A stretch of 38,743 bases of DNA, from the IMG/VR virus record IMGVR_UViG_3300025141_000279, positions 1-38,743 of that record; one strand, given 5' to 3'. Position numbers and translations under genes: made by a program. The notes beneath the pieces were generated by a model, which saw nothing but the letters and a program-made list of their open reading frames with translations, made no database searches and had not been told where the DNA came from. This document shows positions 1 through 38,743 of this stretch, piece by piece (within the stretch, counting starts at the first letter, position 1; each line of letters starts with the position of its first letter). This DNA comes from a virus.

Positions 1-1278
1 TATATTGATGTTGGAAATGTACCGCCAGAAGAAATACAAAATTACATGGAACAAGCACAATCTTCTCTTAAGAAATCTTCTGTGGTCGATAGAAATACCG
101 GGCGAATTGATTTGCGATATAATCCTTTGTCAATTGATGAAGATTACTTCATACCGGTTAGAGGCGGAGAAAGCGGAACTAAAATTGAAGATATTGGTGG
201 GCAATCAATCACAGGTGAAACAACTGACGTCGAGTATATTCAGAAAAAATTATTTGCTGCGCTTAAGGTACCGAAGGCATATCTTGGTTACGAAGAGGGA
301 TTAGGTAGTAAAGCAACATTATCTCAGCAAGATATACGATTTGCAAGAACTATAGCAAGGATACAGAGGACTGTGCTAGCTGAAATGAATAAACTTGCAA
401 TTATACACCTATATTGCAATGGTTATACCGGCGAAGACCTCTTAGATTTCAATCTATCGTTATCTACGCCATCAACTATAGCACAAATACAAAAACTTGA
501 GCTTATAGAAAAGAGATTTACAGCAGCACAAACTGTTACAGGTGTTGGTAATGCAACAGATAGAAGGTGGATTCAAAAAAATATTTTAAGACTAAGTGAT
601 GAAGAAATTGATAATATCAAAACCGGCCTCAAGGAAGACAAGCAATTTGATTTAATGATTGAAGCTGTTACTCTAGAATCATCTGCTGAAGATGGCGCTG
701 TAGCAGGAGATGATGAACCCTTTGGCGGAGGTGGTGATGACTTATTTGGAGGAGACGAAGGTGATGCACCCGATCTAGCAGCTGAGCCTCCTGCTGAAGA
801 AGAACCGCCTGATACAGGAGGTGAAGCACCGCTAGCAGAACTTAAGATAGACGATGAAGAAACACCAATCAGGGTAGCACAAAATATTGCAAGAATAACA
901 CAAGGGTTGTTATCTGAAGACGACGTAAAGGAAAAACAAAAAAAAGCAGAAGAAAAAATTAAAGAAAAAAGAAGAAAAAGACAAACAAAGGAATTAACTG
1001 GTACTGACCAGCTTGATATAGCAGGTGAAAACAAAGGGAATAAAAATGACCATACAGGCATGAAAAGAGAAATGTCTGATTTGAAACAATCTTACAGTCT
1101 TTCGGAAAATGATGAGGATCAATTAGATTTAAATGAATACTTAGATAATAAGATACAACAAAACGCACAAATGAGTGGACGTATAAAATCTGCACTAAAT
1201 TCACTTGATGATCATATCAATTCGTCACCTAAAATACTATTTGAAGAAAATGAAATAGGAGGAACAGATGAAACATAA
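1..1278 (+). CDS. Portal protein, C-terminal part (T4 gp20-like), 5' end outside the window
   Basis: The reading frame is open from base 1, so the start codon lies upstream and 425 codons are visible. The portal is the dodecameric head vertex ring through which DNA enters and to which the neck attaches. The opening residues (YIDVGN, then a V-x-D-x-x-TG-x-I segment, EDYFIPVRGGESGTKIEDIGG and DVEYIQKKLFAALKVP) follow the T4 gp20 core closely. That core includes the E-D-[FY]-[WF]-[LI]-P-R segment and the Y-[FI]-Q-K-K-L-[YF]-x-A-L-x-V-P segment. After the core comes a long acidic, Pro/Gly-rich stretch (about bases 680-850), then a Lys/Arg-rich stretch and an acidic end, which look like a disordered C-terminal extension. 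The stop overlaps the next start by 11 bases. The family call is firm. The role of the tail extension is unknown. Confidence 0.93.
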   Translation, partial: YIDVGNVPPEEIQNYMEQAQSSLKKSSVVDRNTGRIDLRYNPLSIDEDYFIPVRGGESGTKIEDIGGQSITGETTDVEYIQKKLFAALKVPKAYLGYEEGLGSKATLSQQDIRFARTIARIQRTVLAEMNKLAIIHLYCNGYTGEDLLDFNLSLSTPSTIAQIQKLELIEKRFTAAQTVTGVGNATDRRWIQKNILRLSDEEIDNIKTGLKEDKQFDLMIEAVTLESSAEDGAVAGDDEPFGGGGDDLFGGDEGDAPDLAAEPPAEEEPPDTGGEAPLAELKIDDEETPIRVAQNIARITQGLLSEDDVKEKQKKAEEKIKEKRRKRQTKELTGTDQLDIAGENKGNKNDHTGMKREMSDLKQSYSLSENDEDQLDLNEYLDNKIQQNAQMSGRIKSALNSLDDHINSSPKILFEENEIGGTDET

Positions 1279-2098
1279 CAAAAAAAGAAACGTAGGTGTT
1301 GTTTATGAACTTCTCTTAAACTACATTGCTGAGAATGTCATAAACAATAAAGAGCGTAATGCAAAAAAAGCTATTAAGATAATTGAACGTCGATTCAAAA
1401 AAGGTACTGAACTTTATAAAGAATTGCGTATATTTAATGCTTTAGTTAATTCCACAGTTAGCGGAACACATATTGCAGCTAGCGTATTAACTGAAGCGAA
1501 GAATGCGGTTAAAAGATTTGACAATAAAAAATTAATAAATGAAAAATCCCTACTCATCAAAGATATTAATCACGTTTTAAAAGAAGATAATTTTTACAAT
1601 TGTAAAGTTAAAAATTATAAAAATTACGCAACAATCCAGACATTATTCAACGAGTGGCAAAAAGGCGATAACTCTAATCTTAGAAAAGTAATAGAATACG
1701 AAAAAAATATTGTTGAACACTTATTACAAGAAAAATTAGACAAAGATGTAGAAATTTTAGACCCACGTGCTGATCAGTTAGTTGTTAATCTTCTATCAAA
1801 GAAAATAAATGAAAAGTATGATGCATCATTAACAACACAACAAAAGAGCATTATAAGAAATTATGCTTTATATTCCAATGATAAAGATAAGTTTAGAGAA
1901 TATTTAGCTAATCTAAAAGAATCTACGCTTAAATCAATTAAAGCTTTTAAAGAAAAAACTGATAATCAAGTTTTACTTTCTAAAATCAATGAAGTTTACA
2001 AAAAAGTTGATATCATTTCTTTGCAAGAAGTAGATGATTCTATTGTTGAGAAATTCATGACGTTATCTAAGCTTAAACATCAACTTATGGGGGATTAA
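1268..2098 (+). CDS. Lysine-rich helical protein between portal and prohead protease
   Basis: A 276-residue protein that I cannot assign to a named family. It starts inside the end of the portal gene behind a perfect AGGAGG, so the two are probably translationally coupled. The sequence is strongly helical and charged (many K, E, N, L), with no signal peptide or membrane segment. Its N-terminus contains a hydrophobic VGVVYELLLNYIAE segment. In T4 the genes between 20 and 21 encode prohead core proteins gp67 and gp68, so a core or assembly role is suggested by position only. Possible prohead protease sites of the [LI]-x-E type are present (for example VLTE|A near residue 75), but such triplets are common by chance. 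The gene is certain and the function is unknown. Confidence 0.85.
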   Translation: MKHNKKRNVGVVYELLLNYIAENVINNKERNAKKAIKIIERRFKKGTELYKELRIFNALVNSTVSGTHIAASVLTEAKNAVKRFDNKKLINEKSLLIKDINHVLKEDNFYNCKVKNYKNYATIQTLFNEWQKGDNSNLRKVIEYEKNIVEHLLQEKLDKDVEILDPRADQLVVNLLSKKINEKYDASLTTQQKSIIRNYALYSNDKDKFREYLANLKESTLKSIKAFKEKTDNQVLLSKINEVYKKVDIISLQEVDDSIVEKFMTLSKLKHQLMGD

Positions 2099-2100
2099 AG

Positions 2101-2703
2101 ATGTCTGAAGATAAAAAACTATTAAGAGAGTGGACTCCTTTCGAATACGATAAAAAGCTTATATTAGAACAACGTGATGCTACTGGCAAGATGATGTTAA
2201 AAGGTATAATACAAAGAGCAAATACACTTAATCAAAATGGAAGAATATACCCGCAGTCAATCTTGGAAAGAGAAATTATTAATTATCAAAAGCTTATTAA
2301 AGAAAACAGAGCATTAGGTGAATGTGATCATCCAGAGTCATCTGTTGTTGAACTTAAAAACGTTTCTCATATTGTTAGAGAAGCTTCTCTACGAGGCGAT
2401 GATGTTTTTGGAATCATTGAAATCCTTAATACGCCGGCGGGAAAAATAATTCAATCGCTTATTGAAAGTGGTGTAACATTAGGTATATCATCAAGAGGAG
2501 TTGGATCAACAAAAAGACAAGGTGACACACAAATTGTGCAAGATGATTTCCAACTCATTTGTTTTGACATGGTATCAGAACCTTCCACACCGGGTGCTTT
2601 TATGATGACTGAGTCTAAAAAAATATCTTTAAGCGATGTTGATAAGAATTTTAACAAAACTGATAAAATTGATAGAATATTTAATGATATATTGAGGTGG
2701 TAG
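2101..2703 (+). CDS. Prohead core maturation protease (T4 gp21-like)
   Basis: A 200-residue serine protease of the T4 gp21/herpes assemblin type. It cleaves scaffold, capsid and internal proteins inside the prohead, usually after [LI]-x-E. The sequence has the expected order: a beta strand MLKGIIQRAN, the NGRIYP segment that follows it in this family, the catalytic His in GECDHP (His77), and the catalytic Ser in LGISSRGVGS (Ser130 or Ser131). It then has a Q-DDFQLICFDMVSEPS segment ending in PGAFMM. Length is close to T4 gp21 (212). A GGGGG Shine-Dalgarno lies in the end of the preceding gene, and only two bases separate the genes. The stop TAG is followed directly by the next ATG. Nothing is missing, so it should be active. 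Confidence 0.93.
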   Translation: MSEDKKLLREWTPFEYDKKLILEQRDATGKMMLKGIIQRANTLNQNGRIYPQSILEREIINYQKLIKENRALGECDHPESSVVELKNVSHIVREASLRGDDVFGIIEILNTPAGKIIQSLIESGVTLGISSRGVGSTKRQGDTQIVQDDFQLICFDMVSEPSTPGAFMMTESKKISLSDVDKNFNKTDKIDRIFNDILRW

Positions 2704-3204
2704 ATGGCAAAATTATCAAAAAGTATTTTAAAAGAAATTGTAAAAGAATGTATTGTTGAAATATTTGCTGAAAGTTTTTTTGATAAATCAACAAGTGATG
2801 AAATTATTAATGAAAGTTTTTCTAGACAAAATAACAGAACAAGACATAATACTTCTAGTCCTAAAAGACCCAAACCTTCACAAAATACACAATCTAGATC
2901 TAAACACTTAGATAGTATTTCTTTTGGAAAATCTGAGTCACAAAAAAAAGAAGCAATTAATCAACAAACACAACAATCAATAAGTCGACTAACAAACGAT
3001 CCAGTCATGTCTGAGATATTTAAAGATACAGCTAGCAGTACTTTAAGAGAGCAAGTTGGAGCTGACTCTCAAAGAGGAATGTCGATTAAGTCTGGTGGTG
3101 ATGCAGCTGCGCTTAAAGCTTATAATTCTGACCCAACTGAATTATTTTCTGAATCTGCTAGTAAGTGGGCACAATTAGCATTTGCTGATCCGGTAAAAAA
3201 ATAA
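2704..3204 (+). CDS. Ser/Gln/Asn-rich small protein, candidate prohead cargo
   Basis: A 166-residue protein that I do not recognise. It starts on the base after the protease stop, with GAGGTGG as ribosome site, so expression is coupled to the protease. Residues 1-26 form an amphipathic helix (MAKLSKSILKEIVKECIVEI) holding [LI]-x-E type triplets. The middle (about residues 40-105) is polar and low-complexity (S, Q, N, R, K). The C-terminus is mixed and ends in KWAQLAFADPVKK. No membrane segment or catalytic motif is visible. Position between protease and scaffold and the helical N-terminus suggest a prohead core or packaged protein. That is inference only. Confidence 0.75.
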   Translation: MAKLSKSILKEIVKECIVEIFAESFFDKSTSDEIINESFSRQNNRTRHNTSSPKRPKPSQNTQSRSKHLDSISFGKSESQKKEAINQQTQQSISRLTNDPVMSEIFKDTASSTLREQVGADSQRGMSIKSGGDAAALKAYNSDPTELFSESASKWAQLAFADPVKK

Positions 3205-3265
3205 GAAAATATTTTTCGGGATTGATATTTAGAATTGTGATCTAATTTACAAAAAAGGAGTTAAC

Positions 3266-3490
3266 ATGGCTAGAGTAAAAAAGCTTACACCACAAGTTAT
3301 TAAAAGAATAATCAGTGAAGAAAAAGCTAAGATTAAAAAGGCAAAGTCCAAAAAACGAAAAGTATCATTAACAGAGTCTAGAATAGATCAAGTTACTAAA
3401 TTAGCTTTACTTGAAGTTAAACAAATGCTTAAGCTTAAAAAGATTAGAAACTTAAGAAGAAAACTTAAGAAAAAAATAGCGTCGAGATAA
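3266..3490 (+). CDS. Very basic 74-residue protein, candidate packaged DNA-binding peptide
   Basis: A small protein rich in Lys and Arg (about one third of residues), preceded by AAGGAG seven bases before the ATG. It begins with a helix containing KRIISEEKAKIKKAKSKKRK, and a second helix follows after SLTESRIDQ. The segments IISE|E and SLTE|S fit the T4 prohead protease consensus [LI]-x-E, so the protein could be cut into basic peptides in the head. T4 gp67 and internal proteins behave this way, but there is no sequence match that I can claim. The high positive charge would suit binding to packaged DNA. It lies in the protease-scaffold interval. The gene call rests on its clean ribosome site and its tight fit between neighbours. 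Confidence 0.7.
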   Translation: MARVKKLTPQVIKRIISEEKAKIKKAKSKKRKVSLTESRIDQVTKLALLEVKQMLKLKKIRNLRRKLKKKIASR

Positions 3491-3494
3491 AATT

Positions 3495-3992
3495 ATGTCT
3501 ACTTTAAAGCAAACGATTGTTGAGTATGCAAATGTTATTCAAAAGAGCAAAGGTACTAGCAATACCGACAATCTTAAGAAACTATTTCCTGACTCTCCCA
3601 TCTATAAAGGTGAAATGTCTGATAGCGAACGTGTAGAATTTTATCAAGATATAGTTCTAGATGCAGAAAATGTTGCTGGTTACGGTGTAAACAATTACAG
3701 CATGAATTTTGAAAATGGCGTTCCTAATTTTGAAAATGTAGAAACAGGTGGGAATGGTTTGCCTGCTTCTCCGTATGCACCGAATTTAACTAGCCCAGGT
3801 CCAGGATCATCGAATGCTAATGATCAAAGAGAGATGGACCGTGAGATAAGAAATGTTGATGCAATTAATAATTTCGGTACCGGTCTCGGAGGCCTAGTTT
3901 CGCCGGCGAAGACCACAAAAAATATAGCTAATATGAAAATAGGAAGTTATATTTCAGGTAGATCTTTTCAAGGTTCTGACGGTAAAAATTAA
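3495..3992 (+). CDS. Uncharacterised head-module protein, Gly/Asn/Pro-rich
   Basis: A 165-residue protein of unknown function, four bases after the previous stop with only a weak GAGA ribosome site, so probably read by coupling. The N-terminus (MSTLKQTIVEYANVIQ) is helical. Residues 55-110 are polar with Asn, Gly and Pro, including an ASPYAPNLTSPGPGSS segment. The C-terminus contains GTGLGGLVSPAK and ends in a polar tail. There are no membrane segments or cysteines. It is followed two bases later by another uncharacterised gene, and both have the low-complexity character of structural accessory proteins. I cannot say whether it stays in the virion. Confidence 0.72.
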   Translation: MSTLKQTIVEYANVIQKSKGTSNTDNLKKLFPDSPIYKGEMSDSERVEFYQDIVLDAENVAGYGVNNYSMNFENGVPNFENVETGGNGLPASPYAPNLTSPGPGSSNANDQREMDREIRNVDAINNFGTGLGGLVSPAKTTKNIANMKIGSYISGRSFQGSDGKN

Positions 3993-3994
3993 GT

Positions 3995-4573
3995 ATGTTT
4001 GATATTATATTCGAGTACTATCGGCTTAACAATTATGACACAAATGCTGGGGGTGGTATTACACTAACTCCAAATAAAGTCTTGGGTCTGACTGTGGGTA
4101 ATTCGCGCCCTATGTACAATTATGATGTAGAACCAATAGAAGAAGATGATGATATAGAAATAGATGATGCTAGCTTAGAAGCTATATCTAAAAAATTATA
4201 TAGACCTGTCTATTCCATTGATAGGAAAAGATCAGATCCATCACATACAAGCGGTAATATGAGACAAGCAGGCGCGCTTAATGAAAAAAGTGATCATACA
4301 AATACAGCGACAAAAGGAATGATTCCATTTAGACAGCGTAAATTTGATGGGCCACCTGTTGGAGGTGGAGGATCAGGTCAAGCTTTTCGAACAACAGGCA
4401 ACTTAAGAAAGACTGGGACACTATTTGGTACAAGTAGGGCACCTATTTTTTTAGATGATGAAGATCCTGTTGATTTTGACTACAAAAGTACTGATCCTAT
4501 GGAGCGAGCTTTCTTGAAACAACAAAGAAAGATGAAAAAGATGAAAAAACGTATAAAACAGCTCAATAAATAA
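3995..4573 (+). CDS. Uncharacterised head-module protein with acidic middle and basic tail
   Basis: A 192-residue protein with no recognisable family. It begins two bases after the preceding stop and has no clear Shine-Dalgarno, which suggests termination-reinitiation. Residues about 45-60 are almost all acidic (PIEEDDDIEIDD). The middle is Gly- and Arg-rich and contains GGGGSGQAF. The last 25 residues form a strongly basic helix (KQQRKMKKMKKRIKQLNK). Such an acidic-to-basic layout could bridge the acidic scaffold and DNA or capsid, but this is speculation. It sits just before the scaffold gene. Confidence 0.72.
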   Translation: MFDIIFEYYRLNNYDTNAGGGITLTPNKVLGLTVGNSRPMYNYDVEPIEEDDDIEIDDASLEAISKKLYRPVYSIDRKRSDPSHTSGNMRQAGALNEKSDHTNTATKGMIPFRQRKFDGPPVGGGGSGQAFRTTGNLRKTGTLFGTSRAPIFLDDEDPVDFDYKSTDPMERAFLKQQRKMKKMKKRIKQLNK

Positions 4574-4634
4574 ATTGTTATTTTTAGTTTTAAAAGAATA
4601 TGTATACAAGATAATAAATTTGGAGTAAGACAAT

Positions 4635-6011
4635 ATGTCTAATAAACTTTACGAAGAAGCATTAGTCGATGCTAAAAAAATAAGAGAAGTTGCAGAAGAA
4701 AATGCAAAAAAAGTTATTCTTGAGTCTGTAACACCTAAAATTAGAGAATTTATCGAGTCTCAAATTTTAGAAAAAGAAGACAAAGAAGACAAAGAAGACA
4801 AAGATGAAGATGATAGGAAAGACAACGAAGGCGAACCAGATAACGAAATGGTTGAATTGGATGAGTCTGCTATACATACATTGTTAGATATGATAAATTC
4901 TGGGCAAGATAAGAATCTAGATCTTAGCTACGCACTGAATGAAGCAATGAATCGACTTTCTTCTGATGAACGGAAGAAATTATCGAATATAACACAAAAA
5001 ATGAATACAAACGTGGAAACTTTAAAAGGTGATGACCTATATACTATTAACGAGGAGAAAAATATGCCTAATAGAGAAAAGTTTTATGAAATCGACCTTA
5101 ACACATTAAGAAATGCATTGAGTGAAAACACTGATTACTTAACAGAAGAGGACGAGGATCTAGATATGGAAATGGAAGCTATGCCTCCTGAAGAGGATGA
5201 TGAAATGATTGCAGACTTGCCTGAAGGTGAAGATGGTGATAATATGGTTTCTAAAGACGATATTGAAGCTCAAATTGAAGAGCTTATTGCTGATTTAGGA
5301 TTAGAAATTGGTGGTGAACCGGCAGAAGACGTGGACATGGAAATGGACATGGAAGAACCTGAATTAGACTTAGAATTAGATGCTGAAGAAGATGAAACTC
5401 TTGAAGAGGTATTTGAAGTAGACCCACGAATGCTACAAAACGAATTGAGAAGAATCAGAAGAAGAGTTAACGAGGCCAAAGGTCAAGGTTTAGCTCATGA
5501 AGCTGGTGGCATCGCAAAAGATTATGAACATCTTTACGGTGGAAAAGGATCTGCTAATGCTAAAGGCGGAGACTTTGGAGGCGGTAAGCCCGGTAAAGAC
5601 GTTCTTGCAGAGATGAAAAAAGCTTTGCGTAATCAGAGACGAAATAATTCGTCTTTGCAAAATAAGCTGACAAAATACAGAAGTGCTGTTAATACACTTC
5701 GTGAGCAGTTGGAGGAACTTAACCTTTTTAATGCTAAGTTACTCTATGTAAATAAATTGCTTCAAAATAAGACCATTAGCGAGTCGCAAAAACGTTCTAT
5801 CGTTCAAGCACTTGACGAAGCTAAAGATCTAAGAGAAGCAAAAGTTCTTTATAAAAGCTTAACTGAGTCATTTGGCCAAGCTAAGTCTTCTAAAGGGACG
5901 CTTACAGAATCAACCCGCTTGGGAGGTTCATCTAGAACAACACGATCAGCTAGTTCAACACAAGCTAGCGGTGAAGTTAATAGATGGGCAAAACTTGCAG
6001 GTCTTAAATAA
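4635..6011 (+). CDS. Prohead core scaffolding protein (T4 gp22-like)
   Basis: A 458-residue, highly acidic scaffold that directs assembly of the capsid shell and is later removed by the prohead protease. It starts with a helix (KLYEEALVDAKKIREVAEENA), followed by an acidic repeat tract (KED units, about residues 50-65) and long Glu/Asp-rich regions. From about residue 325 a coiled coil follows with the family-typical segments LRNQRRNNSSLQNKLTKY, LFNAKLLYVNKLLQ and QKRSIVQALDEAKDLREAKV. The last 35 residues are Ser/Thr-rich and end in RWAKLAGLK. It is longer than T4 gp22 (269), mainly because of the acidic tracts. It lies directly upstream of the capsid gene, as in T4. Several [LI]-x-E sites fit removal by the protease at 2101-2703. 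Confidence 0.88.
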   Translation: MSNKLYEEALVDAKKIREVAEENAKKVILESVTPKIREFIESQILEKEDKEDKEDKDEDDRKDNEGEPDNEMVELDESAIHTLLDMINSGQDKNLDLSYALNEAMNRLSSDERKKLSNITQKMNTNVETLKGDDLYTINEEKNMPNREKFYEIDLNTLRNALSENTDYLTEEDEDLDMEMEAMPPEEDDEMIADLPEGEDGDNMVSKDDIEAQIEELIADLGLEIGGEPAEDVDMEMDMEEPELDLELDAEEDETLEEVFEVDPRMLQNELRRIRRRVNEAKGQGLAHEAGGIAKDYEHLYGGKGSANAKGGDFGGGKPGKDVLAEMKKALRNQRRNNSSLQNKLTKYRSAVNTLREQLEELNLFNAKLLYVNKLLQNKTISESQKRSIVQALDEAKDLREAKVLYKSLTESFGQAKSSKGTLTESTRLGGSSRTTRSASSTQASGEVNRWAKLAGLK

Positions 6012-6046
6012 TTAATTAACTGCTATTCACATTAAGGAGAATTAAA

Positions 6047-8014
6047 ATGGCACGAAATATTACAATGAATCAGCTTACTGAGGGTATTCGAGAGAGACAC
6101 TTGGGAACTGAAAGAAATAGACTAGTTGAAAAGTGGACCCGTACAGGTTTGCTTCGTGGAATGGGTGAACATCATCGTGAAACCATGTCACAATTGCTTG
6201 AAAATCAAGCAGCACAACTTCTTAGAGAAGCTAATACTCTTGGATCTGCAGGTAGTGATAGCGGACAAATTGATGGATTTTCAAACATCGCATTCCCAAT
6301 TGTAAGAAGAGTTTTTGGAGGATTGGTTGCTAACGATCTAGTATCTATTCAACCTATGTCACTTCCATCTGGACTTCTTTTCTATCTTGATTACACTTAC
6401 GGATCTGATGTTGGTGGTGACACTGCTAATGATGGATCACAAGCTGGAACAACAGGTGCTGGTGATAAAGTAACATATCAAAAAGGTCAATCACTTTATA
6501 ATAACCCTGCCGGTAAAGGTATTAGAACAGGATCTGATGCTGTTGGTGGTCAATATGATCTTGTAGGTACTTCTTATTCACAAATTCACGGTACAAAGAA
6601 ATTAGCATGTGGTGATGCTGGATATGCACACATAGGTGCTTTTGGTACTGCTGCAGCACAATCTTATACAAATGATGCAAATGTCGGAGTCGCAGGTGCG
6701 GATGGTAAGCTTTTACAATTCGATCCACAAGTTGCACAGCACATTAATGATGGAACGTTTAATTACCAGTTTTTAGTTCTGTCTGCTTCTGAATTCCAAG
6801 AAGATGCTGCTTCAAATAGAAGATTAGATCCAACTGCAATTAAGTCTATTGCACTACACAGTTACGACGGAACAGCAACAAACAATGCTGCTAATGGTTT
6901 GACTGTACCTAATTCAGCTGTTCAATCAGGTAATGGAATCTTAAATATTAGACGACTTAATCAACTAGGTACTGTAAGTGGTGATCCTGGTAGCATTACC
7001 TTTACACCTGATCCACTTAAGTCACTGACTGATGTAGATGCTGCTGTTCTATTTGTCGTGCAAGGTACAAATGCGCAAGATGTCAAGGCAGAATCCGGTA
7101 ATACATTAGATTTGACAGCTTCATTTGTTATTTCTGACAGTGTTGTTGCTTCTAACAATAGCGGAACCGGTTCAACTTTGGTTATCCCTGGGTTTGAATC
7201 AAACTTCCAATCAGATCCAGAACCTGTAATTCCTGAAATTGACATCAAGATCGAATCTATCGCAGTTACAGCGACTACACGTAAGCTAAGAGCTCGTTGG
7301 TCACCAGAACTTGCGCAAGATCTTAATGCTTATCACTCATTGGATGCTGAGGTTGAATTGACCCAGATTCTTTCTGAGCAGATTGCATTGGAAATCGATC
7401 GTGAGATTCTTAATGACCTTCTTGTTGAAGCAAAAGGTGCTAACTTCTATTGGTCACGTGCTCCTGGTAAATTCGTTAATAAGCGAACTGGTGCTTCTCA
7501 AGAATTGGCTTCTACATTGGCAACTGGACCTCAGTTTACTGGTACAGTTCGTGAATGGTATGAAACGCTTGTTGAAACTATCATTGACGTTGGAAATGAA
7601 ATTCATAGAAAAACTCTTCGTGGATCTGCAAACTTTCTTGTTGTTTCACCTGAAGTAGCTACAATCTTTGAAGCTTCAGTTCTTTACAAGCCAACAATTA
7701 AAATTGATGGTCAAGGTCAAACCGGTCCTGAATTTAACATCGGGTGTCAATCTATTGGTTCTCTTTCAAATCGTTTCACCGTTTACAAAGATCCTTACTT
7801 CCCTAGAAATAAGATCCTTGTAGGTTATAAAGGTGGATCATATCTTGAAACTGGATACGTTTATGCTCCATACGTTCCGCTTATTGTTACTCCTACAATC
7901 TTCGCTCCTGAGGACTTCACACCTCGTAAAGGTGTAATGACTCGTTACGGTAAGAAGATGGTTAGAGCTGACTTCTACGGAACAGTAACATGTCTCGATA
8001 TGGATATCATCTAA
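6047..8014 (+). CDS. Major capsid protein (T4 gp23-like)
   Basis: A 655-residue capsid protein of the HK97-fold T4 type, forming the hexamers of the head. The N-terminal arm is followed by LLREANTLGSAGS, where LLRE61|A62 matches the T4 maturation site (LTE65|A66). Mature protein would begin at about residue 62. Next come FPIVRRVFGGLVANDLVSIQPMSLPSGLLFYLDYTYG, the family signature near the start of the mature chain. The C-terminal part holds KLRARWSPELAQDLNAYHSLDAEVELTQILSEQIALEIDREI and the GYVYAPYVPL segment, both typical of gp23. It is about 130 residues longer than T4 gp23, with extra Gly/Ala/Thr-rich sequence at about residues 130-380. AAGGAG precedes the ATG and a strong terminator follows. 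This should be the most expressed gene here. Confidence 0.95.
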   Translation: MARNITMNQLTEGIRERHLGTERNRLVEKWTRTGLLRGMGEHHRETMSQLLENQAAQLLREANTLGSAGSDSGQIDGFSNIAFPIVRRVFGGLVANDLVSIQPMSLPSGLLFYLDYTYGSDVGGDTANDGSQAGTTGAGDKVTYQKGQSLYNNPAGKGIRTGSDAVGGQYDLVGTSYSQIHGTKKLACGDAGYAHIGAFGTAAAQSYTNDANVGVAGADGKLLQFDPQVAQHINDGTFNYQFLVLSASEFQEDAASNRRLDPTAIKSIALHSYDGTATNNAANGLTVPNSAVQSGNGILNIRRLNQLGTVSGDPGSITFTPDPLKSLTDVDAAVLFVVQGTNAQDVKAESGNTLDLTASFVISDSVVASNNSGTGSTLVIPGFESNFQSDPEPVIPEIDIKIESIAVTATTRKLRARWSPELAQDLNAYHSLDAEVELTQILSEQIALEIDREILNDLLVEAKGANFYWSRAPGKFVNKRTGASQELASTLATGPQFTGTVREWYETLVETIIDVGNEIHRKTLRGSANFLVVSPEVATIFEASVLYKPTIKIDGQGQTGPEFNIGCQSIGSLSNRFTVYKDPYFPRNKILVGYKGGSYLETGYVYAPYVPLIVTPTIFAPEDFTPRKGVMTRYGKKMVRADFYGTVTCLDMDII

Positions 8015-8055
8015 TTTAATTAGAATTTATTCAGTTGAGTTTTGTTAAAAAAATT

Positions 8056-8078
8056 GGCACCTTTTAGGTGCCTTTTTT
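8056..8078 (+). terminator. Rho-independent terminator after the capsid gene
   Basis: Perfect 6-bp stem GGCACC / GGTGCC with a 5-base loop, followed at once by six T. It sits 41 bases after the major capsid stop and ends the head operon. Confidence 0.9.
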
Positions 8079-8123
8079 ATTTTTTATTACTGAGCTAGAT
8101 ATTTAATATTAAAAGGAGAAAAT

Positions 8124-8582
8124 ATGAGTCGACTTACAAGAAGACATCTTAGACGTCTTATTAAAGAAGAGTATCACAATGTAACAAAGCCTAAACAATT
8201 AAATGAAAGTGCAGCCTTAGCTGCAGGTTTAGGGTTTACTGCTATAGTAGGAATAACTGCTATATTAGGTTATTTAGATGCTAAATTTCACGTACCGACA
8301 GATAGATTAACAGGAGATCCTTTACATGTACAAGAGTATGATGCTCTTGGTAAAGCAATAATAGATGGAGCGAAACCTGAAGATGCTGTTGTTGCAGCAT
8401 TGAATAAAAATTCAAAGATAGCTGATAGCTTTATATCCTCATCAGTTCCTGTTGATGATGTTAATACTTATGAACAAAATCGCGGGTATTCAGATAAATA
8501 CGGAGCTCAAGATCCTACATATGACGGGTATGATAATCTAGGTCTTTACGAAAAAAGATCAAGAAAACGTAGAAGATATTAA
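8124..8582 (+). CDS. Single-TM protein with a capsid-targeting-like N-terminus
   Basis: A 152-residue protein not assigned to a family. The basic N-terminus (MSRLTRRHLRRLIKEEYHN) contains LIKE|E, which fits the prohead protease consensus and resembles the short leaders of packaged T4 proteins. Residues about 29-50 (ALAAGLGFTAIVGITAILGYL) form one hydrophobic membrane-type segment. The rest is polar and ends in a basic RKRRRY. A strong AAGGAG site precedes it, and it is the first gene after the capsid terminator. A packaged protein that inserts into the host inner membrane during infection is one reading. An ordinary expressed membrane protein is the alternative. Its end overlaps the minus-strand gene by 24 bases. 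Confidence 0.75.
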   Translation: MSRLTRRHLRRLIKEEYHNVTKPKQLNESAALAAGLGFTAIVGITAILGYLDAKFHVPTDRLTGDPLHVQEYDALGKAIIDGAKPEDAVVAALNKNSKIADSFISSSVPVDDVNTYEQNRGYSDKYGAQDPTYDGYDNLGLYEKRSRKRRRY

Positions 8583-8867
8583 CTCACTTCTTTCATTGAT
8601 ATAGAAACATGTTTGATTTTGTAACTGTGTGTGAAAACCATACCACTTAATCAAATATGTTTCATTTTTTATATCTACAATTAGACCTTGTAAGTCTAGA
8701 TTGTGTTCTTTGTTTGTGTAGCGTATTATGTCGCCTTTCCTAAAGTTTTCATAAGACTTAAATTCTACCTTAGGAGTGTCAGGAAAGTAGTAGTCTTTTG
8801 AAATATTCCAACAAAAGCTAAAAAGCCCTAAAACTACTGTTAGTGCTGTTATATTTACAAATATCAT
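8559..8867 (-). CDS. Minus-strand small membrane-anchored protein with a beta-barrel-like domain
   Basis: This is the only minus-strand gene that I accept. It encodes 102 residues. Read on the minus strand, AAAGAGG lies six bases before the ATG, and the gene fills a stretch with no + strand gene. The N-terminus (MIFVNITALTVVLGLFSFCW) is a hydrophobic signal-anchor. The remainder (NFRKGDIIRYTNKEHN, LQGLIVDIKNETYLIKWYG) resembles a small SH3-like or KOW-like barrel in pattern, but I cannot name a family. It converges on and overlaps the preceding gene by 24 bases. A T4-late-type TATAAATA on the minus strand lies 52 bases upstream of its start. Likely an inner-membrane accessory protein of unknown role. 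Confidence 0.78.
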   Translation of the reverse strand: MIFVNITALTVVLGLFSFCWNISKDYYFPDTPKVEFKSYENFRKGDIIRYTNKEHNLDLQGLIVDIKNETYLIKWYGFHTQLQNQTCFYINERSELISSTFS

Positions 8868-8918
8868 ATTTACCTCTTTATAATTATTATAAACTAAAAC
8901 ATTTATATTTGCACGTGC

Positions 8919-8926
8919 TATTTATA
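8919..8926 (-). promoter_or_regulatory. Candidate T4-late-type promoter for the minus-strand gene
   Basis: The minus strand reads TATAAATA here, the exact T4 late promoter -10 octamer, 52 bases before the minus-strand start codon. On the + strand the overlapping 8923-8930 reads TATAAATT, one base off, facing the gene at 8965. In AT-rich DNA this octamer can arise by chance, and the other late genes of the window do not show it. Confidence 0.35.
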
Positions 8927-8964
8927 AATTTATTATTTTTTGTATAATATTATTAGGAGAAACC

Positions 8965-9555
8965 ATGTTTTTACATTTTTTATTATCATTATGCTTTGCG
9001 CATCCTCATGAATCACCACAAATTCAGGTAAATGAACAAACATTGACCGGTCCCGTTATTTATATAGCAGACCCGATTTATGGACAAGTAAGAAATAGAA
9101 GCGTTGTATTAGATCCTCTAGTACTTTCTATTCTACCTAGACATGCAAACAGTACATTCTTAAAAGGACATGATGATATACATGTATATGCTGGTATTAA
9201 TATAAAGAGTTTGACAGAATGTAACTATGAAGATGACCCACTGTATTGCGGAATTGAAAATGGTAATTGGACATTAACAACATTCATCGATGAAACTCCT
9301 GATGTTGCAATGCTTGTTTTGACTTTATATAATAATAGAGGAATGATCATCGGTTCATCTACACACACGAAGTATAAGGAAGAAAAGTGTGATGTATTAC
9401 AAAAAGAGACAAATATACGTGGTAATGGTCCGAAAGGTGCTTATAGTCAAAAGATAGAAGAAAAAGCAACTGGTGTGTGTGAAGATGTAGCGCCACTTAT
9501 TGATATGCACATGGTTAACCAAGCAGCAATGAGCTTATATTTAGGCGTTAAGTAA
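8965..9555 (+). CDS. Secreted four-cysteine protein of unknown function
   Basis: A 196-residue protein with a very short signal peptide (MFLHFLLSLCFA, probable cleavage after Ala12, before HPHE), so probably exported to the periplasm or beyond. The mature part is mostly beta-like with four further cysteines in two close pairs (Cys86/Cys95 and Cys142/Cys172), suggesting two disulfides. It has no membrane segment besides the signal and no catalytic motif that I recognise. AGGAG precedes the ATG. It is divergent from the minus-strand membrane protein, with about 100 bases between the two starts. A role at the host envelope, such as exclusion of other phages or lysis control, is possible but unproven. 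The signal lacks the usual N-terminal lysines. Confidence 0.78.
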   Translation: MFLHFLLSLCFAHPHESPQIQVNEQTLTGPVIYIADPIYGQVRNRSVVLDPLVLSILPRHANSTFLKGHDDIHVYAGINIKSLTECNYEDDPLYCGIENGNWTLTTFIDETPDVAMLVLTLYNNRGMIIGSSTHTKYKEEKCDVLQKETNIRGNGPKGAYSQKIEEKATGVCEDVAPLIDMHMVNQAAMSLYLGVK

Positions 9556-9580
9556 ACGAGGTTGCTTATGGTGAAACGTT

Positions 9581-9597
9581 TACACAAAACTTGTGTA
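9581..9597. repeat. Perfect 7-bp inverted repeat upstream of dUTPase, candidate operator
   Basis: TACACAA, three bases, then TTGTGTA. The right arm includes the TTGTGT that could serve as -35 of the promoter whose -10 is at 9616-9621. No T-run follows, so it is not an ordinary terminator. A repressor-binding site is a reasonable guess. Confidence 0.4.
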
Positions 9598-9612
9598 TAT
9601 ACTCACTTAACC

Positions 9613-9621
9613 TGTTATAAT
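9613..9621 (+). promoter_or_regulatory. Extended -10 promoter for dUTPase
   Basis: The sequence TGTTATAAT is a perfect extended -10 (TG-N-TATAAT). A weak -35 (TTGTGT at 9591-9596) lies 19 bases upstream. Predicted transcription starts near 9628, just before AAGGAG and the ATG at 9645. It would be read by the host sigma-70 polymerase, fitting early expression of dUTPase. Confidence 0.5.
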
Positions 9622-9644
9622 AAGTACATATTAAAGGAGCTTAA

Positions 9645-10067
9645 ATGAAAGTAAAAATTAAGATGTTATATCCGGATGCTACACCTCCAAAATATGCACA
9701 CCCGGGTGATGCTTGTGCTGATGTGTATGCATTTTCAACAATGCCAGATGACAACGACAATGTGGTGATTGGGTTAGGGTTTGCAATGGAGATACCCGAA
9801 GGCCATGTAGGTTTGCTATTCCCGCGTTCTTCAATTGCAAAAACAGGTCACAGCTTTAGAAATAGCGTTGGTGTTATCGACAGTGGGTATCGTGGTGAGC
9901 TAATGATTAAATTATCTAAAGAAGACGGTAGGGGTTATTACAGTATTAACGAAAGAGTAGGGCAACTAATGATTTTACCATACCCACAAATAGAGTTTGA
10001 GCAAGTAGAGCAGCTTAGTGACACAGCACGTGGAAAAGGTGGTTTTGGATCTACAGGAAAGAGTTAA
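9645..10067 (+). CDS. dut: dUTP diphosphatase (trimeric dUTPase)
   Basis: A 140-residue enzyme that hydrolyses dUTP to dUMP and pyrophosphate. This keeps uracil out of phage DNA and supplies the dTMP precursor. All five family motifs are visible in order: GDACADV (residues 21-27), PRSS (60-63), GVIDSGYRGEL (76-86, with the catalytic Asp at 79), RVGQLMILP (104-112) and the P-loop-like RGKGGFGSTG (129-138). Length is normal for the homotrimeric class. T4 uses an unrelated dCTPase/dUTPase (gp56), so this is a replacement or addition relative to T4. It is a metabolic gene placed among virion genes and has its own candidate promoter. Confidence 0.96.
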   Translation: MKVKIKMLYPDATPPKYAHPGDACADVYAFSTMPDDNDNVVIGLGFAMEIPEGHVGLLFPRSSIAKTGHSFRNSVGVIDSGYRGELMIKLSKEDGRGYYSINERVGQLMILPYPQIEFEQVEQLSDTARGKGGFGSTGKS

Positions 10068-10124
10068 GAAAAAACAGTTAGAGACACATAATTATAACTA
10101 AGACATTTTTAAAGGAGAATTAAA

Positions 10125-10340
10125 ATGGCATTAAAGAAAAAAGAAGAAGTAGATTGCGCAACTGAGTGTGCAGCACTAAAAAAAGACGTCGCAACACTTA
10201 AAAAAGAAATTGCTGCACTTAAAAAAGAATTAAAAGCAAAACCAAGTGGTGGAGCAGATCCAAGAGTTGAAAAACTAATTAGTTTTCTAAAAGATCATAA
10301 TCCAAAATGGAAAATAAAATTAGATAATTTAGGTGTTTAG
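10125..10340 (+). CDS. Small coiled-coil protein
   Basis: A 71-residue protein with no family assignment. Residues about 15-46 form a regular heptad coiled coil (CAALKKDVATLKKEIAALKKEL), then a short Gly-containing linker and a basic C-terminal helix (RVEKLISFLKDHNPKWKIKLDNLGV). Two cysteines lie near the N-terminus. Likely a small homo-oligomer. The ribosome site and spacing (AAGGAGAATTAAAATG) match those of the capsid gene, which suggests strong translation. Its location before the duplicated beta-rich pair gives no clear role. Confidence 0.75.
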   Translation: MALKKKEEVDCATECAALKKDVATLKKEIAALKKELKAKPSGGADPRVEKLISFLKDHNPKWKIKLDNLGV

Positions 10341-10427
10341 ACATACTTAGTATTAGGCCTGGCACATAGCATAAAGGCGACCCCACCGTCGTGTCGGAAT
10401 CATGTGGACAAGTAATCTCAAAATTTA
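10341..10427 (+). ncRNA. GC-rich, possibly structured leader of the duplicated gene pair
   Basis: By hand count 10341-10410 is 50% G+C, against clearly lower values in surrounding genes. It can form a GCGAC/GTCGT stem (10377-10381 with 10388-10392, one G-U pair) and a competing CCAC/GTGG pairing (10383-10386 with 10404-10407). No ORF fits. It may be a structured 5' leader or a small RNA, but no known riboswitch class is recognised. Confidence 0.3.
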
Positions 10428-10439
10428 ATGGAGGAAATT

Positions 10440-10982
10440 ATGCCAAAAGTATTATACACAACAGCAAAAGGTTTATATCAAGAATCAGGTTCACAAGTTT
10501 ATTTACCTAATGCATTTACATATAAGACAGATACAGCTACAAGTGATTATTCAGATTTAGCTTACGGAAATCATGTAATAATGGTAAATGCAGCTCTAGC
10601 AGATACGAATTATATAAGACTTCCTGAAGCAACAACTTCAAATGGTGGTCAAGTTATAACAGTTGTTATAGGCGTCGCACCTGCAGATAATGCATACGTT
10701 GGCTTTGTTACAACAGAAATGGTGGGAGGAGCAACAACATTTTCAGATGCCGATGCTGGACTTATGTCTGCTAATAACACATATGTAACTACAACAAATG
10801 CTAAAAGAATCGTATTGGATGCTGACGGATCAACAGCTGATGGGTGTGGTGCGCCAGGAACTGTTATAACTTTTTATTATACAGGCGCAGCAAATAAAGT
10901 ACTTGTTAGAATGGATGCTATAGGATCAGTTGATAATGCAACATTGGCAAATACTTTCGTTACAACAGCAGTTAACGCATAA
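10440..10982 (+). CDS. Beta-rich repeat protein, copy 1 of a tandem pair (candidate virion decoration protein)
   Basis: A 180-residue Thr/Ala/Gly-rich protein. I choose the ATG at 10440, not the one at 10428, because GGAGG (10430-10434) fits it and the paralog begins with the same MP-x-V-x-YTTAKGLYQE. Conserved blocks with copy 2 are TTAKGLYQE, GSQVYLP, YGNH-[VI]-[IV]-MVN, LADTNYIRLPEATTSNGGQV, GAPGT and ITFYYTG. There is no signal peptide, membrane segment or charged core. Composition resembles phage surface beta-sandwich or head-decoration proteins, but no family is recognised. A strong ribosome site suggests high expression. Confidence 0.8.
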   Translation: MPKVLYTTAKGLYQESGSQVYLPNAFTYKTDTATSDYSDLAYGNHVIMVNAALADTNYIRLPEATTSNGGQVITVVIGVAPADNAYVGFVTTEMVGGATTFSDADAGLMSANNTYVTTTNAKRIVLDADGSTADGCGAPGTVITFYYTGAANKVLVRMDAIGSVDNATLANTFVTTAVNA

Positions 10983-11006
10983 TAGATTAATCTAAAGGAG
11001 GATATC

Positions 11007-11558
11007 ATGCCTAGTGTAAAATACACAACAGCAAAAGGTTTGTATCAAGAGACAGGTTCACAAGTTTATTTACCTACTTCTTATACTTACGTTACTGCAA
11101 CAGGAAATCAAGACTTATCATTAATTGATTATGGAAATCATATTGTTATGGTAAACGTAGCTCTAGCAGATACGAATTATATAAGACTTCCTGAAGCAAC
11201 AACTTCAAATGGTGGTCAAGTTATAACAGTTGTTATGGGTTTATCGCCTGCAGATAATGCATATGTAGGATTTGTCACAACAACAATGACAGGAGGCGGT
11301 ACTACAATATCAGATGGATCAGCAGGGCTGCTAACTGCTAATAATGCATATGTAGCTACAACAAGTGCTAAGAGTCTTATTCTTGATGCAGCAGATGGAA
11401 ATGCAGCTACATCAGGAATAGGTGCACCAGGAACTATAATAACATTTTATTATACGGGTGTAGCAAATAGTGTTTATGTAAGAGTTAATGGCATTGGTTC
11501 TATTGACTCAGCAACGTTAGCAGCATTATTTTCTGGAACAGCAGTTAACGCACACTAA
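11007..11558 (+). CDS. Beta-rich repeat protein, copy 2 of a tandem pair
   Basis: A 183-residue paralog of the preceding protein, 24 bases downstream with a perfect AAGGAGG. The two share most of their length, with a 78-base block identical at DNA level (10592-10669 and 11159-11236), while other parts have drifted. Differences cluster at residues about 25-40 and in the Asp/Gly loop before GAPGT. Tandem copies of one small beta protein suit a virion surface protein made in two variants, but nothing proves that it is in the virion. A strong terminator follows, so the pair ends a transcription unit. Confidence 0.8.
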   Translation: MPSVKYTTAKGLYQETGSQVYLPTSYTYVTATGNQDLSLIDYGNHIVMVNVALADTNYIRLPEATTSNGGQVITVVMGLSPADNAYVGFVTTTMTGGGTTISDGSAGLLTANNAYVATTSAKSLILDAADGNAATSGIGAPGTIITFYYTGVANSVYVRVNGIGSIDSATLAALFSGTAVNAH

Positions 11559-11579
11559 TAATAATTAGTATGTAAAATT

Positions 11580-11610
11580 AAAGACACTCTCGTAGTGTCT
11601 TTATTATTTA
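11580..11610 (+). terminator. Rho-independent terminator after the duplicated pair
   Basis: Nine-base-pair stem AAAGACACT / AGTGTCTTT with loop CTCGT, followed by an AT-rich T-containing tract (ATTATTT). Being A-flanked and T-flanked it might also work on the minus strand. Confidence 0.85.
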
Positions 11611-11691
11611 CGCACACTTCTCTCATCATATAATTACAAAGACGTACAAAACGTCATCACACACATATAACATACACAAAAAGGAGGAGTT

Positions 11692-11907
11692 ATGAGCGAT
11701 AGTAGCCCATTTTCTCTAAGAGCAGGACTCTTAAGTCAGGCAGAAGGAATATTAGAAAAGAGATATCATCAAAGTTATGAAAGATTGCGATACTTATGTG
11801 ATCGTGACATGGTTAACCCCAAAACTGTGACATGGCCAGACCCCCCAACAACAGAAGCAATTATAGCTGAAGCTGAGAAACTTTATAAGTTTGTGCAGAC
11901 TAAGTAA
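11692..11907 (+). CDS. Small uncharacterised protein between two terminators
   Basis: A 71-residue protein with a strong AAGGAGG site. It runs MSDSSPFSLRAGLLSQAEGI, then a helical ILEKRYHQSYERLRYL, a CDRD turn, KTVTWPDPPT and a final helix EAIIAEAEKLYKFVQTK. The pattern looks like a compact folded domain, and I have an impression that similar short proteins occur in T4-like marine phages, but I cannot name it or its function. It is isolated between terminators at 11580 and 11934, so it is probably a single-gene transcript or read-through gene. Confidence 0.75.
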   Translation: MSDSSPFSLRAGLLSQAEGILEKRYHQSYERLRYLCDRDMVNPKTVTWPDPPTTEAIIAEAEKLYKFVQTK

Positions 11908-11933
11908 AAATAAGAAGATAAACTCAATTAGCG

Positions 11934-11968
11934 AAGGTCGACCAATTTGGTTGGCCTTTTCTTTTTTC
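11934..11968 (+). terminator. Rho-independent terminator
   Basis: Ten-base-pair stem AAGGTCGACC / GGTTGGCCTT (two G-T wobbles), loop AATTT, followed by a long T-rich tract TTCTTTTTT. It lies 27 bases after the small protein's stop. Confidence 0.85.
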
Positions 11969-11997
11969 TGCGTATATTTATACTTAAATGAGGTATT

Positions 11998-13083
11998 ATG
12001 AAACATTATAAATACAGATTACTTGATTTCATTAATGAAGAAAAGTCTGCAGAAGCAGATACAAAACAATTCAATAATGGTGATAGTGATACAGGTGAAC
12101 AAGCAGGTAAGCCTGATGCAAAAGAAACTCAAGGTGACTATAATTTAAAACAAGTTGCCAATGCTGTTGCTGCTGCTGTCAAGTCTCATACTGATGCAAA
12201 AGCAAAACTTGATGCAAAAAACTTGCAAGCTTCCGGAAAGTTAAAAGTAAAAGCAGGAAAAAATGTTAGTATTGCCGGTCAAGCACAAGTAGATATAAAA
12301 ACAGGAAAAGCAGACTTTGCAGTACCCATCAAGATAAAGGATAAAGAAGTTAACTTAAATATCCAAGGTTTGAATATATCAAATCCAAAAGATCTACACG
12401 GAAAAGATATCAAGGGAAGCTTTATCGATCCTGTTACAAATAAAGAAATTACAATAGGTGTTAATATTGACCCTGATAAAGATAAGTATTCTTTTTCTGC
12501 AGGAGAAACAAAGGGTAAAACTTCTTTTGACGTTACCTTGAACATAAATAAATCTAACTTTACAGCAGGTGGTAATGTTGGTTTTGACAGTCAAGACTTT
12601 ATTCCAAGTAAATTTGCACCTAAGGTAAGTGTAGGTGTTGAATATGACAATGAAGGCGGCTTCGCAGGGAACGTTTCTGCACAAAAAGATTTTAAGACAA
12701 GATCAGGAAACGTTTCTGTTAGTGCACAAGGAAAAGCAGGTGGTGGAGAAAGATACGGTGGCGTTGGTGTAACATATACGCCTGATAAGAAAGGTAAAAA
12801 ACAACCACAGGACAAAACTGGGAAACTAGTAACAAAAGGAATGAAAAAGGCAACCCGGTATGTTGATTTTGGAGATGAATCAAAAGCTGGCGGATTAAAG
12901 ACAGTAAAGACTAAAGATGGTGAAGAGGTTACTAAAGTGCAGAAAAAAGTGGGTGATATCAAAAAAGATGTAGAAAGCGCTGCTGTAAAAACACAAAAAA
13001 CTGTTGATAAGTTAAAAGAAGGAAATGTTACTATGACAAAAAGAGAATTATCTATCTTGATAGAAAGTATGTTAAAATTTTAA
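11998..13083 (+). CDS. Candidate internal (capsid-packaged) beta-rich protein with T4 CTS-like leader
   Basis: A 361-residue protein of no known family. The N-terminus MKHYKYRLLDFINEEKSAE resembles the T4 capsid-targeting sequence (T4 IPIII starts MKTYQEFIAEA), and FINE|E fits the [LI]-x-E prohead protease site at the expected distance. Residues 40-80 form an Ala/Lys helix. About 80-270 are alternating short beta strands rich in Gly, Lys and Val (KLKVKAGKNVSIAGQAQVDI and similar), almost barrel-like, but without a signal peptide. The end (about 270-361) is Lys/Thr/Val-rich with a helix. The last 14 residues (MTKRELSILIESML and two more) look like another copy of the leader motif. GAGG precedes the ATG. 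An injected virion protein is the favoured inference. Confidence 0.8.
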   Translation: MKHYKYRLLDFINEEKSAEADTKQFNNGDSDTGEQAGKPDAKETQGDYNLKQVANAVAAAVKSHTDAKAKLDAKNLQASGKLKVKAGKNVSIAGQAQVDIKTGKADFAVPIKIKDKEVNLNIQGLNISNPKDLHGKDIKGSFIDPVTNKEITIGVNIDPDKDKYSFSAGETKGKTSFDVTLNINKSNFTAGGNVGFDSQDFIPSKFAPKVSVGVEYDNEGGFAGNVSAQKDFKTRSGNVSVSAQGKAGGGERYGGVGVTYTPDKKGKKQPQDKTGKLVTKGMKKATRYVDFGDESKAGGLKTVKTKDGEEVTKVQKKVGDIKKDVESAAVKTQKTVDKLKEGNVTMTKRELSILIESMLKF

Positions 13084-13093
13084 GGGGGTGTGC

Positions 13094-13651
13094 ATGTTAT
13101 TTTTATTAAGCTTACTGGCATGTGATCAGCATATCATTGATGACACTAATTCACAAAATAATATTGTGCAAGAGGTAGAAAAATGTATACATATAAAGGA
13201 TCACAGACCTTGCAATTTTGAATCTTTCAATAGTGATGGTGTTAACACTAGTCTTTATGATTTAGAAGGTATACCGTTCATCCTAGATATATCTGCAGCT
13301 TGGTGTGGCCCATGTCGCATGGCAGCTGAAGAAGTGCAAGAAGTGCAAGATCAATATAACGATTACGACTTAAAATATTTAACATTGCTATTTGAGGATA
13401 CAAGCGGCGATCCACCTGATGTACAAGATCTTAAAAACTGGAAAGATCTCAATGACATAGAAACTGCACCAGTTTGGGGTGGTAGTAGAGACTTACTAGT
13501 TCACAGCCCAATAGAAACAGAAGAAGGTTTTTATATGACTTCATTACCAACTTTTTATTTTATTAACGAGGATATGAGAATAGTTAGTATTCAGGAAGGA
13601 TTTAATTCAGAAGTCATAGAGCAACATATTGAGGAGATGTTAAATGAGTAA
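13094..13651 (+). CDS. Lipoprotein thioredoxin-like protein (TlpA/ResA type)
   Basis: A 185-residue thioredoxin-fold protein anchored by lipid outside the cytoplasm. I choose the ATG at 13094 because GGGGGTG sits directly before it. A GTG at 13088 would add two residues and fall inside that site. MLFLLSLLAC is a minimal lipoprotein signal with lipobox LLAC, so Cys10 would be lipidated. The active site is WCGPC (residues 70-74) and the cis-Pro loop is SLPTFYF (Pro152). Extra cysteines lie at 31 and 40. The family reduces or exchanges disulfides on exported proteins. The stop overlaps the next start by eight bases. Phage thioredoxins are usually cytoplasmic (such as T4 NrdC), so the export signal is odd. 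Confidence 0.88.
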   Translation: MLFLLSLLACDQHIIDDTNSQNNIVQEVEKCIHIKDHRPCNFESFNSDGVNTSLYDLEGIPFILDISAAWCGPCRMAAEEVQEVQDQYNDYDLKYLTLLFEDTSGDPPDVQDLKNWKDLNDIETAPVWGGSRDLLVHSPIETEEGFYMTSLPTFYFINEDMRIVSIQEGFNSEVIEQHIEEMLNE

Positions 13652-14003
13652 AAAATTATCAATATTGAAAGCAACTTACGGTAAACTAAATGAAATTGAT
13701 AGATCTCAAATGTCGCGTGATGCATCATTTGCAAGAGCACAGTCTGATTACGATAATATGGAAGCCGATTATTCAGATTTTGATGAAGAAGACATATATA
13801 ATCAAGCAGCCCAATTAGCAATGGAGACAGCTGAAGATGATGCTAAGCAAGCAGGTTATGAAAATATTGATGAGTATGCAATAAAAGAGTATGGTTTACA
13901 ACAATCAACAACAAACGATGGCCATATTTATTCTCCCGGGGAACAGTTGATCGATCAAAATATAGAGATGTATGAAGATATGATAAGAAGAGGAGAAATA
14001 TAA
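13644..14003 (+). CDS. Acidic uncharacterised protein coupled to the thioredoxin
   Basis: A 119-residue protein starting inside the end of the thioredoxin gene (overlap eight bases) behind GAGGAG, so co-translated with it. The N-terminus is basic, and the rest is acidic and helical (QSDYDNMEADYSDFDEED, then an Ala/Glu/Gln helix) ending in EMYEDMIRRGEI. It has no cysteines, signal or membrane segment, so it stays in the cytoplasm or virion and is not an obvious thioredoxin substrate. I do not recognise a family. Confidence 0.72.
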   Translation: MSKKLSILKATYGKLNEIDRSQMSRDASFARAQSDYDNMEADYSDFDEEDIYNQAAQLAMETAEDDAKQAGYENIDEYAIKEYGLQQSTTNDGHIYSPGEQLIDQNIEMYEDMIRRGEI

Positions 14004-14031
14004 TATTGTTTTGGAAGTTTAATCTCTAAAT

Positions 14032-14045
14032 CGATATCTATATCG
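14032..14045. repeat. Perfect inverted repeat before the neck operon
   Basis: CGATAT, two bases (CT), ATATCG. The spacer is too short for a stable RNA hairpin, so a protein-binding DNA site is more likely. It is in the 97-base gap before the neck and tail genes, in a position where a promoter for them would be expected. No convincing promoter is visible. Confidence 0.35.
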
Positions 14046-14100
14046 GGTTGCTTGAAGTTGCGTGTAATATATATAAGTATATAAATGGAGTGTATATACA

Positions 14101-15294
14101 ATGGCAACATTTGATGAAAACGCTAGCCCAACACCTTTTGGCATATTTGATAGTGATACAGATTTTCCAGGTGATGCTGAAAAAATGGTTACTTTTGTTA
14201 AAAGAAAACTCGGTGATGATATTCTATCAGTTGAGTTAACTGCAAAAATGATATTCGCAAATTTTGAAGAAGCAACAATGGAGTACGGCGCAATATTGCA
14301 CCAGTATCAAGCTAAATCAACAATGCTGAACTATTTAGGATATACTACCGGTTCTGAGGTTCAGCAAAAATTACCTAGAGAAAATTTAGAGTATTTAAAT
14401 AGATTTGCAGAACCTTATGCTATGGACGCCGGCATAGGTGGGTCTTATAACACTATGAGTGGCTCAATAACGCTTGAGAGCGGAAGACAAGATTACGACT
14501 TATATACAGAATTGAAAAGTGAAAGTGATACGGCACTTTTTACTTTAGGCTCAAATGCTGTGCAACACTCAGATGGAACATTACACCTTAAGGGTAAAAT
14601 GAAAATTGTCGAGGTGTTTCATTATGATCCTCAGGCTGCATATAGGTTTTTTGATACAACTTCAGCAATAAACTATTTGAATAATGAATTTAGTTTTGAG
14701 TCATTTACACCCGAGACTATATTTTATGTACTACCTGTTTTTGAGGATATTTTAAGAGCAGGACAACTTGACATGTCAAATCGTGTTCGTAGATCAAATT
14801 ATTCATATGAAGTAATGGGAACAAATTTAAGAATTTACCCTACACCTACTACAGCTTTGGACAATAAAAAACTATGGCTTAGAGTTAGACACTACCCAGA
14901 TCCACTTAATCCATCTTATGAAGACAATTCTATATACGGAGTTTCAGACATTAGTAACATACCTTATAACAATCTTACTTATAAAAATATCAATTCAATA
15001 GGAAAGCAGTGGATAAGACAATATACACTAGCTTTGTCAATGGAAACTTTAGGTCGCGTTAGAAGTAAATTCGGTTCAATTCCTGTACCGGGTGCTGATG
15101 TTTCACTTGATGGTACTGCACTAATTAGCGAAGGGCGATCTGATAAAGAAAAATTAGTCTCCGCTTTGAAGGAAATGCTAGAAACACTTACTTATGATAC
15201 ACTTATTGAGAAAAGTGCAACACGTGCAGAGAATCTTATGAAACAACTTAAACACATACCTGTTCCTAACGGAAGAGCTATTTACTTTGGATAA
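14101..15294 (+). CDS. Neck protein (T4 gp13-like candidate)
   Basis: A 397-residue protein in the gp13 position directly before a gp14-like and a gp15-like gene. Gp13 and gp14 form the neck collar that closes the filled head and accepts the tail. The N-terminal part (MVTFVKRKLGDDILSVELTAKMIFANFEEATMEYGAI) has the helical connector-type pattern of V-x-L-x-[VI]-E-[LV]-T. The C-terminal part has QWIRQYTLALSMETLGRVRSKFGSIPVPGADVSLDGTALISEG, which I associate with neck or head-completion proteins of T4-like phages. It is longer than T4 gp13 (309). GGAG is ten bases before the ATG. The call rests on order plus pattern, not on residue-level identity to T4. Confidence 0.6.
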   Translation: MATFDENASPTPFGIFDSDTDFPGDAEKMVTFVKRKLGDDILSVELTAKMIFANFEEATMEYGAILHQYQAKSTMLNYLGYTTGSEVQQKLPRENLEYLNRFAEPYAMDAGIGGSYNTMSGSITLESGRQDYDLYTELKSESDTALFTLGSNAVQHSDGTLHLKGKMKIVEVFHYDPQAAYRFFDTTSAINYLNNEFSFESFTPETIFYVLPVFEDILRAGQLDMSNRVRRSNYSYEVMGTNLRIYPTPTTALDNKKLWLRVRHYPDPLNPSYEDNSIYGVSDISNIPYNNLTYKNINSIGKQWIRQYTLALSMETLGRVRSKFGSIPVPGADVSLDGTALISEGRSDKEKLVSALKEMLETLTYDTLIEKSATRAENLMKQLKHIPVPNGRAIYFG

Positions 15295-15297
15295 AAA

Positions 15298-15960
15298 ATG
15301 GCAAGACTTTTTATAACACCAAAAGAGATTAACTTTTTAAGCGATGTAGCTAAAGAACTAGTCAAAGATGTAATTGGGCAAAAAATATATTATTTCCCAA
15401 TATCAGAAATTAAATCAAAAGTTCATGACGTTTATGAAGAGTCAAGGGATAAAATATTTGACAATCCTTTGGAGATTGATTCATTAGTCAAGTACATGCC
15501 ACAAGAAGTAAAAACTGATCAGTTTGGTAGCGAAGAATATTCATCAATTGAGGTTTATATCCAGTCTCGTGACTTACTTGATAAAAAAATAGAGATATTC
15601 GAAGGAGATTTTTTCTCATTTGGCGAAAAGTTTTTTGAGGTTATTAAAGCACCTGATACAACAACACTTTATGGACAAATAGAATATAGCGGTTATACAA
15701 CACTTACCGGTAAGCAAGCGCGTTTAGGGCAGTTTATGAGCAAAATATTCGGTCCTACTAGTGAAGCTAATTCTGATTCTGATGCTATCCAAGATACATT
15801 TTACCAGCAAAGAGGTTTCAGCAGCAATAAGCGAGGAGAGACAGGTGATGTGAGAGAATTAAGAAAAAGAGGTGTTCTTGATAATCCTATCACTGGTCAG
15901 AAAGAAGTTTCTTCTAAAGGTGACAGTTCCGGTGCAGGTAATTCTTTTTATGATGAGTAA
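15298..15960 (+). CDS. Neck protein (T4 gp14-like)
   Basis: A 220-residue protein three bases after the previous stop. It follows T4 gp14 in order of features: KIYYFPIS (T4 has ECYYVPRE), DVYEESRDKIFDNPLEI, FGSEEYSSIEVYIQSRDL (T4 FGMQVQDEVTLSINPNLF), GDFFSFGEKFFEVIKAPDTTTLYGQ (T4 has GDLIYFP, then FEINWVEPYDPFYQLGQ) and a final NSFYDE (T4 NDFMD). These comparisons are from memory. Length is near T4 gp14 (256). It completes the head-tail connector with the gp13-like protein. The ribosome site is weak, so coupling to the upstream gene is likely. Confidence 0.75.
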   Translation: MARLFITPKEINFLSDVAKELVKDVIGQKIYYFPISEIKSKVHDVYEESRDKIFDNPLEIDSLVKYMPQEVKTDQFGSEEYSSIEVYIQSRDLLDKKIEIFEGDFFSFGEKFFEVIKAPDTTTLYGQIEYSGYTTLTGKQARLGQFMSKIFGPTSEANSDSDAIQDTFYQQRGFSSNKRGETGDVRELRKRGVLDNPITGQKEVSSKGDSSGAGNSFYDE

Positions 15961-15965
15961 ATAAT

Positions 15966-17153
15966 ATGGCAAAAGTAAACTTTAAAAATTACGAAAAACC
16001 CACGGCTGAAGACTATTCAATACCCGAAGCAGGTATTGAAGATATTGATCGTGCTGTTTTTAAACTATTTGACAAAGATATTAGTTTTGAAATTGTAACA
16101 AATGATGAATTAACTAAAGTGCCAGTTGTATTTGCAGCAGGAGAAAGATTTGCTTTGACACGTAGAAAAAATCCAATAAGAGATAATAATAATACAATTA
16201 TTTTACCAATAATTTCAATTGTTAGATCAACAGTAGATTTTTCAACTAGTCAAGGAGGTAGAGGCTCAGCAATAACAACAAGAGATCAACCGTCTTATAC
16301 AATTAAGAGAAGATTATCAGAAACTGATAGAGACTATCAAAATTTAATTAACAAGTTTGGAATCAAGAATCAAGATAATGTAGCTTCTAGGAACCATTTC
16401 GGGTCAGCAGATATTGCACCGGGTAATGATGCGAAACCGGGTACATTTGTAACAAGAAGACAAAATAACAGCCTTAAGTACTCTCAAGGTGAAAATGCTA
16501 TTAATTTAAATAGTAAAAGTTCTATTGGTAATAATATTTTTGAAGTAATTCAAGTTCCTTACCCTATTTTCTTAACTTTAGATTATAAAATAACATTTTG
16601 GACACAATACATGACTGAAATGAATGAAATGCAAGAGATTTATCTGAGCAATATGATGGGCCAGTCAGAAGAATTTGTTATTATTTCTGATAAGGGTTAC
16701 GAATATGTTGCTAAATCTAGTACTAGCTTTTCTTCTGATAATAATTTGACAAATTATACAGATAGTGAACGATTAATCAAATGTACTTTTGATATTAAGG
16801 TTAGCGGTTATATTTTAAACGCACATAATCCAGGCATGCCTAATCAGATTAGAAGTTTTATTTCTGCGCCATTCATAGAGTTTGGTTATAATGCTGTTGA
16901 TGGTAATGTTGTAAAAAGAGATAGTGAATATAATTTTGAGCGTGATGTTAATAAATTTATACTTAATGATATCAAGTCTTTAGACGAAGCTAATCCTGAT
17001 GTAAATGATCTAGGTGTACAAAAATTAATAGTTAATCCCTTTACAAATAAAAAAGAAGTCAAATTCTTAAAGATATTATCTACCAACCAAAGAAGTGGTG
17101 AAACAGTTATATCTAGTCAGATAATTAAAAAATTAGATAATCAATATGAGTAA
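15966..17153 (+). CDS. Tail completion / sheath stabiliser protein (T4 gp15-like)
   Basis: A 395-residue protein in the gp15 position. Gp15 forms a hexamer on the head-proximal end of the tail and locks sheath and tube. Shared features, judged from memory of the T4 protein, are a conserved VPVVFAAGERF block (T4 VPITYASKEHF), then ILPIISIVRSTVDFS (T4 ILPRINLHLVDFS), then PIFLTLDYKITFWTQYMTEMNEMQE (T4 PIKMIYELSIFTRYEDDMFQIVE). Last comes RLIKCTFDIKVSGYILN (T4 RRIEWSLTFEVNGWMYP). It is longer than T4 gp15 (272) because of an insertion at about residues 95-185 and a C-terminal extension. It lies directly before the sheath genes, whereas in T4 genes 16 and 17 lie between. Terminase genes are not in this window. 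Confidence 0.8.
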   Translation: MAKVNFKNYEKPTAEDYSIPEAGIEDIDRAVFKLFDKDISFEIVTNDELTKVPVVFAAGERFALTRRKNPIRDNNNTIILPIISIVRSTVDFSTSQGGRGSAITTRDQPSYTIKRRLSETDRDYQNLINKFGIKNQDNVASRNHFGSADIAPGNDAKPGTFVTRRQNNSLKYSQGENAINLNSKSSIGNNIFEVIQVPYPIFLTLDYKITFWTQYMTEMNEMQEIYLSNMMGQSEEFVIISDKGYEYVAKSSTSFSSDNNLTNYTDSERLIKCTFDIKVSGYILNAHNPGMPNQIRSFISAPFIEFGYNAVDGNVVKRDSEYNFERDVNKFILNDIKSLDEANPDVNDLGVQKLIVNPFTNKKEVKFLKILSTNQRSGETVISSQIIKKLDNQYE

Positions 17154-17209
17154 GATAATTAGTCGACAAAATGATACTTATAACAGAATAGTAAAAGAGG
17201 AGAGTTCAA

Positions 17210-20200
17210 ATGGCTGAACAAACATTCAAGTCTCCAGGTTTTTTTGAGAAAGAAATAAACTTAACAGCTAGAGATCAACAAAAATTAGGGATACCTGCAG
17301 GTGTGATTGGTACCGCCAAGTCCGGACCTGCGTTTGTACCTATAACAGTTGGTTCAATGACAGAATTTGAGACTGTGTTTGGTGGACTAGATAGCGAGAA
17401 ATTCGGACCTTACGCAGTAAATGAGTTTTTAAAAAATAGAACATCATTGACATATATCAGAGTATTGGGTTGCGGAGCAAATGACTCAAAAGCAGACATA
17501 CTTACAACTCAAAAACAAGGAACTGCTAAAAATGCTGGATTTATTATTAAGGGAGACGTGGCAACTAATCACAATTCATTATCAACTCAGCAATATCACG
17601 CCGGATGTGTACAATTTCTTGTTGGAAATCATGAGATGCACGATAGTGCGATGGAAAGTACAGGGTACCCTATTTTTACTGATAATGATTCTTTTGGTTC
17701 GGGCCAGGCAAATATTGTAAGAGGAATGCTTTTCTTGTCATCGGGATCTAGATTTCAAATTGTTAATCATGACGACGCTTATAGCGACATAAGCGCTGTT
17801 TCACCCGAAATCACTAGGGCTTCAATATCTGCTTATAACAATGAGAACACGCAAGGTACTTTTAAACTAGTACTTTCTTCTTCTGCATCAGCTAATAATG
17901 ACGAAGGCTTTACAGGAATTAAAATCTTTACTGCTTCACTCAATCAAGATAGTGATTTTTACATTACTAAGATACTCAACACAGATCCAAAAAGATTTAA
18001 CGAAGAATATCACTTGCTCTATGCACATTTTCCTGTTGAGAATGAAATAGCAAGAATTAAGCACGTTACAACTGCCGGTTTAAAAGGTACTGTTGCAATT
18101 TTATCCGGATCGACAGATACATTTAGAGATAGATTTGGTAGATTTGACTCGAGATACAGAAATGCAAGAACTACTTCATTTATATCTCAGCCTTACGGAG
18201 AAGTAGAATATGATTTATTTCACTTTGAAACAATTGATGACGGTGTAGAGACTAGCACATTGTATAAAGTATCGATATCAAATATAAAAAGATCAATTGA
18301 CCCATTAAACCCGTACGGTACTTTTAATGTTGAAGTTAGAAATTATAGTGATAATGATAATAGTACAGAGATAATTGAAAGTTTTGTAGACTGTAATTTA
18401 AATCCAAATAGTGAAAATTTTATAGCTAGAAAAATCGGAGATCAAAAACTATTTTTTAATTTTGATGGTTTATCTGATGATGAACGTCGTTTAACACTAA
18501 CAGGAAAGTTTGATAATAGATCTAGATTCATAAGAGTTGTTATGAATGTTTCATTTGATGTTGAAGGTAATATCCCTAAAGATGCGCTACCTTTTGGATT
18601 TAGAGGAATCCCTGCTCTAATCACAAACGGATCGCTAAAAGATGAACCCACAGGATTAGAAAGATTAACTGGTAATTTAAGCGACGATGAAGATGCCATG
18701 TCTGCTATGAGTGGATCGATTTTACCACCAGTACCTATGACAATTAAAGCAACAAGTGGTCGTGTTAAGGAGTCACCTTCATTCGCCGGTGAGCCCGGAA
18801 GTGCTGAGGTTGCTGATGCTAATATTTATTGGGGAGTTAAGACAACAAGAATGCCTCACTCAGCAAGTTTTTCACTGAGTGCATTGGCTTCTAATGACTC
18901 AACAGTAAGAAATGAGTTGGTTGATAATTATATCAAGTTTTTAGGGCCTTACGGTGCAACATTAGATATAATGACAACAGGTTCTGCTTCAGATACGTTT
19001 AACAACAATAAATTTTCCTTGTCAAAGGTGGCATTCTATAATGTTGGTACAATTGCAACGCAATTTACTGCATCTGCAAATGATCATATTAAAGAAGCTA
19101 TGTACATAAGAAATGGTAAACCTGATGGTTCTGATTATCTTGTAACAGACAATGTAAGAAGTAGCAGAGTAACTCTAGCAAGTTTGGTGGCGCATTCAGA
19201 CGCTAAATATTTTAATAGATTTACTGCTTATAATAAGTTTACAAATGTATTTTACGGTGGATTTGATGGTTTGAATATTTTGGATCCGGATATGAGAAAG
19301 ATGAATGATAAGGCATGTTCAGATGAGCCTGGAGGTAAAGCAGTTTCAAGTGTTATTGCAAGAACAGGTTTACATTCAAGTTATACACCCGGTGTCGGCT
19401 TGAATAATAATCATATACGAGCTTACAGAACTGCTACAAAAATTCTACTTGATCCTTTAGTTTCAAATGTTAATATTTCTGCGATACCTGGGCAAAGAGA
19501 TCCGCTAGTTATTGATAATTTGGTAGAAAAAACAGAAGAATATGGTAAAGCAATAGCAATAGTCGACATACCTAATTACGAAGATAGTGACGGTTCTGAA
19601 GTCAGACTTTTTGATAATGATACCACAAACCCAAGTGTTAGAGTTACATCTGAAAAATTTGATTCACGTGCACTTGACAGCAGTTATGCTGCAACTTATT
19701 TTCCAAATGTTAAAATTGAAGATCAGAATACTAAAAGAATTCTCACAGTACCTGCAACAATTGCTGCATTAGGTGCACTTGGGTTTAACGATTCAGTTGC
19801 ATATCCATGGTTTGCTCCTGCAGGTTTCAATAGAGGCTCATTAGAATTTGTAAAGGGCACTAATTCACGATTAACTGCGGGGGATCGGGATACGCTATAT
19901 GAAGCAAGAATTAATCCAATTGCTAATTTTCCTAATAGTGGGTATGTTATATTTGGGCAAAAAACACTTCAATTTGCAAAAACATCATTAGATCGAGTCA
20001 ATGTTAGAAGGATGCTTCTTGAAGTTAGGCGCCTAGTATCAAACATTGCAAATCAAATACTTTTTGAACAAAATAATCAAGCAACAAGAAATCGTTTTAT
20101 ATCACAAGTTAATCCCCTGCTAGCTTCAATACAAAGTCAGCAAGGAATTGATTCTTTTAGAGTCATCATGGACGCGTCAAATAATACGCCGCAAGATGCA

Positions 20201-20305
20201 GAACAAAATAGACTTAACGGAAGAATAGTTTTAGTACCGACAAGAGCTGTAGAATTTATAGCAATTGACTTTATTATAACAAATTCAGGCGTAAGTTTTG
20301 AGTAA
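17210..20305 (+). CDS. Contractile tail sheath protein, copy 1 (T4 gp18-like)
   Basis: A 1031-residue sheath protein, against 659 in T4. The N-terminal FKSPGFFEKEINL, then IPAGVIGTAKSGPAFVPITVGSMTEFETVFGG and EKFGPYAVNEFLKN with YIRVLG, is the family opening. The C-terminal core contains YPWFAPAGFNRGSLE, RINPIANFPNSGYVIFGQKTLQ, SLDRVNVRRMLLEVRRLVSNIANQI and GRIVLVPTRAVEFIAIDFII, which pack on the tube and form the inter-subunit handshake. The extra length is in the middle (about residues 130-640), probably surface domains. AGAGGAG precedes the ATG. A second sheath gene follows after 30 bases. Confidence 0.95.
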   Translation: MAEQTFKSPGFFEKEINLTARDQQKLGIPAGVIGTAKSGPAFVPITVGSMTEFETVFGGLDSEKFGPYAVNEFLKNRTSLTYIRVLGCGANDSKADILTTQKQGTAKNAGFIIKGDVATNHNSLSTQQYHAGCVQFLVGNHEMHDSAMESTGYPIFTDNDSFGSGQANIVRGMLFLSSGSRFQIVNHDDAYSDISAVSPEITRASISAYNNENTQGTFKLVLSSSASANNDEGFTGIKIFTASLNQDSDFYITKILNTDPKRFNEEYHLLYAHFPVENEIARIKHVTTAGLKGTVAILSGSTDTFRDRFGRFDSRYRNARTTSFISQPYGEVEYDLFHFETIDDGVETSTLYKVSISNIKRSIDPLNPYGTFNVEVRNYSDNDNSTEIIESFVDCNLNPNSENFIARKIGDQKLFFNFDGLSDDERRLTLTGKFDNRSRFIRVVMNVSFDVEGNIPKDALPFGFRGIPALITNGSLKDEPTGLERLTGNLSDDEDAMSAMSGSILPPVPMTIKATSGRVKESPSFAGEPGSAEVADANIYWGVKTTRMPHSASFSLSALASNDSTVRNELVDNYIKFLGPYGATLDIMTTGSASDTFNNNKFSLSKVAFYNVGTIATQFTASANDHIKEAMYIRNGKPDGSDYLVTDNVRSSRVTLASLVAHSDAKYFNRFTAYNKFTNVFYGGFDGLNILDPDMRKMNDKACSDEPGGKAVSSVIARTGLHSSYTPGVGLNNNHIRAYRTATKILLDPLVSNVNISAIPGQRDPLVIDNLVEKTEEYGKAIAIVDIPNYEDSDGSEVRLFDNDTTNPSVRVTSEKFDSRALDSSYAATYFPNVKIEDQNTKRILTVPATIAALGALGFNDSVAYPWFAPAGFNRGSLEFVKGTNSRLTAGDRDTLYEARINPIANFPNSGYVIFGQKTLQFAKTSLDRVNVRRMLLEVRRLVSNIANQILFEQNNQATRNRFISQVNPLLASIQSQQGIDSFRVIMDASNNTPQDAEQNRLNGRIVLVPTRAVEFIAIDFIITNSGVSFE

Positions 20306-20335
20306 CTAGATATTTAAATATAAATGGAGTAAAGA

Positions 20336-23300
20336 ATGGCAGAATTAATATTTAAAAGTCCGGGTGTAAGTACAAGAGAGATTGATCTTTCTGCGCCTAG
20401 TCAAGGTGTCACATCGACTGGTGTTCCGGCAGGTGTAATTGGTACTGCTAACGAAGGACCGGCTTTTATCCCTGTAACAATTCCTAACTTTGCACAATTT
20501 CAAAACATATTTGGTGCAAGTGATGGTGAAAAGTTTGGACCTATTGCAGTCTCTCAATGGTTGAAGAACGCTCAAGCTTGTACCTATATTAGAGTACTAG
20601 GCGTAGGTGATGGTAAGAAGCGTGACAATAGCACAGGTGTGGTAAATAGATCTGGATTTTTTGTAGGTGATCAAACAATACAAGATGATGGAAATCTTGG
20701 GCACAATACATATGCATTTCATCCTACAGGAGATGCTGTATTAGGTAGATCTTACTTTTTAGGTTGCTTCATGTCTGAGTCAAATGGTAGCACAATATTC
20801 AGCGATGCTGGAATACAGAAGGCTACAACATCAGCTGGAACAAAAGCTACTGCAGTAGATGCTATTGATACCACTGGACTCAACCGCACGTCTAGCCCGT
20901 CACTAATAGCGTTTAGCATTCCTAGTAGTCTCGGTGGTGAGAATGATTCACAGGTGACGTATATATTAATAAACAATGCAGACGACACAGGCGCCGGCCC
21001 AGCCGCAGGTAATACAATAGGTATTGGTATTGATACCGGTTCAGTGACAGAAGCACAGATTGCTGCAGCGATAATTGCTGCAATTAATGGGACAGCTCAT
21101 GCTAGAGTCACAAAAGCCGATTCGGGTGTTGGTGCTAGCACTGATGGTAATGTTCTCGGCATTACTGCGAAACAAGGTACCAGTGACACACAGATAACAT
21201 TAACAGCTGATGTAGGTGGGATTATAGGAAATATATCTAATGGTGTGGTACTCTCCTCCGGCTTCGATATAGTTGATGTTGAGAATTTTACAGGCGGAAT
21301 CGACGGTAACCACGCTGTTCCTATTCTTCGCGGTGTTCTTCTTGCGCCAAGTGGTGTTATTCTTCACTTAAGCTCTTCCCATGGAGTTAGTGGTTTACAC
21401 GGTCAGCCTGCTTCTAACTTAGGTGCTTCAGCAGACGGAATATTTGGTAGAAAAGGATCAGTTACAGGATCTGTTAATTTAAATAACCAAAATTTTGTGA
21501 TGCTATTAAACGGTCATAAAAATACAGCACAATTTCCTAATGTCATAACAGCATCATTTAACACAACATCAAAAAATTATTTTCCTAATAAATTTAATAC
21601 AGACCCGCTAAGAATAGAAAAAGCAGGACACTTACTTTATACAGATTATGGAATACATTCAAATTATGCATCTGTCACAGGATCTGGCGTAATATTAACG
21701 AATTTTAACGATTCAACATCAACAAAAACATTCGAACCTATTGCTTTTCTACTAACTTCTTCGAGAGGTAGAACAGAAACATCACCTACGTCTGTAATAC
21801 CATTGTACGAAGATTTTAGAGATAGATATAAAACAGCTGTTTCTCCTTACGTCATATCACAAAGTCCATCACAAAATCTTTTTAGATTACACGCACTTTC
21901 AGACGGTGAAGTTGCAAATGGTGTTTTTAAAATATCAATAGAAAACATTACAAGAATTAATTCTTCGAAATATCCTTCTTTCGATCTTACAGTTAGAAAG
22001 TTTGACGATACTGATGAACAAAAAGTTGTCCTCGAATCTTTTAGAAATATCAATCTAGATCCTGATTCTGATAGATATATTGCCAGAGCAATTGGCGATA
22101 TGCATACATTTTTTGAATTTGATAAGGATGAGTTATCGCAAAAGATAAATGTGTCTGGTAATCATCCGTCAAAATCAAACTATGTTAGAGTAGAGGTTGC
22201 AACAGGTGTTGAGAACAAGACTGTTTCTAAAGAAAGCATGCCATTTGGATTTAGAGGCCCTTTACAGGTAGTAACCTCTGGGTCAAGCGGTGTTGAAAAT
22301 CTTTGTAAAGATACTAGTAGTCATTTTGTCGAAAGTGATATATTAACACGTGTTATTCCGCCTCCTATACAATATAGACAAAATATTGCGCTAGGAACTG
22401 GTACAGCAAAGAGAGCAGCAAATAACTTATATTGGGGACCACAATTTAATACAGTTTCTTCATTAACAGAACCTAATAAGCAGACATTGTTCGATCCTAC
22501 GTTTAACTCTCTAGTTAAACCCTTTCCAACTCATAGAAAAGACGGAAGAAATGTTTATGAAGCTTCAGATGTAATAGGAAGAAATATATTCAATCTAGAA
22601 CATATTAGAGTTAGAACCGGTTCTGCTAGCGAAGAAGGTTCTGACTTAGCTGCGGATGTTGATAATTGGGTTAGTGCTTCTTATGTAAGAAGTGCTGCAG
22701 CAACGTCTATTACCCCTGTGGATGATGATAAAACAAGAGCATTTAGACCTGCTGATTTAGAAACTCCCGGAAATAGAAGATATGCTAAGTTTACTTTCTT
22801 CTTACAAGACGGCTCTGACGGAACTGATATTTTTAATGCTGATAAGAATAAAATGACAAATAACGCCATTAAAAGAGAAATTCAATTTGAGTCTAATTTG
22901 GGAGGCTCTAAAGGACCAACTGCATCGGCATATAAAAAAGCAATTGATATTATGAGCTCTAAAGCAGAAGTTGATATCAAGCTTTTAGCTATACCAGGTG
23001 TTAGAGTACCTGCTGTAACAAATCACGCAATATCTGCTGTAGAAAATCGATTTGATGCTCTATATCTTATGGATATTGAAGAATATAATAACTTGAATAC
23101 AATTGTTACATCATCTTCTGATTTTTCTAATGTTAAGTTTACAGTACAGGCATTCAAGAATAGAGGTTTAGACAGCTCTTTTGCTGCAGCATATTATCCC
23201 GATGTCATAATGAAAGATCCAACCACAGGTGGAGCTGTAAGTGTACCGCCAAGTGTTGCTGTATTAGGCGCTTTTTCGCTTAATGACGCAATTGCACATC

Positions 23301-23797
23301 CGTGGTTTGCTCCTGCAGGATTTTCTCGCGGTTCATTAGATTCTATAGAATCACTAGGTGTAAGATTATCTAGAAGAAACCTGGATGATTTATATGATGC
23401 AGATATTAATCCACTTACAGCTTTTCCAGGAACAGGAATTGTTGTTTTTGGACAAAAAACATTATTAGCAAATGCTTCTGCACTTGATCGTGTAAATGTT
23501 CGAAGACTCTTGATTAATGTTCGAAGATCAATCAGAAATATAGCAAATTCTCTTTTGTTTGAACCTAATAGACAAGAAACCTTAGACAGGTTTAATAGCT
23601 TGGTTAATCCAGTTATGCAGAGAATTCAAGAGCAAGGTGGGGTTGATCGTTATAAGGTAATTATTGATACATCAACAACAACACAAGCAGATGTTGAAAA
23701 TAATACAATACGAGGTAAGATATTCTTGCAGCCTACTCGTGCAGTTGAGTTTATAGCACTAGACTTTGTCGTAACAAATGCTGGCGCAGAACTATAA
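20336..23797 (+). CDS. Contractile tail sheath protein, copy 2, with an inserted domain
   Basis: A 1153-residue paralog of the preceding sheath. It has the same opening (FKSPGVSTREIDLSA, VPAGVIGTANEGPAFIPVTI, EKFGPIAVSQWLKN, YIRVLG) and the same C-terminal core (HPWFAPAGFSRGSLD, DINPLTAFPGTGIVVFGQKTLL, ALDRVNVRRLLINVRR, GKIFLQPTRAVEFIALDFVV). The middle has diverged. Residues about 159-324 are an insertion absent from copy 1, with a Gly/Ala/Thr-rich beta pattern and higher G+C. Both copies keep a complete core, so both could assemble into sheath, either mixed or as alternatives. GGAG precedes the ATG, and the tube gene follows at 28 bases. Confidence 0.95.
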   Translation: MAELIFKSPGVSTREIDLSAPSQGVTSTGVPAGVIGTANEGPAFIPVTIPNFAQFQNIFGASDGEKFGPIAVSQWLKNAQACTYIRVLGVGDGKKRDNSTGVVNRSGFFVGDQTIQDDGNLGHNTYAFHPTGDAVLGRSYFLGCFMSESNGSTIFSDAGIQKATTSAGTKATAVDAIDTTGLNRTSSPSLIAFSIPSSLGGENDSQVTYILINNADDTGAGPAAGNTIGIGIDTGSVTEAQIAAAIIAAINGTAHARVTKADSGVGASTDGNVLGITAKQGTSDTQITLTADVGGIIGNISNGVVLSSGFDIVDVENFTGGIDGNHAVPILRGVLLAPSGVILHLSSSHGVSGLHGQPASNLGASADGIFGRKGSVTGSVNLNNQNFVMLLNGHKNTAQFPNVITASFNTTSKNYFPNKFNTDPLRIEKAGHLLYTDYGIHSNYASVTGSGVILTNFNDSTSTKTFEPIAFLLTSSRGRTETSPTSVIPLYEDFRDRYKTAVSPYVISQSPSQNLFRLHALSDGEVANGVFKISIENITRINSSKYPSFDLTVRKFDDTDEQKVVLESFRNINLDPDSDRYIARAIGDMHTFFEFDKDELSQKINVSGNHPSKSNYVRVEVATGVENKTVSKESMPFGFRGPLQVVTSGSSGVENLCKDTSSHFVESDILTRVIPPPIQYRQNIALGTGTAKRAANNLYWGPQFNTVSSLTEPNKQTLFDPTFNSLVKPFPTHRKDGRNVYEASDVIGRNIFNLEHIRVRTGSASEEGSDLAADVDNWVSASYVRSAAATSITPVDDDKTRAFRPADLETPGNRRYAKFTFFLQDGSDGTDIFNADKNKMTNNAIKREIQFESNLGGSKGPTASAYKKAIDIMSSKAEVDIKLLAIPGVRVPAVTNHAISAVENRFDALYLMDIEEYNNLNTIVTSSSDFSNVKFTVQAFKNRGLDSSFAAAYYPDVIMKDPTTGGAVSVPPSVAVLGAFSLNDAIAHPWFAPAGFSRGSLDSIESLGVRLSRRNLDDLYDADINPLTAFPGTGIVVFGQKTLLANASALDRVNVRRLLINVRRSIRNIANSLLFEPNRQETLDRFNSLVNPVMQRIQEQGGVDRYKVIIDTSTTTQADVENNTIRGKIFLQPTRAVEFIALDFVVTNAGAEL
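20810..21307 (+). other. Domain insertion in sheath copy 2
   Basis: About 166 residues lie between TIFSDAG and NHAVPILRGVLLAPSG. In copy 1 the matching ends (PIFTDND and NIVRGMLFLSSG) are joined by only a few residues. The insert contains TYILINNADDTGAG, IGIGIDTGSVTEAQIAAAII and VENFTGG, a pattern that I associate with repeat domains found in various marine phage structural proteins. G+C is 52% in 20981-21060 against 27.5% in 21481-21560 (hand counts). Confidence 0.7.
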
Positions 23798-23825
23798 TTA
23801 ATTAAGACTTTAATAGGAGTAAAAA

Positions 23826-24320
23826 ATGGCAGAAACGCTTTCAGTTGCAGATATGCTTCCAAATAAATTTGAACCAAAAAGAAAGAATCGGTTTGTTCTA
23901 TCAATTGAAGGGATTGACGCATTTTTGGTAAAGACATCCGGACGACCAAACTGGAGTATTGGTATGAAGGAATTTAAATTCATCAACAGCTATAGAAGAA
24001 TAGCAGGTGGTCGTGGTACATGGTCATCTATTACTGTTGCCCTTCATGATCCAATAGCACCCAGTGGCGCACAACAGGTAATGGAGTGGATTAGAACACA
24101 TCATGAGTCTGTTAGTGGTAGAGCAGGTTATGCTGATTTCTATAAGCGTGATATACAAATTAAGATTTTAGATCCTGTAGGAACAGTTGTAGAATTGTGG
24201 GATCTTAAAGGTGCTTTTTTGACAGGTGTTGACTTTAATGATTTAAGCTATGATGACGATGGGACACCTCATGACATTAGCTTGAAAATTGACTTTGATA
24301 ACTGCATACTGCAATTTTAA
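23826..24320 (+). CDS. Tail tube protein (T4 gp19-like)
   Basis: A 164-residue tube protein, almost the same length as T4 gp19 (163). It stacks as hexamer rings through which DNA passes. The order of features is typical: NKFEPKRKNRFVLSIEGIDAFLVKTSGRP, then RIAGGRGTWSSITVALHDPIAPSGAQQVMEWI, RAGYADFYKRDIQIKILDPVG and VVELWDLKGAFLTGVDFNDLSYDD, ending with a strand before ILQF. AGGAG is eight bases before the ATG. It sits in the canonical sheath-tube order, here after two sheath genes. Confidence 0.95.
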   Translation: MAETLSVADMLPNKFEPKRKNRFVLSIEGIDAFLVKTSGRPNWSIGMKEFKFINSYRRIAGGRGTWSSITVALHDPIAPSGAQQVMEWIRTHHESVSGRAGYADFYKRDIQIKILDPVGTVVELWDLKGAFLTGVDFNDLSYDDDGTPHDISLKIDFDNCILQF

Positions 24321-24329
24321 TTTACAAGT

Positions 24330-24365
24330 TTTTCCGCTATATTATAATTAAATAAAAGCGGAGAA
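24330..24365 (+). promoter_or_regulatory. Hairpin covering the ribosome site of the chaperone gene
   Basis: TTTTCCGCT (24330-24338) pairs with AGCGGAGAA (24357-24365), nine pairs including one G-U, around an 18-base AT-only loop. The right arm contains the GGAG ribosome site of the gene at 24369, so folding would lower its translation. The loop also contains TATAAT (24343-24348), so a promoter is an alternative reading. Confidence 0.5.
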
Positions 24366-24368
24366 GAC

Positions 24369-25184
24369 ATGTCACAATTCCCAGAAGGTTCTTATAAACC
24401 TCTTAATGGCGCACCTGAAAGTATCTGTGCCTGGGAGGTACCTGTAGAATCTGTCCCACTCCCATCAGGCGGTAAACTCTACAAACAAGAGTCTTTTTTC
24501 TATAACAAGACAACGATACAACTAAAAGCTATGACTGCTAAAGAAGAAGATATTCTTACTTCTAGAAGTTATGCAAAAGAAGGAACAACAATTGAGCATC
24601 TTATTGCATCTTGCGCAATGTGCTCTTATAAGGATGTCAAAGAATTATTGTTGGGAGATAGAAATGCACTGCTAGTAGCTATTAGAGTAACAGGTTACGG
24701 ATCAGAATACATAGCTGATGTTAATTGTCCTAAATGTAAGAAAAATAGTGAATTTAATTTTGATTTAGGTAATTTAGAAATTAATACTTTACAAGTCCAA
24801 CCTGTTAAAGAAGGTACTAAAATATTTGAATTTACATTACCTGTATCAAAAAAGATTGTGCACTTTAAACTAATAGATGCAGATGAAGATGAAAAAATCG
24901 AAAAGGAAGTTGAGAATCAAATTAAAATTCTTGGAATTAATAGCGTGGGAAGAATAACACATCGACTTTTTAGTCGTATTGTTTCAATAGACAATATTGC
25001 AGATAGAGATCAAATTAAAAAGTTTGTCAATATAATGCCTGCTTATGACTCTAAACAGTTAAGAGAGTACATGTCAAAAATTGAACCTAGCTTAGACATG
25101 TTTACGGAGTTTGATTGCCCGCACTGTGATGAGAAATCTAAAGTTTTGCTTCCGATAGGAAGAAATTTTTTTTGGCCAAGCTAG
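24369..25184 (+). CDS. Zinc-ribbon tail/baseplate assembly chaperone (T4 gp26-type)
   Basis: A 271-residue protein in the position of a tail assembly chaperone, between tube and tape measure. Features are VPLPSGGKLY near residue 30, LKAMTAKEEDILTSRSYAKEG (about 52-72), two CxxC pairs at 120-123 (CPKC) and 250-253 (CPHC) that should together bind one zinc, and the ending RNFFWPS. I associate the FFWP ending with T4-like baseplate hub chaperones. The last codons cross a run of eight T (25166-25173). The +1 frame past it is open for 68 codons and protein-like, so a longer fused product is likely. Low expression relative to the tube is suggested by the hairpin over its ribosome site. Confidence 0.75.
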   Translation: MSQFPEGSYKPLNGAPESICAWEVPVESVPLPSGGKLYKQESFFYNKTTIQLKAMTAKEEDILTSRSYAKEGTTIEHLIASCAMCSYKDVKELLLGDRNALLVAIRVTGYGSEYIADVNCPKCKKNSEFNFDLGNLEINTLQVQPVKEGTKIFEFTLPVSKKIVHFKLIDADEDEKIEKEVENQIKILGINSVGRITHRLFSRIVSIDNIADRDQIKKFVNIMPAYDSKQLREYMSKIEPSLDMFTEFDCPHCDEKSKVLLPIGRNFFWPS

Positions 25185-25380
25185 TCAAGTAAAAAATAAG
25201 TTCTTAGAAGAGTCATTTTTATTAATAAAACACTTGGGTATGTCATATACAGATATACGTGCAATGCCTATCAGATATAGAATATGGTATATAGAACGAT
25301 ACTTGGAATCGTTACAGGATGAAAGAAAAGCGTACTCAGATTCTATTAGCTCAAATAAATCTAAGAAAAATAAATTTTAA
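25174..25380 (+). CDS. C-terminal extension of the chaperone, probably reached by +1 (or -2) frameshift
   Basis: Sixty-eight codons and a stop in the +1 frame relative to the upstream gene, contiguous with the T8 run and lacking its own ribosome site. The peptide has a folded-domain look: VKNKFLEESFLLIKHLGMSY, then DIRAMPIRYRIWYIERYLES, then a polar Lys/Ser tail. The E-E-x-F-x-L...MP-x-x-x-R-x-W pattern is like the second domain of tail assembly chaperones (the T part of lambda G/GT). A shift at the T run would give a fusion of 336 residues. An internal ATG start (in LGMSY) would give a shorter product but has no Shine-Dalgarno. A sequencing error in the homopolymer is the main alternative. 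Confidence 0.6.
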   Translation, partial: GQASQVKNKFLEESFLLIKHLGMSYTDIRAMPIRYRIWYIERYLESLQDERKAYSDSISSNKSKKNKF

Positions 25381-25429
25381 AAGTTTAATAAACTTTATAA
25401 ACACATATTTATTTTAACTAGGAGATATT

Positions 25430-27328
25430 TTGAGTGAGCAATTTGATGCAAATACATTAAAAAACTCTGATTTTAAGTCAGCTTTTTCTGATTTGTTAGA
25501 ACATGGTTTTGACGGATATAGTGATCCAAGAACCGGTTCTTGGTTTGCTGATGTGTTACGACTACTAGGTGATTCATCTGATAAAAACCCCTTGACAGCA
25601 ATTGATCAGAGGCTTTTAAATGAAGAAGGACTAAAAGCTCAAGCAGCTTTAGCAGCGGGTCAAACAAAAGATATTGAAACTGCAGTTTATGAGGGTTCAA
25701 AAAAAGCTGATAGCGATTCAGATAAAACCTTTAAAATAGAAGGGGCTGATGGTAATATCTACAATCTTAACGAAATAAAAGACTCAGTTTCTTTTTTAAA
25801 GTCTGCCTCGGCTGATGCATTCAGCGCATTAGTTTCTATTAAGAAAGCTGCAAGAGCAGGTATTGATGCAGTCAATAAAATTGCAGAGCCTCATCGACAA
25901 GCTTTAGCCAGTATAAAGGAGTCATACGGCGGCGTTACAATGATGGGTAGTAAGGCAGCAAATGACATGGGTACGACATTACAAAATTCGTATAAACAAT
26001 TTGCTAGCGATTACATGAAAACAAACTCTGAACTTAGAGAAGCAAATAGAGATTTACTGTCTGTGGATGATGAGTTTTTAGATGCTGCTCCGGAGGCATT
26101 TAAAAAACTAGGTGATCAAGTCAACTTTATGATGACTGTGTATGAAGATCCTAAAAATGCTTTTAAAACTTATCTAGACGTAGTTAACAAGACAGCAAGA
26201 ACTTACGGCTCTGAAATAGCCAAAAATTTTGAGAAACATGCAGTAGAAGTTGATCTTATAGGTAAGGGATTAGGCCTAAGTTCTCAGCAATTGCAAAAAG
26301 TTATTACACGTAATATAGATAGAACGGGCAATGCAAATATAGAAACTCTTAAACAATTTAATCAATTTGCACAAGGTGTTGCTGATGCCACGGGTAAATC
26401 TTCAAAGATAGTTGCTGATACGATGGCAGCAGTCATATCAGATGTACAAAATTTCGGTAATGTAACAGATGAAGAAGCTTCAAGAATATCAGGCGCTTTA
26501 TTAGACATTGGAATTGCAGCAGATACTTTAGGTAAACTAGTAGGCAAATTTGCTAATTTTGATCAAGCTGCTTCTGCTGTAGGAAACTTAACTGCCGCGT
26601 TTGGTCTTAATTTAGATGCAATGGAAATGATGATGCTGGCAAACGAGGATCAAGAGCAATTTCTATTTAGAATGAGAGACGCATTTGAGGAACAGGGCGT
26701 TAATTTTCAAGACATGTCGCTTGCACAACAAAAACTGATATCTAGTCAAATAGGGCTAACAGTTGAAGAAGCTTCTCGATTTTTTGATTTTGAAAATCAA
26801 ATTACTTCAATTGATGAATTAAAAGAAGCGACTGACGATCTTTCACCTGACGAAGCTGTTAGAAAACTTAAGTCAGAAATACTATCACTTGTTGACAAGG
26901 GAGGTCCGGCACTTGAAACAGCGATAAAAAATACAAAAGCTTTTGGATTGGGTGGCGAATTTTTAGATGATGTCATGGCAGTCCAGAGAAATTTAGGTAA
27001 AGTTGATGTATTGATGGGTCAAATAGAAGCTAAGGCACAGGCAGAGATTAGTAGTAAAATAATAGATAATGTTAACGCAGCTGGTGAAAAAGCTGATGCA
27101 ATTATTAAAAAGCTTAATGAAAACTTAAAAAAAGCTAAAGAAAAAATTGATACTGAAAAAGCTACGCAACAAGTAGAATTAGCAAGTAATGAAGTAGTCA
27201 TAACTGAAGAAAGTGCTAACAAGGCGGGCGATATCATTGCAAACAAAGTTGGTGAAATGTCTGTGACAGTAAATGTTAGTGAAAGTGAAAATGCTGCAGG
27301 ATTAGTTAACGTGCAAAGCGAAAGTTAA
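25430..27328 (+). CDS. Tail tape measure protein
   Basis: A 632-residue, mostly helical protein directly after the chaperone, the usual place of the tape measure. It fills the tube lumen, sets tail length and precedes DNA during ejection. The middle (about residues 270-460) has the family-like pattern GLSSQQLQKVITRNIDRTG, then FNQFAQGVADATGKSSKIVADTMAAV, then GIAADTLGKLVGKF and AAFGLNLDAMEMMML, with regular Ala/Gly helices. The C-terminal part is a Lys/Glu coiled coil. The start is TTG with AGGAG six bases before. At about 0.15 nm per residue the tail would be near 95 nm, like T4 (gp29, 590 residues). The gene has no large hydrophobic pore segment. Confidence 0.8.
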   Translation: MSEQFDANTLKNSDFKSAFSDLLEHGFDGYSDPRTGSWFADVLRLLGDSSDKNPLTAIDQRLLNEEGLKAQAALAAGQTKDIETAVYEGSKKADSDSDKTFKIEGADGNIYNLNEIKDSVSFLKSASADAFSALVSIKKAARAGIDAVNKIAEPHRQALASIKESYGGVTMMGSKAANDMGTTLQNSYKQFASDYMKTNSELREANRDLLSVDDEFLDAAPEAFKKLGDQVNFMMTVYEDPKNAFKTYLDVVNKTARTYGSEIAKNFEKHAVEVDLIGKGLGLSSQQLQKVITRNIDRTGNANIETLKQFNQFAQGVADATGKSSKIVADTMAAVISDVQNFGNVTDEEASRISGALLDIGIAADTLGKLVGKFANFDQAASAVGNLTAAFGLNLDAMEMMMLANEDQEQFLFRMRDAFEEQGVNFQDMSLAQQKLISSQIGLTVEEASRFFDFENQITSIDELKEATDDLSPDEAVRKLKSEILSLVDKGGPALETAIKNTKAFGLGGEFLDDVMAVQRNLGKVDVLMGQIEAKAQAEISSKIIDNVNAAGEKADAIIKKLNENLKKAKEKIDTEKATQQVELASNEVVITEESANKAGDIIANKVGEMSVTVNVSESENAAGLVNVQSES

Positions 27329-27329
27329 A

Positions 27330-27554
27330 ATGAATAAAAAAAAATTAGTAGAAGATGTTTTAGAAATGCAGAGTTTAGGTCTAGATATAGAGAGCTATAA
27401 AGAAGAAGAAGTAGAGTATATTATAGAATTTTTAGAGAATATTTACAAGAATTATAATAAAATCAATAACACAAAGTTAGATGATTTAAACTTAGAATCA
27501 ATTAAGCAAATTGACATAAACAGCGAGAAAGAAGATGGCAAGACAGACACTTAG
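27330..27554 (+). CDS. Small acidic protein between tape measure and baseplate gene
   Basis: A 74-residue protein, two bases after the tape measure stop. It has no Shine-Dalgarno of its own, so translation would be by reinitiation. It is helical and charged (VEDVLEMQSLGLDIESYKEEEVEYIIEFLENIY) and ends in a polar tail that overlaps the next gene's start by 20 bases. No family recognised. A small chaperone or tape-measure partner is possible by position only. Confidence 0.65.
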   Translation: MNKKKLVEDVLEMQSLGLDIESYKEEEVEYIIEFLENIYKNYNKINNTKLDDLNLESIKQIDINSEKEDGKTDT

Positions 27555-30500
27555 GGACTTTTTTCAAAGTAAGCGTGGCTCAAGTCAAGATAAAGTTAGT
27601 ATCAAAATATCTAATGGCGATGTTGATGTTGATGTTGTTTCTGGTGAGTCACTGATTGACTTTGATGATGATTCTAAAGGTTTATTAGGCGATTATATCA
27701 ATCATGTAACAGAGAATAACAGGCAGCCCATTAAAGGTGGTAATTTTATAGGTGTCACTCCTAACAGGGGAGTATACCCACATTCTAACCCAGAAGAGAG
27801 TACTGACAAACCATTTGTTCAGCAAGGAACTATAGAATTTGCACAAGTTGAATCGCATAGTAATAGTGGTTATTTTCAAGACGAGCTAGCTCCATTAATT
27901 GATAAAATAGGTGAAAACAATTCAAATGACATATTGTCTACAATCAAAGGTCAAGATTTAAGCAAAACAAATAATGTTGTTGTCAATGAAACTGGTGAGG
28001 ATAATCCTGTTATACAAGCTTCACAAAATCTACTAATTAGAAACAATAGATTTAGTCCCACTGCACGTAAGCCTGTTTTTAAACCAAATTCAATATCAAC
28101 TTATAACTTTGAAAATGGCGATAATCCATCAGGAACAATGCAAGTTCAAAATGAATTTGGTAGTTTTGATAATTCTAAATTTGTAACTAATATTGAATCC
28201 TTGAAAAATATTGGTAAGTCTCTGCTTCTCAAGGCAGGTGGTTGGGATTCTGCTGATCAAATTAAAGATAGCGCAAATCCGGATGAATTCGAGTTAGTTA
28301 AAAGTATCTTGTCTAAATCAGGTATGAAAACTGTGTCAACAGATGCAACTGAATCTAAAAATGCGTTTGGTTTTCCTACTGATGAATTAGGGAACTCTGC
28401 TAGATCAGGTAGGGGTGATGTTAGTACAGAAAAATTGTCAAATAAGTACGGTAGTATATTCAATCATAAGTTATATTTTTATGGTAAAAATTATGAGATA
28501 TTAAAAAAGCAAGCTGCGATTAGTTTTATTGCAGTTAGAAGATCTTTGGAAATAGTTTTAGATCAGATAGAAAATCTATCTATTAAAAGTAGAGAAAAAA
28601 ATGGTATTGCTTTGCTAGAAAGCTTTAAGGACGTTACTGAGCACAAACTTAAAGGAAAATATCAACCGGATGCAATAGAACAATTGGACTATTTAAAGAA
28701 AAATTTATTTGTTAAGACAAACTACTCTTATTTTGACTGTGTTGATGTAGGAATTAAATCAATATTTGGAAGAAGCTCACAATCTAACAATGAAAGCGAA
28801 GTTTCTAATTCTAAAATTTTAGACTCAGATGCTAGTTTTTGGATTAATATTTTCATGTCTGTATTACGAAGATCAATAAAAGTTATAGAAACAATCAATG
28901 CATTTTCAGGAGATCTAGTCAATAACAATGTATTGATCATTAAATCAATGAGAAGAAACTCTGTCATATCTTTTATGAATACATTAGCAATTATGGGTGA
29001 TGCACATTTAAGATCTCAAGATGGAAAAATATCTTCAGATAACGCAAGAAATATAAGAGACACAGAAGAAATGCCTTATATACCGTCTACAAGGGTCATG
29101 AAAACTCGTTCGGGTAAAAGGACACATTTAAACACTTCTTGGTCAGATTCAAATGTACCCTCAGCTTACATCCTACCCCTTAATGTAATAGGCGCAGCTA
29201 TTGACATGGATACACTTAACAAAGGCACTAATCCAGCTAGAGGTATGTTGGGTAGTAGTTTAGCTGACAAGACTTATACAGCAACTATGCTCCATGGTAG
29301 CTATAATAGAATTCCTTCTGCTGTTGTTAGAGAATTAGAAGATAGACTAGAAGCAGAATACGTTCCTTTCTACATTACTGATATCAGAACTAATGAAGTA
29401 CTTGCATTTAATGCATTTTTAACACAATTGAATGACCAAATAAGTACTAGCTATAATGATGCATCAGGTTACGGGCGTTTAGATCCGGTTAGGACATATG
29501 GGAAAACTACTAGAACTGTATCTTTTGCTTTTAAGCTAATAGCTACAAATGACCAAGATTTTGATCAAATGTGGTATAAGATTAATAAGCTTGTTACACT
29601 CTTCTACCCACAATATACAGATGGCGACAAAGTAGAAAAAGGACAAATTGGCAATGTACCTTTTTTATCGACTGTAGGTAATGCTGTCTTCAAGCAACCT
29701 TTTAGTCAAGTATTGGGAGCCACACCCGTAGTTAGAGTGAGAATTGGAGATGTTATTAAATCAAATTACTCTAGATTTAATCTATCTAGAGTTTTTGGTG
29801 CTGGTGACGTAGGCACAAACTTAAGACCCTCATCAGAGTTAGGAGGAGTCGCCGGAGGAATTCTAAATGGAGCAGCTGCGCTTACCAACTTAGGAGGAGC
29901 AGGAATTAACATTCCCGGATTAGGAAGATTTAGTATTAGAGACGTATTGCTAAATGTATATGCACTTCAATTTGGATCCCCTGTTGGTAAAATAGCTGCA
30001 GCGAGTAAGGCAGCTAAAGCATTAAATAACATAACTTTTAAAGAAAATATAGTAAATACCGGAATAGATCTTCTTGGTAACGAACTTATGGAAAAAACAG
30101 CCGCAGGTTTGGTCAATGGATTTGTCAATACAAAAGTTTTAAATCAAACTATAAATAAACTCGTAGATCCATCACTGGCATCAATCAATCAGCAAGACAA
30201 ATATGGTTATCAAATAGGAAGCCAGGTTTTTTTAAGAATAAGACCGGAAAAATATTATGTAGATGTAGAAGGAAAGCAACATCAGTTCTATAGAACTATT
30301 TTGGGTCGTGTAAAAAGTAAAAAAATTGTTAACTTCTTAGAGAGTAAAAATACTGCTAATTTAAAAAATGACTCGACAGCCAAAAGCTATACAAGATATA
30401 GAATTGAAATTATTGACGGTAATCTTGGATCAATTATTGGTAGTGAATTTGACGTAACACATTCTGATTTACTTCCTGATTACAGTGATATATTCTTAAA

Positions 30501-31038
30501 AGGTGTTGGTGCACCGGAAAATACTACTCCGCCTTCAGGTAAAAAAGGTCGTATGTCTTTTGGAGCTAACTCAATAAATAATATGACTAATAGAATTGTC
30601 GATAAGGTCAAATCTTCTCCCATGCTTAATAAAAGTGCTTTAGGTAAGATGACAGGTGACGCAGTCGGAACAATGTTACATGGCCCGCAGGCTTTCATGA
30701 GTCCTGCTTTAAACCCTGTAACCAGGGCTTTTGAAACAAATATGGGAAGAGGTTTAGCAGGTACATTGGGCGGCGTTACATTCAACTGGCTTAATGATGA
30801 TTATGCTTGGGAAACTAAATTCAATTCACGCGCGCCTATTGGCGTAGATATCAGTCTAACACTAACTGTAATTCATGATATATCACCTGGAATAGATCAC
30901 AGTGGATACAACAGAGCGCCACTTTACAATGTTGGTAATATAATGAAAGAAGTTTCAGGTGATTCCAACGGCAACCTTGATCGCGCAGAAGACAAATATA
31001 ATAGACAAGAAAATAAAATTCAAAAAAGAAGGAAATAA
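27535..31038 (+). CDS. Large baseplate / tail-tube initiator protein
   Basis: A 1167-residue protein. The N-terminal third is polar and probably disordered. About residues 605-700 contain YVPFYITDIRTNEVLAFNAF, then GRLDPVRTYGKTTRTVSFAF and DFDQMWYKINKLVTLFYPQY. This is the pattern that I associate with the tube-initiator domain (T4 gp54/gp48-like) that joins baseplate and tube. Ala/Gly-rich hydrophobic stretches follow at about 770-870. Later, EYKNYV-type beta sequence and IGVDISLTLTVIHDISPG form the C-terminal domain. AGAAAG lies before the ATG within the preceding gene. The structural role is likely, and the exact T4 equivalent is uncertain. Confidence 0.65.
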   Translation: MARQTLRDFFQSKRGSSQDKVSIKISNGDVDVDVVSGESLIDFDDDSKGLLGDYINHVTENNRQPIKGGNFIGVTPNRGVYPHSNPEESTDKPFVQQGTIEFAQVESHSNSGYFQDELAPLIDKIGENNSNDILSTIKGQDLSKTNNVVVNETGEDNPVIQASQNLLIRNNRFSPTARKPVFKPNSISTYNFENGDNPSGTMQVQNEFGSFDNSKFVTNIESLKNIGKSLLLKAGGWDSADQIKDSANPDEFELVKSILSKSGMKTVSTDATESKNAFGFPTDELGNSARSGRGDVSTEKLSNKYGSIFNHKLYFYGKNYEILKKQAAISFIAVRRSLEIVLDQIENLSIKSREKNGIALLESFKDVTEHKLKGKYQPDAIEQLDYLKKNLFVKTNYSYFDCVDVGIKSIFGRSSQSNNESEVSNSKILDSDASFWINIFMSVLRRSIKVIETINAFSGDLVNNNVLIIKSMRRNSVISFMNTLAIMGDAHLRSQDGKISSDNARNIRDTEEMPYIPSTRVMKTRSGKRTHLNTSWSDSNVPSAYILPLNVIGAAIDMDTLNKGTNPARGMLGSSLADKTYTATMLHGSYNRIPSAVVRELEDRLEAEYVPFYITDIRTNEVLAFNAFLTQLNDQISTSYNDASGYGRLDPVRTYGKTTRTVSFAFKLIATNDQDFDQMWYKINKLVTLFYPQYTDGDKVEKGQIGNVPFLSTVGNAVFKQPFSQVLGATPVVRVRIGDVIKSNYSRFNLSRVFGAGDVGTNLRPSSELGGVAGGILNGAAALTNLGGAGINIPGLGRFSIRDVLLNVYALQFGSPVGKIAAASKAAKALNNITFKENIVNTGIDLLGNELMEKTAAGLVNGFVNTKVLNQTINKLVDPSLASINQQDKYGYQIGSQVFLRIRPEKYYVDVEGKQHQFYRTILGRVKSKKIVNFLESKNTANLKNDSTAKSYTRYRIEIIDGNLGSIIGSEFDVTHSDLLPDYSDIFLKGVGAPENTTPPSGKKGRMSFGANSINNMTNRIVDKVKSSPMLNKSALGKMTGDAVGTMLHGPQAFMSPALNPVTRAFETNMGRGLAGTLGGVTFNWLNDDYAWETKFNSRAPIGVDISLTLTVIHDISPGIDHSGYNRAPLYNVGNIMKEVSGDSNGNLDRAEDKYNRQENKIQKRRK

Positions 31039-31041
31039 AAA

Positions 31042-31335
31042 ATGGCTACATCTAGATATTTCTCAACATCTATCATACGTAGTGGAAAAAGCTTTGGAAC
31101 AACTAGACTAGCTAGAAGAATATTTTTAGCTTGTGAGATAGGTCAACTTAAAACTGAGATTATCATTCTTAAAGAATCTCAAAGACTAGAACACTTGGCA
31201 GGAATTAAATACGGGGACTCATCTTTGTGGTGGATTATAGCTGCAGCTAGTGGAATAGGTTGGGGATTACAAGTTCCTCCTGGGACTTTAATTCGAATTC
31301 CAGTTAATGCAGACGAAGTTTATGAATATTTATAA
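31042..31335 (+). CDS. LysM-like baseplate protein (T4 gp53-type)
   Basis: A 97-residue protein, three bases after the previous stop. Residues about 54-91 form a LysM-like fold: SQRLEHLAGIKYGDSSLWWIIAAA, then a Gly turn, then VPPGTLIRIPV. This is the same pattern as P2 gpX and the wedge protein gp53 of T4, where it contacts the hub or sheath and not cell-wall glycan. The N-terminal 50 residues are basic and contain RSGKSFGTTRLARRI. It lies between two large baseplate proteins, supporting a structural role in the baseplate. No signal peptide is present. Confidence 0.75.
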   Translation: MATSRYFSTSIIRSGKSFGTTRLARRIFLACEIGQLKTEIIILKESQRLEHLAGIKYGDSSLWWIIAAASGIGWGLQVPPGTLIRIPVNADEVYEYL

Positions 31336-31346
31336 GGCGTAATAAA

Positions 31347-34300
31347 ATGACAAAAAAAACTGTATCGAATATACTAGACTTGAATTATGAATTAGCAATT
31401 GAAGAATTTAAAAAGATTATAACTGGGTTTGATTCAGATAGAGACAGGCTTATAACACAGAGTAAAAATGCAGGATCTATAGACTTAAAAAACCTAAAAA
31501 ATATCAATGCATTTCAAGATTTATCTAGTCAGGATGCGAAAGTATTAAATAGACTTATTGGGACAATATCGGGAGGTTACTATTTAAGAGACATGATAAC
31601 AGGTAAGGCATTCGCCGGGACAGGTATTAGAAGGAAAACAAAAAAACTTGAATCGGAATACCAGGAAGACGTTAAAAAATTAGCTAGGCAAAATTTTTAT
31701 TTTTATCATGATTCTGCTAGAAGAAAAGGTTTTAAACGATTAAATCTTAACATTAAAAATACAATGAAACATGGGAGCCAGGGGTTGAATCAACTTTTTA
31801 TAGATTCAGAAACAAAATCAGAGGGTGAACCAAGTGTTATTGATAATGTTTCTATAGGTGCAGTAGAGTTTACAAAACATACTTTAAGTTTAGCAAAAAG
31901 ATATGGAGATGCACTTAGCGTTTTCTATAATGCAATACCTAGTATTGAAATGTCACTATGTGCGCCTTATCTAAACGTAAAAATATTAGTACCTGAGAAT
32001 AATATAGATGTTAAAAGCATGAGTCATGAGGTTCAATTTAGATTTGAAAAACATACACCAAGTTCAGGTATGATAAGTAAACACTTGAATAAACTTAAAA
32101 TGAAAAATAACATTATGGGTGGTAATGAAACCAAATACGATCAGTTTGGAATGGAAAATTTTTTATCACCGCAAACACTAAGTAATTCTAATATAAGAAC
32201 TGCTGATAAAAATATCATTGAGCCAAATGCGCCCTTAATGACATTAAAAAATTGTAGCATAACTATAGCAGGAATGGGCGTTGGTTTATTTTGTAGTAAA
32301 AATGCTAGATTGGAATTTATTCTACATGACCGATCTAGACTTAGAGATATCGCACCTTTAGTATCCCCTAAGCAATTTGCTAAGTCTAGAGTTGTTTTAG
32401 AGTATGGCTGGAGTCATCCTCAAGGTGGCCCAACAAGCAGCAATGTTGTAGGTAGATTTTTAAATAGCTTGCGTGATAAAGGTGTTTTTATAGTAAAAGG
32501 ATCTTCTTTTAATTTTACTGATGGAGGGCATGTAAGTGTATCTGTAGATTTGGCTATGATGGGAAGCAAGATTCCTAAGACAGCTAGTGTTGCTGCAGGT
32601 GACTACGTACAATCATCAGTTTTTAAAAATGAAATGGAAGAAGTAGCTAGGCTTCTTAAAAAAGATGCTGCATCAAAACCTGAAGATCAGACTTTGCAAG
32701 AAGTAAGGAAAAAAGGAATAATTACAATATCTAATGCAAAAGGAATTAATTCTTTGATGGATAGGAAAACTTTTGAAGAGATTAAAAAATTAACAAATAA
32801 AGGTAATAAGGCAGGATATATAGCAGCAATTAGAAAGTATTTGAATGTTACTGACATTACGGGGGAAGATTTTAAAGAAAATATGGCTAAAAGCATAAAT
32901 GACGCGATTAGACAAAAGATATCTAGATTACCTTTCAATCATATTAAAAGCGCTCTAGAAGATAGACATTATAGTAAAGATAAAAATCCAGAGCCCGACG
33001 TGTTAACACCTGATGATCATTTTCTAAGAGAAAATGATGTGACTGTTTTAACAGACAATCAAATTGAAAAATCCAATCCTTTTACATCCCTAGGGAATGT
33101 CATAATGATGTTTGTTGCTTATCCACTAGCAGCAACATATCAATTTGAAGAAGTACAGGTGTTTTTCTATCCGTTTAATCAGCATAGTGCAGGAGCATAT
33201 GTTCACACGACTGCTTCTTTTCCTATATCTAAAAAAAGTTTAGAAAATTTATTTAAGTCTGCAGATGAGAAAGATACAAATCACATAAACATGTCTGTTA
33301 GTAGATTTATGTCAAAATTAGATTCAAAAATAATAAGAAATCCTGTATATGAGCATTATGGCATATCTGGCGTTTCGGCAAAAATAAAACTAATAAGTGA
33401 ATTAAGCAGTGAAGATTTAGCTGAGGCTAATGACTCAGAAATAGCCAATCTTGCTAGTATTGGTGTTACGCAGGAAATGATTGATACAGTTAAAGATGAG
33501 CAGTTAAGAATAAATGAAATATTAGATTTGTCTGATGAAAATATGGATAAAAAATCTAAGAATGCAGCAATTGCTAAATTAAATTCATTTAAAAAATTTA
33601 AAAAGCTATTAAAAGAATTAGCAATAAAACAGCGAAATGAAGCTCTAAAAACATTATATAAGAATTACAAACCTGATGATGTAAAAGAAAATCAATATGA
33701 CTTTTCTGAAGAGCCTAAATTTGTCTTGCCTAATCTAAGTTACTATTTTGAAACTGTCACACCTTATAATACATTAGGCGGAAAAGACGCACCATTACTC
33801 AAAAGCATAGCTAGCCAACTTAAAGAATCAAATTCAACTACTAGTGAAAATAAGTCTATACTTAGAATTCATGTTTATGATGAAGAAGCAATTGCCAATA
33901 AAAGTCAAGATTTAATGCTAACTCTTATGAATTCTAATGAGATAATGTCCGCTGAAGAAATGGGACGTTTACAATTTCTTAGACAGAAAAATAGATTTGG
34001 CTTAAACAAAAATAAAAAGTCACCTATTGATAACTTAACTTATAAAGATATAAAAAGAATTATTAAACAATCAATGCCCAGCATTACGTTAGGGAGTTCA
34101 ATGAGCAATGTAATGAATTTTTCTGCGCAGTCATCAACATCAAATGAAATAGCTAATACAATATTTATAACTGAACAGAGAGATTCAGGTGACGTTGGTA
34201 TTGGCCATCAAGGTGTTACGGCATTAGACAACTTAAGTGATATGATCGTTGTCCCTGCTGTTGGATCTTTAAGTTCTCCCGGTATGCCTCTTTTACAAAG

Positions 34301-34604
34301 AGCTCAGCAATTTTTTGTCGATGCGAATACAGGTACTACTATCGATTCGATATATACAATTCAGTCTGTCAATCATACAATTGGGGAAGGTGGTTTTAAG
34401 ACAACAGCTAAGCTAATCTATACCGGTCAAAATAGAATTGATACACTTAGAACAAAATTAAACGATTTAATAGAACCTAGCATGAATCTAGAACTTACTG
34501 AGAAACAAAAGCAAAGAAGAAATAAGAGACAGTCAAGAAAAAATGGTGTGAATTCTTTTAATTTAGGCGATATATCAAATATTACTTCGACTAAAGGATT
34601 GTAA
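31347..34604 (+). CDS. Large baseplate hub candidate
   Basis: A 1085-residue protein. Notable segments are NAIPSIEMSLCAPYLNVKILVPENN (about 195-220), LMTLKNCSITIAGMGVGLFCSKNARLEFILHDRSRLRDIAPLVSP (about 298-340) and VVLEYGWSHPQGG (about 350-362). Also present are MMFVAYPLAATYQFEEVQVFFYPFN (about 590) and GMPLLQRAQQFFVDANTGTTIDSIYTIQSVNHTIGEGGFKTTAKLIYTG near the C-terminus. The last resembles the barrel segment of hub proteins such as T4 gp27 and P2 gpD. Between about 690 and 780 a helical charged region interrupts the beta domains. It is last in the tail operon, 11 bases after the LysM gene. No lysozyme or needle motif is visible. Confidence 0.55.
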   Translation: MTKKTVSNILDLNYELAIEEFKKIITGFDSDRDRLITQSKNAGSIDLKNLKNINAFQDLSSQDAKVLNRLIGTISGGYYLRDMITGKAFAGTGIRRKTKKLESEYQEDVKKLARQNFYFYHDSARRKGFKRLNLNIKNTMKHGSQGLNQLFIDSETKSEGEPSVIDNVSIGAVEFTKHTLSLAKRYGDALSVFYNAIPSIEMSLCAPYLNVKILVPENNIDVKSMSHEVQFRFEKHTPSSGMISKHLNKLKMKNNIMGGNETKYDQFGMENFLSPQTLSNSNIRTADKNIIEPNAPLMTLKNCSITIAGMGVGLFCSKNARLEFILHDRSRLRDIAPLVSPKQFAKSRVVLEYGWSHPQGGPTSSNVVGRFLNSLRDKGVFIVKGSSFNFTDGGHVSVSVDLAMMGSKIPKTASVAAGDYVQSSVFKNEMEEVARLLKKDAASKPEDQTLQEVRKKGIITISNAKGINSLMDRKTFEEIKKLTNKGNKAGYIAAIRKYLNVTDITGEDFKENMAKSINDAIRQKISRLPFNHIKSALEDRHYSKDKNPEPDVLTPDDHFLRENDVTVLTDNQIEKSNPFTSLGNVIMMFVAYPLAATYQFEEVQVFFYPFNQHSAGAYVHTTASFPISKKSLENLFKSADEKDTNHINMSVSRFMSKLDSKIIRNPVYEHYGISGVSAKIKLISELSSEDLAEANDSEIANLASIGVTQEMIDTVKDEQLRINEILDLSDENMDKKSKNAAIAKLNSFKKFKKLLKELAIKQRNEALKTLYKNYKPDDVKENQYDFSEEPKFVLPNLSYYFETVTPYNTLGGKDAPLLKSIASQLKESNSTTSENKSILRIHVYDEEAIANKSQDLMLTLMNSNEIMSAEEMGRLQFLRQKNRFGLNKNKKSPIDNLTYKDIKRIIKQSMPSITLGSSMSNVMNFSAQSSTSNEIANTIFITEQRDSGDVGIGHQGVTALDNLSDMIVVPAVGSLSSPGMPLLQRAQQFFVDANTGTTIDSIYTIQSVNHTIGEGGFKTTAKLIYTGQNRIDTLRTKLNDLIEPSMNLELTEKQKQRRNKRQSRKNGVNSFNLGDISNITSTKGL

Positions 34605-34643
34605 ATAATTAATTATTTTAGTATTATTATTTTTGAGGTATTA

Positions 34644-35675
34644 ATGATAATATTAAAAAAAGAATTTAGTGGTTTTACAAAAGATATAAAGATTAATGTT
34701 CTTGATCATGATTGGGAAGCTGAATCAGAATATAATTTAAATAATTTATTATATCTTTACAATATAGAAGTAATAAAAGATATTAATAAAGAATATAATA
34801 AATTAATTTCTTTGGTTAATACTAATAATATTAATTACAAATATTTATTGGGAGAGAGAAAGTATATTGATAAAATAAATAAAGTTAAGATATCTTTAAA
34901 TAAGATTATGCATAAAGATAATTTAGAATATATTAACATCTTAGGAAGTAGAATAAACTTTACATCGAATTTTAGTAATTTTTCTTATAAGGGTAATGAA
35001 TACACACCTGGAATATATGATCACTTAACATCTTCAACTGGAAGAGTTAAGATTAAAAATGCAGATATTAACTTACTCACTCTTAAAAAAGAAGAAAGAA
35101 AAAATATAGATTCAGCGTATGTGGGAGGCAGGATATATGCAATTGATATCATATCTTTAGAACCTAGGGTTATGATGCATATGCAAGGTGTAAAGGGCAT
35201 TACAGACATATACACACATATACAGAGTAAATTAAGCAAAAATTATGAAAGATCCAAAATTAAAATAGGTGTAATATCAACTATATACGGGGGCGCTAAC
35301 AAGACTGTTAAAAGTGTTTCAGGGATAAGTTATTCTGACATTAAAATAATTAAAGATTACTTTGGAATACAAAAATTTATTGATCGTTATAAAGACAATA
35401 AAATAATTAGAAATTATTATGGCAGACCTATTAAAGTTACAAATGCCATAGTAAATCATTATATCCAATCATCTTCTGCAGATTGTGCAATTTTAGCATT
35501 TAATAAATTAATGAATGAATGGAAAAATTTAAGAGTTAATTTTATAGGTTTTATTCATGATGCCATAATTATAGATGTACATCCTGATCATTTTGATAAT
35601 ATCGAGAATTTAGAAGGAGTGTATGAGTCAAAAATGAATATAATACTACCAGTAAAAGTGGAGAAGATATCGTGA
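34644..35675 (+). CDS. Miniature family-A DNA polymerase-like protein
   Basis: A 343-residue protein carrying the palm-and-fingers core of Pol I-type polymerases. In order: STGRVKIKNADINLLTL (residues 130-146, Pol I TTGRL...PNLQNIP), motif A DIISLEPRVMMH (168-179, catalytic Asp168, Glu173, Arg175), motif B RSKIKIGVISTIYGG (Arg203, Lys207, Tyr215, with Ile at the Phe762 position), NHYIQSSSADCAILAF (271-286, Pol I N-x-x-QGTAAD) and motif C FIHDAIIIDV (303-312). Motif C keeps His305-Asp306 but has Ala in place of Glu883. No 3'-5' exonuclease domain is present, and only about 125 residues precede the core. The gene is extremely AT-rich and follows the tail operon. GAGG precedes the ATG. Active or degenerate status cannot be decided here. 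Confidence 0.82.
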   Translation: MIILKKEFSGFTKDIKINVLDHDWEAESEYNLNNLLYLYNIEVIKDINKEYNKLISLVNTNNINYKYLLGERKYIDKINKVKISLNKIMHKDNLEYINILGSRINFTSNFSNFSYKGNEYTPGIYDHLTSSTGRVKIKNADINLLTLKKEERKNIDSAYVGGRIYAIDIISLEPRVMMHMQGVKGITDIYTHIQSKLSKNYERSKIKIGVISTIYGGANKTVKSVSGISYSDIKIIKDYFGIQKFIDRYKDNKIIRNYYGRPIKVTNAIVNHYIQSSSADCAILAFNKLMNEWKNLRVNFIGFIHDAIIIDVHPDHFDNIENLEGVYESKMNIILPVKVEKIS

Positions 35676-36145
35676 AAAAAAAGAGTTTAAGCGAAATAAT
35701 GGGAGGAGGCGCAACAATAGGCGTTGGAGGGATGAATTCAGATGGTCCTCATAATCCTAGACATGTCTTTAAAAACCCAACAGGTTACCATACCGGTGGG
35801 TATACAGGAAATGCAGACAGTCAGATAAGTCAAAGGCATGCGTTATCTTCAACTTTAGATGAAGATGATGAATATATCGAAGAGGAAGACTTAATGGAAG
35901 AGGAAGGCTTGATGGAATTCTTTGCCCGTATAATAAAACTACCTTTAACAGAAAGTGATAAAAAAGAAATTGAAGAAATTGAAGATAACGATGAAGAAGA
36001 AGGAGAAGCAGTCAAAGAGATGTCAGCCGGCGGTGTAGCGGGAGTTGCGACTCCATTAGGTACAAATTCTAAGGGTAAAGTACCTAGTAAAAAAGAACAA
36101 AAAAATAGAATTAGACACGCAATTAAAACATTTAGTGGAAAATAA
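35672..36145 (+). CDS. Acidic, Gly-rich uncharacterised protein coupled to the polymerase
   Basis: A 157-residue protein starting with GTG that overlaps the polymerase stop by four bases (GTGA), behind GGAG, so translationally coupled. The N-terminus (KKKSLSEIMGGGATIGVGGM) is basic then Gly-rich. The middle is very acidic (DEDDEYIEEEDLMEEEGLMEF). After LPLTESDKKEIEEIED comes a Gly/Ala segment (EMSAGGVAGVATPLGTNSKG) and a basic end. LTE|S and similar triplets fit the prohead protease site. I do not recognise a family. A polymerase accessory or a packaged protein are both possible. Confidence 0.7.
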   Translation: MKKKSLSEIMGGGATIGVGGMNSDGPHNPRHVFKNPTGYHTGGYTGNADSQISQRHALSSTLDEDDEYIEEEDLMEEEGLMEFFARIIKLPLTESDKKEIEEIEDNDEEEGEAVKEMSAGGVAGVATPLGTNSKGKVPSKKEQKNRIRHAIKTFSGK

Positions 36146-36147
36146 TT

Positions 36148-36176
36148 TTGTAAATCATCTCTTTATGTAGTATTAT
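36148..36176 (+). promoter_or_regulatory. Sigma-70-type promoter for the ssDNA-binding protein
   Basis: TTGTAA (36148-36153), 17-base spacer, TATTAT (36171-36176): four of six and five of six consensus bases at ideal spacing. Transcription would start near 36183, giving a leader of about 63 bases before the gp32-like gene. Confidence 0.5.
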
Positions 36177-36189
36177 TAAGGTGTAATTC

Positions 36190-36240
36190 GCAATTAAAAA
36201 ATAAATATTGCAACTTACAAATTAAATTTTAAATAAGGAG
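36190..36240 (+). promoter_or_regulatory. Candidate autoregulatory leader of the gp32-like gene
   Basis: A small hairpin (GCAAT 36190-36194 with ATTGC 36207-36211) is followed by an almost G/C-free run (AAATTAAATTTTAAATAAGGAG) up to the ribosome site. T4 gene 32 has the same arrangement: a folded 5' element followed by an unstructured A/U tract with UUAAA-type repeats. Gp32 binds that tract to shut off its own translation. The likeness is in layout, not in proven structure. Confidence 0.4.
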
Positions 36241-36245
36241 AAAAA

Positions 36246-37013
36246 ATGCCGATAGATTTTGATGCTATTAGAGCTAAGCTTAATAAGTTAAGCGGAAACA
36301 ATAGAAATAGAAACACAATGTGGAGACCAACAGAAGGGGAAGAACATACAGTTCGCTTAATTTCTTTTCCTGACAATGATGGTCAACCTTTTAAAGAGTT
36401 GTGGTTTTATTACAATATTCCTAACCAAAGAGGATTATTAGCACCCTACCAGTTTGGTGATAAAGATCCAATTCAGGAACTTATTACTAAGCTTAGAGAA
36501 GATGGAGCTAAAGAGAGTTATGAATTAGCCAAAAAGCTTTATCCCTCAATGAGATGTTATGCTGCTGTTATTGTTAGAGGTGAGGAAGATAAAGGTGTAC
36601 AAATTTGGTCGTTTGGAAAAACTGTGTATCAAACATTACTCAACTATATGCTAGATGAAGATTATGGAGATATTACTGATCCCAAAGATGGTTTTGATAT
36701 TAAAGTTAACTGCAATAAGCGTCCAGGGCAGCAGTATGCCATGACAGAAGTTAGACCTAGGCCTAGATCTACAGCTTTGTCTAAAAATTCTAAAAAGACA
36801 AAAGAATGGATGGATAGTATTCCAAATCCGACAGAAATGTTTTCTTGCAAGTCTTACGAAGAATTGAGTGGTATAATCAATAATTGGTTGAATGGCGATG
36901 ATCAAGAAGATACTGGTACAGAGCGCTCATCAAGTAGTTCTAAAAATGAGAATAAAGAAACTAAAGCTTATTCTGATATTGATGATGCATTTGCAGATTT
37001 AATGGAAGATTAA
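36246..37013 (+). CDS. Single-stranded DNA-binding protein (T4 gp32-like)
   Basis: A 255-residue ssDNA-binding protein that coats and protects single strands in replication, recombination and repair. Residues about 1-30 form a basic N-terminal helix with Asn/Arg (KLNKLSGNNRNRNTMW). The core has GEEHTVRLISFPDNDGQPFKELWFYYNIP, YQFGDKDPIQEL, YPSMRCYAAVIVRGEEDKGVQIWSFGKTVYQTLLNYM, then DGFDIKVNCNKRPGQQYAMTEVRPRP. This is the OB-fold order of cyanophage and T4 gp32. The four-ligand zinc site of T4 (His and three Cys) is not visible. The C-terminus is a Ser/Glu linker and acidic end (DIDDAFADLMED), the usual partner-binding tail. A promoter and a strong terminator flank it. Confidence 0.9.
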   Translation: MPIDFDAIRAKLNKLSGNNRNRNTMWRPTEGEEHTVRLISFPDNDGQPFKELWFYYNIPNQRGLLAPYQFGDKDPIQELITKLREDGAKESYELAKKLYPSMRCYAAVIVRGEEDKGVQIWSFGKTVYQTLLNYMLDEDYGDITDPKDGFDIKVNCNKRPGQQYAMTEVRPRPRSTALSKNSKKTKEWMDSIPNPTEMFSCKSYEELSGIINNWLNGDDQEDTGTERSSSSSKNENKETKAYSDIDDAFADLMED

Positions 37014-37047
37014 AACGATATATCAATAGTTTAGATTACTAATAGTG

Positions 37048-37076
37048 AAAACCCGAACATTGTTCGGGTTTTTTTA
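37048..37076 (+). terminator. Strong rho-independent terminator after the ssDNA-binding protein
   Basis: Eleven-base-pair stem (AAAACCCGAAC / GTTCGGGTTTT) with loop ATT, followed by more T. It begins 34 bases after the stop. The strongest terminator in the window. Confidence 0.93.
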
Positions 37077-37116
37077 TATTCTAACAAATAGTTATATAAT
37101 GATTTGCGGAGAAAAA

Positions 37117-38743
37117 ATGTTAACATTAGAGCGTTATGAATTAGCACAAATTAGAAACGAAAGATCAACACTAAGACTATTAAGAGAAACAGAAATATTA
37201 GAGTTGATTATTGAAAACAAACCATTAGATATAATCAGAGAAGCTATTAAAAACGATAAAGAGTTATATCAAGGATTGCTTGATGATTTTTTATTAGAAC
37301 AAGTTAGGCGTGATCAATGGAATAGACAGTGGGGATTTTTAGTAGAAAATTTAGGTTATGAAGTAGTTGAATACCCTAGAAGCCCAGAACATTTAAGAGA
37401 AAGTTTTATGGGTGATATTGCTATTGATATTGCATGGACTGTATTACCTCCTTTAATCAGGGGCGCAGGAACATATTTTACCGGAGGCTCTGGCGCTGTA
37501 CCTGCAAATATTCTGGCATCCCTAGTTGCAACAGGTGGTGCTGCTTATTATGCATATTATGCTGTTGAAGCTGCGACAGAAAATAGAAAACTAGACTGCT
37601 TTTTTAATTTTTTAAATGCTTTATTCTCTCTTGAACAAGCAAAAATACCTGTTATCAGTGCAGCACTAGCTACAGCTGGAAGAGCAGCAATGAAAATTAT
37701 TGGAAAGTTTTTTAGTTTTATAGCAACACCTTTTAAGTGGATGGGTAATGCTGCCAAGACCGGATTTACAAAAATAGGAAATACAAAAATAGCTCAAAAA
37801 GTTTACCAGCCAATTGCTGAATTTTTAACTTCTGGTGTAGGTAGAGTCTTACCAGAAAGTAGTGGTGCTATTAAGACAGTGGGGCAAAAAGGTGAAAAGC
37901 TAACTGAATTTTTTGTAGGACAAGTTAAAAAAGTTCTAGAAAATGATAAAGTTCTACAGACTTTAGATCCTAAACAGATTGCATCGTTAGAGGCTATTTT
38001 ATTAAAATTTGAAGGAGAGATAGCCGGTCCGATGGCAAAGTTTGCTGAACAATTTGGAACAAAGATACAAGGTATAGACGATATTTTGGCAAAAGGTGCT
38101 AGTTTGGAATCAAAAGAACTGCATAATGCATGTCATGAATTATTAGAAGTTATGAATAAAGCAGGTGGGTCAGGTGGGGTTTTAGACGGAGTATTACCGG
38201 TATTAGATAAAGTTGAATTAGACAAAATGGCCGCAGCTTATTTCACTGAAGGCGCCGGTCAGCTAGGTAAGACAGCTGCTCTAGCAGTAGAAAAAGAAAT
38301 AGCACAGATGACAGCTGCTTTTGGAAAAGAAAGCTTAGAAAGAGTTGCTCAAGAGGCAACAGTTAGTTTAGCCTCTAAGTACCCAACTTTGACAATCACT
38401 GTAAGTGATACAGGTAAGCTATTGGCTCTAGAAGGTGGTGTTACAAAGCCTCTTGCAGAATTTCTAAAAGATACCTTAGGGACTTTGTCAGGATCAGGAA
38501 TTGCTGCTGATACTTATAAAGATATTCTCACAGCAGTAGGAAAGGCACCTGCATATCAAGAATTTTTAGTTAACATAGGTAAAGCTTCGCCTGAGATAGG
38601 CAGTAAAATATCAGTTAACTCCGGAGCTTTTCTACAAGCGACTGCTGATAATTTTAAAGCAACAGAAGCAATAACTAAACAGTACTATAAAGTCTCAAAA
38701 GATCCGGGGATAATTCTAGCTGCAGGATTCACCGGGAATGGTG
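37117..38743 (+). CDS. Large alanine-rich protein of unknown function, 3' end outside the window
   Basis: The frame is open from the ATG (CGGAG eight bases before) to the end of the window, giving 542 codons without a stop. The N-terminus is a charged helical region (ERYELAQIRNERSTLRLLRE) through about residue 90. Residues about 99-150 are hydrophobic with Gly/Ala (IAIDIAWTVLPPLIRGAGTYF, ANILASLVATGGAAYYAYYA) and look membrane-active. A second weaker hydrophobic stretch lies at about 160-205. The remainder is Ala/Lys/Glu-rich amphipathic helix and short strands without recognised motifs. A virion or ejection protein, or an expressed membrane protein, are both possible. No catalytic motif is visible. 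It begins a new transcription unit after the strong terminator. Confidence 0.8.
   Translation, partial: MLTLERYELAQIRNERSTLRLLRETEILELIIENKPLDIIREAIKNDKELYQGLLDDFLLEQVRRDQWNRQWGFLVENLGYEVVEYPRSPEHLRESFMGDIAIDIAWTVLPPLIRGAGTYFTGGSGAVPANILASLVATGGAAYYAYYAVEAATENRKLDCFFNFLNALFSLEQAKIPVISAALATAGRAAMKIIGKFFSFIATPFKWMGNAAKTGFTKIGNTKIAQKVYQPIAEFLTSGVGRVLPESSGAIKTVGQKGEKLTEFFVGQVKKVLENDKVLQTLDPKQIASLEAILLKFEGEIAGPMAKFAEQFGTKIQGIDDILAKGASLESKELHNACHELLEVMNKAGGSGGVLDGVLPVLDKVELDKMAAAYFTEGAGQLGKTAALAVEKEIAQMTAAFGKESLERVAQEATVSLASKYPTLTITVSDTGKLLALEGGVTKPLAEFLKDTLGTLSGSGIAADTYKDILTAVGKAPAYQEFLVNIGKASPEIGSKISVNSGAFLQATADNFKATEAITKQYYKVSKDPGIILAAGFTGNG

Follow-up and report, generated by a model that had tools for sequence, protein, structure and literature searches.

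Phages that encode a further PolA on top of a regular PolA, PolB or PolC were described by Yutin et al. (2024, Virol J 21:200; PMC11348598), who reported the family divPolA1 in 14 phages, including the immuto phages. The divPolA1 proteins are putative polymerases that keep the palm residues, have a truncated thumb and an inactivated exonuclease and are encoded in a conserved replication neighbourhood (PMC11348598). In the literature that we searched, the name divPolA1 was used only in that paper and in its preprint. The divPolA2 of barbaviruses, known to us by description, is likewise a second, exonuclease-less PolA in a phage with another replicase, and differs in its variable gene neighbourhood, in a novel N-terminal domain that replaces the thumb and in having PolB as the regular polymerase (PMC11348598). 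Among cellular enzymes, one of the closest described systems is bacterial DNA polymerase I (PolA1), whose partners are a replicase of Pol III type and a FEN-type 5' nuclease, a setting similar to the one described below.

Here we analyze a viral DNA stretch of 38,743 nucleotides (IMG/VR record IMGVR_UViG_3300025141_000279), called the window throughout. Its plus strand encodes at 34644..35675, from ATG to stop, a family-A DNA polymerase of 343 amino acids, which we call mini-polA.

Identity and predicted fold of mini-polA

The mini-polA protein matched the Pfam family PF00476 (DNA_pol_A) with E = 3.4e-10, a score exceeding the curated cut-off, and no second domain was matched; among the PHROGs it matched the DNA polymerase group PHROG_17 (E = 6e-16). 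When a profile built from 34 relatives was compared with the PDB sequences, Pol I was found with E = 9e-17, the second-best match was human Pol nu (E = 1e-14) and Pol theta was also retrieved. These two human enzymes are family-A polymerases without working proofreading, yet they are cellular and much larger, and their likeness to mini-polA does not go beyond what unites the polymerase family as a whole. An AlphaFold2 model was obtained with a mean pLDDT of 90.8 and a pTM of 0.88, and the best matches listed by Foldseek against the PDB were large fragments of Pol I type (E = 5e-12). The whole-chain rmsd values were large (9-18 Å) because mini-polA lacks an equivalent for some stretches of Pol I, and weight was given to the E-values and to tighter partial alignments (4ktq, 5.0 Å over 263 columns).

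All the core family-A motifs were readable, with each residue exactly where the original prediction had placed it: TGR at 132-134, motif A with D168, E173 and R175, motif B with R203, K207, I211 and Y215, Q275, and motif C with H305, D306 and A307. The palm and fingers fold, the three motifs with the invariant D168 and D306 and the R203/K207/Y215 O-helix assign the protein to family A and not to the family-B replicases of T4 gp43 type. Its length, the Pfam search and the model agreed in a single-domain protein without an exonuclease domain, as had been predicted, and a relative of 399 amino acids likewise lacks this domain. A canonical Pol I is fused to a 5' nuclease and to a 3'-5' exonuclease-like domain, and both are absent from this 343-residue, one-domain protein. 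The thumb had been described as almost missing. It is indeed reduced, but this was a slight overstatement, since a short antiparallel helix pair (H71-88 and H91-108) is predicted in the thumb position, by which the thumb was assigned. The motifs are also closer together, with 35 residues between motifs A and B compared with 49 in the full phage PolA of CRP-3; the distance from B to C is shorter too. In summary, mini-polA has the fold and all the catalytic motifs of the polymerase domain of bacterial Pol I, and it differs in being phage-encoded, in the absence of a fused 5' nuclease or proofreading domain, in its shorter thumb and motif spacing and in the replacement of Phe by Leu or Ile at position 762 of the O-helix. 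The G+C content of the gene (24.7%) is the lowest in the area, where the neighbouring genes show 32-38% and the window as a whole 34.4%.

Conservation and selection

The homologues were aligned in 82 non-redundant rows, 81 of marine origin plus Microcystis phage Mel-JY01. Residues D168, E173, R203, K207, Q275, H305 and D306 of the window protein were invariant across the 81 marine relatives. In terms of Pol I numbering, the equivalents of D705, K758, Q849 and D882 were found in 82/82 homologues and those of E710, R754 and H881 in 81/81 marine ones. Two substitutions had been singled out as unusual. Both are present but neither is odd: at Ile211, the Phe762 position, Leu or Ile occurs in 76/82 rows, so we rejected this residue as a special feature, and Ala307, which follows the His-Asp of motif C, is Ala in 75/82 rows. 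Other phage PolAs show His-Asp-Ser or His-Asp-Gln at this place.

Between mini-polA relatives dN/dS was about 0.07-0.18 in pairs with enough differences to measure, while a value of 0.515 stems from pairs with almost no differences. The window's own pairs were excluded because even the closest full-length proteins share only about 50% identity with it. The purifying selection that had been anticipated is thus borne out, and decay is excluded by the excess of synonymous over non-synonymous change; moreover, an open copy of the gene was found in each of the 27 related contigs. Outside the motifs it diverges quickly. The median pairwise identity in the same genomes was 31% for mini-polA, compared with 64% for gp32, 75% for recA and 48% for FEN, a rate of divergence close to that of the upstream tail-region gene.

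A short member of divPolA1 and a second active-site type

A profile alignment of the mini-polA family with the proteins of Flavobacterium phage immuto and Mel-JY01 gave E = 5e-11, immuto gp001 being a described divPolA1 member, and a pairwise BLASTP test of P0001 against Mel-JY01 gave E = 2e-15. In an unrooted tree all the mini forms lay on one side of a branch with support 95/91. Since the family has been published and this homology links mini-polA to immuto gp001 and Mel-JY01, the window gene is read as a new, short member of divPolA1, an assignment that we regard as almost certain. The shortened thumb helix pair and the lack of an active 3'-5' exonuclease domain agree with the published description, as do the locus, which is common to the window gene and the immuto phages, and the replication genes downstream (gp32 in the window; gp32, recA, FEN and DnaB in the relatives and immuto). 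Two differences were noted. With 343 amino acids the window protein stands at the short end of the family, and its N-terminal exonuclease region is missing outright, compared with inactivated in divPolA1, where the exemplars other than immuto are known to us by description.

The phages immuto and Mel-JY01 and LR756508, an uncultured jumbo phage of 484 kb, encode proteins with His, Tyr and Tyr at the positions of E710, R754 and H881 of Pol I that retain D705, K758, F762, Y766 and D882. This His/Tyr/Tyr sister group (L088:1-1326, L002:11434-12660 and L206:5350-6705) occupies the same locus. As read from the sequences, the divPolA1 family has two active-site types, of which the window gene has the classical one, and because three catalytic positions differ in the sister group the family may lack one uniform function. 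New to divPolA1 in the present analysis are the invariant locus, the promoter class, the probably leaderless mRNAs and this sister group with changes equivalent to E710H, R754Y and H881Y.

The mini-polA locus

Upstream of mini-polA the plus strand carries the last gene of the tail/baseplate region (31347..34604), which encodes 1085 amino acids and whose tail assignment rests on its position because it had no Pfam match. The start of mini-polA lies 39 bp beyond this gene, which precedes the polymerase in 47/48 relatives with a median gap of 40 bp. Further upstream, two full-length tail sheath paralogues are adjacent, at 17210-20305 (1031 amino acids) and 20336-23797 (1153 amino acids); they are 32% identical (E = 1e-115) and could possibly form a two-component sheath. 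The annotations of Mel-JY01 and immuto show a single tail sheath each.

The end of mini-polA is overlapped by 4 bases by an acidic ORF of 157 amino acids on the same strand (35672..36145), for which no Pfam or PHROG match was found and whose profile matched in 45/79 relatives. It is followed at 36246..37013, also on the plus strand, by a gene for a gp32-like single-stranded DNA-binding protein (Pfam gp32, E = 2.8e-11; PHROG SSB, E = 1.7e-16). The genes between mini-polA and gp32 differ in number and kind among the relatives, and in Mel-JY01 an S-adenosylmethionine lyase-like gene is located there.

Scans of viral contigs with single proteins (P0001 and its 1085-residue neighbour) retrieved no relatives, the patterns being too specific, but those with gp32 relatives and with the polymerase family profile worked and yielded 320 and at least 422 loci, respectively. 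Wherever the flank sufficed, gp32 (61/61), recA (52/52), a FEN-type 5'-3' exonuclease gene (23/23) and DnaB (16/16) were found downstream of mini-polA; at the loci detected by the polymerase alone, and thus independently of gp32, the counts were 34/34 for gp32 and 30/30 for recA. The same order, mini-polA, gp32, recA, FEN and DnaB, was observed in immuto and Mel-JY01, and an identical one in LR756508. Hence, mini-polA heads the replication module in every relative that could be tested. In one relative, G005 (L105-L108), another gene for a FEN-type 5'-3' exonuclease lies elsewhere than in the module (Pfam 5_3_exonuc_N, E = 3e-16).

A promoter-like element shared with gp32 and recA

A promoter-like element, TTGTAAAT-N13-AGTATTATTA (TTGTAA-17-TATTAT), was located on the plus strand before mini-polA at 34599..34629, and is followed at about 34635 by a Shine-Dalgarno-like GAGG. 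The exact element has only two copies in the window, and the second one, at 36148..36178 on the same strand, stands before gp32. We then used a generalised motif, TG[TA]A[AC]A-N14-17-TANNNT, defined after inspection of the sequences and searched within 120 nt upstream of mechanically picked start codons, with expectations taken from shuffles. It was present before mini-polA in 44/79 relatives (3.4 expected), before gp32 in 60/75 (6.2 expected) and before recA in 42/71 (2.6 expected). Before two tail-region genes it occurred at chance level (2/59 and 1/58). Within one genome, the mini-polA and gp32 copies had an identical first hexamer in 23/35 cases against 10.5 expected, a figure to which relatedness contributes. 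A motif common to mini-polA, gp32 and recA and not to the tail genes suggests that mini-polA heads replication transcription units, although transcription may also continue into it from the tail genes, which end 39 bp upstream. According to the original prediction the polymerase closed the tail operon and might be carried in the virion; this promoter class and the conserved replication-module neighbours downstream support neither proposal.

The distance from the element to the start codon separated the relatives in two sets. In 29 of them only 5-8 nt separate the end of the second hexamer from the mini-polA start codon, and 27/29 have no Shine-Dalgarno-like sequence (for example L134, L185 and L193). 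In nine, including the window, it ends at least 16 nt from the start and a Shine-Dalgarno-like sequence is present in 9/9. This split is as expected from leaderless mRNAs in most relatives; the mini-polA mRNA is thus probably leaderless in the majority and has a longer leader with a Shine-Dalgarno sequence in the window and eight others.

The replicative polymerase in relatives of the window

The original prediction started from the premise that T4-like phages replicate with a family-B enzyme and suggested an extra polymerase beside the replicase. No other polymerase was found within the 38.7-kb window, so the question was taken to its relatives. The nearest large one, contig G001 (gp32 86% identical), encodes Pol III alpha, of family C, but lacks PolB, and ends before the mini-polA position. 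The 27 contigs with mini-polA, which are not all independent and of which several share near-identical genes, contain one mini-polA gene each; Pol III alpha was found in 20/27 and in all seven of those of 178-255 kb, and PolB (PF00136) and another PolA in 0/27. In contig G005, Pol III alpha shows PHP, NTPase, finger and helix-hairpin-helix domains. A full PolB accompanies mini-polA in Mel-JY01, and in immuto this place is taken by a full PolA that includes an exonuclease domain. The family-B premise therefore fails for this clade, whose replicase, judged from the sequences of the nearest relatives, is of family C, and the idea of an extra enzyme is supported in the relatives. Since these have Pol III alpha, PolB or full PolA, the mini-polymerase keeps its locus while the replicase family differs.

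For the same reason we dropped the idea of a split replicase formed by a polymerase half and a separate proofreading exonuclease. No stand-alone exonuclease of PolA or RNase T type was found in 16 records, except for the exonuclease domain of immuto's full PolA. RM378, which we had taken to be a model for a split PolA, was also rejected, as it has split PolB genes and no match to the mini-polA family.

Proposed function

We propose that mini-polA acts as a stand-alone palm-and-fingers domain of Pol I, with a short thumb and without a 3'-5' proofreading domain or 5' nuclease. From what is known of the family, it would be active, distributive and of low fidelity, working on short DNA stretches at gaps, and would most likely do what Pol I does when lagging strands mature and gaps are repaired. 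Copying of the genome would fall to the phage replicase (Pol III alpha in the nearest relatives) and trimming of the primers to the FEN-type exonuclease encoded a few genes downstream, while gp32 would cover the gap and mini-polA would fill it. In effect, Pol I would be split into separate genes, mini-polA and FEN, although the distance of several places between the two speaks against such a pair. By their position, the neighbours gp32, RecA, FEN and DnaB suit two tasks to much the same degree, the filling of gaps once primers have been removed and the extension of recombination intermediates; FEN as a partner and a replicase of Pol III type favour a Pol I-like role in gap filling. The main point against such a core function is the fast divergence of the gene, which is unlike that of a core maturation enzyme, and we give gap filling an even chance of being the main job of mini-polA.

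Pol nu, Pol theta and Pol IV provide the model for a different role, in translesion or recombination-linked synthesis, in which mini-polA would extend D-loops made by RecA or cross lesions that stall the proofreading replicase. Its position a few genes before recA and the promoter class that both have in common would fit this role, as would a short thumb without proofreading, the PDB sequence matches to Pol nu and Pol theta and a divergence that suits an accessory enzyme. However, the insertion loops that characterise Pol nu and Pol theta would hardly fit into 343 amino acids, the likeness to Pol nu is a general family-A similarity, and gp32 and FEN are linked to the gene equally with recA. 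We consider this role possible, though clearly less probable than gap filling. An unlikely alternative is that mini-polA is a replisome adaptor with weak or no catalysis that binds primer-template DNA through its polymerase fold. The His/Tyr/Tyr proteins of immuto, Mel-JY01 and LR756508, which keep the locus with three catalytic positions changed, and the quick divergence outside the motifs would be consistent with it, but the metal, triphosphate and steric-gate residues are all invariant in the 81 marine representatives, including the window.

The gene heads a replication module in a window that holds no other polymerase, as would a replicative polymerase that took its proofreading from another gene; this is very improbable, given that every relative with a largely covered genome has a full replicase of its own, from family A, B or C, and given the exonuclease search in the 16 records. 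Least credible of all are a protein of the tail operon or the virion and a transferred gene in decay, to which the 39-bp distance from the tail region and the low G+C content could point, because the gene has its own promoter-like element of the gp32/recA class, is kept open in its relatives and shows a dN/dS well below one with invariant catalytic residues.

Returning to gap filling, these findings may tentatively be read as a bacterial-style division of labour in a large group of marine T4-like phages, with Pol III alpha beside a Pol I split into polymerase and FEN. The mini-polymerase locus would be fixed while the replicase belongs to family A, B or C, the mRNA would be leaderless in most members and the active site of one sister group would be rebuilt for other chemistry or for a structural role; we hold this whole picture to be possible rather than probable. 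The divPolA1 family is extended from 14 described genomes to a widespread, strictly syntenic one in which the replicase varies over three polymerase families and the mini-polA locus stays constant. With a very small polymerase domain and complete catalytic residues, mini-polA is a candidate for a minimal enzyme of family A. The variant active sites in the immuto group amount to a natural experiment in which the E710 steric gate and R754 are altered. The family raises the testable question of why phages that already have a full replicase retain, at one locus, another polymerase that lacks proofreading.
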